From the NCBI RefSeq assembly GCF_031198435.1, contig NZ_CP133548.1, positions 3,072,001 through 3,136,000 of the forward strand: a stretch of DNA of 64,000 bases, written 5' to 3'. A program made the translations under genes and the position numbers. This DNA is from Pleionea litopenaei (GTDB taxonomy: Bacteria; Pseudomonadota; Gammaproteobacteria; Enterobacterales; Kangiellaceae). Positions 1 to 64,000 of this stretch are shown here, piece after piece (position 1 is the stretch's first letter; the number at the start of each line of letters is the position of its first letter). Under the pieces are notes generated by a model. It did no database searches and was not told the DNA's origin. It saw nothing but the letters and a program-made list of their open reading frames with translations.

Positions 1-1763
1 CGTTGTGTGTCTTGGAAGATACTGTCTTTTAATTGCATGTCGAACCATGCAACCTCTAAACTTATGTTGTCGAAGTTTACCTGCCATCCGAGCTCTACAC
101 CATTGGCCGATACTTCATCGAGATCGGCGAAGGTTTGATTTTGTTGCAGTCGGTAAAGTTCACTGGTTTGTGGTACTCGAAATGATTGTGAAAGATTAAT
201 ATACATGCGCTGCTGACTGGTCAAAGTTAATGACATGCTCAATTGGTTTGACCAAAAATTAAAGTGGCGATTTTCATCAGCGGGTCGATAAAAACGACAG
301 TTGCTAATACCATCAGCGCAAGCAGAACCGTCAGTGGTTTGATTATCATACTGATAGCTTAATGTATCGAAGCGAGTATTCCAGGCGAGTGTTGTCAATG
401 GTGTAACTTGCCATCGGAAACCAGTTAACAGTGCATAGGCATTCACATCGACTTGATAGTTATAATGAATTCCTTGAGGGAATGCATCTTGGTTAAAAGG
501 GGCGGGGTTAAGTTGATTTTCAATCAACTCTCCAGAGGTTCGTTCATACTCAAACCCGATAAAGCCATGCAAAGGTTGATCGATTGGATTATGCCAAAGT
601 AGATCAAATCCAAACGATGTCTGTTGGTTTTCTTCGGTCGGTTGCCAGGGGACAAAATGCATTAGAAAGCTCATGTCATTGACCCGAAAGTAAGGTGTGA
701 ACGAGAGTGAAGTATCGGTGAGCGTCCAGTTTAACTTGCTGTAGGCTCGCACGGATGTCGCTTTTCTCCAAGCTTCTGGGTAGTTATTTTCTCGACTTAA
801 TGTTCGGTCTAAATAAGCGTTGTCTCCTTCAACATACCCAGCCGTCTGTTGATCTAGGTTTCGATAATTAAAGCCGTTTAAGATAGAAAAATTGCCATAC
901 TCATAACTATTTTTAAACGACAGTTTTTGTTGCTGATAACCAGACTCTTCTCGATAGCCATGATCATCCGTTAACGTGATACCTAGCCAATGACTCCAGT
1001 CTTGGGATTCCCAAGGTTGTTGAATCGATAGCTGATTAAACCCAAATTGAGCGGTATTGTAGGTAACGCTGCCAACAAGATTTTCACTTGGACTCGGTAA
1101 CTGAGTGTTGATCATTCCAAATACCGCATTACTGCCTGCCGTTGTCGAGTTTGAACCGCGATAAACTTCGACAAAATCAGCAACTTCGAAATGCGACTCA
1201 AATAACTGATTGACGTTGCAAAAGCTAGTCGGTCGCAACGGCAAACCATCTTCTGACATGATAAAAACCGCACAGGCTCCAGGTCCGGTGAAAACCGGAG
1301 AGCGTATAGCGGTTAAATGTTCTTGCCCATTACCACGACTTACCCAAGTGCCAGGAACCAAGCTTACGAGGCGACTGAAGTGTTGAGCGGTACTGCGGCT
1401 GATCGAGCGACTTGAAATGTTTGTAACGCTACCATCAACCGTTTCTTTAGTTTGTGGAATCGGCTTTGCGGTAATGACAAGGGTCGGTTCTTGTCGGGGA
1501 ATAACGGAGCCGTTGGACGGCTGATGGTCCGCGGTTTTATTCTTTGCAGATAGTTCAGCTTGTGCCTCAGAAGGGGCGTCACTCGATGGTTGATCTAAAT
1601 GCTCAGATGAGTGTTCAGACGCTGTATGGTTCTGATGATTGAGCTTGCCGTTGCTGGTTGGTTTATTCGCAATTCGATTTTCAGAAGAAGCCAATGAGGG
1701 CGACACAAATGCCCAGAGTAGAAAGAGTCGAGTGAGATAAGTCAGGTTAAAATAGCGAGTCAT
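1..1763 (-). CDS. TonB-dependent outer-membrane receptor (partial, C-terminus beyond window)
   Basis: The minus strand is open from an ATG at 1763 to the window edge, giving about 587 residues without a stop. Residues 1-26 form a signal peptide (basic start, hydrophobic core, SLASSE cleavage region). A long polar linker of about 65 residues follows. A TonB-box-like stretch (EPTLVITAKP, about residues 92-101) leads into a plug domain containing LVSLVPGTWVSRG, EDGLPLRP and FVEVYRGSNSTTAGSNAVFGMIN. Two cysteines in the plug (about 164 and 182) could form a disulfide. The rest has the alternating aromatic and polar strands of a 22-stranded barrel. Family role: energised uptake of siderophores, vitamins or other large substrates; the substrate cannot be named. 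It is divergent from the M14 peptidase gene. No convincing Fur box was seen upstream. Confidence 0.88.
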   Translation of the reverse strand, partial: MTRYFNLTYLTRLFLLWAFVSPSLASSENRIANKPTSNGKLNHQNHTASEHSSEHLDQPSSDAPSEAQAELSAKNKTADHQPSNGSVIPRQEPTLVITAKPIPQTKETVDGSVTNISSRSISRSTAQHFSRLVSLVPGTWVSRGNGQEHLTAIRSPVFTGPGACAVFIMSEDGLPLRPTSFCNVNQLFESHFEVADFVEVYRGSNSTTAGSNAVFGMINTQLPSPSENLVGSVTYNTAQFGFNQLSIQQPWESQDWSHWLGITLTDDHGYREESGYQQQKLSFKNSYEYGNFSILNGFNYRNLDQQTAGYVEGDNAYLDRTLSRENNYPEAWRKATSVRAYSKLNWTLTDTSLSFTPYFRVNDMSFLMHFVPWQPTEENQQTSFGFDLLWHNPIDQPLHGFIGFEYERTSGELIENQLNPAPFNQDAFPQGIHYNYQVDVNAYALLTGFRWQVTPLTTLAWNTRFDTLSYQYDNQTTDGSACADGISNCRFYRPADENRHFNFWSNQLSMSLTLTSQQRMYINLSQSFRVPQTSELYRLQQNQTFADLDEVSANGVELGWQVNFDNISLEVAWFDMQLKDSIFQDTQ

Positions 1764-1898
1764 AGCTGCGGTAATTTCATTGTTATATTGAGTTAGCCAA
1801 GGTTCAAGGCTAAGAGCGAATGAATGATGATCAAGTCTTTTGCATTCTGTCATAAACTTGTCATCTAATCGAGTTTCAAATACGCCTAAACTTATTAG

Positions 1899-2957
1899 AT
1901 GACTCACTTTTTAAATGAAAAGCGTACACCGCTATTTAGACAAAGCTTACATCAACAGGCTCCCGAACTTGTCGAGCTTGAACGCCTGATTGTCACCCAT
2001 CCCAGTCGGCTGGAATATCGCGTTATCGAAACCGTCGAATATAACGAGCAAGCCTTTCCCATTTACGCGATTGATCTCGGCCAGCATCAACCGGGTAAAC
2101 CTGCGTTGTTAATTTGTGGAGGGGTGCATGGCATTGAAAGAATCGGCGTGCAAGTGGTGATTGCTCAGCTAAAGGTTTGGTTAGAGCGTCTCAAGTGGGA
2201 GCGCTCATTGCAGCAATGCTTTAATGAAATCAATGTGACCGTGTTGCCCGTTATCAATCCTGTTGGATTATTTCTAAATCGTCGAAGTAATGGACGAGGT
2301 GTCGACTTGATGCGCAATGCACCCATCGATTCGCAACAAGGTTCTTTTTTGGTTAGTGGCCAACGGTTTAGCCCTCGACTTCCTTGGTACCGAGGGAAAG
2401 AAGATAGGTTAGAACTAGAAAATTTAAGTTTGGAAAAAGAGATCAAACGTTTATCGAGTCTGTCGCCCTTACTCATTTCGATTGACTGCCACTCTGGATT
2501 TGGCATGCGCGACAGACTTTGGTTTCCTTACGCATATCGCAGGCGACCGATGCGTGACATTGCTCCAGTCGTCGCGCTAAAACTCTTATGGGAAAATAGT
2601 TACCCAAATCATCAATATATTTTCGAGCCGCAATCCAATCACTATCTCACCCATGGTGACTTATGGGATTATTTTTACAAATGCTTTGGTAGGAAGGACT
2701 GTACTTTTTTACCCCTGACCCTAGAAATGGGTTCATGGAATTGGGTGCGGAAAAGACCTTTGCAGTTGTTTCGAGTTGGTGGTTTATTTAACCCCCTGGT
2801 TCCCCATCGACAACAGCGGGCTTTACGACGTCATTTACCTCTGATGGACTTTTTACGGCACGCCGTGCATAGTTATCAGCAGTGGCTTCCGAACGATCAA
2901 GAAAAACAACACTTAACTCAAGTTGCTCAGAGCTTGTGGTATCGCATGCAGGAGTAG
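1899..2957 (+). CDS. M14-family zinc carboxypeptidase-like protein
   Basis: The 352-residue product has the metal-site pattern of M14 metallocarboxypeptidases: HGIE (His77, Glu80) after a hydrophobic strand, DLMRN (Arg139, Asn140, substrate-carboxylate region), SIDCHSGF with the third zinc ligand His198, and TLEMGSW with the probable catalytic Glu276. No signal peptide is visible, so it is probably cytoplasmic. This distinguishes it from secreted digestive-type enzymes and suggests processing of peptides or peptidoglycan fragments. An alpha/beta hydrolase gene starts 8 bases downstream, so the two are probably co-transcribed. The start is the first ATG; no clear Shine-Dalgarno sequence precedes it. 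The substrate is unknown. Confidence 0.8.
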   Translation: MTHFLNEKRTPLFRQSLHQQAPELVELERLIVTHPSRLEYRVIETVEYNEQAFPIYAIDLGQHQPGKPALLICGGVHGIERIGVQVVIAQLKVWLERLKWERSLQQCFNEINVTVLPVINPVGLFLNRRSNGRGVDLMRNAPIDSQQGSFLVSGQRFSPRLPWYRGKEDRLELENLSLEKEIKRLSSLSPLLISIDCHSGFGMRDRLWFPYAYRRRPMRDIAPVVALKLLWENSYPNHQYIFEPQSNHYLTHGDLWDYFYKCFGRKDCTFLPLTLEMGSWNWVRKRPLQLFRVGGLFNPLVPHRQQRALRRHLPLMDFLRHAVHSYQQWLPNDQEKQHLTQVAQSLWYRMQE

Positions 2958-2965
2958 TCAAGGTC

Positions 2966-3769
2966 ATGAATGTGAAAGTCAGCGAACAGTCTCAAGCCGA
3001 CCTCCGGGTAGTGTTAATTCGTGGTTTGGGCCGAGATCAGTTGCATTGGGGTCCGTTGAAGTCGGCTCTCGATAAGCAAGGGCTGATCATTGAAACTCCA
3101 GATTTACCAGGAGCAGGGGTGCTGTGCCGAGAAAAGGCACCCTTAGACCTCGATGAGTATTGTCGGATATTGGAATCCCAATTGAGTGAAAGTGAATTGC
3201 CGACCATCGTAGTCGGGCTGTCGTTGGGTGGAATGATAGCGCTGCAGTGGTCAATGTTACGACCTACTCTGTTCGAACATGTTATTGCAATAAACACAAG
3301 TTGCAACTTGTCGCCAGTGTACTGGCGGTTAAAAGTTTATCGCGCGTGGCGTACCCCGGGTATTTTAGCGCGATGGAATATTCGACTGAAGGAACGTTCG
3401 GTTTATCAATTAACCTGCAATCGCCAGCCCATGGATGCCGAACTGTTGGACCAATGGGTCAATATTCAGCAACAACACCCAGTATCGATGATCACACAGC
3501 TTCGGCAAGTAATCGCTGCCTGGCGTTTTTCACCCCCTGATGCAGATGCTTTACCTCATTTGACCTTTATCAATTCAAACTCCGATCGCTTGGTCGATCC
3601 GCGATGCAGCTTAACCCTAGCGAGGCATTATTCTGCGCCTTTAAGAACCCATGACTGGGCAGGACATGACTTGCCTCAAGATGATCCCAAGTGGGTTGCA
3701 CAAGAAATATTACAAGTTTGCGATAAAATCCGCTCCTCGAAAAAGGTCGCATTAGAAAAACTAATGTGA
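2966..3769 (+). CDS. alpha/beta hydrolase
   Basis: The product is a 267-residue alpha/beta-hydrolase-fold protein. The nucleophile elbow is GLSLGG with Ser86. An acid is available in SDRLVD, and the histidine sits in the C-terminal WAGHDLPQDD. The oxyanion-loop region is GLGRDQLHWG. The open frame extends to 2882, but the ATG at 2966 is preferred because AGGAG lies 11 bases before it and the upstream M14 gene ends at 2957. The protein resembles carboxylesterase or BioH-like hydrolases, but nothing fixes the substrate. The pairing with the M14 enzyme suggests a shared catabolic role, which is inference. Confidence 0.8.
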   Translation: MNVKVSEQSQADLRVVLIRGLGRDQLHWGPLKSALDKQGLIIETPDLPGAGVLCREKAPLDLDEYCRILESQLSESELPTIVVGLSLGGMIALQWSMLRPTLFEHVIAINTSCNLSPVYWRLKVYRAWRTPGILARWNIRLKERSVYQLTCNRQPMDAELLDQWVNIQQQHPVSMITQLRQVIAAWRFSPPDADALPHLTFINSNSDRLVDPRCSLTLARHYSAPLRTHDWAGHDLPQDDPKWVAQEILQVCDKIRSSKKVALEKLM

Positions 3770-3901
3770 AACTCAAAAAGAATTCGTTTTTCCTCTTGTT
3801 GTTAAGTCGTTAATATACGCGGCCCTTGGAGATGTTCTGGTTGATTTTTGAACATCTTTTAGATGGCAACTTTTAATAACTTATCAACATGAGGAGGCGA
3901 G

Positions 3902-4906
3902 ATGAATAAGCGAACGGCTTTTTCCAGCGATACTTTAGCGTTACCGGCATTAATTCTTGCCATTGTTATATGGGCTTCCTCATTTGTTTTTATGAAGATT
4001 GCGGTCGCAGAATTTGGTCCGATGTTGACGGTCTTTTTACGGATGATTCTTGCCAGCGCTGTCTTGTTTTTCTTTATTCCAGTATTCCGTAAAGAGTCCT
4101 ACCAAGCGGGAGATTGGAAATGGTTTCTTGCACTAGCCTTGTGTGAGCCATGTTTATACTTTGTTTTTGAAGGGTTAGCGCTTACTTACACTACCGCCTC
4201 AGAGGCTGGCATGATTACCTCGCTTCAGCCGCTGATGGTTGCTGTCGCTGCGTTCTATTTTTTGAATGAAAAACTAAGTGCTCGTCTACTCGTTGGCTGT
4301 GTCGTCGCGGTATTGGGTGCTGGTTTGTTGTCACTAACCGGAGAAGCTTCTGAGTCGGCCCCCAATCCTGTACTGGGTAACTTTTTGGAGCTTATCGCTA
4401 TTGGATTTGCCGCGGCTTACAGCATAGTTGCTCGTAGGCTTATGCACCGATATTCGCCATTGTTTTTAACCGGTATACAAACCTTTGTGGGCAGTGTGTT
4501 CTTTCTACCGGCGGTATTATTAAGTGGTGATAGCATTCCTGTGTCGGTGACGTGGGAAGGTGCAATGGCAGTCTTGTTTTTAGCCTGGGGCGTCAACATT
4601 ATTGCGTTCACTTGTTACAACTTCTCGCTCGGTAAAATGCCTGCAAGCCAAGCTGGGGCCTGGTTGAACTTGTTACCACTGGCTTGTCTGTTCTTTGGCT
4701 GGCTGTTACTGGATGAGCGCTTAACTTTGATTCAATACGGTGGTGCAGGAATTGTTTTATTGGGTGTCATCATCAGCCAGACCAAACCACGTCGGAAAAC
4801 GGTATTTATCGAGCAAGAGATGCTCGAAAGCTCAGTGTCGACTGCAAACACTGAGGAACTTGAGACGCCAACCGAGGTCTCAGCAGTAAGATTAATGAAT
4901 TCGTGA
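3902..4906 (+). CDS. EamA/DMT-family inner-membrane transporter
   Basis: The 334-residue product has about ten hydrophobic helices arranged as two EamA repeats. Each repeat ends in the family's hallmark, with LNEKLSARLLVGCVVAVLGAGLL closing the first and LDERLTLIQYGGAGIVLLGVII closing the second. The polar 35-residue C-terminal tail is cytoplasmic. The drug/metabolite transporter superfamily exports amino acids or metabolites; the substrate is not predictable here. A GAGGAGG ribosome-binding site immediately precedes the ATG. The gene is monocistronic and followed by a strong intrinsic terminator. Confidence 0.85.
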   Translation: MNKRTAFSSDTLALPALILAIVIWASSFVFMKIAVAEFGPMLTVFLRMILASAVLFFFIPVFRKESYQAGDWKWFLALALCEPCLYFVFEGLALTYTTASEAGMITSLQPLMVAVAAFYFLNEKLSARLLVGCVVAVLGAGLLSLTGEASESAPNPVLGNFLELIAIGFAAAYSIVARRLMHRYSPLFLTGIQTFVGSVFFLPAVLLSGDSIPVSVTWEGAMAVLFLAWGVNIIAFTCYNFSLGKMPASQAGAWLNLLPLACLFFGWLLLDERLTLIQYGGAGIVLLGVIISQTKPRRKTVFIEQEMLESSVSTANTEELETPTEVSAVRLMNS

Positions 4907-4953
4907 TTATTAAACTTCTATTCTCCCTGGTTTAGCAAGTGTTTGTCACATTA

Positions 4954-4979
4954 CCCCGCCGATTGGCGGGGTTTTTTTT
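4954..4979 (+). terminator. intrinsic terminator after the EamA gene
   Basis: A perfect 7-bp GC stem (CCCCGCC / GGCGGGG) with a GATT loop is followed by eight T. It lies 47 bases after the EamA stop codon. Confidence 0.92.
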
Positions 4980-5012
4980 GTCGGTTCAATGTCATTCTAT
5001 AACCATCTTAGA

Positions 5013-5041
5013 TTGAGTTATCGGTCAAACAGGTATATGTT
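5013..5041 (+). promoter_or_regulatory. candidate sigma-70 promoter for the orphan gene at 5102
   Basis: TTGAGT (5013-5018) and TATGTT (5036-5041) are separated by 17 bases and lie about 60 bases before the proposed start codon. This is sequence match only. Confidence 0.4.
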
Positions 5042-5101
5042 TATGTAAGGGCATTAAAAAGGACTGTGGATACTTACGAGATCATTAGCAAGGAATCAGC
5101 A

Positions 5102-5509
5102 ATGGACATCCCTCTTCCCGTTGAGCTTAATCATTCAAGCGAGAGTCAATATTGGGCTTTATTACGTCTGCAAAGAGCAGTGAACACTGAGCTTATGGAG
5201 CGTTTTAATGCGATCAAAAGTAAAGGACGAAGCGTTTTAATTCAGCAATTGTTAGCTAAGATTGGAGCAATTATAGATTTACTGAATGCCCATGGTTATG
5301 AATTTGTTCGCTGTGATTTTGTCGGTGATATAGATTATGAAACGAGTGAGCAATGGTATGTTGACCGAGTCAGCATGTCGCATCGCATCGTGTTACATTT
5401 TAATGGTTACTCGGCACAAGCTTATTTTCAAGAGAATGACATCGAGGCGAAACGCGATCCCGTGATCACTCTGCGTCATGATTACCTACCAAAAAGTTCT
5501 CAAGATTAA
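5102..5509 (+). CDS. hypothetical protein, 135 residues
   Basis: I do not recognise this soluble protein. It has an N-terminal helical half and a C-terminal half rich in alternating hydrophobic and aromatic residues (YVDRVSMSHRIVLHFNGYSAQAYFQEND), compatible with a small alpha/beta fold. There is no signal peptide or membrane segment. The frame also offers a GTG at 5066, but the AAGGA before that codon is only 2 bases away. The ATG at 5102 has AAGGA at a spacing of 7, so I chose it. It is convergent with the response regulator, with only 5 bases between the stops, and stands alone after a terminator. Confidence 0.65.
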   Translation: MDIPLPVELNHSSESQYWALLRLQRAVNTELMERFNAIKSKGRSVLIQQLLAKIGAIIDLLNAHGYEFVRCDFVGDIDYETSEQWYVDRVSMSHRIVLHFNGYSAQAYFQENDIEAKRDPVITLRHDYLPKSSQD

Positions 5510-5514
5510 CTTTT

Positions 5515-6129
5515 TTATAGCCAACCTTTTTGGTGGGCAATTCTGGCGGCTTCAATACGGTTACTGGCCGATAACTTGCTGGCAGCTTGGCTCAGGTAAT
5601 TCCTTACCGTTCCAGAACTCAGATGTAATCGATCAGCAATTTGTTCCGTCGAGAGCCCATCTTTGGCCAGTGACAAAGCTTTACGCTCTTTATCGGTTAG
5701 TGGGTTTTCACTGTCCCAGGCATCGGTGATTAATTCGGGATCGATCACTTTACGACCCTGATGAACGCGTCTTATGGCTGATGCGAGCTCATCAGTAGAC
5801 GACTCTTTTAGCAGAAAGCCTTTTACCCCAAGGTCCATTGCGCGACGTAAATAACCAGAACGCCCAAAGGTCGTCACAATGATGACTTTGGTGTTGAGGT
5901 TTAATTGTTTTAACTCTGCTGCGACATCCAGTCCACTAAGCTCGGGCATTTCTATGTCGGTCAGTAGAATATCTGGAGCCATCTCTTGCACACATTGCAA
6001 CGCTGACTTGCCATCTTGCGCAGTCGCGATGACCTCGATGTCGGGTTCTAAATTCAACAATGCAGACAGAGCATTATTGAGTAACGCTTGATCTTCTGCC
6101 AGCACTAAGCGAATCGTTAAGTCACTCAT
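5515..6129 (-). CDS. NarL/DesR-family response regulator
   Basis: The 204-residue product consists of a receiver domain (acidic pocket AED, phospho-acceptor Asp58 in LLTDIEMP, Thr in VTTF, Lys in LLKESS) and a C-terminal LuxR-type helix-turn-helix (LSTEQIADRLHLSSGTVRNYLSQAASKL). It most resembles DesR/LiaR-type regulators. The ATG at 6129 is chosen over the one at 6138 because GAGGTG lies 10 bases before 6129 and nearly abuts 6138. The start overlaps the end of the kinase gene by 8 bases, so translation is probably coupled. Likely target: the adjacent ABC exporter operon (inference). Confidence 0.9.
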   Translation of the reverse strand: MSDLTIRLVLAEDQALLNNALSALLNLEPDIEVIATAQDGKSALQCVQEMAPDILLTDIEMPELSGLDVAAELKQLNLNTKVIIVTTFGRSGYLRRAMDLGVKGFLLKESSTDELASAIRRVHQGRKVIDPELITDAWDSENPLTDKERKALSLAKDGLSTEQIADRLHLSSGTVRNYLSQAASKLSASNRIEAARIAHQKGWL

Positions 6130-7252
6130 GATCGACATTCACCTCTGCAATCACACACAGTCCCTGTTTAGCATTTGTTGTGATGGGTTCTATTGTTAAC
6201 TCACCGTTTATAGACTCCAGGCGCTCTTGCAGACCTTTTAATCCATTTCCGAGCGAGACCTGTGCTTTCACTGATTGACCATTATCGCAGATTTTTAACC
6301 TTACTTTTTTTGAGTCGCTTATTAGCACAATTGAAATAGCGGTCGCATCGCTGTGTCGCGTGGTATTGGTGACGGCTTCACGTATACAATAAGCAAAAAC
6401 TTCGTCGATCTTTGAAGAGAGCAACTCAGTGTTGACCTCAGTGGTCAGTTCAATATCGCACGCATCACATAGGCGCCGAGCATGGATGATTTCCGTTTTT
6501 ACATTACGCTGACGATAACCCGTCACCGCCTCTCTGACCTGCATCAAGGCATCTCTGGATAATTGCTCAATATCAGAAATTTCAGCTTTTGCGAGCTCAG
6601 GACTCTGGTCGATAAATCGCCCAGCTAACTCGGCCTTTTTGGTCATTAGACTAAACGTGTGTCCTATCAAGTCATGTAAATCCCTTGCAATGCGTTCACG
6701 TTCAGCGGTTGTGGCTAAGCGCTTAATATCACTCTGAGAGGCTTTGAGCTGAGCATTTTTTATGGTCATCTGCACAAAGTAAATATTACTGACACCAATT
6801 AAGATGCTAAAGAAAATTCCGGGTAAATAAAAATAGCTGGGTAATTCAAACCACCATGCTTGTACCGCTATTGCGATGGCAATTAATGCGATTCCCAAAA
6901 ACCCATATTGCGGTGTTTTGAGATGACTGCAAAATGACGCAGCAAAGACAAAAAATACTGACGCACCGACATTAAAAAAAGAAAGCCATACGCCAATTAA
7001 ATAGATACCAAAAATATGAATTATTCGAACGAGTCCTCGGCGTCTATAAATTGAAAAATACAGCACCAAGAAAATACTGATACCTAGAAGAGTATGAACG
7101 ACTTCTTCTTGACTGGGCGTTCGAAAGAACCAGTTAAAAAAATAGATGCCTAAATAACAAAGCCAAACGTAAGGCTGCATACCCAGATCTTTTTCTCTGG
7201 GTAACAGCCAGTAATGAATTTTCTTTAACCGCGTAACGACTGAATTGAACAT
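6122..7252 (-). CDS. DesK-family membrane sensor histidine kinase (HisKA_3)
   Basis: The 376-residue product has an N-terminal region of about five hydrophobic helices (residues 30-165). A coiled linker then precedes the HisKA_3 phosphorylation motif ERERIARDLHDLIGH (His193). An HATPase domain follows, with an N-box in REAVTNTTRHSDA and the glycine-rich loop GNGLKGLQERL. There is no extracytoplasmic ligand domain, so it probably senses the membrane, as DesK and LiaS do. It is the cognate partner of the overlapping response-regulator gene. The linked ABC exporter suggests sensing of a membrane-active or transported compound, which is inference. Confidence 0.9.
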   Translation of the reverse strand: MFNSVVTRLKKIHYWLLPREKDLGMQPYVWLCYLGIYFFNWFFRTPSQEEVVHTLLGISIFLVLYFSIYRRRGLVRIIHIFGIYLIGVWLSFFNVGASVFFVFAASFCSHLKTPQYGFLGIALIAIAIAVQAWWFELPSYFYLPGIFFSILIGVSNIYFVQMTIKNAQLKASQSDIKRLATTAERERIARDLHDLIGHTFSLMTKKAELAGRFIDQSPELAKAEISDIEQLSRDALMQVREAVTGYRQRNVKTEIIHARRLCDACDIELTTEVNTELLSSKIDEVFAYCIREAVTNTTRHSDATAISIVLISDSKKVRLKICDNGQSVKAQVSLGNGLKGLQERLESINGELTIEPITTNAKQGLCVIAEVNVDHE

Positions 7253-7311
7253 ATAAATAAGTCTTTTTAGGTGGCCTTAGTTTGAGGTGGCCTGAGCAAG
7301 AGTAAACATCG

Positions 7312-9111
7312 TTATTGAATCAGCTTAATACTATCAAGGCTTAGTGTAAATTTCGATTGCTGCTTTCCTGCAACCCATGCAAGGGCAGTGACGGATTGCC
7401 AATCTATTTGTTGATGGTCAGCCAGTTTTATTCGATGTGCTTGACATTCGGCGGTTACCTTAAACCGTATTTCTTCGGGTTGTGATTTCCCTTGAACAAA
7501 AATGAGTAGACGAAACTGTCCCGGCGTTCCTTGACTGTTAAATAGTAGATGAGAATGGTTATTCAAACTATAAGCACTCGCCATATTTTGACTAAAAGGC
7601 AGCATCAACCCTGACCAAGGGTACGGAAAGCCATCTTTAATTTCACCATCGATGACCAGTGCTGGTGTATTTGAACAGGTGGAAGGTGAAACCTTTAAGT
7701 GTGCGATTGAGTGGCCAGAAAACATTTGATCGCTGGTTGCCGAAAACTTGATGGTTGGCGTCAATGAAAAGTCTTCAGCCGAGATCTCGGTAAAATCGTA
7801 CACAGGCAGAGTGGAGGTTGCATTCGAAGTCGACGTTAAATTGACCCAAAAGCCATTTTTCATGATCATACTAATGGCCTGAGTGTGTTGTATGTTTTCG
7901 CGAGGATCAAGCGATAGTATCAGTAAATCAGCACGACTTCCGATGGTTAACAGACCTCGACTGCCAATATTGAAGCGTTTATTCGCAGCACTGCTGGCCG
8001 TTTGCAGCAGCTGCGTATTACTTAACCCAGCTTGTTGCAATAAAAAAAGCTCATTATGTAAGCTAATGCCATGAGCCGTCCCCGGATTCGGAGCATCGGT
8101 ACCGGATAAAATATCGATGCCTGCTTGACTAAGTTTCCGAGTGTTTTCGATTGCAATAGTCAGCGCTTTCTGACGATGTCCGGCGTGATCAAATGTACTT
8201 TTTAGCTGGTGCTTCTGACTAGTGCTTAGCACTGAACCTACGTAGCTTTCTGGCAGTAAAAACTCCGTTGAGCTTTGTTGAGCCATAGCGGCAATGACAG
8301 TAAGCGTTGGCACAATGAACGTATTTTTTTGTTTGATCAATTCGATAAATGCAGTATCTATAGGTTGATCGCTGATCATATGAACGAGTCCATCGGCGCC
8401 ATCTTCAACAGCATGTCTTGCGGCTTCTAAATGAGAGGCGTGAACAACGGCCATCATTCCTTCATGATGCGCTGCCTGAATCAACGCTTTTAATGTCGCA
8501 CGATCGATGGATGTATAAGGACCATAGTTGGGTTGATGATGATAAACAATCTTTAAGTAATCAGAGCCCTCTTGATGCCGCTGTCGAACAAAGGAAAGTG
8601 CTTCGCTTGGCGAGTTCAGAGTTGGAATCTTTAACCCATACTCAGTACCGTGACCTCTTGGACTGGTGGCCAGCACGCCAGACGAAAATAAATCTGCTTC
8701 GGTCGTTGCCGTCAATCGATCTCGTTGACGGCGTGCCTGTTGTACAACATTGGGTTGTGTAAACATATCCAGCTCAGTGGTAACGCCAAATTGGAGTGCT
8801 TGCCTTAATGCATCACCCCAGGTATGTGTATGTGCATCAATGAGACCAGGAATGATATATCGACCAGCAACGTCCAATTCATTTGCGGAGCCTTTAATGG
8901 CGTCGACGACTTGACCGTTTTCTATGAGTAACTCACCGCTTTGCCAACGTTGACCATCAAACCAGGTCGCATTCAGAAAACGCCAGGTTTGTAGGTTAGA
9001 GTCGCTGTCAGAATTCGTTGTTCTCTCAGTAACGACAGGCTCAGGCAGATTAAGTAATACGAAACCAGTAATCGCGACAATACCCATAACTATTGAAATA
9101 AATGAGCGCAT
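7312..9111 (-). CDS. membrane-anchored amidohydrolase-family protein
   Basis: The 599-residue product starts with an uncleaved-looking signal anchor (MRSFISIVMGIVAITGFVLL). An imidazolonepropionase-like amidohydrolase domain follows. It has HxH ligands His94 and His96 in IDAHTHTWGD, a candidate bridging Lys in SDYLKIVYHH, histidines in VVHASHLEA and DGLVHM, and the metal Asp in LSGTDAPNPGTAHG. After residue 430 comes a beta-rich C-terminal region unrelated to the catalytic barrel, perhaps a carbohydrate- or CIA30-like fold. The enzyme is likely periplasmic. It lies between the kinase and the ABC exporter genes on the same strand, with a 59-base gap to the kinase and 15 bases to the permease. 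Substrate unknown. Confidence 0.82.
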   Translation of the reverse strand: MRSFISIVMGIVAITGFVLLNLPEPVVTERTTNSDSDSNLQTWRFLNATWFDGQRWQSGELLIENGQVVDAIKGSANELDVAGRYIIPGLIDAHTHTWGDALRQALQFGVTTELDMFTQPNVVQQARRQRDRLTATTEADLFSSGVLATSPRGHGTEYGLKIPTLNSPSEALSFVRQRHQEGSDYLKIVYHHQPNYGPYTSIDRATLKALIQAAHHEGMMAVVHASHLEAARHAVEDGADGLVHMISDQPIDTAFIELIKQKNTFIVPTLTVIAAMAQQSSTEFLLPESYVGSVLSTSQKHQLKSTFDHAGHRQKALTIAIENTRKLSQAGIDILSGTDAPNPGTAHGISLHNELFLLQQAGLSNTQLLQTASSAANKRFNIGSRGLLTIGSRADLLILSLDPRENIQHTQAISMIMKNGFWVNLTSTSNATSTLPVYDFTEISAEDFSLTPTIKFSATSDQMFSGHSIAHLKVSPSTCSNTPALVIDGEIKDGFPYPWSGLMLPFSQNMASAYSLNNHSHLLFNSQGTPGQFRLLIFVQGKSQPEEIRFKVTAECQAHRIKLADHQQIDWQSVTALAWVAGKQQSKFTLSLDSIKLIQ

Positions 9112-9126
9112 GATTTTCTCCTGCTG

Positions 9127-9870
9127 TTAATATTGTGCTTTGAATGCACGAGTGGCTAAAGTCAAAAACACAGCGGTCATTAACAATAAAATTCCAACAT
9201 GCAAATACCAATCGAAGCCTAAACTTTGTTGTTGAATGGCGAGCGTCAATTGAGCTAAGTGAAACGCTGGAAAAATCCACGCAATTTGTTGAATGATTTC
9301 TGGAAGTAAATTTATCGGCAACCAAAGACCGGATAAAAATGCCATGGGTAAGTAAATTAAATTAACAATGGCAGGGGCAGCTTGCCCTTTCAGTTTTAAT
9401 CCTAGCCAAAGACCTAGTGCAGCAAAAGGCAAACTGCCTAATAATAATGTCAGTAATGTGCCTGTCCATTGCGCTAAGGTTAATTTCACTCCACCCCAAA
9501 CGGCAGCCAGAATGAATAAGCTCAGAATGATGAACAGCGCAAAGGCCATTGCGGTTAACGTGCGGGCGAGAAAGTACGCCGAGATGGGCATTGGGCTCGC
9601 TTGCTTTAGTGCTAACCATCCTTGATCTTTTTCAATCGCAACGCCAACACCAAATGAAAATAATGCAGGACCTATTACGCCAAATACACCATAGGTCGCC
9701 ATTAAGTAAGCCGGGTATTGATTGCCTCCTTGATTGAATAACAGGCCAAAAAAAACATAAAAAATTAATGGAAAAATAAGGCTAGGTATGGCGAACGCGG
9801 GAACACGAATCGTTTTCAGAAATTCGCTGCGAGTTTCTAACCAATAAATAGTCATGGTGTTAACCTTCAT
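9127..9870 (-). CDS. ABC-2 type transporter permease
   Basis: The 247-residue protein has six hydrophobic helices and a short cytoplasmic N-terminus, the usual ABC-2 permease layout. Its conserved segment GLWLPINLLPEIIQQIAWIFPAFHLAQL matches the family's signature region before the last helices. The start ATG overlaps the ATPase stop codon (ATGA). AGGAGG lies 7 bases upstream, which favours this codon over the in-frame ATG five codons later. With the ATPase it forms an exporter, perhaps of a lipid-like compound or antibiotic. Confidence 0.88.
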   Translation of the reverse strand: MKVNTMTIYWLETRSEFLKTIRVPAFAIPSLIFPLIFYVFFGLLFNQGGNQYPAYLMATYGVFGVIGPALFSFGVGVAIEKDQGWLALKQASPMPISAYFLARTLTAMAFALFIILSLFILAAVWGGVKLTLAQWTGTLLTLLLGSLPFAALGLWLGLKLKGQAAPAIVNLIYLPMAFLSGLWLPINLLPEIIQQIAWIFPAFHLAQLTLAIQQQSLGFDWYLHVGILLLMTAVFLTLATRAFKAQY

Positions 9871-10838
9871 GATTGTGCCTCCTGTATTTCCTTGACTTTT
9901 GACTGAGCGGCTAAGTACTCACTTTTTTCTTGAATATTTAAAGCGTCGAGTGAGTTAGATGGGCGTTGCAGGTTTTTAACAATGTCTTCAAGCGAACGTT
10001 GAACGACCGTGAGATCGCTGAGTAAAGGATCTAATTCAAAGAGACTTTGTAAGGTTATTTCACAGCGTTTCGAAGTCACTATATAGTGTTGTCCACGCTG
10101 CTCGACGCTCTCGAGTTCTGGTAAGTTCTCGATTTGCTGAATAGTTATTTGGCTTTTAAAACGAATACTTTTTGCATTGTATTGAGACTTGAAATCGTTG
10201 AGTGAGCCGTCAAAGACAACTTTTCCCAAGGTTAAATAAATCAGTCGATTGGCTAATGCTTCGGCTTCTTCTAAATAATGCGTCGTGAGCAAAATCGTTT
10301 TTCCTTGCTGCCGCAATTTTTCAATGCATTGCCAAAGTACTTCCCGTGCGCTGATATCAAGACCAACGCTTGGTTCATCTAAGAAGATAAGTTGTGGATT
10401 TCCGCATATTGCCAGTGCAAAGTAAACGCGTTGCTTTTGTCCTCCCGATAATTGATCCAATTTGCGGCTCGAAAGATCGGTTAGCTGTGCTAACTTAAGC
10501 GTTTCATTGATTGGATGTGGATTGGGGTAATAGCTAGAAAACAGTTGAATGTGTTCATACACGGTAAGCGTTGTAGGAAGCTGGGTCGATTGCATCATAC
10601 AACCTATTTGTTGGCGTGAAAAAATGTGTCCAGGTGGATATCCAGCAATGGATATGTCGCCTGATTGCGCCTTGATTAATCCTAATAGAGTATTGATCAG
10701 GGTACTTTTACCCGCACCATTTGCACCAAGCAACGCGATGACTTCACCCTTATTAAAGGCCAGTGAAAGGTTTGTTAATGCGGTTAAATCTTGATAGCGT
10801 TTAGAAAGATTTGAGATGGTCAGTATCGGCGTATTCAC
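9867..10838 (-). CDS. ABC transporter ATP-binding protein
   Basis: The 323-residue product has Walker A GANGAGKST, a Q-loop in MMQSTQLP, the signature LSGGQKQR, Walker B LIFLDEPSVGLD and the H-loop in TTHYLEEAE. The C-terminal 100 residues resemble the extension seen in drug- and lipid-export ATPases of the CcmA/NatA type. This is the first gene of the exporter-amidohydrolase-sensor cluster. The ATGA overlap with the permease indicates one operon. The divergent intergenic region holds a TTTGTCAT direct and inverted repeat that may be the operator. Confidence 0.92.
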   Translation of the reverse strand: MNTPILTISNLSKRYQDLTALTNLSLAFNKGEVIALLGANGAGKSTLINTLLGLIKAQSGDISIAGYPPGHIFSRQQIGCMMQSTQLPTTLTVYEHIQLFSSYYPNPHPINETLKLAQLTDLSSRKLDQLSGGQKQRVYFALAICGNPQLIFLDEPSVGLDISAREVLWQCIEKLRQQGKTILLTTHYLEEAEALANRLIYLTLGKVVFDGSLNDFKSQYNAKSIRFKSQITIQQIENLPELESVEQRGQHYIVTSKRCEITLQSLFELDPLLSDLTVVQRSLEDIVKNLQRPSNSLDALNIQEKSEYLAAQSKVKEIQEAQS

Positions 10839-10906
10839 TGGGGCTCCTTGTCGATGTGCTGCGATGATTTATTATTGCTTGTCGTAAAAGAAGAAAATAG
10901 AAAGCT

Positions 10907-10936
10907 TTGTCATCAATTTATAATGACATTTGTCAT
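10907..10936. promoter_or_regulatory. TTTGTCAT repeats, possible response-regulator operator
   Basis: TGTCAT occurs at 10908-10913 and again at 10931-10936. The second copy pairs with ATGACA (10923-10928) to form a 6-2-6 palindrome. The site lies 85-98 bases upstream of the ABC ATPase start in the divergent region. NarL-type regulators bind short inverted half-sites, so it is a candidate site for the linked regulator. This is inference. Confidence 0.35.
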
Positions 10937-11062
10937 ATAGCATTGGTGGTGCTGTAAGTTTTTATTGATTGTGCTGACTGCAGTTGAACGAGTCGACGTC
11001 GATGGGAAAGAGACCCTCTCATGAAGTCGTTAATTAACGAAGATAACGAAAAGGATAAAATT

Positions 11063-11386
11063 ATGTTAAAAACAACAACGTCGGTTGTCGAAGGCCGAGA
11101 GATTGAAGAGTATCTTGACATAGTCGTTGGCGAAGCCATTCTTGGCGCGAATATTTTTAAAGATATTTTTGGCGCCATTCGAGATGTTGTCGGTGGGCGA
11201 GCGGGTGCTTATGAGAAAGAAATGGGAAATGCACGAACCATCGCATTTCAAGAAATGGAATCCGCCGCGAGATCACTCGGTGCAGATGGTATTGTAGGAA
11301 TCGATATAGATTATGAAGTGGTTGGCCAGCAAGGTGGTATGATGATGGTCAGTGTGAGTGGGACCGCCGTGAAATTTAAACGTTAG
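11063..11386 (+). CDS. ybjQ: YbjQ/UPF0145 family protein
   Basis: The 107-residue protein has the complete, highly conserved YbjQ core: [33 protein letters not shown], then [20 protein letters not shown] and the C-terminal [11 protein letters not shown]. The open frame reaches back to 11021, but the ATG at 11063 has AAGGA 8 bases upstream and gives exactly the family length. The molecular function is unknown; members form pentameric assemblies. A cupin gene starts 10 bases downstream, so the two are probably co-transcribed. Confidence 0.92.
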
Positions 11387-11396
11387 AGAGAGCATT

Positions 11397-11762
11397 ATGA
11401 CCTCGTCAGTGATTAACTTTGCAGAGAAGTTAACTCAATTAAATGAATACTGGTCTCCTCGAGTATTAGCTGAGCTGAATGACTATCAATTTAAGGTAGC
11501 CAAAGTGCAAGGCGAGTTTGTATGGCATAGTCATGCAGACACAGATGAGGCTTTTATCGTTCTAGAAGGGCAACTGCTCATAGAAATGCGAGAAAAGTCG
11601 GTAGTTTTAAATAAGGGGGAACTGTTTGTTGTTCCCAAAGGTGTCGAGCATCGACCTATCGCAGAATCTGAATGCCATCTGCTATTAATAGAACCTAAAG
11701 GGGTTGTTAATACGGGCGAAACACAGAGTGAATTAACTGCTGCGATGGATCAGTGGCTTTGA
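11397..11762 (+). CDS. single-domain cupin protein
   Basis: The 121-residue protein is a small cupin. Motif 1 is seen in WHSHADTDEAFIVLEGQL (metal-ligand histidines and glutamate), and motif 2 in GELFVVPKGVEHRPIA (third histidine). No other domain is present. Members bind a divalent metal and may act as isomerases, dioxygenases or sensors; no substrate can be assigned. It lies between ybjQ and a small hydrolase in the same orientation. Confidence 0.88.
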   Translation: MTSSVINFAEKLTQLNEYWSPRVLAELNDYQFKVAKVQGEFVWHSHADTDEAFIVLEGQLLIEMREKSVVLNKGELFVVPKGVEHRPIAESECHLLLIEPKGVVNTGETQSELTAAMDQWL

Positions 11763-11807
11763 GTAAGGCGCGTTGTGAAAAACCTATATATTGAGGGACG
11801 CATTTGA

Positions 11808-12311
11808 ATGCTGGTTTTGTTTTCGCATGGAAAAGAAAGCGGTGCTTGGGGTCGAAAGATCCAACAACTCTCGCAAGTCAGTTCTAAAGTAGGACTCGCT
11901 GTCGATAGCATCGATTATACCGATTTAGATGAACCGGATGAGCGAGTTCAGCGGTTACTTTTGTATTTAGCGCAAGTTGATGTACCCGTCATTTTAGTAG
12001 GCTCTAGTATGGGCGGTTATGTTTCACTGGTCGCGGCTTCTTTGCATAAGGTGCAAGGGCTTTTTTTATTAGCGCCCGCATTATATATGGATGGATATGA
12101 ACAACAGAGCTACCAACCAATACCCTGTCCTCTAGAAATTGTTCACGGTTGGCATGATGATGTGGTTCCCGTCGAAAATTCGTTACGGTTTGCTAAGACC
12201 TTTCCGTGTACTTTGCATTTAGTTGATGATGATCATCGGCTGCGAAAGAGTTTGCCATCGATAGAAAGTTGGTTTGAATCTTTTTTAGCGCCCTACCAAG
12301 AAAATCGTTAA
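11808..12311 (+). CDS. small alpha/beta hydrolase
   Basis: The 167-residue protein has a minimal alpha/beta-hydrolase fold with the oxyanion strand MLVLFSHGKESG, nucleophile elbow GSSMGG, an acid in HGWHDDVVP and catalytic His in DDDHRL. The short length and lack of a cap domain match RBBP9/YdeN-like or esterase families that act on small substrates. It follows the cupin by 45 bases. It is convergent with dsbD, with only 38 bases between. Confidence 0.83.
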   Translation: MLVLFSHGKESGAWGRKIQQLSQVSSKVGLAVDSIDYTDLDEPDERVQRLLLYLAQVDVPVILVGSSMGGYVSLVAASLHKVQGLFLLAPALYMDGYEQQSYQPIPCPLEIVHGWHDDVVPVENSLRFAKTFPCTLHLVDDDHRLRKSLPSIESWFESFLAPYQENR

Positions 12312-12349
12312 TTCGTTTCAAAGTAGGGCATTGCTAAGCGTCGGTGTGG

Positions 12350-14317
12350 TTAGTGTCCGATGGCGATTTCTATGCGCTGTGCAAAGGTCTCGGCATTTTC
12401 AAATCCTTCTGCGCGCATCGAGGTGACTTCATTCCCTTCAAGATCAAAGAATAAAATAGAGGGTAGACCAAAAATTTTAAAGCGATTCATTAACGCCAAA
12501 TCTTGCGCATCACCCGCCGTGACATCGGCTTGTAATAAGATGGTATTACTCAGCGCTGCTTGTACTTTAGGATCGGGAAAGGTGAGTTCAGCAAACTCAT
12601 AACAAGCCGCGCAATATTCGGCGAAGAAGTCGAGCATAACCGTTTTATTTTCTGCTTTCGCCTGTGCTAAATAGCGATCAAGATCGTCTGTTGATTTGAT
12701 CAGGATAAACCCAGCGTGGTCGACGTATTGTTGCGTTTCTTGTGGGTTATTGCCTGAGACGCTAGCTGAGCTATGCCCTCCTGATGAAGCCATTTTTAAC
12801 GGTGAAAATAAACTATTGTTGCCCATCGCTGCGCCAATAATAAGGGTAAGGCCGTATGTCAATATTACGATACTTATTCCTTTCCAAAATGTTGGCCAGC
12901 CGTTCTCAACTTGGCGAAGAGCGCCCATGAAAACAGCACAGACGATGAGTAGGCTTCCCCAAAGCATTAAATAGATGAAGTCAGGGATCAGATGTTTGGT
13001 GATATATAATGCAACGCCAATCATGAGAACACCGAAAACCGCTTTAACCGCATTCATCCAATTACCGGCACGCGGTAATAAAGACCCACCGCCAACACCA
13101 ATGAGTATTAAGGGAATGCCCATTCCAACGGCTAATCCGTACAAGTAAATGCCTCCAATGAATGGGTCGCCAACTTGGCTTATCCACGTAAGAATGGCAA
13201 TCAAAGGAATGGTGACACACGGAGACACGACCGCACCAGAAACGACGCCCATGATCGCTGCGCCAATGTAACTACCACTTTTTTGCTGTTGGCTAATATT
13301 ATTTAATTTATTCTGAAGGGCTGTCGGAAGTTGAATTTCAAAAAAACCGAACATACCGAGGGAAAGAATTAAAAATACAACCGCAGCACCGATAACGAAA
13401 GGCGGTGATTGGAGAGTAGCGGTAACACTTGCACCAATACCTGCAACAATAAACCCTATAATGACGTAAGGTATGGCCATAAATTGCGTGTAGGTTAGTG
13501 ACAATAGAAACGCTCGAGAGGTGGTAATGTCTTTTCCCTCACCCGCGATTATGCTAGAAATAATCGGCATCATCGGAAATACACAGGGCGTAAACGCTAG
13601 CCCTATGCCTAAAACAACTAACGAGAGAAACGCCCAGATTAAAGACGAGTTATTCAAGGTATCCAAAATACGATCTTTTTCTGACTTAAATTCAGAGTTG
13701 CTGCTCTTTGGTTTTGCCTCTTTCGATGAAAGATCCGTTGCCTTGTTTTGAGAATTATCTTTAGGGCTCTTCTCAGCGGTTTCATAAACCGATTTTAACG
13801 CTGGGGCTGACCAGCCGTTGGGTTCACCTTCTGCTGCGTCAAATTGTTCTGCTGTGATTGCTTGAGTCCGCCAAGTCGTACCATCAATAGCAAAGTAGCG
13901 TCGTGTTGGCGGATAACACAATCCTGCCTCTGCACAACCTTGAAACTTTACTGAGGCGTAAAAGGTCTCGGCAGCGTCTTTAAATTTGCTACTGAGTTGC
14001 AATTGTTTTTGGTAAATCTGCACTTCACCGAAATACTCGTCAACCTTATGTTTGCCATCAGGTAGAAAGGTTTCGGTGAGCGTTGCTTGTTTCAGTTCGA
14101 CAGCAAACTGATGTTGGTATAAGTAATATTCGGGTGCAATCGTCCACTCAGCAACTAGCTCATCAGAAAACCCTTTCAGAGATAATTGAAAGGCTTGATC
14201 GACTTCGAGAAACTCATCGGTTTGACCGAACAGTTGCTGTAAATCCAACTCTTCTTGTGCCGCTGAGTAGTTGGTCGAAGTTAAGAGGAAAAGCGTGAAC
14301 AGAAGACGTTTTAACAT
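12350..14317 (-). CDS. dsbD: thiol:disulfide interchange protein DsbD
   Basis: The 655-residue product has all three DsbD modules. The signal peptide (MLKRLLFTLFLLTSTNYSAAQ) leads to the periplasmic alpha domain with the CAEAGLCYPP cysteine pair. The eight-helix membrane domain carries one cysteine in TPCVFPMMP and one in SPCVTIP. The C-terminal thioredoxin-like gamma domain has CAAC in FFAEYCAACYEF. It transfers reducing power from cytoplasmic thioredoxin to periplasmic DsbC, CcmG and similar partners, which suits the c-type cytochrome domain of CoxB encoded here. The ATG at 14317 overlaps the cutA stop codon; a TTG eight codons upstream is in frame but less likely. Confidence 0.95.
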   Translation of the reverse strand: MLKRLLFTLFLLTSTNYSAAQEELDLQQLFGQTDEFLEVDQAFQLSLKGFSDELVAEWTIAPEYYLYQHQFAVELKQATLTETFLPDGKHKVDEYFGEVQIYQKQLQLSSKFKDAAETFYASVKFQGCAEAGLCYPPTRRYFAIDGTTWRTQAITAEQFDAAEGEPNGWSAPALKSVYETAEKSPKDNSQNKATDLSSKEAKPKSSNSEFKSEKDRILDTLNNSSLIWAFLSLVVLGIGLAFTPCVFPMMPIISSIIAGEGKDITTSRAFLLSLTYTQFMAIPYVIIGFIVAGIGASVTATLQSPPFVIGAAVVFLILSLGMFGFFEIQLPTALQNKLNNISQQQKSGSYIGAAIMGVVSGAVVSPCVTIPLIAILTWISQVGDPFIGGIYLYGLAVGMGIPLILIGVGGGSLLPRAGNWMNAVKAVFGVLMIGVALYITKHLIPDFIYLMLWGSLLIVCAVFMGALRQVENGWPTFWKGISIVILTYGLTLIIGAAMGNNSLFSPLKMASSGGHSSASVSGNNPQETQQYVDHAGFILIKSTDDLDRYLAQAKAENKTVMLDFFAEYCAACYEFAELTFPDPKVQAALSNTILLQADVTAGDAQDLALMNRFKIFGLPSILFFDLEGNEVTSMRAEGFENAETFAQRIEIAIGH

Positions 14318-14643
14318 GATTCTACCGATTTTTTTAGCCAATTTAAGTAGTCGTCGCTGATAGCCAACATAGGCAAAACGACGAGTTCAGGCACCTCGTA
14401 AGGGTGCAGCTTTTTTACTGCTTGCTCCAATTGTTCGAGTCGTTGCTCCGTTGATTTAACCACCAACTGAAACTCTTCATCGCACTCAATTTTACCTTGC
14501 CAGGAGTAAAAAGACCGGACGTTGGGCACAATATTGACACACGCGGCCAAACGGCTCTCGATTAGGTGCTTCGCGAGTTGATCTGCAACCTCTGAATTCG
14601 GTGCAGTGGTCAGTAAGACGATTGACTCTGGCGATTGTTTCAT
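14311..14643 (-). CDS. cutA: divalent-cation tolerance protein CutA
   Basis: The 110-residue product matches CutA across its length: IVLLTTAPNSEVADQLAKHLIESRLAACVNIVPNVRSFYSW, EEFQLVVKST and LHPYEVPELVVLP. CutA forms PII-like trimers; its role is linked to metal tolerance but is not settled. The frame extends to 14712, but the ATG at 14643 gives the usual family length; neither start has a strong ribosome-binding site. It is coupled by overlap to dsbD, an arrangement common in Gammaproteobacteria. Confidence 0.93.
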   Translation of the reverse strand: MKQSPESIVLLTTAPNSEVADQLAKHLIESRLAACVNIVPNVRSFYSWQGKIECDEEFQLVVKSTEQRLEQLEQAVKKLHPYEVPELVVLPMLAISDDYLNWLKKSVESC

Positions 14644-14739
14644 TTTTTTGTCTGAAATAGTTTGCAGCTTAGAAGAGCATAAAGTTAGCCACCCAGAAAA
14701 GCCAGTGGACATGTGTACACTGGCCAGGTTTTACAGGGG

Positions 14740-16848
14740 CTATTTTGCCTCATGGGCCCAGATTAAGTGACCACTCTTGCGGTTTTGAGCTTCAGACAAG
14801 GCGGCATCGGCACGCCGGACTAAACGTTGAATATCAAAATCACTCCCTAAACGAGAGAGTCCAACCGACAGTGTGGCTTTGATTCGTTGTCCTTCAAATG
14901 CAACCGGGTTACTAGCAAATGATTGAGTCAAATAACTGATGATCCGTTCGGCTTCTTGGTCACTGCAGTGGCTTAGAATAACGCCAATGCGGTGGCTATC
15001 GAAGTAACCGACGCAGTCTGTTTTCCGTAAACGTTGTTGTAACAAGCGCGCCAACTGTTGCATTGCTCTTTCACCGAATGCGTAACCATGTTGTTGGTTT
15101 AAGCTGGCCAAATCATTCATTTCAATTAATGCTAAGAACATGGTGTCGTTCTGCCGCATTGCCCGTTCTGCCTCAATCGTGATCTGTTCTTTGAGTAATG
15201 CAGGTGAGTTAAGCCCGGTTTGGAAATCTCGCGCAAGGTGCGGTTGCAGACTGCGCGATCGTCTTGCATAGAGCTCCGCACTAAACAGTAACTGCTCTTT
15301 TTTTACCGGTTTTTCAATAAACGCTGTACCACCCGACGTCATGGCTTCGCGTTGCTTTTCGTGATTTTCTTCTGCGGATAAAAAGACAATAGGCACGGTT
15401 TTGAACCGCTCTTGCTGGCGCAAGACTTTGGTCAGTTCGATACCGTTACAGCCAGGCATTTGCATATCCATAAAGATGACTTCGGGATCAAAATTGCTAA
15501 GAGCGTTCAACAGTTCCATTGGCTCGATAACGATGCAAGTTTCGAAGCCCGCCGATGTGAGCACCTTATCATTGAATTTTGCTTGTGCTTTGGAGTCTTC
15601 CATGACGGCCACTCGAAAGGGTTCGACTGGCCCAGTGCTCTCTAAGCTGTCGAGGTATTCCATGAGTTTAATGGTGTCGATAGGTTCGGCAAAAAATAAG
15701 GTTGCGCCTAACCTCACACCTTTCAGTCTTTGTTCGAGGGTATCGTGTTCCGAAAGCACGATGAAATGACTGGTGCTGTTAACGCAGTCGGGTTGCTCTT
15801 CTTCAAAATCGTTGAGATGGGCGACAACCACCTTGGCTGAATCTCCTGCGGATGCTTGAATGGCTTGATTCAGTTCGTAGGGTAGCAAGTTGTATCCAAA
15901 GTCGACCATCTGATTCTTAAGGTCAGAAAATGCGCTGTCGTCGTTCAAACACCAGTAGATGGTGAGTTCACTGCTAGAGTCGAGTAGTTTCGGAGTACTT
16001 GAATGATCGTCAACAATACTGTGTTTAAACTCAAATTCGGGCGCTAAGGGCTTGTTCGGTGCTGGTGAAACCTGATCACTGGTTGACGGTTCTTGGTGTG
16101 GCGCATCACTTAGCTCAGGCTTGTTGGTATCGGCCTCATGGGGTTGAGGCTGTGACAAGTCGGAAGGCGCCATTTCTTCAAGTGCAGATGCGTCAGCTGA
16201 CGAGGGTGAATCGTCAGCAGTGGGCACATGAGGAGTCGCCTCTGTCGCATTTTCGGTTATTTGAGGTTCTGAGTCGAGCGATGCCTGATCGTCAAACACT
16301 TGCGGGCTAGACGCATCTTGAGCGGCTTCGGTGACAGACGCTTCAGGTACTTCTTCCGTCTCGGTGGCGATCGGTGCCGGGTCGTCGAAGCTAAGCGGAG
16401 CATTTAGGTCTATTGCGCTGTTTTTCTCGGCCTTTGAATCATCGGCTGATGACGCTGCTTCAGAGGCTTCCGCTTTTAATCGAGTCTCTTTCACTGCTTG
16501 CGTTGTGCCGGAATTGATTTGCCCGAGCTTTAAGCGCTCAGCATGGCTTTCTAAACGCTGCACAAAACGTTGAATCAAAGGCTTTTGAGATTCGATAGTT
16601 TCGCTATTAAGGTGTAATTGTGACTCAATTTTCGCCAGTAAATTGGCGGTTGACTCAACACCATATTCCAAACAAGTCTCTTTCGTTTTGCGAATTTGAC
16701 TCTCCATAGCCTTGATTCTTACCGTATCGACCTCAGATTGAATGATGTCGGAGAGTAAGCGAGCAAATTGCTGTAGCTTAATGGGAACACGGCGACAGAT
16801 GATCTTTTTAAAGTCTGCCTGGGAACTTGAACTCAGCTCAGTATTCAT
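14740..16848 (-). CDS. response regulator with degenerate GGDEF domain
   Basis: The 702-residue multidomain signalling protein starts with a helical region (1-110), perhaps Hpt-like. An acidic Pro/Ser/Ala-rich linker (about 115-290) follows. Next is a divergent receiver-like domain (295-402) lacking the acidic pocket. A full receiver (411-530) follows, with Asp461 in FMDMQMPG and Lys in IEKPVKK. The last domain is GGDEF-like (545-702). Its signature position reads FDSHR (616-620) in place of GGDEF, between VGY and IGVIL, so cyclase activity is very unlikely. It may bind nucleotide or act as a scaffold. It is divergent from fxsA and stands alone. Confidence 0.85.
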   Translation of the reverse strand: MNTELSSSSQADFKKIICRRVPIKLQQFARLLSDIIQSEVDTVRIKAMESQIRKTKETCLEYGVESTANLLAKIESQLHLNSETIESQKPLIQRFVQRLESHAERLKLGQINSGTTQAVKETRLKAEASEAASSADDSKAEKNSAIDLNAPLSFDDPAPIATETEEVPEASVTEAAQDASSPQVFDDQASLDSEPQITENATEATPHVPTADDSPSSADASALEEMAPSDLSQPQPHEADTNKPELSDAPHQEPSTSDQVSPAPNKPLAPEFEFKHSIVDDHSSTPKLLDSSSELTIYWCLNDDSAFSDLKNQMVDFGYNLLPYELNQAIQASAGDSAKVVVAHLNDFEEEQPDCVNSTSHFIVLSEHDTLEQRLKGVRLGATLFFAEPIDTIKLMEYLDSLESTGPVEPFRVAVMEDSKAQAKFNDKVLTSAGFETCIVIEPMELLNALSNFDPEVIFMDMQMPGCNGIELTKVLRQQERFKTVPIVFLSAEENHEKQREAMTSGGTAFIEKPVKKEQLLFSAELYARRSRSLQPHLARDFQTGLNSPALLKEQITIEAERAMRQNDTMFLALIEMNDLASLNQQHGYAFGERAMQQLARLLQQRLRKTDCVGYFDSHRIGVILSHCSDQEAERIISYLTQSFASNPVAFEGQRIKATLSVGLSRLGSDFDIQRLVRRADAALSEAQNRKSGHLIWAHEAK

Positions 16849-17025
16849 AGTCAGATTGTCGGTACCACTTCTCTTTCACGGCAAGCCGTGAGTAAAATTG
16901 TTAGTATAGTGAACTGACAACAGCCCAGCGTCTCGTGATATAACGAGTTTGATTAGGTGGCTGATATCAGTCGCTTAATAATTCAGCAAAGTCTTTGAAA
17001 TTCAATTAATAAGGTTAGTGTTTCT

Positions 17026-17517
17026 ATGCCATGGTTGCCAGTGATTTTTGTCGTACTTCCGTTCACCGAGCTCATGATATTACTAAAAATAGGTGCTGAA
17101 TGGGGTGTATTGCCCACTTTGGGGTTAATTATCGTTACCGCGACCATTGGTTACCAATTATTTCGGCATCAAGGAATGAGCACCTGGCAACGGGTCAATC
17201 AAAAAGTAGCGCAAGGTGAAATGCCAACCTCCGATATGACTGAAGGGGTGCTTATTCTCATGGCGGGAGTGCTGATGATCACGCCTGGGTTGATCACCGA
17301 TACGATTGGTTTGCTTTGCCTCTTACCGTTTACCCGAAGACCCTTGCTAAAGCTTTTGGGTAAAAGGCTTATGGCGAAAGTGACTGTTTACTCATCGGCA
17401 ACCAGCCAGACCACAGAAGATCCTTATCGTTCTAATTCGGGCAAGGTTTTTGACGGAGAAGCTCACGAGGTAAAGGAAGCACCCTCCGAAAATACCCGTC
17501 AACTTGACCGAGATTAA
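17026..17517 (+). CDS. fxsA: FxsA-family inner-membrane protein
   Basis: The 163-residue product carries the FxsA domain: PFTELMILLKIGAEWGVLPTLGLIIVTATIGYQLFRHQG and the second hydrophobic pair LILMAGVLMITPGLITDTIGLLCLLP. The C-terminal tail of about 50 residues is polar. In E. coli FxsA overproduction relieves phage T7 exclusion by F plasmids; its normal role is unclear. It precedes groESL here, as in many Gammaproteobacteria, but groESL has its own promoter. Confidence 0.9.
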   Translation: MPWLPVIFVVLPFTELMILLKIGAEWGVLPTLGLIIVTATIGYQLFRHQGMSTWQRVNQKVAQGEMPTSDMTEGVLILMAGVLMITPGLITDTIGLLCLLPFTRRPLLKLLGKRLMAKVTVYSSATSQTTEDPYRSNSGKVFDGEAHEVKEAPSENTRQLDRD

Positions 17518-17533
17518 TAAAAAAATTCAATTT

Positions 17534-17560
17534 TTAGCACTCTGAGGGGTTGAGTGCTAA
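17534..17560. promoter_or_regulatory. CIRCE operator (HrcA-binding site)
   Basis: A perfect 9-9-9 inverted repeat, TTAGCACTC then nine bases then GAGTGCTAA, matches the consensus CIRCE element without mismatch. It lies 74 bases before the groES start. hrcA, which encodes the repressor for this element, is at 47729 in the same window. Confidence 0.97.
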
Positions 17561-17576
17561 GAAAATGCCCCCATAT
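17549..17576 (+). promoter_or_regulatory. sigma-32-like promoter of groESL overlapping CIRCE
   Basis: GTTGAG (17549-17554), 14 bases, then CCCCATAT (17569-17576). The -10 matches the sigma-32 consensus CCCCATnT. The -35 is a 4/6 match to CTTGAA and is embedded in the right half of CIRCE. HrcA bound to CIRCE would therefore cover this promoter. The same layout with a better -35 occurs before grpE. Confidence 0.6.
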
Positions 17577-17634
17577 TCCCGCCATCACAAATTGTGTACT
17601 TATTATCAACCAACTTAACTAGGGAGATGACTCA

Positions 17635-17922
17635 ATGAGCATTCGTCCATTACATGACCGAGTGATTGTTCGTCGTTTAGAAGATGAAACGACTTCTGCT
17701 GGGGGAATTGTTATTCCTGATAACGCTAAAGAAAAGCCTAGCCGTGGCGAGATTATCGCTGTGGGTAGTGGTAAACCTTTAGACAATGGTGATGTTCGTG
17801 CCCTAGCCGTCAAAGCGGGTGACAAAGTGTTATTCGGAAAGTTTGCCGGAACTGAAGTGAAAGTTGATGGCGAAGAATTATTAGTAATGCGTGAAGACGA
17901 CATTATGGCTGTGGTTGAATAA
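17635..17922 (+). CDS. groES: co-chaperonin GroES
   Basis: The 95-residue product is a complete Gro[31 protein letters not shown] with the mobile loop, then [53 protein letters not shown]. The heptameric lid caps the GroEL cavity during ATP-driven folding. GGGAGATG precedes the ATG. It forms an operon with groEL (47-base gap) under CIRCE/HrcA and probably sigma-32 control. Confidence 0.98.
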
Positions 17923-17957
17923 CCAGTAACGTTTAGTCAGCAAAACAAAAAATTTAA

Positions 17958-19619
<1,662 letters not shown>

Positions 19620-19642
19620 GCCTGCTGTTCTCCAAAGCATGT

Positions 19643-19674
19643 AAAAAGAGCCCTGCATAGCAGGGCTTTTTTTT
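19643..19674 (+). terminator. intrinsic terminator after groEL
   Basis: An 8-bp stem (AGCCCTGC / GCAGGGCT) with an ATA loop, an upstream A-run and a downstream run of T. Confidence 0.93.
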
Positions 19675-19832
19675 GGCCGTTCAATGCTTGTTATCGCTTC
19701 CGCTCTGGTACGGATATGCGACTTGCGTAACATAGGTTTTGCTAGCGTTCACAGAGCGGATTTGTTAAATTCGAGAGCGAAGGTAAAACCATTCTATAAA
19801 ATCATAATAATTAAATCGGGCGTGTTGCGTGT

Positions 19833-20732
19833 ATGCTTTTCTCGAGAGGTAAAAAGCGGACTATTTTATTTGCTGATGTTTCCGGCAGTTCAGCCTTATA
19901 TAAGGCCGAAGGAAACGAGAAAGCCAAGTCGATTATTGATGAAATTATTAAAATGCTCATTCATCATACCGGCAAATACCGAGGTCGCGTGGTCAAGACC
20001 ATCGGCGATGAAATCATGAGTAGCTTCGACAAATGTGAAGATGCCTGTCGAGCCGCAATAGAAATGCAACAAGCTTCAGACTCTTTTGACCACCATTACA
20101 CTCTCGGCATTCGCATTGGAATTGGCTATGGTAAAACCATCGAAGAAGGAGAAGATTTATTCGGAGAAGCAGTTAATGATGCTGCCTTCGTCACTGGTAT
20201 AGCGAAAAGTTCCCAAATTCTGTTAACCGACTCGGTTATTACTCAATTACCCGAACGCTTGAAACAATCGACGCAAGTATTCGATCAGGTGGCGATAAAG
20301 GGAGCCACTGATCATTCCAAAATACATCGCTTGTTCTGGAAACCTCAATCAGGGGGATTTTCTGAAACGCAGGTTTTTTCGGCTCAAGACGTTTCTGCCC
20401 ATTTAGATGATAATACGCTAACCTTAATCATGGGGGATAAAAGCTATCAAGTTGAGGCGAATGGCCAACCATTTATTATTGGTCGCCATCAACAGCAAGT
20501 CTCTTTGTATATAGATAGTGAGATGGTTTCTCGAGATCATTGCCACATAGTCTACCGGCGAGGGAAATTCGTATTGATCGATCACAGTACCAACGGAACC
20601 TACATTCAACCAGAAGATGCGCAAGAAATTTATCTGCGACGTGAAGAGTTGCCGCTGTTGGGTAGCGGAAGTATTAGTTTGGGAATATCACATTCTGCAA
20701 GCAATGCACCTGTCATTCGTTTTGAAAGCTAG
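19833..20732 (+). CDS. class III nucleotide cyclase domain fused to FHA domain
   Basis: The 299-residue cytoplasmic protein combines a class III cyclase domain (about 10-165) with a C-terminal FHA domain (about 200-285; IIGR, SRDHCHI, STNGTY). Metal-binding Asp15 (FADVSGSS) and Asp59 (TIGDE) are present, as is adenine-selecting Lys55. The position of the transition-state arginine in the VNxAAR motif reads VNDAAF, so Phe119 replaces Arg. Activity may be weak or absent, or the protein may bind nucleotide as a sensor. The FHA domain implies recognition of a phosphothreonine partner. A ParA-like gene and an XRE regulator gene follow closely, suggesting an operon. Confidence 0.85.
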   Translation: MLFSRGKKRTILFADVSGSSALYKAEGNEKAKSIIDEIIKMLIHHTGKYRGRVVKTIGDEIMSSFDKCEDACRAAIEMQQASDSFDHHYTLGIRIGIGYGKTIEEGEDLFGEAVNDAAFVTGIAKSSQILLTDSVITQLPERLKQSTQVFDQVAIKGATDHSKIHRLFWKPQSGGFSETQVFSAQDVSAHLDDNTLTLIMGDKSYQVEANGQPFIIGRHQQQVSLYIDSEMVSRDHCHIVYRRGKFVLIDHSTNGTYIQPEDAQEIYLRREELPLLGSGSISLGISHSASNAPVIRFES

Positions 20733-20774
20733 TGTGTATCATAATACTCACTATAAGGAGCATTGAATAAGCCT

Positions 20775-21353
20775 ATGAGAAGTCTTGGGATTTGGTCACC
20801 TAAAGGAGGAGTAGGCAAAACCACCTTAGCGCTCAACTTAGCGGCCTGTGCTTATGATCGCGGGATGAAAGTTATTTTGTGCGATCTCGATCCTCAGCTA
20901 TCAGCCGTCGATGTTTTTAATGATAAGCAGCTTCCATTTACTGTTTTGAAAGGCCAGCCAAGCATTACTCCTCATGCCGACCTTATTATTTATGATTTAC
21001 CCCCTCGCACAGATGTAGATATTATTGGCGATACAATATTAATTCCGATGAGAGCCAGTGTTCTTGATATAAGAGCGGTTAATAAGTCGATTCGCCATGT
21101 TTTGCACAAGCGGATTATTAAATGTGTGAATGCAGTGGATGTTCGTCGACAAGATGAACGGTTACTGGCGATGCGTTTGTATTCTGAAGGCGCGTTACTT
21201 ATTAAAGATCGAAGCATCTATTCTCGAGCAATATCCATGGGCAAAACTGTTTTTAATACCGATGTTTATGGCGCGAGTGAGGCGCGAACCGAAATAAAAC
21301 GCCTCCTCGATAAAATCGAAAACCCGACTAGCCCGACCAATCCCAGCCGTTAA
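20775..21353 (+). CDS. ParA/MinD-like ATPase, orphan
   Basis: The 192-residue product has the deviant Walker A motif SPKGGVGKTT, switch I with CDLDPQ and a Walker-B-like LIIYDLPPRTD. Unlike true ParA it has no N-terminal DNA-binding extension and no adjacent parB, so it is an orphan positioning-type ATPase. The frame also allows a TTG at 20763 immediately after AAGGAG. I prefer the ATG at 20775 (spacing 14) since a spacing of 2 would be too tight, but both are possible. It lies between the cyclase-FHA gene and the XRE gene. Confidence 0.82.
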   Translation: MRSLGIWSPKGGVGKTTLALNLAACAYDRGMKVILCDLDPQLSAVDVFNDKQLPFTVLKGQPSITPHADLIIYDLPPRTDVDIIGDTILIPMRASVLDIRAVNKSIRHVLHKRIIKCVNAVDVRRQDERLLAMRLYSEGALLIKDRSIYSRAISMGKTVFNTDVYGASEARTEIKRLLDKIENPTSPTNPSR

Positions 21354-21354
21354 C

Positions 21355-22089
21355 ATGAGTGATATTCCAAAAATTTTAAAGTTCATCAAGGCTCAGCTCA
21401 AAGCTCAACGGCTCACTTATGCGCAAGTTGCTGAAACACTCGATTTGAGTGAAGCTAGCGTTAAACGTCTTTTCTCCTCTCGAAACTTTAGTCTTAGTCG
21501 TTTAGAAAGTGTGGCGGCGATGCTCGGCATGTCTTTACACCAATTGATCTTAGAGTCAGAGAATCATATTCCTAACGTAGAGCAGTTATCGGTAGAGCAA
21601 GAGCGAGTGATTGTTGCTGATCCGCGATTTTTACTGGTGACCTATTTGGTGTTAAACGGTTGGTCGTATGCGCAGCTTCTCGATAAATACCAATTTGACC
21701 AACATCAGATAGTGCAATGGTTAGCGCAGTTAGATCGTATGAAAATGATTGAGCTGCTGCCGAATAATAAAATTCGGATGCGCACCTCTCGAGATTTTCA
21801 TTGGATTCAAGGTGGGCCGATCGAACAGTTTGTTCTGAAACATGTAAAAGATGCTTTTTTATCGGGACGGTTTTCGCAACCGGAAGAGACGCTCAAGTTT
21901 GTATCTGGCTTTGTGTCGCAGACGTCAATGATCAAAATTCAGCAAAAACTGGAGCGTTTGAGTCACGAAGTACATCAGATTATTGAAGAAGATACTAAGT
22001 TACCCCTAGAAAAGAGACATGGCTTTAGTACGTTGTTGGCCAGCCGCTTTTGGGACTTTGAAATCTTTGCGCAGTATCGACGAGAATAA
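21355..22089 (+). CDS. XRE-family transcriptional regulator
   Basis: The 244-residue protein has a Cro/C1-type helix-turn-helix near the N-terminus (LTYAQVAETLDLSEASVKRLFSSRNFSLSRLESVAAMLGMSLHQL). The long C-terminal part I do not recognise; it is helical, without cysteines or a peptidase motif. The start lies 1 base after the ParA-like gene's stop, so the two are translationally linked. The partner signal is unknown. It may regulate the upstream cyclase-ParA genes. Confidence 0.85.
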   Translation: MSDIPKILKFIKAQLKAQRLTYAQVAETLDLSEASVKRLFSSRNFSLSRLESVAAMLGMSLHQLILESENHIPNVEQLSVEQERVIVADPRFLLVTYLVLNGWSYAQLLDKYQFDQHQIVQWLAQLDRMKMIELLPNNKIRMRTSRDFHWIQGGPIEQFVLKHVKDAFLSGRFSQPEETLKFVSGFVSQTSMIKIQQKLERLSHEVHQIIEEDTKLPLEKRHGFSTLLASRFWDFEIFAQYRRE

Positions 22090-22111
22090 CCTAGTAATAC
22101 TCAACAAGATC

Positions 22112-22138
22112 AAAAAAAGGGGCGATAAGCCCCTTTTT
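22112..22138. terminator. bidirectional terminator between XRE gene and histone-like gene
   Basis: GGGGC, a GATAA loop and GCCCC, with seven A before and five T after, make a stem usable from both strands. An outer arm pair CCTAGTA (22090-22096) and TACTAGG (22141-22147) extends the fold. Confidence 0.9.
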
Positions 22139-22160
22139 CGTACTAGGTTAGCGAAGTAAC

Positions 22161-22757
22161 TTACGCTTTCTTAGCAACAGCTTTTTTCTTCTTACGAGCT
22201 TTTTTCTTTTTCGCAGGTTTAGCAGCCGCTTTAACAAGTTTCGCTTCAAGCTTCGCTAATTGAGCATCTTGCTTAGCACGGAACTTTTCAACCGCTGCAG
22301 CTGCTTTAGCTGCGGCTTTGTCCATTTTGCTAGCAACGCTTTTGATTGACTTAACAGTAGAGCCAGCAGACTTAGCACCGTCTTTAGCTGCTTTCGCTGC
22401 TTCGCGAGCTGCTTTTACTGCATCGGCCGCTTTCTTTTTAGCTGCAACAGCTTTTGAAACGGCTTTTTTGGCAGCGGCTGATTTACGTTTTTTCGCTGCG
22501 TCACGTTTTGCTTTAAGCGCTTTAGTAGCTGAGTCAGCTTTCTTTTGCGCATCTGATAATTTCTTTTCAGCTTTCTGAGCAGCACTTGCTGCAGTTGCAG
22601 CTACTTTCTCAGCAGCAGCCAAAGCTTTAGCAGTAGAACCAGTTGCCGCAACTTTTTTTGCAGGAGCTTTACGAACTGCCTTTTTCTTAGTGGCTTTTTT
22701 TGCCGCAGTCTTGCGAGCTGCAACTTTACCTTTTTTACGAACAGCACCTTTTGCCAT
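22161..22757 (-). CDS. histone H1-like Lys/Ala-rich DNA-binding protein
   Basis: The 198-residue protein is made almost wholly of alanine and lysine, with repeated AAKK, KAAAK and KKAAD units and lysine clusters at both ends (VRKKGKVAARKTAAKKATKKKAVRK; KKKKARKKKKAVAKKA). No globular domain is evident. It resembles the AlgP/H1-like family of nucleoid-associated proteins. The frame extends to 22829, but the ATG at 22757 has GGAGG 7 bases upstream. The region upstream of the start is strongly AT-rich. In-frame repeats of this kind are prone to length variation. Confidence 0.88.
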   Translation of the reverse strand: MAKGAVRKKGKVAARKTAAKKATKKKAVRKAPAKKVAATGSTAKALAAAEKVAATAASAAQKAEKKLSDAQKKADSATKALKAKRDAAKKRKSAAAKKAVSKAVAAKKKAADAVKAAREAAKAAKDGAKSAGSTVKSIKSVASKMDKAAAKAAAAVEKFRAKQDAQLAKLEAKLVKAAAKPAKKKKARKKKKAVAKKA

Positions 22758-22979
22758 TGTATTTACCTCCAGATTGAATGAGTGAACGAGCTCAAAAGAA
22801 AGTTTATAGCGTAAGTATGTGAATTTCAAAAAAAATCAACAAAAAAATGGCTCAAATGAGTAAAAAAATGAATTTTTTTTTAAAATCACAGCAAATTTAG
22901 TTTGATTTTGATTTTTGGTGAGTAAAAAAGTATTCGCCGGTGTATTTTTGAGGAACATAAAATACTTTTCAAAAGAAGA

Positions 22980-23801
22980 TCATTTCGACGATTTGAGTGT
23001 AATTTTCTTCATCCATCCATGGAATTTTTTTGTGATGAAAACCTGGTTATTAATCGAAGTATGTAAATCTAGACCTAGTTGATCATCGACTTGGCTATTT
23101 TGCTGCTTTGCGATCATCTCTACGGCAGGAGTCACCTGCTCACGAAAACTGGCTGAAGTGATTATTAAATAATTGGGGGATATGCCAACCTTATTAAAGT
23201 TTTTGAACGACTGTATCTGTTGACTGGGTAATCCGGTTAAATATATCAGCACACCTGATAATTTTGGCGTTACTTTTGCTAATAACTTTGTGTTGTCGGA
23301 CTCTTCTTTTAAATTGTGAACTTTAATCCAGTCAAAACTGGTTTGTTGTAGGAGCAACAAGAATATTTCGTCACTGGCTTGTTGCTCGATGTGATTAATT
23401 GAAACATCTAAGTCATTCAACCACGCAACGTCATCATTTAAAGAGTCTGATTGGTGTAATAATAGATAAACATGCCATCCGAGTTGGTTCAATTGCAGTA
23501 TAAATTGCGATATTGAAGAGGTGGTAGCATTGGAGGGCGCAGCAATAATAAGACGACCGTAGTTGATGGAATGCTGATTCGGATAGTGGATTAATAATCC
23601 TTTTGAAGTCGTATTGGTTTCGAATACTTGTTCAAGCGGGAATTGCTTAAGTATTTCTTGATAGTTTTCTAAGGGTGGTTGAGCGCTTTCTGGCGTATCA
23701 ACAACAGGAGGCTCTTGACTATTAGGTGTTGTCGTTTGTGCACTCATGGCGATATTGATAAAGAGAAGAAAAAATATTGCCCCGCTGATTCGTAGAATCA
23801 T
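22980..23801 (-). CDS. DUF3530 family secreted protein
   Basis: The 273-residue protein starts with a signal peptide (MILRISGAIFFLLFINIAMSAQ). The segment RLIIAAPSNATTSSISQFILQLNQLGWHVYLLLH and later motifs match DUF3530, an alpha/beta-hydrolase-like family of unknown function. The usual nucleophile elbow is not evident, so it may not be an active hydrolase. A TTG four codons upstream is in frame. It is on the same strand as the thioesterase gene, 21 bases downstream of it. Confidence 0.7.
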   Translation of the reverse strand: MILRISGAIFFLLFINIAMSAQTTTPNSQEPPVVDTPESAQPPLENYQEILKQFPLEQVFETNTTSKGLLIHYPNQHSINYGRLIIAAPSNATTSSISQFILQLNQLGWHVYLLLHQSDSLNDDVAWLNDLDVSINHIEQQASDEIFLLLLQQTSFDWIKVHNLKEESDNTKLLAKVTPKLSGVLIYLTGLPSQQIQSFKNFNKVGISPNYLIITSASFREQVTPAVEMIAKQQNSQVDDQLGLDLHTSINNQVFITKKFHGWMKKITLKSSK

Positions 23802-23822
23802 ATCGTCACTCAATAGTCATTG

Positions 23823-24305
23823 TTAAGATTTCTTTATGTAAAAGGTAGCAGTCATTTGTGCTGCTGCAACAGAATTTCGATCACCGATGGTAATCGTTAC
23901 GGGTTGTTTTGCTGAGGGCCTAGTCTGCCACTGTAATTGCCAGTCATTAACACAGTCGTGATTATGCATGGTGAGCTGGCCAAAAAAATCGGCTGTAATC
24001 GGGCGTCGGTATTGAATATCTGCTTTTCCTGCAACAACGATAGATGTTGAGCTAATTGATTTAGCAACGGCCGATATCCAAGACCAGCCGGTTACGATTC
24101 CTAGGGTATATAGGCTGCCAGCAAAACCCGTATCATGTCCGTTCTTATTAATAGAGAGCTGGGCAAAAGTCTTTATATGCTGACTCGTTAATTCGGTAAT
24201 CTCTAGATTCATCAGCTTAGTCATTGGAATGTCTCGATGAATAACGTTATTCCAATAATTAGGGGCAAAAAATTTCGAGTCGTTAAAGTCAGTAGAAAGT
24301 TCCAC
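23823..24305 (-). CDS. YiiD C-terminal-type hotdog thioesterase
   Basis: The 160-residue protein matches the YiiD_C putative thioesterase domain: IPMTKLMNLEITELT, NKNGHDTGFAGSLYTLGIVTGW and VAGKADIQYRRPITADF. It should have a hotdog fold acting on acyl thioesters; substrate unknown. It starts at GTG 24305 with AAGGG about 6 bases before. The first ATG (24224) would cut off the conserved IP segment. It is divergent from the VWA lipoprotein gene, and the start regions lie 63 bases apart. Confidence 0.78.
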   Translation of the reverse strand: MELSTDFNDSKFFAPNYWNNVIHRDIPMTKLMNLEITELTSQHIKTFAQLSINKNGHDTGFAGSLYTLGIVTGWSWISAVAKSISSTSIVVAGKADIQYRRPITADFFGQLTMHNHDCVNDWQLQWQTRPSAKQPVTITIGDRNSVAAAQMTATFYIKKS

Positions 24306-24368
24306 GGTAACCCTTTTATATTGGCAATGTCGTTGATACTAGCACGAGTTCAGAAAGTGAGTGCAGCG

Positions 24369-26096
24369 ATGAAACCGAATGGTAAACAATTTCTAGTTTT
24401 TTGGGTAGCTGGATTGATCAGCGTGATGGTATTGAGTTGTGCACAACGTCAAGATGAGCAACATTTACCAGATAAGAACGCAGACGTCATTGCTAAGTCG
24501 GAGCGAGATCAAGCGAAACGAGCGCGTGAAATTAAAGCGAGAGAATCTGAAGAAAGAGTCTTGAGGCACAAAACGGATAGACAAGCTAAGACATTAGCTT
24601 ACGAAGCATACCCAATGGCACTGTCTCCACCTCCAGTGGTTCAACGAGAAAATTATGCGACTGTGTCAGAGAGTAGCATTATGCGGGTACGTGAAAATCC
24701 GTTATCCACCTTTTCTATTGATGTTGATACGGCTTCTTATTCAAATGTTCGCCGGTTTCTAGAAAGTGGCCAGTTACCTCCAAGTGATGCCATACGATTA
24801 GAAGAAATGATCAACTACTTTTCACTTCCATATGCGTCCGATCAAACAAGCCAAGAGAAACCATTTCAATGGACACTGGGAATGATGCCGACGCCTTGGC
24901 AAGAGGGAACTCATATTTTGCGTTTAGGATTACAAGCATTTCCGGGCGAAAACCAAAAAGAGATAGCCAACAATTTGGTGTTCCTCATCGATGTATCAGG
25001 GTCAATGGCTCACGAGTCAAAGTTACCGCTGGTAAAAAAATCGATTCAGTTGTTAACCAAACGGCTTGCGGCGAAAGATCGAATTGCCTTAGTTGTATAC
25101 GCAGGAGCGTCGGGTGTTGTGCTTAAACCAACCGCCGCGAGCGATCACCTTGCCATCGACCAAGCGTTAGAAAAGTTGCAAGCGGGCGGTTCTACCAATG
25201 GTGGAGAAGGTATTCAACTAGCTTATAAGTTAGCTCAGCAAGGGTATATAGAAGGTGGCAATAATCGAGTTATTTTGGCCACTGATGGCGATTTCAATGT
25301 AGGTATGATCAACCATAATGAGTTAATCGATTTAGTGACTCGCAAAAAGGAGACGGGTATTTATTTAACGACCTTAGGATTTGGTCGCGGCAATTATAAT
25401 GATCACTTAATGGAGCAGCTCGCTAATAAAGGAAACGGTAATTACGCCTATATCGACTCGTTAAAAGAAGCAAAGCGAGTGCTAGTTGATCGTGCCGCGA
25501 GTTCTTTGGTCACCATCGCCAAAGATGTAAAAGTTCAAGTCGAGTTTAACCCTGCTGTGGTTGCCGAGTACCGATTATTGGGTTACCAAAACCGAACATT
25601 AAATGCAGAAGACTTTAAAAACGACAAGGTTGATGCTGGCGAAGTTGGCGTGGGGCACTCGATCACTGCGCTGTATGAAGTGTCGCTTGTTGATAACGGG
25701 CTAAAGCGTTTGCCAGAGCTACGCTATCAGTCTCAGTCACCGTCGGTCGAGAAATCGAGTGAGTTAGGTTGGTTAAAATTGGCTTACAAAGACCCGAATA
25801 GCAATCAAGTACGTTATCAGAACCAGGTTATTCAACATCGTGAATTATTGGCGCAAAAGCCAGATAAATCCATGCGCTTCGTGACGTCGGTGGCGGGGTT
25901 TTCTATGTGGTTGCGGAATAGCGCTTATTTAAATGGTATGTCGATAGCCGAATTAAAAGTGTTGGCTCAGAACGCTCTAGGTGTTGATCGTTTTGGAGCT
26001 GATTATGAGGTGGTCGGCTTGATGGATATGGCTCAGCTTCTTCAAGACAATGCGAGCACAAAACCATCAAAGGACTCGCTAACCAATGCTCGATGA
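24369..26096 (+). CDS. VWA-domain lipoprotein (YfbK-like)
   Basis: The 575-residue protein has a lipoprotein signal (hydrophobic core then VLSC), a Lys/Glu-rich coiled segment, and a YfbK-type N-terminal region (NPLSTFSIDVDTASYSNVRRFLESGQLPP). A von Willebrand A domain follows with MIDAS motif FLIDVSGSM and TDGDFNVG. It ends in a DUF3520-type C-terminal region. The open frame starts at 24237, but only from 24369 is a lipoprotein signal presented first. It is followed by an ECF sigma factor gene and a membrane protein gene. The role of the family is unknown, possibly envelope complex assembly. Confidence 0.87.
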   Translation: MKPNGKQFLVFWVAGLISVMVLSCAQRQDEQHLPDKNADVIAKSERDQAKRAREIKARESEERVLRHKTDRQAKTLAYEAYPMALSPPPVVQRENYATVSESSIMRVRENPLSTFSIDVDTASYSNVRRFLESGQLPPSDAIRLEEMINYFSLPYASDQTSQEKPFQWTLGMMPTPWQEGTHILRLGLQAFPGENQKEIANNLVFLIDVSGSMAHESKLPLVKKSIQLLTKRLAAKDRIALVVYAGASGVVLKPTAASDHLAIDQALEKLQAGGSTNGGEGIQLAYKLAQQGYIEGGNNRVILATDGDFNVGMINHNELIDLVTRKKETGIYLTTLGFGRGNYNDHLMEQLANKGNGNYAYIDSLKEAKRVLVDRAASSLVTIAKDVKVQVEFNPAVVAEYRLLGYQNRTLNAEDFKNDKVDAGEVGVGHSITALYEVSLVDNGLKRLPELRYQSQSPSVEKSSELGWLKLAYKDPNSNQVRYQNQVIQHRELLAQKPDKSMRFVTSVAGFSMWLRNSAYLNGMSIAELKVLAQNALGVDRFGADYEVVGLMDMAQLLQDNASTKPSKDSLTNAR

Positions 26097-26194
26097 AATA
26101 CTGAGAGACTCGAGAGAAGAAACAAGGCGAGTGTCGTTGGCTGTGATTCTTGGTTAAAGGCCATGGCGAAGTGCGAATAAGGTAATTGATAAGT

Positions 26195-26860
26195 ATGGGA
26201 ATAGCGTCAACTTGCACGAGACAGCTTCCAGTGAATTCTATATCATTGTCGGAACCAAAACCTATTAGTGATGCTTTTGTAGTGATGGAGCAACCAGTCG
26301 ATCGAGACAGTGATGAGTATTTAATGGAGGCGTACAGCAGCGGTTCTGCAGTGGCCTTTGAAAAACTGTATGCCCGGCACAAAGGCGGCTTGTTTCGGTA
26401 TTTTTATCGAAACTGTAGCAGTCGAGACATTGCTGAAGAGCTGTTTCAAGACGTTTGGATGAAGGTGGTGAATGCGCGTGAAAGTTATCAACAAAGCGCA
26501 AAATTTACGACCTACTTGTATCGCATTGCTCACAACCGGTTGATTGACCATTATCGACATTTATCGTCGGCTCAGCATGCCATGCGAAGTGATGCGGATA
26601 ACCAAGAAATAGTGGAAAACCACAGTGAGCAAGAAACGGTCGATCGGTCGCTTGAATTAGCGCAGCGCGATGAGACATTGAAAGCTGCCATTTGCGCATT
26701 GCCTTTTGAGCAACGTGAAGCAATCTTAATGCAGCAAGATGGGCACTTGTCATTGGCTGAGATAGCCGAAATAGCAGGTACCAGTCGAGAAACAATTAAA
26801 AGCCGATTGCGCTATGCCATGCAAAAGCTGCGCGATCAGTTGGGAGAGTTAAAATCATGA
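26195..26860 (+). CDS. ECF-type RNA polymerase sigma factor
   Basis: The product has sigma region 2 (AFEKLYARHKGGLFRYFYRNCSSRDIAEELFQDVWMKVVNARESY) and region 4 (LPFEQREAILMQQDGHLSLAEIAEIAGTSRETIKSRLRYAMQKLR). The start is uncertain: TTG 26186, ATG 26195 (AAGG 12 bases before) and ATG 26285 are in frame. The last would give a typical 191-residue ECF factor. The gene overlaps the next one by ATGA, so the downstream membrane protein is probably its anti-sigma partner. Confidence 0.88.
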   Translation: MGIASTCTRQLPVNSISLSEPKPISDAFVVMEQPVDRDSDEYLMEAYSSGSAVAFEKLYARHKGGLFRYFYRNCSSRDIAEELFQDVWMKVVNARESYQQSAKFTTYLYRIAHNRLIDHYRHLSSAQHAMRSDADNQEIVENHSEQETVDRSLELAQRDETLKAAICALPFEQREAILMQQDGHLSLAEIAEIAGTSRETIKSRLRYAMQKLRDQLGELKS

Positions 26861-27513
26861 GTTATCACGACGATAATTCTTTTTCAGATGAAGAACGAGC
26901 CTTGTTAAAGCGTTATCAGCAAGTTTCGAATGAGATGCCGACTAACGACGTCGACAAGGTCATTTTTGCTGCAATGCACCGAGAACTCCAACGAGAGCAA
27001 AAAATTCCACAAAAAAATACCCAAAATTTGAGATTTTGGCAGCGATTGCGGTTGCCCGTTTCAATGCTGGGAGCTGCGGTAATGACCTTTACCCTTGCGC
27101 ATGTGATGTGGCCAATGATTTATCCTAACTCTGCAGATTCTATTAAATTGAATGATGCAGCGCGAAATGGTGCCGATATTGCCCTAGAGAAGAGCCAAGA
27201 AGCGACCGCGGTTGAATTATCAGATGTTAATGAACTTCGACAAAAGCAGAGTAAAACGGCGCTATCTTCGGCGAAAAGAACGCAACTAGATCGAGAGAAA
27301 GTGTTTTACGAGATTCCGCAAGAAAGCGACGCCGATAATCCACCTGCAAGTGTTCCATCGAACGTCAATGACGAGCGCGATCGGTGGGCGGAGCGTATTT
27401 TGAACTTGGCCAGAAATGGGCAGTTTAATGAGATGAATCGCGAGCTAAAAAAGTTCGTAGAAGCCTATCCTGATTACCCTATCGACGAACAACTCCAGCC
27501 ATTGTTGAAATAA
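26857..27513 (+). CDS. single-pass membrane protein, putative anti-sigma factor
   Basis: The 218-residue protein has a soluble N-terminus of about 65 residues, one hydrophobic helix (LPVSMLGAAVMTFTLAHVMW) and a polar C-terminal domain. It has no zinc-finger histidine/cysteine motif, so it is not a classical ZAS anti-sigma. The ATGA overlap with the sigma gene and the N-in single-pass layout make an anti-sigma role likely, but the sequence does not prove it. The C-terminal part (ILNLARNGQFNEMNRELKKFVEAYPDYPI) resembles a TPR-like repeat. Confidence 0.7.
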   Translation: MSYHDDNSFSDEERALLKRYQQVSNEMPTNDVDKVIFAAMHRELQREQKIPQKNTQNLRFWQRLRLPVSMLGAAVMTFTLAHVMWPMIYPNSADSIKLNDAARNGADIALEKSQEATAVELSDVNELRQKQSKTALSSAKRTQLDREKVFYEIPQESDADNPPASVPSNVNDERDRWAERILNLARNGQFNEMNRELKKFVEAYPDYPIDEQLQPLLK

Positions 27514-27518
27514 TGTTC

Positions 27519-27546
27519 AAAATAGCCGCCAATTGGCGGTTATTTG
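27519..27546 (+). terminator. hairpin after the VWA-sigma operon
   Basis: The arms AAATAGCCGCC and GGCGGTTATTT around an AATT loop form an 11-bp stem with one G-T wobble. There is no long T tract, so it may be a weak terminator. Confidence 0.5.
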
Positions 27547-27727
27547 AGCAAAAAATCCCTAAAATTAAACGATCTCAGACCAGCAAGGGATAGCCTTTTT
27601 GGATGCTTTTGAGTTATGGTTGATGCCTGCTCAAAAGTTGGGCACGAAAAGAATAAAGCTAAATAAACCAAAAAAATAAATGAACTGGTCAATCACTGAC
27701 CTGGGTTGTTGATGGAGAATGCACACC

Positions 27728-28885
27728 ATGTCATTACTTAAGAGGGTAATGTCAGGCGCGCTGCTGTTTGTCGCTTTTTTAGCCGGCAATTTGTGGGCAG
27801 CCGAGCCTGAGTTTTCAAAACTAAACCTCCGTCCGGGGGTAACTGATAATTCACAACGCGTTTTTGACCTCCATATGGAAGTGGTCTGGCTGATGTTTAT
27901 CGTCGCCGCACTGGTATTTGGGGCGATCTTGTTTGCTGTTATTCGATTTCGAAAGTCGAATAATCCAAACCCTGCAAAATTCAGTCACAGCACCACGCTA
28001 GAGATCATCTGGACGGTGGTTCCCATGCTGATATTGATCTACCTAGCCAAACCTGCGATAGGCTTGCTGTTAGATATGGAAGATGCCAGCAAAGCCGATA
28101 TGACGGTACAGATCACCGGGCAGCAGTGGAAGTGGAAGTACACTTACCTGGATGAAGATTTTACCTTTGTTTCTGAACTGTCGACACCAGCAGCGCAGTA
28201 TGACGAACGTAAAGCACCTGGACAGCAGAAGAGCGAAAACTATTTGTTAGAAGTAAACAAAGAAGTCGTTTTGCCCGTCGGTAAGAAAATTCGCTTCTTG
28301 TTAACCTCTGACGACGTCATTCATTCTTGGTGGATGCCTGACTTCGCGGTCAAAATGGATGCGATTCCTGGGTTTATCAATGAAACCTGGACCAAGATTA
28401 ACGAGCCAGGCGTTTATCGGGGCGTGTGCGCTGAGTTATGTGGTCGATTGCATGGCTTTATGCCAATCGTCGTTCGCGCGGTTCCGCAAGCCGAATACGA
28501 TCAATGGGTTGCTGAGAAACTGTCCGAGAAAGCCGAAGCCGAACGCCTTGCAGCCGAAGCAGCCGCAAAAAGCTGGTCGATGGACGATTTAATGGCAAAA
28601 GGTAAAGAAGTGTATGACGCTAAATGCGCCTTGTGTCATCAACCTGGTGGCGAAGGTCTAGGCGTATTCCCTGCATTGAAGGGCAGTGCCGTGGCGACAA
28701 CTGGCCCCGCCGATGACCATGCTAAGTTGGTTATCTTCGGAAAGAACGCCATGCCGAAATTTGGCGACCAATTGACCGATGCAGAAATTGCTGCGGTAGT
28801 GACCTATGAGCGTAACGCTTGGGGTAATGACACCGGCGAGACGGTGCAACCAGGTCGAATTTCAGAACTAAAAGCCGGAAACTAA
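27728..28885 (+). CDS. coxB: cytochrome c oxidase subunit II with C-terminal cytochrome c domain
   Basis: The 385-residue product has a signal peptide (MSLLKRVMSGALLFVAFLAGNLWA) and two membrane helices. The CuA cupredoxin domain shows HSWWMPDF and CAELCGRLHGFM. The C-terminal mono-heme domain has CALCH and an axial Met in NAMPKFGDQ. This caa3-like fusion accepts electrons from soluble cytochrome c through its own heme. An ATG at 27719 is also in frame, but GGAG fits 27728 with a spacing of 10. It is the first gene of the oxidase locus. Confidence 0.97.
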   Translation: MSLLKRVMSGALLFVAFLAGNLWAAEPEFSKLNLRPGVTDNSQRVFDLHMEVVWLMFIVAALVFGAILFAVIRFRKSNNPNPAKFSHSTTLEIIWTVVPMLILIYLAKPAIGLLLDMEDASKADMTVQITGQQWKWKYTYLDEDFTFVSELSTPAAQYDERKAPGQQKSENYLLEVNKEVVLPVGKKIRFLLTSDDVIHSWWMPDFAVKMDAIPGFINETWTKINEPGVYRGVCAELCGRLHGFMPIVVRAVPQAEYDQWVAEKLSEKAEAERLAAEAAAKSWSMDDLMAKGKEVYDAKCALCHQPGGEGLGVFPALKGSAVATTGPADDHAKLVIFGKNAMPKFGDQLTDAEIAAVVTYERNAWGNDTGETVQPGRISELKAGN

Positions 28886-28897
28886 GGAGACTGAATC

Positions 28898-30457
28898 ATG
28901 GCACACGATCATCATCCAACCGGCATTTCGCGCTGGTTATTTACCACAAACCATAAAGACATAGGAACCATGTATTTATGGTTCTCTTTTACCATGTTCT
29001 TAATCGGTGGTTTGATGGCTCTAGGCATACGCCTTGAGTTATTCCAACCTGGATTGCAATTTTGGGATCCTAACTTTTTTAATACACTCACCACCATGCA
29101 CGGTTTAATCATGGTGTTTGGTGCGGTTATGCCAGCCTTTGTTGGTTTAGCTAACTGGTTAATACCCATGCAAATTGGTGCGCCAGATATGGCCTTACCA
29201 CGAATGAATAACTGGAGTTTTTGGATATTACCGTTCGCTTTCGGACTGTTATTGAGCTCGCTGTTTATGGAAGGCGGTGCACCGAACTTTGGTTGGACAT
29301 TTTATGCGCCTTTATCAACGACCTATGGACCTCCAAGCACTGACTTCTTCATCTTTGGTGTTCACTTAATGGGTATTTCATCCATTATGGGTGCCATCAA
29401 CGTTATCGTGACCGTTTTTAATATGCGCGCGCCTGGCATGACGTTAATGAAAATGCCAATGTTTGTTTGGACTTGGGTAATCACAGCGTTCTTGTTAATT
29501 ATGGTTATGCCAGTATTAGCGGGTGCCGTGACCATGATGCTGACTGACCGTCATTTTGGCACCTCGTTCTTTGATGCAGCGGGTGGTGGTGATCCGGTTA
29601 TGTTCCAGCATATTTTCTGGTTCTTTGGTCACCCAGAAGTGTACATCATGATATTGCCTGCCTTTGGTATTGCTTCACACATTATTCCGACCTTTAGTCG
29701 CAAGCCTTTGTTTGGATATGCCTCGATGGTTTATGCAACCGCATCGATTGCTTTCTTATCTTTCGTGGTTTGGGCTCACCATATGTTTACCGTTGGTATG
29801 CCGGTCGCGGGTGAACTCTACTTTATGATCGCAACCATGATCATTGCGGTACCGACTGGCGTTAAGATCTTTAACTGGGTCGCGACCATGTGGAAAGGCT
29901 CGATTACTTTTGAAACGCCGATGTTGTTTGCTCTGGCTTTCGTTGTACTCTTCACCTTAGGTGGTGTTTCGGGTGTGATGTTAGCAATGACGCCAGTGGA
30001 TAAACAGTATCACGACACCTACTTTGTGGTGGCTCACTTCCATTATGTTCTTTTCCCAGGTGCGATTTTCGGAACCATTGCTGCGGTTTACTACTGGCTG
30101 CCGAAATGGACCGGGAATATGTATAACGAGACCTTAGGAAAAATTCATTTCTGGTTCTCTATCATTGCGGTCAACTTAACCTTCTTCCCGATGCACTTCT
30201 CCGGTCTTGCCGGAATGCAACGTCGTGTTCCCGATTACAACATGATGTTTGAAGGCTTTAATCAGTTGTCGTCGATCGGTGCCTTTATGCTTGGTTTCGG
30301 TCAGTTGTTGTTCTTATACGTTGTGGTGAATTGTATTCGCGGCGGTAAAGGCAAAGCGACTGGCAATGTGTGGGAAGGCGCAGAAGGATTAGAGTTTACT
30401 CACTTACCTTCGCCAGCACCTTACCATTCATTTGAGCAAGCGCCAGAAGTGAAGTAA
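28898..30457 (+). CDS. coxA: cytochrome c oxidase subunit I
   Basis: The 519-residue protein has twelve membrane helices and the heme-copper oxidase signature, with [17 protein letters not shown] (CuB His, Tyr of the His-Tyr pair), [10 protein letters not shown] (two CuB histidines), the K-channel lysine region and [15 protein letters not shown] (heme a3 and heme a ligands). The N-terminal [24 protein letters not shown] is typical of A-type oxidases. It is the catalytic core of the aa3 enzyme in the inner membrane and is co-transcribed with coxB (12-base gap). Confidence 0.98.
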
Positions 30458-30508
30458 TCAAGATAACCTCAAGGCTTTGGTCTTGGGGTTAGTTTGGTGG
30501 ATGAAGCT

Positions 30509-31054
30509 ATGAGTCAACGTCACAATAAAATGCTTTTAAAGACCGTGGGGATCGTCGCGTTAATGACGGCGTTCACCTTTGCGATGGTTCCGCTTTACAA
30601 CGTGTTTTGTGAAATCACGGGAATTAATGGCAAGGTCTTAGTCAGCAAAGAATTGTATGAAACGGTAGAAGTGGATCCGTCGCGAACGGTTACCGTTGAA
30701 TTGGTTACGACGATCAGTCGTGGTATGCCTTGGCAGTTCAAAACCATGACCCGACGCATGGAAGTTCATCCCGGAGAATTAAACGAAGTAATGTTCTACG
30801 CTAAAAATATTTCTAGTGAGACCATTACCGGCCAAGCGGTTCCCAGTGTCGCACCCAGTCAGGCATCTTTTTATGTTAGCAAGACAGAATGTTTTTGTTT
30901 TGATCAACAAACCCTGACGGCGGGTCAAGAAATCGATATGCCTATGAAGTTTTATATCGATCCTGACCTCCCTGACAGTGTGCACACGGTAACCATGTCG
31001 TATGTTTTGTTTAATGCAACGTCCAAAGACTCTGGCGCAGTCGCTGCAAACTAG
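30509..31054 (+). CDS. ctaG: cytochrome c oxidase assembly protein Cox11/CtaG
   Basis: The 181-residue protein has one N-terminal membrane helix and a periplasmic immunoglobulin-like copper domain with the conserved CFCFDQQTLTAGQEIDMPMKFYIDPDLP and YNVFCEITG. It delivers copper to the CuB site of subunit I. The frame begins at TTG 30494, but the ATG at 30509 with an upstream GGTGG fits better. Its place between coxA and coxC is the standard gammaproteobacterial order. Confidence 0.95.
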   Translation: MSQRHNKMLLKTVGIVALMTAFTFAMVPLYNVFCEITGINGKVLVSKELYETVEVDPSRTVTVELVTTISRGMPWQFKTMTRRMEVHPGELNEVMFYAKNISSETITGQAVPSVAPSQASFYVSKTECFCFDQQTLTAGQEIDMPMKFYIDPDLPDSVHTVTMSYVLFNATSKDSGAVAAN

Positions 31055-31074
31055 AGTCTTCAGGGAGAAAAATA

Positions 31075-31962
31075 ATGACAGAAAAAACAACCAAGTATTA
31101 CGTTCCAGAGCAAAGCACGTTGCCGTTTATTGGATCAATCGGCCTGTTCTTCACGGTGTTTGGAGCAGGGAACATGATTCATCAAACAACGGATAAGTAT
31201 GCCGCTGAAGGAACCTGGGGCATGTATGTAATGTTCGCGGGGATTGCCGTGCTCATTTACATGATGTGGAGCTGGTGGCGTTCTACCATCCGTGAATCAA
31301 TGGGTGGGCTATACAGTCACCAGATGGACCGGTCATTCCGGTACGGCATGTTGTGGTTTATTACCTCTGAAGTCATGTTCTTTGCCGCTTTCTTTGGCGC
31401 CCTTTGGTACGCACGCGTACTCATTGTGCCTTGGCTAGGTGGTGAAGGTAACAACGCGATGACGCATGCATTGTTATACCCAGAGTTTCTAGCGGTGTGG
31501 CCGTTAACCACGACACCTGACGGTGAAACCACCCAGGCTATGGGTGCGTGGGGATTACCAGCGATTAATACCGCGATCTTATTGACCAGTTCGTGGACCT
31601 TGACCATAGCGCATCATGCTTTGATCGAAAAGAATCGCCCAACGTTGATTTTATTCACTTGGATTACTGCACTTCTCGGCGTTATCTTCTTGGGCTTGCA
31701 AGCCTACGAGTACTATCATGCGTATACCGATTTAGGTCTAACGCTGGGTTCGGGGATCTACGGTAGCACCTTCTTTATGCTCACCGGATTTCACGGGTTG
31801 CATGTGACTATCGGAACGATTTTCTTGATTATCTTATCGGTGCGATGCTCAAAAGGGCACTTCACACCCGATAATCACTTTGCCTATGAAGCAGGTGCTT
31901 GGTATTGGCATTTTGTTGACGTAGTTTGGTTATTCTTATTTGTGTTTGTTTACGCACTTTAA
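31075..31962 (+). CDS. coxC: cytochrome c oxidase subunit III
   Basis: The 295-residue protein has seven membrane helices and subunit III motifs: YGMLWFITSEVMFFAAFFGALWYAR, TGFHGLHVTIGTIFL and AWYWHFVDVVWLFLFVFVYAL. It stabilises subunit I and its proton uptake route. It is the last gene of the structural operon and is followed directly by a bidirectional terminator. Confidence 0.97.
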   Translation: MTEKTTKYYVPEQSTLPFIGSIGLFFTVFGAGNMIHQTTDKYAAEGTWGMYVMFAGIAVLIYMMWSWWRSTIRESMGGLYSHQMDRSFRYGMLWFITSEVMFFAAFFGALWYARVLIVPWLGGEGNNAMTHALLYPEFLAVWPLTTTPDGETTQAMGAWGLPAINTAILLTSSWTLTIAHHALIEKNRPTLILFTWITALLGVIFLGLQAYEYYHAYTDLGLTLGSGIYGSTFFMLTGFHGLHVTIGTIFLIILSVRCSKGHFTPDNHFAYEAGAWYWHFVDVVWLFLFVFVYAL

Positions 31963-31970
31963 GAACTAAC

Positions 31971-32002
31971 AAAAAAAGCCGGGTTTGTTGCCCGGCTTTT
32001 TT
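31971..32002. terminator. bidirectional terminator after coxC
   Basis: GCCGGG and CCCGGC around a TTTGTTG loop are flanked by seven A and six T. The hairpin serves coxC and, on the other strand, the DUF2909 gene. Confidence 0.93.
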
Positions 32003-32019
32003 AAACACTCAATGAAGAT

Positions 32020-32244
32020 TTATTCTGGCTTCACTTGTGGCATTGAATGAAATTCAACGATTCCAAAGTGGTTTAGCAACAAGAGCAAAATAAACAGGCC
32101 AATGGATAAACCAATGCGCCAACTCAACGAGTTAACCACTCTTTTGTTACCACGCTCTTGATCTTTCACTAAAAAGAATAAGCCACGGAACAAGTTAAAC
32201 ACGATAGCTAATAGCAGTATGACGACAATGATTTTTCCAAGCAT
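32020..32244 (-). CDS. DUF2909 family membrane protein
   Basis: The 74-residue protein has two membrane helices separated by the conserved basic loop (GLFFLVKDQERGNKRVVNSLSWRIGLSIGLF), matching the DUF2909 family found almost only in cytochrome oxidase loci. Function unknown; a small assembly factor is plausible. It lies between coxC and the SURF1 gene on the opposite strand. Confidence 0.85.
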   Translation of the reverse strand: MLGKIIVVILLLAIVFNLFRGLFFLVKDQERGNKRVVNSLSWRIGLSIGLFILLLLLNHFGIVEFHSMPQVKPE

Positions 32245-32292
32245 AATAATTTCTTAACGGGTTACCGAGTCAGTTATTATACGAGCAGTTCC

Positions 32293-33051
32293 ATGATAAA
32301 ACACCCGTTACGCCATCAAATTAAATTTTCCTTTTTGAAACATCAATTTAGCGCCTATTCATGGTTGATATTGATTTTTCTGTTGGTACTTTATGGGTTA
32401 TTAAAGCTCGGACTTTGGCAACTTGATCGACAACAAGAAAAAGCTAAGCTATTGCAATCAATTGAAGACATCCAGTCCAGTCAACCGCTCAATTTGAGCG
32501 TGACTTATCAAGAGGTTAAAGACTATCAGCCCGTTTACTTTGAAGGAAAAGCGTTAAATTCGCCGACGGTTTTGATTGCCAATGAACCCTTAGATGGGCG
32601 AGATGGTTATCATGTTTTAAATTTGCTTCAACTCGATTCTGGTGTTGAAGTTTGGGTGAACCGCGGGTGGATTGCGGCATTACCTGACCGTCGAAACCTG
32701 CCCGTGTTACCCGAGCTGAATGAACGGTGGAGCGGAACCGGCGAAGTGTATTTTAGCAAAGGTAAACCGATTCTTTACGATCATGCTTTAGAGCAGAGAA
32801 ATGAGCGTATCTGGGTGTTGCAAGGGCGAGATTTTTCGCTGTTAAAAGACATTGCTAACTCTGGTCAGAGTACCCGATTGCCTTTTATAATCCGAATATC
32901 AGAAAACACCGATAATGGCTTGCAACAGCGCTGGCAGTACGTCAGTATGTCGCCCAGCAAACATTTAGCTTATGCCATTCAATGGTTTGGTTTGGCACTC
33001 GCTCTAACGGTGATTGTACTAATTATTTCAATAACAAAAAAAGAGTCCTAA
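32293..33051 (+). CDS. SURF1 family oxidase assembly protein
   Basis: The 252-residue protein has an N-terminal membrane helix, a periplasmic domain with the SURF1 hallmarks GLWQLDRQQEKAKLL, DGRDGYHVLNLL and VWVNRGWIA, and a second C-terminal helix (AYAIQWFGLALALTVIVLII). It assists insertion of heme a into subunit I. It is the first of five consecutive assembly genes. The SURF1 and next gene are 3 bases apart. Confidence 0.93.
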   Translation: MIKHPLRHQIKFSFLKHQFSAYSWLILIFLLVLYGLLKLGLWQLDRQQEKAKLLQSIEDIQSSQPLNLSVTYQEVKDYQPVYFEGKALNSPTVLIANEPLDGRDGYHVLNLLQLDSGVEVWVNRGWIAALPDRRNLPVLPELNERWSGTGEVYFSKGKPILYDHALEQRNERIWVLQGRDFSLLKDIANSGQSTRLPFIIRISENTDNGLQQRWQYVSMSPSKHLAYAIQWFGLALALTVIVLIISITKKES

Positions 33052-33054
33052 ACA

Positions 33055-33708
33055 ATGGATTTTAATGAAGACACTAAACAAACTCCGCAAGTCAATCAGA
33101 GCAAAAACCGTTTAACGTTAATTGCTTTAGCGGTGGTTTTTGTTGCTCCGGTTTTAACTGCGTATCTTGCGTATTTTGGAGGTTGGTTTCAAGGTGGCAG
33201 CAAAAGTCATGGAGAAATTATTGATCCGCCTTGGCACATCGATGATTTGCAAATAACCCATCGTAGTTTTGGCGATTGGGTGAGCAGTCCCTATATGGGA
33301 AAGTGGAATTGGTTGTTGGTGATTAATGACTCTAAGTGCGATGAAAAATGTCAGATTAACTGGTTTTTATTACAACAAACGCATTTAGGGTTGGCTAAAA
33401 ACACCGACAAAAATAATTTTCTCTTGGTGTTAAATAATAACCCAATTGATCTAGCCGGTGATTGGCAGAAAGTTGATTTCATGCAAGCGGACATTCAACA
33501 AAATTCTATTCAAGTTGCTTCGCAGCGAGAAGGCTATTCAACAAGTCCATTAGCTGCTAATCATATTTATTTGGTCGATCCCTTGGGCAATATTTTCATG
33601 CGCTACCCATTGATTGATTCTAAACAAGAAGCGCCTTTGAAAAGCAAAGATTTACGCAGTGATTTATCGCGTGTTTTAAGATTTTTAGATGTAAGTAAAA
33701 AACAATGA
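33055..33708 (+). CDS. membrane-anchored Sco/thioredoxin-like protein in cox locus
   Basis: The 217-residue protein has one N-terminal membrane helix (LIALAVVFVAPVLTAYLAYFGGW) and a periplasmic domain. It carries a CDEKC pair, the CX3C spacing of Sco copper chaperones, after WNWLLVINDSKC. A later NHIYLVDPLGNIFMRYP resembles the Sco region VDHTGKVFLIDP, with the histidine three residues closer to the DP. I therefore read it as a divergent Sco-like fold. It overlaps ctaA by ATGA. A role in copper or thiol handling during oxidase assembly is inference. Confidence 0.75.
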   Translation: MDFNEDTKQTPQVNQSKNRLTLIALAVVFVAPVLTAYLAYFGGWFQGGSKSHGEIIDPPWHIDDLQITHRSFGDWVSSPYMGKWNWLLVINDSKCDEKCQINWFLLQQTHLGLAKNTDKNNFLLVLNNNPIDLAGDWQKVDFMQADIQQNSIQVASQREGYSTSPLAANHIYLVDPLGNIFMRYPLIDSKQEAPLKSKDLRSDLSRVLRFLDVSKKQ

Positions 33709-34727
33709 TTAAACGAACACAAAAGAAACTCGCATTATTCTCGGTATTTTTTATTATCGTCGTTATTGGCTTAGGAGCATTCACTCGTTTAGCCGATGCA
33801 GGGTTGGGATGTCCAGATTGGCCCGGCTGTTATGGTTTTGTTGGTATTCCGTTAAAAGAAGCAACCATTGCTAAAGCGAATGCGGCATTTCCACATCAGC
33901 CTTACGAGTTGCACAAGGCTTGGCCCGAGATGGTGCATCGTTATTTTGCTGGCACCTTAGGATTGCTCATTTTAGCGTTATTTATTATTGCCATACGTCG
34001 TCGCAACGACTCAGATGCAGCATTAAAGCTGTCGGCTGTTTTGTTAAGCGTCGTTACGTTTCAAGCAGCATTGGGAGCGTGGACCGTGACAGAAAAGCTT
34101 CATCCGGTTGTGGTGATGGGGCATTTACTCGGCGGATTTACCACGTTTTCACTGCTAATTATTTTGACGCTCAGGTTGTATCAACCCAAACAAGATTTCA
34201 GTATAGCCGCGCTTCCTCCGCCTAAGACGCTCGTATCAATCGCAATGGTTATTGTTATATTTCAAATAGCCTTGGGTGGATGGACAAGTGCTCATTACGC
34301 CGCACTTGCGTGCACCGATTTACCCGTATGTTTTGATGGTTGGTATGGCTACTCTGATTTTATTGAAGGTTTTAAACTTTGGGGGCATGAAGCCGAAAGC
34401 TATCAATATGGCGTAATAACCAACGAAGCACGCGTAGCGGTTCACGCCACTCATCGCATTGGTGCTATGGTTGTTTGTGTTGTGATGCTGGTTTTATTTT
34501 GGCAATTATGGCGTCGCCGCGAGTCGCAAAGTTATCGCCGCTTTTTAACGTTACTAGCCGTTATTTTAGTCGCTCAAATTTCTTTAGGTGTTATCAATGT
34601 GACTATGGGTTTGCCATTGTTTAACGCCGTTGCACATAACCTTGTTGGTAGTTTTTTACTGGTGACTTTAATTGGCTTTCGTACACTGTTATGGCTTGAT
34701 AGTCGAAAAAAGACGGAGGTTAGTTAA
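33705..34727 (+). CDS. ctaA: heme A synthase (COX15/CtaA)
   Basis: The 340-residue protein has eight membrane helices and the CtaA motifs: FTRLADAGLGCPDWPGCYG, KAWPEMVHRYFAGTLGL, VVMGHLLGGFTTF, VHATHRIGAMVV and NAVAHNLVGSFLLV, which supply the heme-ligand histidines. It oxidises the C8 methyl of heme O to the formyl of heme A. The start overlaps the preceding stop (ATGA) and the stop shares one base with ctaB. Confidence 0.97.
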   Translation: MIKRTQKKLALFSVFFIIVVIGLGAFTRLADAGLGCPDWPGCYGFVGIPLKEATIAKANAAFPHQPYELHKAWPEMVHRYFAGTLGLLILALFIIAIRRRNDSDAALKLSAVLLSVVTFQAALGAWTVTEKLHPVVVMGHLLGGFTTFSLLIILTLRLYQPKQDFSIAALPPPKTLVSIAMVIVIFQIALGGWTSAHYAALACTDLPVCFDGWYGYSDFIEGFKLWGHEAESYQYGVITNEARVAVHATHRIGAMVVCVVMLVLFWQLWRRRESQSYRRFLTLLAVILVAQISLGVINVTMGLPLFNAVAHNLVGSFLLVTLIGFRTLLWLDSRKKTEVS

Positions 34728-35632
34728 TGACCTCTTCTGTCATCAAACCAAGTTGGAAAGATTACTTAGAGCTGTGTAAACCAAAAGTTGTTGCATTAAT
34801 TTTGCTGACTGCGGTGGTTGGAATGTTTTTGGCAGTACCAGGTATGGTTCCTGTCGATATTTTAATTTTAGGCACACTCGGTATCGGAATGGCTTCTGGA
34901 GCAGCGGCGGTGGTTAATCATGTCGTTGATGCTCAAATTGATGCCAAAATGGCACGTACTTTGAAACGACCAGTGGCCACTGGCGTCATCGATCCGAAAA
35001 AAGCGCTATTGTTTGGTGCGATAATGGCTTGCTTATCCATGGCAATTTTAGCCTTATGGGTAAATGCGCTTACCGCGGTGCTGACTTTTTTTGGGTTGGT
35101 AGGCTATGCATTTGTTTATACCATGTATCTCAAACGAGCAACGCCACAGAATATCGTTGTTGGTGGATTATCGGGTGCCATTCCGCCGTTACTCGGTTGG
35201 GTAGCGGTGACCGGCTCGAATGGCAAAATTCCCGCCGAAGCTTTGCTTTTAGTCTTGATTATTTTCGTTTGGACACCACCGCATTTTTGGGCATTAGCCA
35301 TTCATCGAAAAGATGATTATGCTAAAGCCGACATTCCAATGTTACCCGTCACTCATGGGATCGAGTTTACTAAGACAAACATTATTTTTTATACCATTCT
35401 ATTATTACTCGCGACAATTCTGCCGTTTTTAATTGGTATGTTTGACTTAATCTATTTACTGGGCTCCACTGTGTTAGGTCTCATATTTTTAGTGTACGCA
35501 TTGCGAATGAAATACGCCGATAAACCAGGCCTAGCCATGGAGACTTTTGGCTTTTCGGTGGTGTACTTAATGTTGTTGTTTATCGTGATGTTGGTTGATC
35601 ACTATATTCCAATAAGTTTAATGTCGTTTTAA
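34727..35632 (+). CDS. ctaB: protoheme IX farnesyltransferase (heme O synthase)
   Basis: The 301-residue UbiA-family prenyltransferase has the conserved NHVVDAQIDAKMARTLKRP (first Asp-rich motif), FVYTMYLKRATPQNIVVGGLSGAIPPLLGW and FVWTPPHFWALAIHRKDDYAKADIPMLP. It adds farnesyl to heme B, making heme O for CtaA. The start codon shares one base with the ctaA stop, so the two enzymes of heme A synthesis are coupled. Confidence 0.97.
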   Translation: MTSSVIKPSWKDYLELCKPKVVALILLTAVVGMFLAVPGMVPVDILILGTLGIGMASGAAAVVNHVVDAQIDAKMARTLKRPVATGVIDPKKALLFGAIMACLSMAILALWVNALTAVLTFFGLVGYAFVYTMYLKRATPQNIVVGGLSGAIPPLLGWVAVTGSNGKIPAEALLLVLIIFVWTPPHFWALAIHRKDDYAKADIPMLPVTHGIEFTKTNIIFYTILLLLATILPFLIGMFDLIYLLGSTVLGLIFLVYALRMKYADKPGLAMETFGFSVVYLMLLFIVMLVDHYIPISLMSF

Positions 35633-35659
35633 TTAGTCATATTCGTTAAAGGTACTTCA

Positions 35660-36298
35660 ATGAAATATTTACAGCAGATCATTCTCTATACAGCCATAAC
35701 GGTAATCGTGATTCTTGCGGGCGTGTATTTCTTGAAAGCCGAAGGAACCAAAGAGCAAGAGCTGCAAGTCACAATGGTTTATCCTAAGTTAAAAACCGTT
35801 GCGCCATTTGTGTTAGGAGAAGGAGAGAAAACCTTCACACAAGAGTACTTTAAAGATCATTGGACATTGGTCTTTTTCGGTTACACTTATTGTCCGGATA
35901 TTTGTCCTACGACTATGTCTGCTTTAAAAAACTTCTATCAAAAACTGCCGCAAGAAATACAAGAAAAAACCCAAGTTCTACTCGTGTCGGTTGATCCTGA
36001 GCGTGATAATGCCGAGCAACTAGCCAATTATGCTAATGCTTTTCATGCTGATTTCGATGCGACCACAGGTTCACATGAAGCGCTTCATAAGTTCAGTCGA
36101 GATTTTGGTGCGATCTATGCAAAATCTGGTGAAGGCGATGATTATCTTGTTGATCACACGGGTAAAGTCTTTTTGATTGATCCTCTTAGCCGACGTTACG
36201 CATTCATCAATAAGAGCATGGACGACCCTTCCATGGGTTACGAGTATAATATTGAAGCAATGCTCAGTGATTACTTGGCAATCTTAGAGCAAAATTAA
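35660..36298 (+). CDS. SCO1/SenC copper chaperone
   Basis: The 212-residue protein has an N-terminal membrane anchor, the copper-binding CX3C motif in GYTYCPDICPTTM, the DPERD turn and the third ligand histidine in LVDHTGKVFLIDP. It delivers copper to the CuA site of CoxB or reduces its cysteines. AAAGGT lies 7 bases before the ATG. It is the last gene of the oxidase locus and is convergent with the acyltransferase gene. Confidence 0.95.
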   Translation: MKYLQQIILYTAITVIVILAGVYFLKAEGTKEQELQVTMVYPKLKTVAPFVLGEGEKTFTQEYFKDHWTLVFFGYTYCPDICPTTMSALKNFYQKLPQEIQEKTQVLLVSVDPERDNAEQLANYANAFHADFDATTGSHEALHKFSRDFGAIYAKSGEGDDYLVDHTGKVFLIDPLSRRYAFINKSMDDPSMGYEYNIEAMLSDYLAILEQN

Positions 36299-36338
36299 TT
36301 TCGATCAAAACTACCTTAGAACAAAACTAATTGGGCAA

Positions 36339-37523
36339 TCATTTTTGCAAATAAACTAGATAACATTGTTTATGAGCGCAATGTCGAACCTTTCCTTGAT
36401 AGCGAAAGGTTTCACCATCAAGTGTTTGCTCGTCTATCTGACTGATAAATTGTTTCCATCTCGATTTTTGAAGCAGGCCTTTGTAATAATAGAAGTACAC
36501 CAGCTCGTCATGAACAAAGAGTTTTTCAGGAGGCTCTCCTTCAACCCAATCAGCGGCCTCAATGATATTTTTGTATCGTTCTGGAGTCACCGGTCGATTT
36601 TTCTTTTTCTCGGGATAAAGCGAAGCATCAGATTCACTCGGGCGAGTTTTAAAGCGCCGATGCACCCATAAATAATCGGCAGGATGTTGAGTGAGATAGC
36701 TTTCTAAGAATTGGTTAATGGTAAGTGCATCTTGCTCTTCGTTGTTGCCAATATTCGGCAATGGAGGGTGTATGGTTACTTCAATGGTCCCATTGCTCAG
36801 GCGTTGTTGAGTCATTGGAATGACCGGTGATTTTGATAGCTTTGCAAATCTTGTGGTGGCGGTTATCGTTGCTGTTGGAATATTGAAAAAAGGAACAAAA
36901 ATACTTTGTCTGCGACCATAATCTTGATCGGCGGCGTACCAAACAAATTGGTTATTCTTTAAATATTTTATCATGTCACGCGTTGCCTCACGTGGTATCG
37001 GATCAACAAACTTACTGCGACCCTTACACATGGCATACTCGATAGCGGGATCTTCATTACGGCGGTACAAAGCACCTATTTTGTATCGAGTCCCTAACAA
37101 TGAACCGCCAATTTCTAAACTGGTTAAGTGAAATGCGAGTAATAAGCCACCACGGCCTTCTGCTAATGCGGCATCTAGGTGTTCGAGACCTTTAAAGCTT
37201 ACCAGCTTTGACCAACGACGTTGACCGCCAAACCAGAGCATTGAAGTCTCAAGCATACCGATGCCGGTTTCAATGAGGTTCTCGCGGACTAAAGCGGCTT
37301 GTTGTTGCTCATTCAGGTGAGGGAAGCAGAGCTGTATGTTAATGGTGGCAATACGAACGCGAGACTTAGCAAGTCGATACATCAGTAACCCGATTCCTTT
37401 ACCCAAGACTTTAATTGCAGGATAAGGCAAGCGGCCGAATAAACTCATAAGTCCAAAAAAGGCCCAGGTAGGCCAATGCTGTATACCACTTGGTCGCTCA
37501 GGAATGTGAGGAATCTTACTCAT
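36339..37523 (-). CDS. LpxL/HtrB-like lipid A acyltransferase with C-terminal extension
   Basis: The 394-residue protein contains an LpxL-type acyltransferase domain (about 20-305) with an N-terminal hydrophobic anchor, the catalytic HX4E motif in FHLTSLEIGG (His132, Glu137), DQDYGRRQSIFVPFF and the end motif PADYLWVHRRFKTRP. It then runs on for about 85 residues beyond the usual end, through an aromatic/basic tail (HDELVYFYYYKGLLQKSRWKQF, CAHKQCYLVYLQK) that I do not recognise. It is a predicted Kdo-dependent secondary acyltransferase. It faces three glycosyltransferase genes, consistent with lipopolysaccharide work. Confidence 0.88.
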   Translation of the reverse strand: MSKIPHIPERPSGIQHWPTWAFFGLMSLFGRLPYPAIKVLGKGIGLLMYRLAKSRVRIATINIQLCFPHLNEQQQAALVRENLIETGIGMLETSMLWFGGQRRWSKLVSFKGLEHLDAALAEGRGGLLLAFHLTSLEIGGSLLGTRYKIGALYRRNEDPAIEYAMCKGRSKFVDPIPREATRDMIKYLKNNQFVWYAADQDYGRRQSIFVPFFNIPTATITATTRFAKLSKSPVIPMTQQRLSNGTIEVTIHPPLPNIGNNEEQDALTINQFLESYLTQHPADYLWVHRRFKTRPSESDASLYPEKKKNRPVTPERYKNIIEAADWVEGEPPEKLFVHDELVYFYYYKGLLQKSRWKQFISQIDEQTLDGETFRYQGKVRHCAHKQCYLVYLQK

Positions 37524-37702
37524 GTGACTTAGCTCAGGTTATTGTCAGATGTATCCAGTTGATCGCTATGCTATTATACACGCAAAATTTTGTCCTTGTT
37601 GGCCTAGTCTAAACGGCTATGGGCGCTTGGTCATTGGACTAACTTCTCCCTACTTTCTTGGGCAATCAGCGGCCAGGTTACGAGTTAAAAGGTAATAACA
37701 GT

Positions 37703-38626
37703 ATGTCGTCATATCGAGAGAAATCGTCGCATTGGAGTGACCCGATAGTGGGGCGTTTTTTACGCTTTGCAGCTGGCGGCTGGGTTCCGGCTAGTTGGTT
37801 TTTGCCTGAATTCAAAAAGCAAGGCTGGGCTGAGAAAAGCATGCCTATGCATATCGAGGTCGTTAGCCATTGTTGGCAATATGCCCACTTCTTGCTCTAT
37901 CAATTAAGTTCTTTGGTCAATTTTCCACCTCAAAAAGTCAAAGTGACCATGACGGTTTATTATTCAAATGAAGATACTAATACCGCCGCGGTGTTGAAGT
38001 TTTTTGAGCAGTACGCCATCGAAAATGTCGAGTGGAACTGGCAAGAAATGCCAAAAGAGAAACTCTTTCGGCGCGCCATCGGACGAAACCATGCGGCAAA
38101 AAACAGTAAAGCCGATTGGGTTTGGTTTACCGATTGTGATTTGATGTTTCGAGAAAATTGCCTTGATGAACTCGGAGTTGCACTGGAAGGGCGTAGCGAT
38201 GTTTTGGTGTTTCCACGACAAGAACGAATCACTTCTCTTTTGACTGATGAAGATCCTATGTTGAGTTTTAATGCGTCGGCAATCGATTTGAAAGACGTCG
38301 ATACTGACCAGTTCTCAATAAGTGAACGAGGTCGAGCAACCGGCCCATTGCAGATTACTCACGGTGATGTGGCTCGTGAATACGGTTACTGCGAATGTTT
38401 AGGTTACTACCAAAGACCCGCCGAAAAGTGGTGTAAAGCATACGAAGACCGAGCATTTCGCTGGTTGTTAAGGTCGCAAGGCACGCCATTGGATATTCCG
38501 GGAGTCTATCGAATTCGTCACGTATTCAAAGGCCGCTACACTGGCGGAAAAGCCAACACGGCACTGCGAAGCTCGATCCGTAAAACCGTCGCTGCGATCC
38601 AAAAGCCTCGTCCAGAGGATGAATAG
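37703..38626 (+). CDS. glycosyltransferase family 2-like protein
   Basis: The 307-residue product has a GT-A fold: EVVSHCWQYAHFLLYQLSSL, strand-and-helix alternation, and the metal-binding DCDLMF (a DxD motif) after KADWVWFT. No membrane helices are seen. The open frame reaches 37658, but the ATG at 37703 has AAAGGT 9 bases upstream. It forms an operon with the next two genes; the next starts 2 bases after its stop. Donor and acceptor sugars cannot be predicted. Confidence 0.8.
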   Translation: MSSYREKSSHWSDPIVGRFLRFAAGGWVPASWFLPEFKKQGWAEKSMPMHIEVVSHCWQYAHFLLYQLSSLVNFPPQKVKVTMTVYYSNEDTNTAAVLKFFEQYAIENVEWNWQEMPKEKLFRRAIGRNHAAKNSKADWVWFTDCDLMFRENCLDELGVALEGRSDVLVFPRQERITSLLTDEDPMLSFNASAIDLKDVDTDQFSISERGRATGPLQITHGDVAREYGYCECLGYYQRPAEKWCKAYEDRAFRWLLRSQGTPLDIPGVYRIRHVFKGRYTGGKANTALRSSIRKTVAAIQKPRPEDE

Positions 38627-38628
38627 TC

Positions 38629-39546
38629 TTGCTACATTTTTGCGTCTTTTCTTTTAATCGTGGTCGCTTTTTAAAACACTGCCTAGCCTCTATAGAGAGG
38701 CACGCGCCAGGTCATCCAATTTGGATTTTCGATGACAATAGTGACGATGAAGCCACGCAATCAGTTTTGCACGAAGCGTCGCAGCAGCATCGAGTCATTT
38801 ACCCGCCACACGATGAATTAGGCAAAAGCAAGCATGGCGGTCTATACGGCAACATGGCGCGCGCATTTGCCGCGTTACCCGATGGTGCAATCGCTTGTTT
38901 TATCCAAGATGATATGCAATTAGTGCGACCTTTGAACGCTGAAGATTTGCAAGCGATTGATGACTATTTCGCAAAAAATACCGACGCCGCCATTTTGCAT
39001 CCGGCATTTTTAAAAGCCAGTAATCGAAGTCGAGACATTCAATCAATGACTTTCTTTCCTGAACTTTATTGTTATCGAAGAAAAGAAACAGGTGCGAGTG
39101 CTGGCGTGTATTACTCTGATGTGAATCTTTTTCATGTTGATCGATTACGGCAAAAACAGTGGCGCTTTGATCACGGTGAGAAACATAATGAGTCGCAAGC
39201 AAAAAAGTATTTTCCTGCAATGGGATTTATGCAAAATCCATTTGTCATGTGGCTGCCGAATGTGTCGGCTTATCGTGGCAAGACAAAAACATTTGGACTG
39301 CGCATGGCGGAGCAATTATGTGAGAGTGGTTTTTACCCTATTCAAGACATGAGTAGCGAAAAAGTTACCGAATTAAAATCACGTGATCCGAAAGCAACCT
39401 TAGCCATAGCAGAAGATTTTTTAGAGTTAGTTAATCCTGGAGAGATTAAAGCGCCTTGGTTCTTTTATCCTCTCGAAAAGCGTAAAATTCTGCGACACTT
39501 AGATAGAATTGAAATTAAATTTAAACGACTTTTATCCTTAAAATAA
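38629..39546 (+). CDS. glycosyltransferase family 2-like protein (TTG start)
   Basis: The 305-residue product starts with a GT2-like strand (LHFCVFSFNRGRFLKHCLASIERHAPGHPIWIFDDNSDDE). It has QDDMQLVRPL at the place of the DxD metal site and a conserved histidine/aromatic segment later. The start is TTG 38629, with GAGGA 9 bases upstream, and lies 2 bases after the previous stop. It probably acts on the same surface glycan as its neighbours. Exact linkage unknown. Confidence 0.75.
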   Translation: MLHFCVFSFNRGRFLKHCLASIERHAPGHPIWIFDDNSDDEATQSVLHEASQQHRVIYPPHDELGKSKHGGLYGNMARAFAALPDGAIACFIQDDMQLVRPLNAEDLQAIDDYFAKNTDAAILHPAFLKASNRSRDIQSMTFFPELYCYRRKETGASAGVYYSDVNLFHVDRLRQKQWRFDHGEKHNESQAKKYFPAMGFMQNPFVMWLPNVSAYRGKTKTFGLRMAEQLCESGFYPIQDMSSEKVTELKSRDPKATLAIAEDFLELVNPGEIKAPWFFYPLEKRKILRHLDRIEIKFKRLLSLK

Positions 39547-39573
39547 TTTATTTGCTAGCAACGAGCGAACCCT

Positions 39574-40383
39574 ATGAAACGACATATTATTGCAACGAAT
39601 TCATTGATGATTCTGACTTTATTGGCAGGTGCAGTGACTTTATCTTTAGCCATTTGGGTATCGTCCGCTTGGGCATTGGCCGTCGCTTTAATGCTCATTA
39701 TTATTGTCGTGGTTGCCAGTGCTGGAAAAGCTGTACGAATGGTTGCGAAACAGCAAGATAACTTATACGCCCAAACCGAAGCGTTAATGCAACTTAATCA
39801 AGCTTTAAATCCCCGTTCTTTATTACCTTCGATGCGTGGGTATGCAGGCTCTCCAGATTTTTTAGTTTGGCTTTACCGAGAAATTAAGCAGCGTAAGCCA
39901 AAGGTTATTGTGGAAGCATCATCGGGAGTTTCAACCTTGGTGTGTGGGTATGCCCTCGAGCAACTGGGCGAAGGTCGTGTTGTTTCATTAGAACATCATG
40001 AGTTTTTCGCGGGTATTAGTCGCAACAATGTCGAACAACATCAACTACAGGCAATCGTGAATGTTTGCCATGCGCCATTGAAAGAACACACAATAGAAGG
40101 CGCGTCTTGGCAATGGTACGACTTCGACATTGCCGATTTACCCGAGCAAATTGACATGCTGGTGATCGATGGTCCTCCTCGTCGCACGCAGTCATTGGCT
40201 CGTTATCCTGCTTTGCCCTTGTTGAAGTCACGCTTGGCGAAAAACGCAGTGATCTTTATCGACGACGCTGCCCGAGCCGATGAAAAAGCAATGGTGAAAC
40301 GCTGGAAGCAAGAGTTCCCAAATTTAGAAATTTCACAGCTACCCGCAGAAAAAGGGCTTACGGTTATTCGTTTGGCTGAGTAA
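39574..40383 (+). CDS. membrane-anchored class I methyltransferase-like protein
   Basis: The 269-residue protein has two N-terminal membrane helices (residues 10-55), a short coil, then a Rossmann domain with a SAM-binding-like strand-loop KVIVEASSGVSTLVCGYAL, the acidic strand end VVSLEHHEFF and IDMLVIDGPPRRTQ. This resembles Methyltransferase_24-like proteins found in capsule and LPS clusters. It could methylate a sugar, or bind a nucleotide without catalysis. It overlaps the convergent GT2 gene by 20 bases at the 3' ends. Confidence 0.72.
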   Translation: MKRHIIATNSLMILTLLAGAVTLSLAIWVSSAWALAVALMLIIIVVVASAGKAVRMVAKQQDNLYAQTEALMQLNQALNPRSLLPSMRGYAGSPDFLVWLYREIKQRKPKVIVEASSGVSTLVCGYALEQLGEGRVVSLEHHEFFAGISRNNVEQHQLQAIVNVCHAPLKEHTIEGASWQWYDFDIADLPEQIDMLVIDGPPRRTQSLARYPALPLLKSRLAKNAVIFIDDAARADEKAMVKRWKQEFPNLEISQLPAEKGLTVIRLAE

Positions 40384-41254
40384 TGTTGAGTTGCATGATG
40401 CGCTCTAAGGCGTAGTCAGTTTCTGGCTGATACCCATCGATTAACAATTGCTGTATGCCAAAGTTGGTCCAGTAAACACCTTCTTTGGCATTGGTTAGTC
40501 GCAGTTGTTTATTGCGCTTGACCATCTCGGGATCTTTATAACCTCGAGCATGATCTAAATGCACACAAATGGCGTTATAGCGTACATGACGTGGCGTAAT
40601 TCCGTGGTTAATGAGGCGCACACCAAATTCTCGATCTAATCCACCCCATTGCATTCTTTCGTCGAAGCCATTCACGGCCAGTACATCATCAAGCCACGCT
40701 GACGCATTTGAGCCTTTCAAATTGCATTTGGTGGGCGTGATTTTATTCAGTACTTTAGCCCAAAAAGGCGAGGCGTTAATTTTCATGGTCTTTCTTGAAC
40801 GTGGTAGGCCATTAGCATGCAACCAACTAACCTCAAAGCAGCGTCCGCTATCTATGTCGTCTTTGGTGATGGTTTCACTGGTCGACATGGGGAGTTTGTA
40901 ATAGCTGCCCGATAGGTAGTAACCAGGTTCCGCATTTTTTGCGTGTTCTGCGAGAAAGTCTTTTCTTGGAATGCAGTCACCGTCAGTGAACACTATGTAA
41001 TCGGTTCGTACATTCAGCAACGCTTTGTTGAGAATTTGACACTTTTGAAAGCCGTTGTCTTCGTGCCAAATGTGGCGAATCGTCAGGCCCGTTTCTTCGC
41101 GCATACGTTCAATTAAGTCTCTCGTTTCTGGGCCAGAGCCGTCATCAGCGACGATGATTTCAAAATCTTGATAGGTTTGATTCGCAAAGCCCCACAATAC
41201 TTTTTGTAGCCAAACTGGAGAATTGTATGTTGTAAAGACGACCGAGAGTTTCAT
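40364..41254 (-). CDS. GT2-family glycosyltransferase
   Basis: The 296-residue protein is a clear GT2 enzyme: LSVVFTTYNSPVWLQKVLWGFANQTYQDFEIIVADDGSG (nucleotide-sugar pocket with DDGS), FTDGDCIPRKDFLAEH (DxD) and the acceptor-side GFDERMQWGGLDREFGVRL, a galactosyltransferase-type C-terminal motif. It is the only minus-strand member after the acyltransferase. It is convergent with the methyltransferase-like gene, with a 20-base overlap. Confidence 0.9.
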   Translation of the reverse strand: MKLSVVFTTYNSPVWLQKVLWGFANQTYQDFEIIVADDGSGPETRDLIERMREETGLTIRHIWHEDNGFQKCQILNKALLNVRTDYIVFTDGDCIPRKDFLAEHAKNAEPGYYLSGSYYKLPMSTSETITKDDIDSGRCFEVSWLHANGLPRSRKTMKINASPFWAKVLNKITPTKCNLKGSNASAWLDDVLAVNGFDERMQWGGLDREFGVRLINHGITPRHVRYNAICVHLDHARGYKDPEMVKRNKQLRLTNAKEGVYWTNFGIQQLLIDGYQPETDYALERIMQLNITQPNE

Positions 41255-41350
41255 AATTTAAATTGGTATAATCGAAATCAAGTCGAATCATAGCATTTTT
41301 AACCAATAGAGTGTGAGTGATCGATTCCTCATAAGAGATGGGATGATTTA

Positions 41351-41743
41351 ATGAAAGCATCAGATGATAGTTTGGAGCGAAAGTTCATTCAGGTTGCCGC
41401 GACATTAGGTTTCTTAGCGGTCGCTTTTGGCGCATTTGGAGCGCATGCATTGAAATCTTCATTATCGCCAAGTGGTCTCGAAGTATGGAAAACGGCTGTC
41501 TTTTATCAGCTGACCCATGGAATTGTCTTATTGATTGTTGCTGCCGCAGGACAATGGCTGAGTCGTCCATGGCGAATTTGGAGTTTGCGTCTATTTACTT
41601 TAGGTGTGGTGCTCTTCTCCGGTAGTCTTTATCTGCTCACTCTCTTACAGATCAAATGGTTAGGTATGATCACTCCGATGGGCGGCTTGCTTTTATTGGC
41701 CGCGTGGATCTGTGTTTTTATTGGAGCTTTTCGTCGTGTCTAG
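41351..41743 (+). CDS. DUF423 family membrane protein
   Basis: The 130-residue protein has four membrane helices and the DUF423 (YgdD-like) pattern: LGFLAVAFGAFGAHALKSSLSPSGLEVWKTAVFYQLTHGIVLL and GSLYLLTL...GMITPMGGLLLLAAWI. Function unknown. A tiny membrane-protein gene follows 19 bases later. Confidence 0.9.
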   Translation: MKASDDSLERKFIQVAATLGFLAVAFGAFGAHALKSSLSPSGLEVWKTAVFYQLTHGIVLLIVAAAGQWLSRPWRIWSLRLFTLGVVLFSGSLYLLTLLQIKWLGMITPMGGLLLLAAWICVFIGAFRRV

Positions 41744-41762
41744 TCAGAGCAAGAGGTTTTGA

Positions 41763-41939
41763 ATGACAGTCAATCAACTCAAATTGATAGCCGCTTTCTT
41801 ATTTATCATTGCAGCCTGTTTGTTGACCGGCCTAATGGCCAATTGGCTTCCCGCCGAACATTGGCATGGCGCAATTGGATTATGCCTATTAATTGTTGGC
41901 GTCGTTATTTTAAAAAAGCAGTTCCAACGGCACTCATAA
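41763..41939 (+). CDS. 58-residue membrane protein, unannotated-size small gene
   Basis: An ATG with GAGG 6 bases upstream opens a 58-codon frame ending in TAA at 41937. Predicted layout: a first hydrophobic helix (LIAAFLFIIAACLLTGLMANWL), a short loop with WHG, and a second (AIGLCLLIVGVVILKKQF) with a basic C-terminus. It directly follows the DUF423 gene in the same direction, so co-transcription is likely. I do not recognise the family. The evidence is the ribosome-binding site, the clean two-helix pattern and the tight spacing. Confidence 0.55.
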   Translation: MTVNQLKLIAAFLFIIAACLLTGLMANWLPAEHWHGAIGLCLLIVGVVILKKQFQRHS

Positions 41940-41980
41940 GCGCAGCTGGAACAGGAGTGGTTCGCTGTGATTTTTGAAGG

Positions 41981-42175
41981 TTAATTTTTTGAAGGTTGAG
42001 TGCGTTTGGTTGGGGGATTGACCCAAATAATATCAACCGTGTGTGACGATAGCCTTGCAGAGCGCTCAACTTTTTGAACCTTTGCCGTATCAATCACATA
42101 GCGATGACTGACCGGTTGATGACTGCAAGCAGCAAGTCCGAAGACGAGAAGGATGACTAAAGCGTAGATTTTCAT
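41981..42175 (-). CDS. small lipoprotein, 64 residues
   Basis: The product has a type II signal peptide (MKIYALVILLVFGLAAC) with lipobox LAAC, leaving a mature tail of about 48 residues rich in polar and basic residues. GGAGGT precedes the ATG by 8 bases. I do not recognise the family; it is convergent with the 58-residue membrane-protein gene. Confidence 0.65.
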   Translation of the reverse strand: MKIYALVILLVFGLAACSHQPVSHRYVIDTAKVQKVERSARLSSHTVDIIWVNPPTKRTQPSKN

Positions 42176-42256
42176 AGCGGTTACCTCCCTATTTAATTTA
42201 GGTCATTAAGTAACCGCTTGGCAACTAAATTGGCCGCGAAAAATGTTGAATTAATC

Positions 42257-42279
42257 TTTATAATTCAATTAATTATAAA
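42257..42279. repeat. AT-only inverted repeat between lipoprotein and DoxX genes
   Basis: TTTATAATT, a CAATT spacer and AATTATAAA form a perfect 9-bp inverted repeat. It sits downstream of doxX-like and about 80 bases upstream of the small lipoprotein gene. It could be an operator; it is too AT-rich for a good terminator. Confidence 0.4.
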
Positions 42280-42290
42280 AACATTTAGGT

Positions 42291-42866
42291 TTAATTATTC
42301 GCTGTTATTAAGCGACGTTTTAACCAGTAGTCAAGGCTAAGGTAGCGTCCGCCACCTGAAAATATCAGTGCGAGCAACATCACTGCGTAAGTCGCCGCAA
42401 ACTCAATCCCGTTATTCAGTATGACCCAAGATCCCTGCTCTGTTAGCCAGTCGTAGTTGCCATAGTCTTGCAGAATGCTTCTCCCGCGTTCTAAGCGCAC
42501 GGCTATATCAGGATCACTAGAAGAAGCGATCGCACTCCAGCCATTTTTCCAGTGAACCGAAACGGCAGCCACCACCATGGTAATTAATAGCGGAATAGCG
42601 GATAGGCGAGTGAGCAAACCAAGCAATAGAAGAATGGCGCCAATCAGTTCAGTGCTCGCAGCGAGATAAGCCATGGTCGTCGCGAAAGGAATATTTAAAC
42701 TGTGTTCAAACCATTGAGCGGTGGCGTCAATACTCTGAAACTTTTGCCAACCGGCGAAGAATAATGGCCAAAACAAAAATGCGCGCAGGGCGAATGGACC
42801 TAATCCCGAAAAGTGATCTAAAAAGGATACCAGTGCTTGGTAGCGCTTGATAAACTGTGTAATCAT
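42291..42866 (-). CDS. DoxX family membrane protein
   Basis: The 191-residue protein has four membrane helices and DoxX features: ALRAFLFWPLFFAGWQKF, a helix pair with STELIGAILLLLGLLTRLSAIPLLITMVVAAVSVHW and C-terminal ALIFSGGGRYLSLDYWL. The family is linked to oxidoreduction and envelope stress. The frame extends to 42908, but the ATG at 42866 has GAGG 5 bases before it. It is divergent from an ECF sigma gene, a pairing seen in other genomes and suggesting sigma-dependent expression. Confidence 0.88.
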   Translation of the reverse strand: MITQFIKRYQALVSFLDHFSGLGPFALRAFLFWPLFFAGWQKFQSIDATAQWFEHSLNIPFATTMAYLAASTELIGAILLLLGLLTRLSAIPLLITMVVAAVSVHWKNGWSAIASSSDPDIAVRLERGRSILQDYGNYDWLTEQGSWVILNNGIEFAATYAVMLLALIFSGGGRYLSLDYWLKRRLITANN

Positions 42867-42904
42867 ACTTGCCTCAAAATAATTAAACCTATCCAATAGA
42901 TGCC

Positions 42905-42923
42905 GCAACCCGATATTTGTTGC
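42905..42923. promoter_or_regulatory. GCAAC-N9-GTTGC inverted repeat between DoxX and ECF genes
   Basis: GCAAC and GTTGC are separated by 9 bases in the 94-base divergent region. A TATAAT hexamer lies just downstream (42929-42934), without a good -35. It is a possible operator shared by the two divergent units. Confidence 0.3.
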
Positions 42924-42960
42924 AAAAATATAATGAATAAAATGAAACGTTGAGGATAGC

Positions 42961-43587
42961 GTGACGACTAGATTGAAAAATCACCATGAACTGCCAAGCG
43001 ATGATGAGTTGATACAAGCGCTGTTGAAGTACGACTCAGCGGTGTTTGAAAGAGTGACCGATGCGTGGTATTCAGTGATGTACCATATTGCTAGTTCCAT
43101 AGCCGGTGAATCCATTGCTGATGAAATTATTCAAGAAACGTGGGTGTCAGTGATGCGCAGTTTACCGAAGTTTGAGCGCCGCTCTAGTTTGAAGAGCTGG
43201 GTCATGAGAATTTTATCTAACGAAGCAAAGACTCGTTGGCGCAAAGATTCACGACAAGTGTCCTTAGAGCAGCTTGATGGATGGAATGACGATGCTCGAT
43301 ATGACCAGCAGGGTCATTGGATTGAAAAGCACCAAGCATGGCACTCAGATTCGCCAGAAGACTTATTGCAAGCTGAAGAGCTGCATGATTGCATTCGAAA
43401 ACACCTAGGTAAACTACCAGAAAATCAGCGAGTCGCGCTGACTCTGAAAGAGTCTGGTAGCCACACGTTAGAGCAGATCTGTAACATTTTAGACGTTAGT
43501 TCGTCCAATGTGAGAGTGTTAATGCATCGAGCAAGGGATCGAATTTTACAAGTTATTGAACGTTTTGAGCGAGAAGGTAAGTGTTAG
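42961..43587 (+). CDS. ECF-type RNA polymerase sigma factor
   Basis: The 208-residue product has region 2 (SVMYHIASSIAGESIADEIIQETWVSVMRSLPKFERRSSLKSWVMRILSNEAKTRWRK) and region 4 (LPENQRVALTLKESGSHTLEQICNILDVSSSNVRVLMHRARDRI). The start is GTG 42961 with GAGGA 4 bases before it. The gene overlaps the next by 7 bases; that gene encodes a zinc-finger anti-sigma. Likely target: the divergent DoxX gene (inference). Confidence 0.92.
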   Translation: MTTRLKNHHELPSDDELIQALLKYDSAVFERVTDAWYSVMYHIASSIAGESIADEIIQETWVSVMRSLPKFERRSSLKSWVMRILSNEAKTRWRKDSRQVSLEQLDGWNDDARYDQQGHWIEKHQAWHSDSPEDLLQAEELHDCIRKHLGKLPENQRVALTLKESGSHTLEQICNILDVSSSNVRVLMHRARDRILQVIERFEREGKC

Positions 43588-43841
43588 GTATACCCAGTTG
43601 CAAACAAGTGAGCGAGTTAAGTAGTCAACGTCTCGATGAGCCGCTGCCGTTGTGGCGTCGCGCTGGCTTTCGTGCGCACTTATTTATCTGTCAGTCCTGT
43701 CGAGAATATGTGAAGCACATGTCGACCACGCGGCGAGTGGTTCGCTTGTGGTTGGATGCGAAGGTTATGCCTCCGGCGGTGAAGAACAAGTTACTCGCCC
43801 AGTTCAAAAAGTCGTCTGAGTCTGAACAGCCAAAGCGCTGA
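43581..43841 (+). CDS. zinc-finger (zf-HC2) anti-sigma factor
   Basis: The 86-residue cytoplasmic protein has CKQVSELSSQRLDEPL and HLFICQSCREYV, the Hx3Cx2C zinc motif of ZAS anti-sigma factors. No membrane helix is present, so it is a soluble, probably redox- or metal-responsive partner of the overlapping ECF sigma. It begins at GTG 43581, inside the sigma gene. Confidence 0.85.
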   Translation: MLGIPSCKQVSELSSQRLDEPLPLWRRAGFRAHLFICQSCREYVKHMSTTRRVVRLWLDAKVMPPAVKNKLLAQFKKSSESEQPKR

Positions 43842-43854
43842 ATTCGAATAGGCA

Positions 43855-43884
43855 GCTACCCTTTGTACAAACGCTGGGTAGCTA
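43855..43884. terminator. hairpin between anti-sigma and bamE (convergent)
   Basis: AGCTACCC and GGGTAGCT form an 8-bp stem with a 14-base loop in the 54-base convergent gap. There is no clear T tract, so termination efficiency is uncertain. Confidence 0.5.
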
Positions 43885-43895
43885 ATCTCTTGGCG

Positions 43896-44240
43896 TTAGG
43901 GCTGCTCGGTTGCTGCAAAGTCTTCAGGGATTTCATAATCGCCCTTAACACTGTGCAACTTTTCATCAACGAAGGTCAAGACCAGTTCGGTTCGAGTTTC
44001 TTTTTCTGTTTTACCGTCTTTGAAGGTATTGATGTAGTACCAAGTGTCATCCGAAAAAGTATCTTGCACGACTGGACGGCCTAACAAGTATTGTACCTGG
44101 CCTTTACTCATACCTTGGCGAAGTTGAGAAACATGCTTTTGCTCAATGATATTTCCTTGGCGAATGTTCATTTTGTAAATTGAGCATCCGGATAGGATAA
44201 TCAATAGACAAGTGATGGTGAGAATGTGAAGTTTTTGCAT
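43896..44240 (-). CDS. bamE: outer-membrane assembly lipoprotein BamE
   Basis: The 114-residue lipoprotein (MQKLHILTITCLLIILSGC, lipobox LSGC) has the BamE/SmpA/OmlA fold signatures QGNIIEQKHVSQLRQGMSKGQVQYLLGRPVVQDTF and DTWYYINTF. It is part of the BAM complex that inserts beta-barrel proteins. It is divergent from fur, as in Pseudomonas (omlA-fur). Confidence 0.96.
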   Translation of the reverse strand: MQKLHILTITCLLIILSGCSIYKMNIRQGNIIEQKHVSQLRQGMSKGQVQYLLGRPVVQDTFSDDTWYYINTFKDGKTEKETRTELVLTFVDEKLHSVKGDYEIPEDFAATEQP

Positions 44241-44268
44241 GATCCTCTCTTAAAAGTGCAATTTCATT

Positions 44269-44297
44269 TTGGTTTCGACCACTAAACTGCGTATTAT
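44269..44297 (+). promoter_or_regulatory. candidate fur promoter
   Basis: TTGGTT (44269-44274) and TATTAT (44292-44297) have 17 bases between them, 50 bases before the fur start. Confidence 0.5.
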
Positions 44298-44347
44298 ATC
44301 CGTAATTAATCAAGATGCTATGAAATAAATGCAGACAGGAGTGATCC

Positions 44348-44752
44348 TTGGATAATCAACAATTAAAGAAGGCAGGGCTTAAAATAACTTTGCCACGGGT
44401 CAAAATTTTACAAATCTTAGAAAACAGCCATGATCCTCATATGAGCGCTGAAGACGTATATAAAGCGTTAATGGAAGCTGAAGAAGAAGTAGGCTTGGCG
44501 ACTGTCTATCGGGTGTTAACCCAATTTGAGCAGGCAGGGTTGGTCATGCGCCATAACTTCGAAGGCGGCCACTCAGTATTTGAGTTGGATCGCGGCGAGC
44601 ATCATGACCACATGGTGTGTTTGCAGTCCGGCAAGGTCATTGAGTTTCATAGCGAAGAAATTGAAAAGCTGCAAAAAGAAGTGGCCGAAAAAATGGGATA
44701 TCGTTTAGTCGACCACTCACTCGTTTTGTACGTTGAGCCTAAAGAAAGCTAA
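44348..44752 (+). CDS. fur: ferric uptake regulator Fur
   Basis: The 134-residue regulator has the winged-helix region MDNQQLKKAGLKITLPRVKILQILE, SAEDVYKALMEAEEEVGLATVYRVLTQFEQAGLV and the metal region GEHHDHMVCLQSGKVIEF. Only the first cysteine of the common CxxC pair is present (CLQS), as in Pseudomonas-type Fur. The start codon is TTG, with GGAG 6 bases upstream. Fur represses iron-uptake genes with Fe(II). It is convergent with recN, with a 2-base gap. Confidence 0.97.
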   Translation: MDNQQLKKAGLKITLPRVKILQILENSHDPHMSAEDVYKALMEAEEEVGLATVYRVLTQFEQAGLVMRHNFEGGHSVFELDRGEHHDHMVCLQSGKVIEFHSEEIEKLQKEVAEKMGYRLVDHSLVLYVEPKES

Positions 44753-44754
44753 GA

Positions 44755-46416
44755 CTAGCCCTCTCCGATCAATTCTTGCGCATGTTTTAGGGTGGACTGA
44801 GTGATTGACTGTCCGCCCACCATTCTTGCAATTTCTTCTACGCGTTGCTCTCCCGTCAAATGCAGCATTGCCGTTTCAGTGTTACTCTTGCCTTTGGTTT
44901 TTTCTGCCAAGAAATGGTGGTGACCCTTTGCGGCCACTTGTGGTTGGTGAGTGACGCAAAGCACTTGGGCATGACCGGCGATTGCCGCCAACATGCGCCC
45001 GACAGTATCCGCCGTTTGACCGCCAATGCCTACATCGACTTCATCAAAAATGAGCGTCGGCGTGACCCGTTTCTGGGCAGTAATCACTTGAATCGCTAAA
45101 CTAATGCGCGATAACTCCCCGCCAGACGCTACCTTACTTAGTGGTTGCAAAGGGTGACCTGGGTTGGCCGATACATGGAACTCGATATGATCGTGGCCAT
45201 GCTTGTTGATACTCGTGCTCGGCTCAGCAAAGTGTACCGTAAAGCGCCCACCATCCATGCCAAGCTGCTGCATTTGCGCGGTCACTTGCTCGGTTAATTC
45301 ACGAGCCGCCTTCTGCCGTTTGCGCGATAAACTGGCAGCGGCTTTTTGATATTCTGCAGTGATTTTCTCAAGTTGGTTTTCAAGCTCTGACGTACTATCA
45401 GACTCAGCATGAAGCTGTTCTAACTCATGGCTAATGTTTTCTTGAACCTTTGGCAAGTCAGTCAATTCGCAATGATGCTTGCGGCTTAAGTCAAACAAGG
45501 TCGTCAAGCGTTCATTGAGCTCATCAAGTTGTGCCGGGTCAAGGTCTAATGAATCTTGATAGTGGCGTAATTCACTTTTTAGTTCTTCTAGGCTGGTGCA
45601 AGCATCATTCAGCAGATCTTTGGCCACGGTAAGCGCAGGGTCTTTTCTAACTAAGTGGTTTAGCGTCTCTTGCCAATGCTGCAATTGACTCAGAATATCG
45701 GCATCTTGCTCGAATATCTGTTCATTGGCTGACTGAGTTGTCGCGGTCAGTTCTTGTAAATGGCTCGCTCTGGCGTGGTCAGATTCAAGCTCTTGAATCG
45801 AGGCAACGCTTAGGTTCAGGGCGGATAGTTCGTCAAGCTGATAGGACAATAATTCACTGCGTTCAAGTCGCTGTTCTTGATTCTGTTGCAGTTGCCGCAA
45901 CGCTCGGTGGGTTTTTTGATAGCGCTGCGCTAAGTCTGAGACTTGATCGAGAAGTTGATTGTCGCCAATTATTTGATCGAGCAGATCAAGTTGAATCGTG
46001 GGCTTTAGTAAAGACTGGTGCGCGTGTTGCCCGTGAATATCGACCAACTTATCACCCAGCTCGGCTAACATGGTGAGGGTCGCCGGTGTGCCGTTTATAT
46101 AGCACTTAGAGCGGCCTTCGCGTGCTACAACACGGCGAAGTAAGCACTCACCATCGGCCTCTAAGTCATGGCTTTTTAACCATTGCATGGCTTCTGAGTC
46201 CGAATCGACTTGGAAGCTTGCCGATATGTCGGCCTTGTCTTCACCATAGCGAACCATCGAAGACTCGGCGCGTTCGCCAAGGGCTAAACCTAGCGCATCG
46301 ATGACGATGGATTTTCCGGCTCCAGTTTCACCGGTAATGACCGTCATTCCGGCATCAAACTCCAGCGCTAAACGTTCGATTAATGCAAAGTTTTTAATTT
46401 GGATGCTTGCCAACAT
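44755..46416 (-). CDS. recN: DNA repair ATPase RecN
   Basis: The 553-residue SMC-like protein has Walker A GETGAGKS in MTVITGETGAGKSIVIDALGLALGERA, a central coiled coil (about 150-370), signature SGGELSRISLA, and Walker B TLIFDEVDVGIGGQTADTVG. It acts in double-strand break repair with RecA. No LexA box (CTGT-N8-ACAG) was found upstream; a sigma-70 promoter is visible at 46524-46552. Confidence 0.97.
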   Translation of the reverse strand: MLASIQIKNFALIERLALEFDAGMTVITGETGAGKSIVIDALGLALGERAESSMVRYGEDKADISASFQVDSDSEAMQWLKSHDLEADGECLLRRVVAREGRSKCYINGTPATLTMLAELGDKLVDIHGQHAHQSLLKPTIQLDLLDQIIGDNQLLDQVSDLAQRYQKTHRALRQLQQNQEQRLERSELLSYQLDELSALNLSVASIQELESDHARASHLQELTATTQSANEQIFEQDADILSQLQHWQETLNHLVRKDPALTVAKDLLNDACTSLEELKSELRHYQDSLDLDPAQLDELNERLTTLFDLSRKHHCELTDLPKVQENISHELEQLHAESDSTSELENQLEKITAEYQKAAASLSRKRQKAARELTEQVTAQMQQLGMDGGRFTVHFAEPSTSINKHGHDHIEFHVSANPGHPLQPLSKVASGGELSRISLAIQVITAQKRVTPTLIFDEVDVGIGGQTADTVGRMLAAIAGHAQVLCVTHQPQVAAKGHHHFLAEKTKGKSNTETAMLHLTGEQRVEEIARMVGGQSITQSTLKHAQELIGEG

Positions 46417-46523
46417 AATTTTTATCCAGCTCCACGATCGTCCGTCGCAGTGACCACACGTTTACCCTAAGACTCAACCTACCCAACGGTTGAGAGACTT
46501 ATGCCTGCCAACTATTGCTGCCT

Positions 46524-46552
46524 AGTGTAAAGCCTATCTGAGCGTTTGTCAG
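46524..46552 (-). promoter_or_regulatory. sigma-70 promoter upstream of recN
   Basis: On the minus strand CTGACA and TACACT are separated by 17 bases, about 108 bases before the recN start. Confidence 0.5.
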
Positions 46553-46608
46553 TGATTTTTTACTAATTGGATGAGTAGTTGTTCTGAGGAGATAAATCAC
46601 GTGAGTTT

Positions 46609-47508
46609 TTACAACTTTGAACCCCAACCTAACTTAGTTCGCAAAACTTCATAATAGTCGTGGTTGCTGGGGTGAAGAATGCGCATGGGCAATGGATGTT
46701 TGTTGATTCGAATGCGGTCACTGGGCGCAAGATTCATATTTTCTTGGCCATCGCAGCTAACCATCGGTGAATGACGACTGTCTTGAGCGATAACCAGCTC
46801 TACGACGCTGTTCGCATCGATAACAATTGGGCGGCTCGATAAGGTATGGGGAAACATCGGGACCAAGACCATGGCATCAACCTTTGGCGAAATAATAGGT
46901 CCTCCACCCGATAAAGCGTAGGCGGTTGAGCCCGTCGGTGTTGATATGATCAGTCCGTCGGAACGTTGGCTGTAAACAAATTGGTCGTCAATAAACAGCT
47001 CGAATTCAAGCATTTTAGAAATTTCACCAGGATGAATAACGACTTCATTCACGGCGGCAGAATCGCCAATAACATTGCCATCGCGAATAACCTCTGCATT
47101 TAAAATGAAACGTCGCTCTTCAGTATACTGGCCCTGTAATACTTCATTGATTCTTTCAACCACTTCGGTAGGGCGGACATCAGTTAGAAATCCAAGGTGG
47201 CCTCGATTGATCCCTACCATGGGTACTTGGTGTTGAATTTGAGTGCGTCCAGCATTAAGCATGCTGCCATCACCGCCAACAACGACGATCAGGTCGACTT
47301 GCTTACCGAGTTCTTGTCGGGGTAAAAACGTCGCGTCAGTGGATTGAATATCATCAGCGAGTGATTGTTGCACCCACAGTTTACAACCGAGTGTTAACAA
47401 GTGGTCGTGTAGCGTTTGAATGGTTTCCGCTGCTTGTGGGTTTTGCGGCTTTCCTACGATACCAATATTTTGAAAGCGAATGGCGCTATTGGTGGCCTTA
47501 TTGCTCAT
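46609..47508 (-). CDS. nadK: NAD kinase
   Basis: The 299-residue product has IGIVGKPQNPQAAETI, the GGDG nucleotide motif in LIVVVGGDGSMLNAGR, the NRGHLGFLTDV loop and the SPTGSTAYALSGGGPII signature. It makes NADP from NAD and ATP. The frame extends to 47529 (GTG), but the ATG at 47508 gives the normal family start. It lies between recN and hrcA and is divergent from hrcA. Confidence 0.97.
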   Translation of the reverse strand: MSNKATNSAIRFQNIGIVGKPQNPQAAETIQTLHDHLLTLGCKLWVQQSLADDIQSTDATFLPRQELGKQVDLIVVVGGDGSMLNAGRTQIQHQVPMVGINRGHLGFLTDVRPTEVVERINEVLQGQYTEERRFILNAEVIRDGNVIGDSAAVNEVVIHPGEISKMLEFELFIDDQFVYSQRSDGLIISTPTGSTAYALSGGGPIISPKVDAMVLVPMFPHTLSSRPIVIDANSVVELVIAQDSRHSPMVSCDGQENMNLAPSDRIRINKHPLPMRILHPSNHDYYEVLRTKLGWGSKL

Positions 47509-47571
47509 GACAAAGCTTTTCCTGATCACACGAAGAAATCTCCTCAGACCAGCACTCTAACTGCTAACCTA

Positions 47572-47601
47572 TTGAAGGTTCAAGAAAAATATTCATATAA
47601 A
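47572..47601 (+). promoter_or_regulatory. candidate hrcA promoter
   Basis: TTGAAG and TATAAA are separated by 18 bases, about 127 bases before the hrcA start. Confidence 0.4.
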
Positions 47602-47728
47602 CGGAGAGTTAATTCAACACCAAATTCCTGCTAGTATGCAGCGTATATTGAAAGCTGAGTTATCCGAGTTGCCTGTTATTTGCTAGGGCAATTTTTCTCG
47701 TAGCAACCTTTGAGGATGGTAATCGGCC

Positions 47729-48763
47729 GTGACCTTAAGCAATCGAGCGCACCAACTGATGAAAGTGTTGGTTGAGCAATACTTAACAACCGGACAACCC
47801 ATCGGTTCGTCAACCTTGGCGAAGTTGTCGGAACTTGCGGTGAGTCCTGCCACCATTCGAAATGTGATGGGGGAATTAGAACAACAAGGATTTGTTGAGT
47901 CTCCGCATACCTCTGCAGGCAGAGTTCCCACGGATCAGGGATTTCGCTTATTCGTTGATCATTTGTTGACGGTGCAGCCGCCGCAACCAGAACAGGTAGC
48001 TGAAATTGCGCGCCAATTTGCGCCCGCACAAACCACCCAAGAGATGCTGTCGAATACCTCTCGAATGCTATCGGAGCTAACATCGATGGCAGGTTTAGTT
48101 AAATTACCTTCGCGAAAGATCACACGCATTAAGCATATTGAATTCATGCCGTTAACGGAGAAGCGCATTCTCGTGGTGCTGGTACTCGATGATCACGAAG
48201 TTCAAAACCGGGTGATATACAGTGAGCGTCGTTTTACGCCAGCACAGCTCGTTGCAGCGACCAACTATGTGAATCAGCATCTGGCAGGGCGCGACTTAGA
48301 ATCGGCTCGTCGAACACTGTTAGAGACGATGAAAACTGAGAAAGAAACATTGAACGACATGATGCAGCTGGCCATTGAGTTAGCGAATGCCAGCTTGTCG
48401 ACCTCATCGACCGCTGATGACTACCATTTATCCGGCGACAAGAATCTCTTAGATATGGTCAATAGTGAAGGCGAACTGTCGCGTTTAAAAGCGCTGTTCA
48501 ATGCCTTTCAGCAAAAACAAGAAGTGCTTGCATTACTGAATAAAGCCATCGCCGCTGAGGGTGTGCAAATCTTTATTGGCGAAGAATGTGCGAGTGAAGG
48601 CTTGTCTTCATGCAGTGTGGTGACCGCTCCCTACAAAATGGAAGGTGAGCCCGTTGGTGTGCTGGCAGTCGTTGGTCCGACAAGAATGTTTTATGATCGG
48701 GTCATTCCCATCGTCGATATCACGGCGAAATTATTATCTTCGGCCTTGAATCACTCTGAGTAG
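47729..48763 (+). CDS. hrcA: heat-inducible transcription repressor HrcA
   Basis: The 344-residue repressor has the winged-helix region LMKVLVEQYLTTGQPIGSSTLAKL...VSPATIRNVMGELEQQGFVESPHTSAGRVPTDQGFRLFVD, the GAF-like middle domain, and the C-terminal SSCSVVTAPYKMEGEPVGVLAVVGPTRMFYDRVIPIVD. It binds CIRCE and represses chaperone genes; GroEL assists it. The start is GTG. It precedes grpE-dnaK-dnaJ, but these have no CIRCE; the only CIRCE found is before groES. Confidence 0.96.
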   Translation: MTLSNRAHQLMKVLVEQYLTTGQPIGSSTLAKLSELAVSPATIRNVMGELEQQGFVESPHTSAGRVPTDQGFRLFVDHLLTVQPPQPEQVAEIARQFAPAQTTQEMLSNTSRMLSELTSMAGLVKLPSRKITRIKHIEFMPLTEKRILVVLVLDDHEVQNRVIYSERRFTPAQLVAATNYVNQHLAGRDLESARRTLLETMKTEKETLNDMMQLAIELANASLSTSSTADDYHLSGDKNLLDMVNSEGELSRLKALFNAFQQKQEVLALLNKAIAAEGVQIFIGEECASEGLSSCSVVTAPYKMEGEPVGVLAVVGPTRMFYDRVIPIVDITAKLLSSALNHSE

Positions 48764-48772
48764 CCCCCATAT
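48745..48772 (+). promoter_or_regulatory. sigma-32 promoter of grpE inside hrcA 3' end
   Basis: CTTGAA (48745-48750) and CCCCATAT (48765-48772) are separated by 14 bases and match the sigma-32 consensus exactly. The -35 lies in the last hrcA codons; grpE starts 76 bases downstream. Confidence 0.85.
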
Positions 48773-48848
48773 ACCCGAAATTCGTTCAGTTTGATCGATG
48801 ATTTAGCATCATTGGTCGAAGTTATAAAAGTGTACATGGGGTAAAACG

Positions 48849-49421
48849 ATGTCTGAGCAAACTAACAACGAAGCGGACAATCCAGTGGAAGAGCAAGCGC
48901 AACAGCAGGCTGTCACCGACGATAACCAAGTGGCAGAGTTGATGCAGCAAGTGACCGATCTGACCGATCAAGTCACTGAACTTAAAGAGCGAGCGTTGCG
49001 TGCGCAAGCGGAGAGTGACAATGTGCGTCGTCGAGCAGAAAGAGACGTTCAAAATGCTCATAAATATGCATTGGAAGGGTTCGTTGAGTCGTTATTACCG
49101 ATTTTAGACAGTCTTGAGCAAGGGTTGCAGCAGCCAGCGGAAACGGAAGAATCGCAAGCGCTAAAAGAAGGTATGGAGTTAACCTTAAAAATGTTCGTCG
49201 ATAGCTTATCGAAGAAGAATATTGAGCAGATTGATCCGGTCGGACAGCCTTTCAATCCTGAATTGCATGAAGCTATGTCGATGCAAGAAAACCCGGATTT
49301 TGAAGCCAATAGTGTGATTGCGGTATTCCAAAAAGGCTATACCTTAAACGGCCGCGTGGTTCGTCCTGCGCGAGTGGTTGTGAATAAAGGTAAGCCTGCC
49401 AATATAGACCAGCAGGTCTAG
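48849..49421 (+). CDS. grpE: nucleotide exchange factor GrpE
   Basis: The 190-residue product has an acidic/Gln-rich N-terminus, a long coiled coil (about 30-90), and the GrpE core: RRRAERDVQNAHKYALEGFVESLLPILDSLEQGLQ, NPELHEAMSMQENPD and FQKGYTLNGRVVRPARVVV. It releases ADP from DnaK. It is first in the grpE-dnaK-dnaJ order, with its own sigma-32 promoter. Confidence 0.97.
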   Translation: MSEQTNNEADNPVEEQAQQQAVTDDNQVAELMQQVTDLTDQVTELKERALRAQAESDNVRRRAERDVQNAHKYALEGFVESLLPILDSLEQGLQQPAETEESQALKEGMELTLKMFVDSLSKKNIEQIDPVGQPFNPELHEAMSMQENPDFEANSVIAVFQKGYTLNGRVVRPARVVVNKGKPANIDQQV

Positions 49422-49435
49422 TAAAACTAATTCAT

Positions 49436-49471
49436 TTGGGGCGCTTGAATTGAATAAATTAGCCCCAAGAT
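49436..49471 (+). promoter_or_regulatory. hairpin overlapping sigma-32-like promoter before dnaK
   Basis: TTGGGGC (49436-49442) pairs with GCCCCAA (49462-49468). Inside this region CTTGAA (49444-49449), 13 bases and CCCCAAGAT (49463-49471) resemble a sigma-32 promoter. The hairpin could attenuate read-through from grpE; the promoter would restart transcription for dnaK. Confidence 0.5.
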
Positions 49472-49555
49472 AAAGAAACAAGACAAATTTTGTGGCTATT
49501 GCGTAAACGCAGTAACCGAACCAGATTGAAACGATTTAAAGGTTGGAGAAGTAAC

Positions 49556-51484
49556 ATGGGTAAAATTATTGGAATCGATTTAGGAACGACCAATTCCTGC
49601 GTTGCCATTCTAGATGGCAAAGACACTCGCGTAATCGAGAATAGTGAAGGTGGTCGTACAACGCCGTCCATCGTTGCATTCACTGATGACGGTGAAGTTT
49701 TAGTGGGTCAATCTGCGAAACGTCAGGCAGTGACCAATCCAGAAAATACATTGTTTGCCGTTAAGCGATTAATCGGTCGCCGATTCGAAGACGAAATTGT
49801 TCAGAAAGACATCAAAATGGTGCCTTACAAAATCGTTAAAGCTGACAACGGTGACGCTTGGGTTGAAGTTAAAGGCGAAAAGAAAGCGGCTCCGCAAATT
49901 TCTGCCGAAGTGCTAAAGAAAATGAAAAAAACCGCGGAAGACTTTCTTGGTGAGAAAGTCACTGAAGCCGTTATCACTGTACCTGCGTACTTTAATGACT
50001 CTCAGCGTCAAGCGACAAAAGACGCTGGTCGAATTGCCGGGCTAGAAGTGAAGCGTATTATTAATGAGCCAACAGCGGCTGCGCTTGCTTATGGTATGGA
50101 CAAAGCAAAAGGCGACCGCACCATTGCAGTCTATGACTTAGGTGGTGGTACTTTTGATATTTCAATCATCGAGATTGCCGAAGTAGAAGGCGAGCACACG
50201 TTCGAAGTGTTATCGACTAATGGTGATACTTTCTTAGGTGGTGAAGATTTCGATTTACGAGTCATCGAGTACTTGGCTGAAGAGTTTAAGAAAGACACAG
50301 GCATTGATTTACATTCAGATGCTTTAGCGTTGCAACGTTTGAAAGAAGCGGCAGAGAAAGCAAAAATTGAATTATCGTCAAGCCAACAAACCGATGTGAA
50401 TCTTCCGTACATCACGGCTGATGCAACAGGCCCTAAACACTTAAACATCAAACTCACTCGAGCGAAGTTAGAGTCATTGGTTGATCAGCTGGTTGAACGT
50501 ACTCTTGAGCCATTAAAAGTGGCACTTAAAGACGCTGGTTTAAATGTATCTGACATTGACGATGTGATTTTGGTGGGCGGGCAAACTCGTATGCCGAAAG
50601 TTCAAGCGACGGTGAGTGAGTTTTTCGGAAAAGAACCTCGTAAAGATGTTAATCCTGATGAAGCGGTTGCTATGGGTGCTGCGATTCAAGGTGCGGTATT
50701 GTCGGGTGATGTTAAAGACGTTCTGTTACTTGACGTTACTCCACTATCGCTGGGTATTGAAACCATGGGTGGCGTGATGACGAACCTCATCGAGAAAAAC
50801 ACGACCATTCCAACTAAGGCATCACAGACTTTCTCAACGGCGGATGACAATCAAACCGCAGTAACGGTGCATGTGCTTCAAGGTGAGCGTAAGCAAGCGT
50901 CACAAAATAAATCGTTAGGTAAGTTTGATTTACAAGATATACCACCTGCACCACGCGGTGTACCGCAAATCGAAGTCTCTTTCGACATTGATGCGAACGG
51001 TATTTTGAATGTTTCAGCAAAAGATAAAGCGACCGGAAAAGAGCAGTCGATTGTTATTAAAGCATCGTCTGGATTATCCGATGAAGAAGTCGAAAAGATG
51101 GTGAAAGACGCCGAAGCTCATGCTGACGAAGATAAGAAGTTTCAAGAGCTTATTGAAGTTCGCAACAAGGCCGACGGTTTGATTCACGCAACTCGTAAAA
51201 GCATGAATGACGAGAGTGTTGAGTTAGAAGATGGCGAGAAAGAAGCGATTGAAGCGGCCATTAAAGACTTAGAAGAAGCTTTGAAAGGCGATAGCAAAGA
51301 CGATATCGAAGCTAAAACAGAAGCGCTATCGGCGGCGTCTGCTAAAATGGCAGAACGTTTGTATGCACAAGCTCAGGCGCAAGCCCAAGCGGGTGGAGCG
51401 GCTGGAGAGTCGGCTGAACAAGCTTCTGGAAACGACGACGTTGTCGATGCTGAGTTTGAAGAAGTTGATGATAACAAGAAGTAA
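49556..51484 (+). CDS. dnaK: chaperone DnaK (Hsp70)
   Basis: The 642-residue product is a full-length Hsp70, with [30 protein letters not shown] and [11 protein letters not shown] in the ATPase domain, the linker [13 protein letters not shown], the peptide-binding domain, and the acidic C-terminal tail. The open frame extends upstream to 49490, but the ATG at 49556 starts the conserved N-terminus and has GGAG 8 bases before it. Confidence 0.98.
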
Positions 51485-51508
51485 TTGTTGTTAGTAAACC
51501 ATAGACAC

Positions 51509-51540
51509 CAAAGACGCGGGCTGAACAGTCCGCGTCTTTG
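51509..51540 (+). terminator. perfect 11-bp hairpin between dnaK and dnaJ
   Basis: CAAAGACGCGG and CCGCGTCTTTG flank a 10-base loop in the 89-base gap. No long T run follows, so it may be an attenuator or an mRNA-processing or stability element rather than a full terminator. Confidence 0.6.
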
Positions 51541-51573
51541 TCTGAAAGAGTAACAAAAACGGGCTAAAGCGGT

Positions 51574-52707
51574 ATGTCAAAACGCGACTATTATGAAATT
51601 CTTGGTGTTGATAAGTCAGCCAATGACCAAGAGATCAAAAAAGCTTATCGTCGATTGGCGATGAAATATCATCCTGATCGTAATCCTGACTCAAAAGAAG
51701 CAGAAGATAAGTTTAAAGAAGCGAAAGAAGCTTTCGAAATCTTATCGAATGCTGAAAAACGACAAGCCTACGATCAATTTGGCCATGCAGGGGTTGATCC
51801 TTCGCAAGGTGGTTTTGGTGGTGGTGCCGGTGGCGCCAGTTTTAGTGATATTTTTGGTGATGTATTTGGCGATATTTTTGGCGGTCGTGGGCAAGGCGGA
51901 GCGCAACGACCTCGCCGCGGTGCCGATTTAAGATACAACTTAGAATTGACATTGGAAGAAGCGGTCCATGGCACTCAGGCAAAGATCCACGTGCCTACCT
52001 ATGTTGCGTGTGGAACTTGCGATGGCAGTGGCGCGAAAAAAGGAACGTCACCGACCAGTTGCGATATGTGCGGCGGTGCTGGTCAAGTGCGCATGCAACA
52101 AGGCTTTTTCTCTGTTCAACAAACCTGCCCTAAATGTCACGGGCAGGGTACGATGATTAAAGATCCTTGCGGCAGCTGTAATGGTCAAGGCCGAGTGCGT
52201 AAAGAGAAAACGCTATCGGTTAAAATTCCGGCGGGCGTTGACACCGGTGACCGCATTCGGCTTTCTGGTGAAGGTGAAGCGGGTGGTCCCGGCACACAAC
52301 CCGGTGACCTATACGTGCAAGTGCACGTAAAAGAACATCCAATCTTTACTCGCGATGGTAACGACTTGTATTGCGAAGTCCCAATCAGCTACACCACGGC
52401 ATGTTTAGGCGGTGAACTTGAGGTTCCGACCCTTGATAGTCGAGTGAGTTTGAAGGTTCCTGCTGAATCTCAGTCAGGCAAGTTATTCCGATTACGCGGT
52501 AAGGGCGTAACCGCCATGCGAGGTAGCCATGCTGGCGATCTCTACTGCCGAGTGGTGGTGGAAACTCCGGTTAATCTTAGTAAAGAGCAAAAAGACTTGC
52601 TTAGAGAGTTTGAAAACTCGCTAAAAAATGGCAACAGTCGCCATAATCCTAAGTCGAAAAGCTGGTTTGATGGCGTGAAAAGCTTCTGGGAAGGGATTAC
52701 TAAGTAA
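51574..52707 (+). CDS. dnaJ: co-chaperone DnaJ (Hsp40)
   Basis: The 377-residue product has a J domain with HPD ([10 protein letters not shown]), a Gly/Phe-rich segment ([24 protein letters not shown]), four CxxCxGxG zinc repeats ([32 protein letters not shown]), and the C-terminal substrate-binding domains. It stimulates the DnaK ATPase. It is followed by a strong terminator. Confidence 0.98.
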
Positions 52708-52747
52708 AACCCGCCACGTTTAGTAAGATGGCTGATTAATGTTAGGT

Positions 52748-52774
52748 AAAAAATGGCGCTACGGCGCCATTTTT
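52748..52774 (+). terminator. intrinsic terminator after dnaJ
   Basis: TGGCGC and GCGCCA with a TACG loop, six A before and five T after. Confidence 0.92.
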
Positions 52775-52815
52775 CTTTTAACTGGCGTAATTGGCACACA
52801 ATCCGCTATGCTTAG

Positions 52816-55800
52816 ATGAATACTCAAGCAGCGCGAAGAGCAATGAACCACTCTCGAATATTTCTTTTAGTGTTATGTATCTGCAGCAGTTTGCTGTGGG
52901 CTGCGACCCCTGTAAAGCTTCAACTTAAATGGGAACATGAGTTTCAGTTTGCCGGTTACTATGCTGCTCTATGGCAGGGTTATTATGAAGACGCTGGCCT
53001 TTCCGTTGAGATTATTTCTGGTGCTCGCGCTGACGGTCAACTGCTGGTGCCAACAGACAGGTTGAGAAGTGGCGAAGTGGACTTTGCCATTGGTTCGATA
53101 GAGGTGTTTTCGCAGCGCCAGCCTGGAGATGACTTTGTTATTCTGGCTCCGATCTTTCAGCGCAGTGCGATTGCTTTTTTCTCGCTGCCAGAAACTGAAT
53201 TGGATGATCTTGCGGATTTAGCCGGTAGCCGTATTGCAATGCTTAAAGGCGGCAACACTCAAGCGGAGGTAGAAGCGCTCTTTTTATCTCAAGGTTACGA
53301 TGTTTCCAAAATCACCTTTGTTGATGCGCCTGTCACCATCAATTCATTACTCGATGGCTTAGCTGATGTGATTGTGACCTATCAGATCTCGGCTGAATAC
53401 CAAGCAATGGAAAAAGGCGTGGTACTGAATCGCTTATTGCCAGCGGATTATGGCGTCGAGTTTTATGGTGACTCGATTTACACAACGCGACGCTATTTAG
53501 AACAAAATCCTCAAGTTGTCAGTAAATTCGTTGATGCATCGCTGCGTGGTTGGCATTATGCGCTGAGTCATAAGCGCGAAATCGCTGAGAAAATTTCGCG
53601 CGAATTTCCGCGATACATTTATCAATACGATGATCAGTTGGCTTACAACTACTATTTTGCTGATTCAATTGAAGAGTTAACCGGATATCCAGTATTAACG
53701 CTGGGCGAGTCGAATCCCGGTCGCTGGCAAACCATGTTGCACCAATTAATCGATGTTGGCGTAGTTGAACCCAATGTTACGATCGATGGAATGTTGTATC
53801 AGCCACAAAGCTCTAATCAGCAAGCCATTAATTTCTTATCACAAATATTGCTATTGATTGCCCTTTTAGTCTTGGTGTTTTTCTTCTGGTACCGTCGCCA
53901 TCTCTATGCAACCGTCGCGAGTATTGCGGCGCTCGCACTGGCACTTACTTATCAAGCTGAGCGTCAAATTCAGCGTGAAAATGAACAAGTTAATCGAGTG
54001 AGTGTTTTGCAAAAACTGAACTCAATCAGTGCGAACTTGAAAGGCAACTTGCAAACCAATCTAACCATGTTGCGAGGTTTTTCCGCTTTTATTTCAGCGA
54101 ATCCTGATTTAACCGAAGAGCAATTTAATAATTACGCTCGCGAGGTCTTTAAGAAAAACACCTTGATTAATAATTTTGCTGCGGCAAAAGATATGGTGGT
54201 GAATTATGTCTATCCGCTGAAAGGCAATGAAAAAGCGTTAGGGTTAGACTATCGGAAAAATCTTGACCAACGAGACCTCGCATTGCAAGTTGCCAATACT
54301 GGGCAACTTTTAGTGGTAGGGCCGGTAGAGTTGGTGCAAGGAGGAACCGCATTTATCGGCCGTGCTCCAATCTACACGGGTAGTGGTACTGAGCGCCGTT
54401 TATGGGGCATTATTTCCGCACCAATCGATGCTGAAAAGTTATTTCGTAGTTCCGGTATTCGCGATGATTACCTCGATATGGAAGTTGCCATTCGTAGTTT
54501 CGATTCCTTTGGAAACTTAGGCAAAGTATTTTGGGGAACGACGGAGGTATTCGAGGCCTCAGATGCTGAGTTAATTACCTTGAGTGTTGGTGGTGGTAGT
54601 TGGCAGATTGCTGCAAAACCTAAATTAGTGGGCGATGCATTTACTACCTCATTGTGGACCACTCGGCTTATCATTTTGGTGACGGCCCTATTTATCATTT
54701 ACTACGTGAACATTCGGTTCCGACAAGAACGCGAGAAAATTCGTTTGCAATCTGAGTTATTAGAAAGTCAGCGATTGCTAGAGAAAGTCGGCCGTACCGC
54801 AAAAGTTGGCGGTTGGAAGATCGATAGACATGGGACCCTACTGCAATGGTCTTTGCAAAGCTCACGTATTTTAAAACTGCCACAAATGAATGAAAAAACC
54901 CCAACGTTTGAAAGCATTCGATCTCGTTTTGAAGAGGAAAGTTTTAAACAACTGGAAGGATCCATTAAATACGCTCTTGAGTTTCAGCAATCCTTTGATA
55001 TTGACTTAAAGCTGATAGAAGACAAGCACTGGGTAAGAGTGATCGGTAGTCCAAGTACCGAAGATTCAGAACTGATTTTAACTGGCACTATCCAAGATGT
55101 GTCCGACAAAGTCGAAAGCTCATTGTTAATCGAGCATCAAGCTAACTATGACAGTTTAACTAACTTGCCTAACCGTGCATTGTTCAATGACCGGTTAGTA
55201 ACGGCTATTGAAAAAGCAAGTCGTCAAGAAAACAAGCTTGCCGTATTATTTATCGATTTAGATCGGTTCAAATCGATTAATGATAATTATGGTCACGATA
55301 TAGGTGATAAGTTATTAATTGCCGTTGCAAAAAATATAAGCGAGTGTGTGCGCGAGTCGGATACGGTGTCGCGCCTGAGTGGCGATGAATTTGGTGTTAT
55401 TTTAGGCGACGTGCATGAGTTTCATGAAGCATTGTCGGTGACTGAAAAGATTTTAGAAAAATTGGAAACAGCGTATCGAATTAATAATTCTACAATGTAT
55501 ACCAGTGCCAGTATCGGCATTTCAATTTACCCAAATGATGGTGTTGATGCCAAGACATTGCTGCGAAAAGCCGACCAAGCAATGTATGAAGTAAAGCGCA
55601 GCGGACGAAATGGATGGCAATTTTATACCTTAGAAATGCAACAACGATCAGAATATCGCCACTCTCTGTTGATGAAATTAATTAAGGCCGTTAATGAAGA
55701 ACACCTAGAAAGTTATTTTCAGCCGATTTATGATCTCGAACGAATGGTAATCGATAAGTGCGAAGCTTTAGCGCGTTGGCAAGTTAGTGATGGCGAATAC

Positions 55801-56430
55801 ATTCCTCCCTCAGACTTTATACCTTTGGCCGAAGAGTCGGGTTTGGTTAATCGTATTGATTTACAAATTTTTAATCAGGCGGCGTCGTTTTTAAAGCAAC
55901 AAAGTGATGCTGGTAAAGATATTGGGCTTTCTATCAATATATCGCCGCGTCTGTTCCAAACTAAGGATCATGCACTAGAACAATGGTTGAGCAGTGTGCT
56001 TGACTATCGAAAATCGATTCGTATTACGGTGGAAATGACTGAGCGATTGTTAACGGATGATAGTATTCGAGCGATAAAAGTTCTTGAAGATCTGAGAACT
56101 AAAAATATCCGCATTGCTATTGATGATTTTGGTACAGGCTATTCCTCTTTAAGTTACTTGGTTAAGTTTCCAGTCGATGTGATAAAAATCGATCGCTCTT
56201 TTGTAGAAAGAATAGGTCAAGAAAAATCGGCTGAAACCTTGGTTAAAACCATTATAGCCATGGCGAAAAAGCTCGACTTAAAAGTTATTGCAGAAGGGAT
56301 CGAAACAGAACAGCAGTTACAGTTTTTACAACAGCAAGGATGTCAATATGGCCAAGGCTATTATCTTGCCAAACCTATGAATAAACATGATTTTGAAAAG
56401 CTATTAATGAATGAGTCGTTGCTAAGTTAA
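52816..56430 (+). CDS. THI5-like sensor with CHASE, PAS-like, GGDEF and EAL domains
   Basis: The 1204-residue protein has a signal peptide (cleavage near residue 30) and a periplasmic NMT1/THI5-like solute-binding domain (32-330; LKWEHEFQFAGYYAALWQGYYEDAGL). Two close membrane helices follow (338-360, 365-380), then a CHASE1-like domain (about 410-590), another helix (616-633) and a PAS-like region (655-765). The GGDEF domain carries SGDEF (855-859), and the EAL domain is intact (EALARW 983, NISPRLF, EMTER, IDDFGTGYSSL, KIDRSFV, EGIE). It probably links a periplasmic ligand, perhaps a pyrimidine-like compound, to cyclic-di-GMP turnover. An ATG at 52843 is an alternative start. Confidence 0.88.
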   Translation: MNTQAARRAMNHSRIFLLVLCICSSLLWAATPVKLQLKWEHEFQFAGYYAALWQGYYEDAGLSVEIISGARADGQLLVPTDRLRSGEVDFAIGSIEVFSQRQPGDDFVILAPIFQRSAIAFFSLPETELDDLADLAGSRIAMLKGGNTQAEVEALFLSQGYDVSKITFVDAPVTINSLLDGLADVIVTYQISAEYQAMEKGVVLNRLLPADYGVEFYGDSIYTTRRYLEQNPQVVSKFVDASLRGWHYALSHKREIAEKISREFPRYIYQYDDQLAYNYYFADSIEELTGYPVLTLGESNPGRWQTMLHQLIDVGVVEPNVTIDGMLYQPQSSNQQAINFLSQILLLIALLVLVFFFWYRRHLYATVASIAALALALTYQAERQIQRENEQVNRVSVLQKLNSISANLKGNLQTNLTMLRGFSAFISANPDLTEEQFNNYAREVFKKNTLINNFAAAKDMVVNYVYPLKGNEKALGLDYRKNLDQRDLALQVANTGQLLVVGPVELVQGGTAFIGRAPIYTGSGTERRLWGIISAPIDAEKLFRSSGIRDDYLDMEVAIRSFDSFGNLGKVFWGTTEVFEASDAELITLSVGGGSWQIAAKPKLVGDAFTTSLWTTRLIILVTALFIIYYVNIRFRQEREKIRLQSELLESQRLLEKVGRTAKVGGWKIDRHGTLLQWSLQSSRILKLPQMNEKTPTFESIRSRFEEESFKQLEGSIKYALEFQQSFDIDLKLIEDKHWVRVIGSPSTEDSELILTGTIQDVSDKVESSLLIEHQANYDSLTNLPNRALFNDRLVTAIEKASRQENKLAVLFIDLDRFKSINDNYGHDIGDKLLIAVAKNISECVRESDTVSRLSGDEFGVILGDVHEFHEALSVTEKILEKLETAYRINNSTMYTSASIGISIYPNDGVDAKTLLRKADQAMYEVKRSGRNGWQFYTLEMQQRSEYRHSLLMKLIKAVNEEHLESYFQPIYDLERMVIDKCEALARWQVSDGEYIPPSDFIPLAEESGLVNRIDLQIFNQAASFLKQQSDAGKDIGLSINISPRLFQTKDHALEQWLSSVLDYRKSIRITVEMTERLLTDDSIRAIKVLEDLRTKNIRIAIDDFGTGYSSLSYLVKFPVDVIKIDRSFVERIGQEKSAETLVKTIIAMAKKLDLKVIAEGIETEQQLQFLQQQGCQYGQGYYLAKPMNKHDFEKLLMNESLLS

Positions 56431-56544
56431 TCATTTGCGCATGTGCTTAAACGCTTTAGTTGACTGCAAGCTGAACGAGCATTATCAAGAAAACTTAAAC
56501 ATACAAACTCTAACAATTCAAACACTATAACGTTAAATGATATT

Positions 56545-57348
56545 ATGAACTATTTAGAAATTAATCAAAAACTTTGGGACGATCGTGTCGCTAAACATAT
56601 GGCGTCAGACTTTTACGATAACGAAAGCTTTATATCGGGTCGCAACTCTTTAAATACAATTGAACTTGAGCTACTCGGAGATGTTAGTGGCTTATCCATT
56701 GCTCATTTACAATGTCATTTTGGTCAAGATTCCTTGTCACTAGCGCGAATGGGCGCTCAGGTAACCGGCGTTGATTTTTCTTCTCAAGCCATTGCAAAAG
56801 CGAAAGAGTTAAATGCAGCTTTGGGATTGTCGGCGAAGTTTGTTTGTTCCGATATTTTAACCATGCATCAGCAACAGCCACCATTGATCGAGAGTGAGGC
56901 ATTTGATTGTGTCTTCGCATCTTATGGTGTGCTGGGTTGGCATCCTTCGGTCAATGGTTGGTTTGACAGTGCGGCAAAGTTACTTAAGCCAGGGGGACGT
57001 TTAATCTTGGTTGAGTTTCATCCTTTTATTTGGATGTTTGATAGCGAGTGTCGCAACATTCGTTACAGCTACTTTAACCAAGGGCCGATAACAGAGCAGA
57101 ATAACAGTAGCTACACCGATGGCAGCGAAACGGATGAAGGTGTTACCGAAGTGGGCTGGAATCATCCACTGCAAGATATTTTTTCTGCGGCGCTCGAACA
57201 AAACATGTTAATTCAAAGTTTTAATGAGTATGACTATTCTCCTTATGAGTGTTTCTCTGACATGGTAGCGGCAGAACAGGGTTATCAGTTTAAGGAGCGT
57301 GAAGGTATGATTCCTTTGGTCTATGGGTTAGTCGCGACTAAGCGCTAA
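56545..57348 (+). CDS. class I SAM-dependent methyltransferase
   Basis: The 267-residue protein has motif I LSIAHLQCHFGQDSLSLARMGAQVTGVDFS (the LQCHFG form of the SAM glycine loop), motif II around CSDIL, and CVFASYGVLGWHP and LLKPGGRLILVEFHP further on. The family is broad; substrate not predictable. It starts 114 bases after the EAL-protein gene and stands alone. Confidence 0.88.
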   Translation: MNYLEINQKLWDDRVAKHMASDFYDNESFISGRNSLNTIELELLGDVSGLSIAHLQCHFGQDSLSLARMGAQVTGVDFSSQAIAKAKELNAALGLSAKFVCSDILTMHQQQPPLIESEAFDCVFASYGVLGWHPSVNGWFDSAAKLLKPGGRLILVEFHPFIWMFDSECRNIRYSYFNQGPITEQNNSSYTDGSETDEGVTEVGWNHPLQDIFSAALEQNMLIQSFNEYDYSPYECFSDMVAAEQGYQFKEREGMIPLVYGLVATKR

Positions 57349-57453
57349 GCGAGAGGGTAAGTGATCTTGGTAAGCTTAATCGGATCGGTTCTAACGCTCG
57401 CCAAAACAGTCTGTTAAGATCGCCAAAATTTATTGCACATTTAAGAGATGACT

Positions 57454-58278
57454 ATGACTAAAATTGCTGTCAACGCGTGTACCGGAAGAATGGGGCAAGC
57501 GCTTTTATATGCCATCGATCGTAACCCGCAGGTTGAGCTTACCGCTCCGCTGTTGCGACGAGGTCATAAATGGGCCGGTGAACCGGTTAATCGACAATTC
57601 CCAGAAATTAACAGCAAAATACTATTGGTTGATGATTTATCAGCTGTGGCGGATCAGGTTGATGTGCTGATTGACTTCAGTTTGCCAGACTATTCGATTG
57701 AGACGGCAAAGTTATGTGCAGAGCTAAAAATACCAATGGTGATAGGGACCACGGGTTTTAGTTATCAACAAAAACAACAATTGATTGAATTATCTAGCCA
57801 AGCCCCGATGGTGCTTGCACCCAATATGAGTGTCGGCGTCAATCTTACATTGAAAGTCTTGCAGTTAGTGGCGAAGGCCATCGGTCATGATTCTGACATT
57901 GAAATTATTGAAGCGCACCATCGGTTCAAAAAAGATTCTCCATCGGGAACGGCTCTGCGCATGGGAGAATCAATAGCGGAAGGGCTTGGAGAGGTGTTCA
58001 GTGAGCTGGCAGCCTTTGATCGCTGCGGCAAAGATGCGGTAAGAAGACCCGGCTCGATTGGCTTTTCAGCGATTCGAGCTGGAAATATTGTGGGCGAGCA
58101 TACTGCGCTGTTTGCGATGAGTGGTGAAGAAATTGAAATCACTCATAAAGCTCGCGATCGTCAGACCTTTGCTCAAGGGGCGGTCAGAGCCGCTGTTTGG
58201 GTATCAAAGCAAACCGCTGGTCATTTCGATATGGCGGATGTATTGGGCTTGGATGAATTATTTGGCGGTGTCAATTGA
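57454..58278 (+). CDS. dapB: 4-hydroxy-tetrahydrodipicolinate reductase DapB
   Basis: The 274-residue enzyme has the catalytic EAHHRFKKDSPSGTAL motif, GTTGFSYQQ and APNMSVGVN. It acts in lysine and diaminopimelate synthesis using NADPH or NADH. The dinucleotide loop reads ACTGRMG where GxxGRMG is usual, so the first glycine is alanine. Two in-frame ATGs lie 6 bases apart (57448, 57454); AAGAG at a spacing of 6 favours the second. In Pseudomonas it sits directly before carA; here an 822-base gap intervenes. Confidence 0.96.
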   Translation: MTKIAVNACTGRMGQALLYAIDRNPQVELTAPLLRRGHKWAGEPVNRQFPEINSKILLVDDLSAVADQVDVLIDFSLPDYSIETAKLCAELKIPMVIGTTGFSYQQKQQLIELSSQAPMVLAPNMSVGVNLTLKVLQLVAKAIGHDSDIEIIEAHHRFKKDSPSGTALRMGESIAEGLGEVFSELAAFDRCGKDAVRRPGSIGFSAIRAGNIVGEHTALFAMSGEEIEITHKARDRQTFAQGAVRAAVWVSKQTAGHFDMADVLGLDELFGGVN

Positions 58279-58279
58279 G

Positions 58280-58391
58280 GCTGTCAGCTGACTTGAACCC
58301 GCGAAAGATTAACAACTGTCGGTTCTAAAAAAAGAATCGTTTAAGCGATTGCTGACTAACCTTGTGAGATATCTCTCAAGGAGCTGACAGC
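58280..58391. repeat. 10-bp inverted repeat enclosing the UvrY-like box
   Basis: GCTGTCAGCT (58280-58289) is the exact reverse complement of AGCTGACAGC (58382-58391), 92 bases apart. As DNA it may be a looped operator pair; as RNA it could close a long stem at the 3' end of the dapB message. Confidence 0.5.
58363..58380. promoter_or_regulatory. UvrY/GacA/LetA-type box
   Basis: TGTGAGATATCTCTCAAG lies inside a 22-base near-palindrome (58360-58381, arms CCTTGxGAGAT / ATCTCxCAAGG). It matches the LetA consensus TNAGAAATTTCTNA at 12 of 14 positions and has the TGTnAG-N6-CT geometry of the GacA box. It is centred about 180 bases upstream of the predicted RNA start; such distal positions are known for this regulator family. 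Confidence 0.55.
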
Positions 58392-58516
58392 GAAAGTCTC
58401 AAATTGCCTACTGAAATAGGTATTGTTTTCGCTAACTCTGCCGCTAACTGTTGAATAATCAAAGAGTTACGTTTTTGAGCACCTTGTTTAATTGATGTCT
58501 AGGGTGTTTTGGGGGA

Positions 58517-58544
58517 TTGCTCGAAATTCATTTCGGAGTAATCT
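58517..58544 (+). promoter_or_regulatory. sigma-70 promoter of the Csr/Rsm-like RNA
   Basis: TTGCTC (58517-58522) and TAATCT (58539-58544) are separated by 16 bases. The start is predicted near 58551, seven bases downstream. Confidence 0.6.
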
Positions 58545-58550
58545 ACTCAC

Positions 58551-58677
58551 ATGCGGCAGGGAATGGACAGCTGCAATGGAGAAGACTTTAGGATGGTCAT
58601 CAACACGGACGTGTCAGGGACAAAAGCTTCAGGATGAAGACAGAAAGGATACCGAGGCGACGTTAGTCGCCTTTTTC
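58551..58677 (+). ncRNA. Csr/Rsm-type regulatory RNA (CsrB/RsmY/RsmZ-like)
   Basis: About 126 nt between a sigma-70 promoter and an intrinsic terminator (AGGCGAC, GTTA loop, GTCGCCT, then T-run; 58655-58677). Eight GGA triplets occur at 58560, 58565, 58578, 58591, 58607, 58618, 58632 and 58647, many as ANGGA or CAGGGA, with short complementary flanks (for example GCAG...CTGC at the 5' end). RNAs of this family sequester CsrA/RsmA, which binds ANGGA in hairpin loops. The 5' end is an estimate. No protein-coding reading of this stretch is credible. The upstream UvrY-like box supports the call. No csrA gene lies in the window, so the partner must be encoded elsewhere. Confidence 0.75.
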
Positions 58678-58845
58678 TTTTGTAGCGAATTTTTTAGTGA
58701 GATTTTTAGCGAACAAAGCCAGAGCTGCCGCTTGAACATGAGAAACGATCGTGCAAAGGGTATCGCCAAGGAAGCATTTTAAGTGGGCGATTTCCTGTAA
58801 GGCATCGACCATGGTACTTACGGAATGATGCGGGTAAATAGCCAT
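58663..58845 (-). CDS. possible 60-residue protein antisense to the RNA's 3' end
   Basis: A minus-strand ATG opens 60 codons (MAIYPHHSVSTMVDALQEIAHL...KKFATKEKGD) with ordinary codon use and a hydrophobic middle (LCTIVSHVQAAALALF). It has no Shine-Dalgarno sequence at the ATG, and its last codons run into the terminator hairpin of the plus-strand RNA. I include it as doubtful. Confidence 0.3.
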   Translation of the reverse strand: MAIYPHHSVSTMVDALQEIAHLKCFLGDTLCTIVSHVQAAALALFAKNLTKKFATKEKGD

Positions 58846-58959
58846 AGATTAATTAGGGTCTTAATACCTTGAAAACCGCTAAAACTTTTCAATCTGTCCA
58901 GTAAAGACTCCTTGACCTCGGAGTTGCAGACATTTCTCGGCTTTCTCGTCTCTCTTGCA

Positions 58960-58989
58960 TGGACAATCCAACCGCGGATCGCTTAAAAT
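58960..58989 (+). promoter_or_regulatory. candidate carAB promoter
   Basis: TGGACA (58960-58965) and TAAAAT (58984-58989) are separated by 18 bases. Initiation about 7 bases later gives a transcript beginning A-UUUU-G, a run that can permit reiterative transcription. Confidence 0.5.
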
Positions 58990-59034
58990 ACACCGATTTT
59001 GTCCATCGCGGGCAATTTCAGTTTGAATCTTATT

Positions 59035-59070
59035 AAAAAGCGGAATCCAGGCTCTTGAATTCCGCTTTTT
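59035..59070 (+). terminator. terminator-like hairpin in the carA leader (putative attenuator)
   Basis: AAAAAGCGGAAT and ATTCCGCTTTTT form a perfect 12-bp stem with a 12-base loop, ending in five T, only 30 bases before the carA start codon. No gene upstream on this strand needs a terminator here, except the RNA, which has its own. Confidence 0.75.
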
Positions 59071-59100
59071 GTGTATCTAGAGCATTACTGGAGGTCCCTT

Positions 59101-60225
59101 TTGAGTCAACCCGCCATCCTTATCCTCGAAGACGGAACCCTGTTTCACGGTAAATCCATTGGCGCTGACGGAATAGCCGTTGGTGAAGTGGTATTTAATA
59201 CAGCTATGACAGGTTATCAGGAAATTTTAACCGATCCATCCTATGCCCAGCAGATGGTGACGTTAACTTATCCACACATTGGCAACACGGGCACCAACGA
59301 GGAAGATCAAGAGTCGACCAAAGTTTGGGCCACTGGGTTGATTATTCGTGACTTACCCTTGCTAGCCAGTAACTGGCGCAACCAACAAACACTTTCTGAC
59401 TATTTGAAGCAACGCAATGTCTTAGGCATCGCCGACATTGATACGCGCAAATTGACGAGAATTTTGCGTGAGAAAGGGGCGCTGTCTGGCACCATTATGA
59501 GTGGCGAGATTGACGAAGAGAAAGCGCTTCAGGCAGCGAAAGATTTCCCTGGGTTGAAGGGAATGGATTTGGCGAAAGTGGTCAGTCAAACAGGCTCTTC
59601 GCAATGGACCAGCTCAACTTGGGACATTGAAAAAGGCTACGGTGAACTCGCGGAGAAAAAGTTCAAAGTGGTTGCTTATGACTTTGGCGCAAAAAGCAAT
59701 ATTTTACGAATGCTGGTTGAGCGCGGCTGTGAACTTACCGTTGTCCCGGCGCAAACATCGGCCGACGATGTTTTGGCGATGCAACCCGATGGCGTTTTCT
59801 TGTCGAATGGTCCTGGCGATCCAGAGCCATGCGATTATGCAATCGCAGCGATTAAGACCTTACTAGATAAAAACATTCCTATTTTTGGTATCTGCTTGGG
59901 CCATCAATTGTTGGCTATAGCCAGCGGAGCCAAATCCATTAAGATGAAGTTTGGCCACCATGGCGCCAACCATCCTGTTAAAGATTTGGAACACGATCGT
60001 GTCATGATTACGTCGCAAAATCACGGTTTTGCGGTCGATGAAAGCACGTTACCAGACAATTTAAAAGCCACTCACGTGTCGCTGTTTGACGGCAGTTTGC
60101 AAGGCATTCATCGTACCGATAAACCCGCATTTGGGTTTCAAGGGCACCCCGAAGCGAGCCCGGGACCACACGATGCTGCGCCTTTGTTCGACCATTTTGT
60201 CGAACTTATGCAAGCCAACCGATAA
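59101..60225 (+). CDS. carA: carbamoyl-phosphate synthase small subunit
   Basis: The 374-residue glutaminase subunit has [18 protein letters not shown] at the N-terminus and a class I amidotransferase domain with nucleophile Cys in [11 protein letters not shown], a Gly-rich [13 protein letters not shown], and His/Glu of [22 protein letters not shown]. The start is TTG 59101 with GGAGG 6 bases upstream; the frame begins at GTG 59071 but that codon lacks a ribosome-binding site. It feeds ammonia to CarB for arginine and pyrimidine synthesis. Confidence 0.97.
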
Positions 60226-60299
60226 CTTGCTACGCCTTTGAAGAGCGTTGCAGTCGGAACAGTCAATACACGAATAACACATAGAAGGTGCATCCAATA

Positions 60300-63200
60300 A
60301 TGCCGAAACGAACTGACATAAAAAGTATTCTCATTCTTGGCGCAGGACCCATTATCATTGGACAGGCTTGTGAGTTTGATTACTCAGGTGCGCAAGCGTG
60401 TAAAGCGCTTCGCGAAGAAGGCTTCCGGGTCATATTAGTCAATTCGAACCCCGCGACCATCATGACCGATCCAGAAATGGCCGATACCACTTACATCGAG
60501 CCATTGCATTGGGAAGTGGTCGCAAAGATCATTGAAAAAGAAAAACCAGATGCTCTATTACCAACCATGGGTGGGCAGACTGCGTTAAATTGTGCCTTAG
60601 ATTTAGCGTCTCGAGGCGTTCTAGAAATTCATGGTGTATCCATGATCGGAGCAACCCGCGAAGCAATCGATAAGGCCGAAGACCGCGACTTATTTGCCAA
60701 AGCCATGCGTAAAATTGGTTTAGACATGCCGAAGTCAGGTATTGCCCACAGCATGAAAGATGCCTACGCAGTCCAAGAACATGTTGGCTTTCCGTGTATT
60801 ATTCGTCCGTCGTTCACCATGGGTGGAACCGGTGGTGGCATCGCTTACAACCGTGAAGAGTTTGAAGAAATTTGTACTCGTGGTTTAGATTTATCTCCAA
60901 CCCATGAGTTGCTGATTGATGAGTCACTCATCGGTTGGAAAGAATACGAAATGGAAGTGGTCAGAGACAAAGCTGATAATTGCATTATCGTTTGCTCGAT
61001 AGAGAATTTTGACCCGATGGGTGTGCACACGGGTGACTCGATCACCGTCGCGCCGGCTCAGACGCTTACCGACAAAGAATATCAAATCATGCGTAATGCA
61101 TCTTTAGCTGTATTGCGTGAAATAGGCGTTGAAACTGGGGGCTCGAATGTTCAATTTGCGGTCAATCCAGAAGATGGTCGCCTGGTTGTTATTGAAATGA
61201 ATCCTCGGGTTTCTCGATCGTCTGCATTAGCGTCAAAAGCTACGGGTTTCCCGATTGCCAAAGTCGCGGCTAAGCTTGCCGTCGGGTACACCCTCGATGA
61301 GTTACAAAATGAAATCACCGGAGGCAAAACGCCTGCATCGTTTGAGCCAAGTATCGACTACGTTGTAACGAAGATCCCGCGCTTTAACTTTGAGAAGTTC
61401 CCTAACTCAGATGCGACTTTAACCACGCAGATGAAATCCGTTGGTGAAGTTATGGCGATTGGCCGAACGCTGCAAGAGTCGATGCAAAAAGCATTGCGTG
61501 GTCTAGAGCAAGGTAAAACAGGGTTTGATCCCATCATTGATTTGAATGAACCTGAACTGAAAGATATCTTGCGTCAAAAACTGACCGTGCCGGGTGCTGA
61601 TCGTATTTGGTACATTGCCGATGCCTTCCGCGCGGGCTACTCAATGGATGAAATATTTGAGCTAACCAATATCGATCCTTGGTTCTTAGTGCAAATTGAA
61701 GAACTGGTAACGCTTGAAAAAGAATTCGCTGAAATGTCGATGGGTGATGTCACGGCCGACGTTTTACGCACCTATAAACGCAAAGGTTTCTCAGATGCCC
61801 GTTTGGGTGATCTGATTGGCGCGTCGGAAAAAGAAATTCGCAAGCTGCGTCGTAAATTAAAAGTATCTCCGGTGTATAAGCGTGTTGATACTTGCGCCGC
61901 GGAGTTTGCAACCAGCACTGCTTACATGTATTCCACTTATGAAGACGAGTGTGAGTCGAACCCCAGCGAGCGGGATAAAATCATGGTGTTGGGTGGCGGT
62001 CCAAACCGCATTGGCCAAGGCATTGAGTTTGATTATTGTTGTGTACACGCCGCATTAGCGATGCGCGAAGACGGCTACGAAACCATTATGGTTAACTGTA
62101 ACCCTGAGACTGTATCAACCGATTATGACACTTCTGATCGTCTTTATTTTGAACCAGTGACGTTAGAAGATGTACTAGAGATTGTTCGCGTTGAAAAGCC
62201 GAAAGGCGTGATAGTTCATTATGGTGGACAAACACCGCTTAAAATTTGCCGTGCTTTAGAGGCCGAAGGTGTAACGATTATCGGTACTTCACCGGATGCG
62301 ATTGACCGTGCGGAAGACCGCGAGCGTTTTCAGCGAGCGATCGACAAGTTAGGCCTACGCCAACCGCCGAATCGTACTGCGCGAACCCTTGAAGAAGGCA
62401 TTCGACTGGCCGATGAAATTGGTTATCCGTTAGTGGTTCGACCGTCTTATGTATTGGGTGGCCGAGCGATGGAGATTGTATACGGTGAAGAAGAGTTGCG
62501 CCGATACATGAATGAAGCGGTGAGCGTGTCGAATGAGTCGCCCGTCCTTCTTGACCGTTTCTTAGACGATGCGATTGAAGTGGATGTTGATTGTATTTAT
62601 GACGGTGAAAACTGTTTAATCGGCGGCATCATGGAGCACATTGAGCAAGCAGGTGTTCACTCAGGCGATTCTGCGTGTGCGATTCCTCCACATTCTTTAA
62701 GTGCTGAGATTCAAGATGAGTTACGTCGCCAAGTTGCGGCAATGGCAAAAGAGCTAAATGTTCGAGGATTGATGAATACTCAGTTTGCGATTAAAGGCCA
62801 AGACATCTATGTGCTTGAAGTGAATCCACGAGCCTCACGAACGGTTCCTTTTGTGTCGAAAGCTACCGGTGTTCAGTTAGCAAAAGTTGCAGCACGGGTA
62901 ATGGCTGGAACCAGCTTAGCTGACCAAGGCATGTTGAACGAAGTCATTCCGCCTTTTTATTCGGTCAAAGAGCCTGTATTCCCCTTTAATAAATTCCCAG
63001 GATCGGATCCTATTCTTGGCCCAGAAATGAAATCGACGGGTGAAGCAATGGGGGTTGGTGAGACCTTCGGTGAAGCCTTCTACAAAGCACAACTTGGTGG
63101 CGGTTCGCAGGCACCGAAAGGTGGGCGCGCAATTATCAGTGTAAGAGATGCTGATAAAGTGAAACTACCTGAAGTGGGGCGTGCACTGATTGAGTGTGGC

Positions 63201-63521
63201 TTTGAGTTAGTGGCGACATCCGGTACTGCAAAAGCACTAGTGGCCGCTGGTGTACCCTGCCAAAAAGTCCACAAGGTAAATGAGGGACGTCCGCATATTG
63301 TTGATTTGATCAAAAACGATGAAGTGGATTACATCGTTAATACGACTGAAGGTCAAAAGGCAATCGCTGACTCGTTCACCATTCGACGTTCAGCTTTGCA
63401 GCATAAAATTGCCTATACCACTACTTTGGCGGGCGCTTTAGCAACGACCCAGGCGATTAAAAAACAAACTCGCGAATCCGTTGTTTCGGTACAAGAGTTA
63501 CATGAAAAGGTTAAATCATAA
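60300..63521 (+). CDS. carB: carbamoyl-phosphate synthase large subunit
   Basis: The 1073-residue product, the same length as E. coli CarB, has two homologous ATP-grasp halves. Each begins with a LGxGPxxIGQ motif ([44 protein letters not shown]). The C-terminal MGS-like allosteric domain ([38 protein letters not shown]) binds UMP and ornithine in relatives. The ATG at 60300 has AAGGTG 9 bases upstream. It is co-transcribed with carA and overlaps greA by one base. Confidence 0.98.
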
Positions 63522-64000
63522 TGAACAACAGAGTTCCAATGACTAAGCAGGGAGCTGATAGCCTTCGTGCAGAGTTGAAACATTTGAAAACGGAAGCGCG
63601 ACCTAAAGTCATTGCTGCTATTGCTGAGGCAAGAGAGCACGGTGACTTAAAAGAAAATGCTGAATATCATGCAGCACGTGAGCAGCAAGGCTTTATTGAA
63701 GGTCGTATTCAAGAAATCGAAGGGAAAATATCGAACGCTCAAATCATTGACGTGACCACCATGACCAACAATGGAAAGGTGATTTTCGGTGCGACAGTTA
63801 ACCTAATCAACATTGATACTGAAGAAGAAGTGAGTTATCAAATTGTGGGAGAAGATGAGGCCAATATAAAAGAGAATAAAATCTCTGTTTCATCGCCCAT
63901 TGCTCGCGCCCTCATTGGTAAAAATGAAGGTGATGAAGTGGTGGTGAAAGCGCCCGGTGGAGAAGTTGAATACGAAATCGCTGAAGTTAACTATATTTAG
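63521..64000 (+). CDS. greA: transcription elongation factor GreA
   Basis: The 159-residue product has the N-terminal coiled coil ([61 protein letters not shown]) with the acidic tip DLKENAEY that enters the RNA polymerase secondary channel. The C-terminal FKBP-like domain follows ([30 protein letters not shown]). Its ATG shares one base with the carB stop codon. The gene ends exactly at the window edge. Confidence 0.97.

Follow-up and report, generated by a model that had tools for sequence, protein, structure and literature searches.

The window, by which we mean the whole 64,000-nucleotide stretch of DNA that was analysed, contains dapB (57448..58278, plus strand; TIGR00036, 254 bits, cut-off 122) and carA (59101..60225, plus strand; TIGR01368, 493 bits, cut-off 307) separated by a gap of 822 bases, the carA start at about 59101 having been set by eye after a GGAGG. 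In the middle of this gap, on the plus strand and outside both neighbouring genes, lies RNA-A, a putative Csr/Rsm-type RNA of about 133 nt (58550..58682) whose 5′ end was placed from the −10 element. It is preceded by a presumed promoter (58517..58544) and, further upstream, by a GacA/UvrY box, TGTGAGATATCTCTCAAG (58363..58380), and it ends in an intrinsic terminator, GGCGACGTTAGTCGCC, with a T-rich tail (58654..58682), all on the plus strand. This is the layout of an independent intergenic gene with its own terminator, the intervening sequence suggesting independence from carA. The whole feature exceeds the interval 58517..58677 of the initial annotation, the activator box lying upstream of it. 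Two genes upstream of dapB, positions 52816-56430 encode a 1204-aa protein in which periplasmic substrate-binding-like, GGDEF-like and EAL-like parts can be recognized by eye.

Eight GGA triplets (58560, 58565, 58578, 58591, 58607, 58618, 58632 and 58647) are present in 58550-58682, six of them as ANGGA, in agreement with the initial claim of about 126 transcribed bases with eight GGA, many of them ANGGA. They form the densest such cluster of the window: counted per 126 bases on both strands, GGA reaches its maximum of 8-9 at RNA-A against 6 at the next best place, and ANGGA its maximum of 6 against 3. Among 2000 dinucleotide shuffles of the 822-base gap, 9 GGA were obtained in 6 and 6 ANGGA in 1. 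The intrinsic terminator claimed for this RNA is likewise there; its stem (58654-58673) is followed by TTTCTTTT and is kept in the alignment of related genomes of the genus.

Whether the GGA triplets fall in hairpin loops had been posed as a check, and in the predicted fold most of them are looped or unpaired. Four hairpins, all on the plus strand, carry GGA in their loops: hairpin 1 (58552..58576, −8.8 kcal/mol; GGA 58560 and 58565), hairpin 2 (58581..58602, −4.5 kcal/mol; GGA 58591), hairpin 3, ACAC-GGAC-GTGT (58603..58614; GGA 58607), and hairpin 4, CTTCAGGATGAAG (58627..58639; GGA 58632), while the AGGGAC at 58618 is unpaired in the best fold. The ensemble unpaired probabilities of the eight triplets are, in order, 0.92, 1.0, 0.46, 0.95, 0.94, 0.51, 0.94 and 0.26, so that six reach at least 0.5, with 58618 about even (0.51), and two, 58578 (0.46) and 58647 (0.26), fall below it. 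The folding energy of the whole RNA only modestly beats that of shuffled sequences (z −1.72; 14 of 200 as good), an unremarkable total that is explained by its being a chain of short hairpins.

The promoter argument is the weakest part of the first reading of RNA-A. The hexamers TTGCTC (58517-58522) and TAATCT (58539-58544) are indeed present with the 16-base spacer described, and their place is kept in the genus, but the pair is weak, agreeing by eye with the sigma-70 consensus at 6 of 12 positions, and is not listed by a consensus promoter scan; we presume that it depends on an activator. By eye in the genus alignment, a −10-like TAATCT, TAATAT or TAGTAT stands at the equivalent place, within a base, in all five genomes, and four of them have a TTG-type −35 at a 16-base spacing, where the fifth (G003) has TTCCTA.

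A candidate activator site is provided by the upstream box, the centre of which lies 178 bases upstream of the CATGCGG where RNA-A is presumed to begin. The first 14 bases of the box match the pattern TGTGAGANATCTCT without a mismatch, the sole such match in the 64-kb window, for a pattern that was itself derived from the RNA-A site and the E. coli site. In excerpts of PMC4682653, E. coli csrB and csrC are marked by UvrY boxes, and the csrB site, TGTGAGAGATCTCTTACA, is centred at −183/−182; the RNA-A box, at about −178, therefore stands at a csrB-like distance. Each of the five genus loci has a related box at the equivalent position of the alignment. Beyond the genus, a box with at most 2 mismatches occurs 100-330 bases upstream of the match to R1, a model of the 3′ core of the RNA described below, in 21 of 29 family loci, one further locus being too short to count, against 17 of 1160 shuffled regions. 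In the other eight the box has at least 3 mismatches to the pattern; one of these, L159, showed no box (5 mismatches), perhaps because the distance was taken from the wrong end of one of two tandem copies. The distance from box to R1 start is nearly constant per genus, at 195-202 bases in 15 of 18 Kangiella-like loci and 211-213 bases in three loci of the window's genus. Two Kangiella-like loci, L027 and L029, carry TGTGAGACATTGACCATT, which is, letter for letter, the Salmonella csrC box as quoted in PMC4682653.

The box pattern by itself is not rare. It is not over-represented in the window's own genome, with 10 matches against 15 for a reversed control pattern, and it gives 60 matches against 33 over the five genus genomes, so that the pairing of box and GGA cluster carries the weight. 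Among 50 distinct box places in the genus, eight have 7-12 GGA per 130 bases at 120-420 bases away, on one side, whereas the other 42, like 58 control points placed 800 bases off the boxes, have at most 6. (Places seen more than once were counted once: L168/L174, L171/L172, L180/L192, L182/L186 and L190/L194; L035 duplicates L004.) Three of the eight GGA-rich places are RNA-A itself, in its own genome, G004 and G002. Because the box scan is blind to GGA clusters, it lends fairly independent support to the presence of Csr-type RNAs.

In the window's own genome, the scan with one mismatch allowed gave 10 matches at 8 places, and besides RNA-A two of these places precede GGA-rich RNAs with terminators, here called RNA-B and RNA-C. 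RNA-B (G000:C1:1059400-1059560, approximate, minus strand; about 194 nt, 12 GGA and a terminator) is divergent from a gene for tRNA-queuosine mannosyltransferase, and its region (L168, about 1059400-1059750 of the same contig, minus strand) includes the UvrY box TGTGAGAGATATCTCACA. RNA-C (G000:C1:889200-889330, approximate, minus strand) has 8 GGA, one of them in its terminator loop, GGCGGCAGGATGCCGCC, and its region (L172, about 889200-889516 of that contig, minus strand) includes the box TGTAAGAGATGTCT. The distance from box centre to first GGA is 188, 198 and 189 bases for RNAs A, B and C, respectively, and RNAs B and C repeat the order seen in RNA-A, from UvrY-type box to GGA-rich RNA to terminator, beside other genes. 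RNA-B, looked for through the box pattern only, is seen in four of the five genus genomes, in which its motif CAGCGCTTGATGA is conserved, G004 being the remaining one; RNA-C has a DNA match in all five, over only 87 of 361 query bases in G001, and no match by DNA search in the other 35 family genomes. With these two additional box-associated RNAs, the genome appears from its sequence to have three Csr-type RNAs. Several such RNAs per genome are known from reports on Vibrio cholerae and Pseudoalteromonas, which makes three a familiar arrangement: excerpts of PMC11882849 describe three in the genome of Pseudoalteromonas fuliginea, Pf1-Pf3, with 25, 21 and 9 GGA, of which Pf2 and Pf3 were found through GGA motifs, promoters and terminators.

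The protein partners of such RNAs are encoded in the same genome, all with matches above curated cut-offs. The single CsrA, the search for which had been proposed as a check on the Csr reading, scores 90 bits to Pfam CsrA and 118 bits to NF002469, and it has L4 and R44, residues highlighted in an RNA-binding figure legend of PMC7652899. UvrY/GacA (NF007018, 344 bits, cut-off 280) is encoded next to uvrC, and BarA (NF008318) reaches 917.8 bits with a neighbouring piece, against a cut-off of 890.

Conservation in related genomes, asked of the GGA motifs at the outset, is found in both genus and family. Relatives of RNA-A were found by DNA search in G004, G001 and G003 of the same genus and by the RsmZ covariance model in G002, and protein comparison shows the RNA flanked by dapB and carA in each of the five genus genomes. 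Conserved in the genus alignment are the upstream box, the −10 region, GGA motifs, the terminator and the CTTCAGGATGAAG hairpin, whose stem is intact but for one closing pair lost in G002. Between equal ends the RNA measures 132 nt in the window's genome, 131 in G004, 128 in G003, 202 in G002 and 270 in G001, with 8, 7, 7, 14 and 21 GGA, respectively; the RNAs of G001 and G002 have extra GGA-bearing stretches in their middle.

For R1, which models 18 related 3′ cores with RNA-A among them, the RNA-A locus scores 76.1 bits and the next match in that genome 26.6 bits. Strong matches (42.7-87.3 bits, everything else scoring 31.1 or less) were obtained in 37 of 40 family genomes, 18 of these matches being to sequences used to build the model (G063 contributed its locus under a different accession); 19 of the 22 family genomes unrepresented in the model were matched. 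A strong match is absent from G020 (95% complete), G023 (75%) and G061 (55%). Two closely spaced matches each are seen in G005 (G005:C123:5327-5884) and G017 (G017:C280:742-1023), possibly through local duplication of the sponge RNA. In a sample of the order, 88 of 295 genomes match at an E-value of 1e-4 or better, R1 E-values being rough; 24 of these belong to the family, and the 64 outside it, at 30-49 bits, are possible CsrB-like genes and count as candidates only.

The neighbours of the RNA vary across the family. dapB and/or carA lies beside it in 25 of the 37 genomes with a strong match: the five of the window's genus, each of the 19 Kangiella-like genomes that match out of 20 searched, and G005, where only dapB is seen. 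At L138 only carA is seen, at a contig end, and at L141 carA is partial and more than 1.2 kb away. Neither gene is beside the RNA in 8 genomes of genera g3 and g4, among 30 R1 loci examined. The neighbour count covers 33 of the 37 matching genomes, leaving out G009, G010, G022 and G025.

The Kangiella-like genomes (genus g5, so called because stretch L134 of G063 recurs without a difference in L115, a locus of Kangiella sp. N2D-Bin_15) allow the structure to be examined in an alignment of 19 RNAs. Of their five GGA motifs, four do not vary and the other hardly does, and in the consensus structure all five are unpaired, three in hairpin loops and two in linkers. Four stem pairs have changed on both sides, and 99.3% of cells pair, a figure that falls to 37-54% when the partners are slid by 1-3 columns. 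None of 500 shuffles comes up to the alignment in covariation score, proportion of cells paired or count of stem pairs changed on both sides; since the 19 sequences are related, this tally is not a probability. By number of further pair types the alignment does not surpass the shuffles (199 of 500).

The position beside carA is unusual for such an RNA, and it is absent from the control loci. A DapB scan of named organisms, of which the best 80 of at least 587 matches were used, yielded mainly Pseudomonas, Vibrio, methylotrophs and other gammaproteobacteria, together with two Kangiella sp. MAGs, one of which (L064) is uninformative in that it ends 258 bases after dapB. Among these best 80 of at least 587, 48 named non-Kangiella loci have carA in reach downstream of dapB, with 1-5 GGA per 130 bases; 41 have 3 or fewer, 4 reach 5, and none exceeds 5, as expected if this is the different genomic home that had been proposed. 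In another Pseudoalteromonas (L121) the dapB-carA gap is 188 bases, with at most 2 GGA per 130. The best 130 bases at the same place hold 7-14 GGA in the window's genus and 5-7 in Kangiella-like genomes, and because the latter range overlaps the controls, GGA count alone is no proof, and conservation, box and structure constitute the evidence. In Pseudomonas, where dapB and carA are neighbours, Rsm RNAs sit elsewhere and rsmZ has a GacA box; csrB and csrC of E. coli and Salmonella likewise are not known to lie at dapB-carA.

Comparison with Rfam models, a check proposed at the start, placed RNA-A outside the known families. Its best Csr-class match, PrrB_RsmZ (RF00166), gives 21.0 bits (E 0.024) against a gathering threshold of 44 bits; matches to RsmY (RF00195, gathering 57 bits) in the window's genome are at most 18.4 bits, none of the seven at the RNA-A locus, and none of them has a GGA cluster. 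None of 4227 Rfam families, CsrB and CsrC included, reaches its gathering threshold in 15 loci that include RNA-A. Being below threshold, RNA-A is Csr/Rsm-type by its features and no member of RsmZ. It resembles PrrB/RsmZ in its length of about 130 nt, its GGA hairpin loops and its terminator, and its CUUCAGGAUGAAG hairpin aligns to the UCAUCAGGAUGAUGA hairpin of that model, but it has under half of the gathering score and a different home, at dapB-carA. Judged by sequence, RNA-A fits no Rfam family and would represent a new lineage within a known kind, the CsrA-titrating RNAs. Its 8 GGA compare with 22 in CsrB and 14 in CsrC as given in excerpts of PMC11882849, and the three Csr RNAs described there for P. 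fuliginea are matched in number by those of the window's genome; the main text of that paper mentions neither dapB nor carA nor Kangiella.

Over 61 genomes, RF00166 gives no match above cut-off and many weak ones, including in 5 of 14 control genomes, and weak matches were used only where the sequence was then read. Several, such as those at L013, L024 and L031, resemble ordinary terminators belonging to other genes, and that at 2702266 in the window's genome (L030) has no GGA cluster. A weak match of RNA-A to ctRNA_p42d, a plasmid antisense RNA, leans on the terminator hairpin and was discarded.

Sequence, predicted fold, conservation and box, and the presence of csrA, uvrY and barA, are established for RNA-A and its genome, and the GGA loops, their conservation, the csrB-like distance of the box and the encoded CsrA, UvrY and BarA uphold the Csr/Rsm-type reading put forward at first. 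From them we infer that RNA-A is transcribed, activated by UvrY, and able to bind and titrate CsrA, and we place a probability of roughly 0.92 on its being a CsrA-sequestering small RNA under BarA/UvrY control that acts with its sisters B and C. In the proposed mechanism, the BarA kinase would phosphorylate UvrY/GacA, which would bind the box at 58363-58380 and, some 178 bases further downstream, activate the weak promoter. The resulting transcript of about 130 nt would stop at the 58654-58673 terminator, before carA and distinct from it; carA would be served by its own promoter-like site. The hairpin-loop GGA motifs are predicted to bind CsrA dimers, causing free CsrA to fall and CsrA-repressed mRNAs to be released. 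RNA-B and RNA-C, each with its own UvrY-type box, would contribute to the same sequestration.

An extended version of this proposal, which we consider unlikely, assigns one transcript two roles, as global CsrA sponge and as local regulator of carA, with read-through or promoter competition linking BarA/UvrY signalling to carAB expression. On this view the home is no accident: that the sponge has been kept at dapB-carA across two divergent genera while its GGA number drifted from 5 to 21 would point toward a local role as well.

A rival reading, of very low probability, is that the RNA is a cis-acting carAB leader, i.e. the 5′ end of the carA mRNA, with its terminator serving as an attenuator. 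In 24 of the 37 strongly matching family genomes carA does follow the RNA on its own strand, but RNA-A and carA are separated by a promoter-like site (58960-58989) and by a further hairpin, both conserved. At 8 of 30 R1 loci neither dapB nor carA adjoins the RNA, which in two of these lies next to a carbonic anhydrase gene (L153) and to priA (L151), respectively. RNAs B and C, with the same box-RNA-terminator layout, also adjoin other genes. In the carA leader proper (58960-59071), TGGACA-18-TAAAAT resembles a promoter and a hairpin, AAAAAGCGGAATCC...GAATTCCGCTTTTTGTG, immediately precedes the ribosome site; both are almost unchanged in all five genus genomes, and from its sequence this hairpin looks like an attenuator of carAB.

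Slightly less probable again is a base-pairing sRNA of the PhrS kind in which GGA richness is incidental. PhrS scores 21.1 bits at 58562-58681, about equal to RsmZ, but the match leans on the terminator, skips some 80 model positions and is far below gathering (37), while the GGA motifs are among the invariant unpaired columns in relatives and UvrY boxes are, in excerpts of PMC4682653, a mark of csrB and csrC in E. coli. A short coding gene is least credible of all: the TTG-started frame 58492-58782 (96 aa) is open, but it runs through the terminator, and related loci (132, 131, 128, 202 and 270 nt) differ by whole hairpins and by frame-shifting indels.

The preferred reading, of RNA-A as a CsrA sponge, would extend the BarA/UvrY-CsrA circuit, with three box-associated RNAs in one genome, to a family for which no such RNA appears among the literature matches listed on Kangiella with CsrA, small RNA or GacA and on Csr with dapB or carA; the one co-mention of Kangiella and CsrA among them is, by its title, a Legionella work. 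It also suggests a practical route, UvrY box scan followed by GGA density, for finding Csr-type RNAs missed by Rfam. The RNAs at the dapB-carA place constitute a natural valency series, from 5-6 GGA (Kangiella-like) through 8 (window) and 14 (G002) to 21 (G001), as in loci L004, L010, L002 and L131, with which the number of CsrA sites required in a sponge can be explored. The Kangiella-like loci L007, L009 and L026 (genus g5) carry a second GGA-rich RNA, in which TCAGGAWGA hairpins are numerous; at L007 it is flanked by a glutaminase gene on one side and a SpoU-type methyltransferase-like gene on the other.
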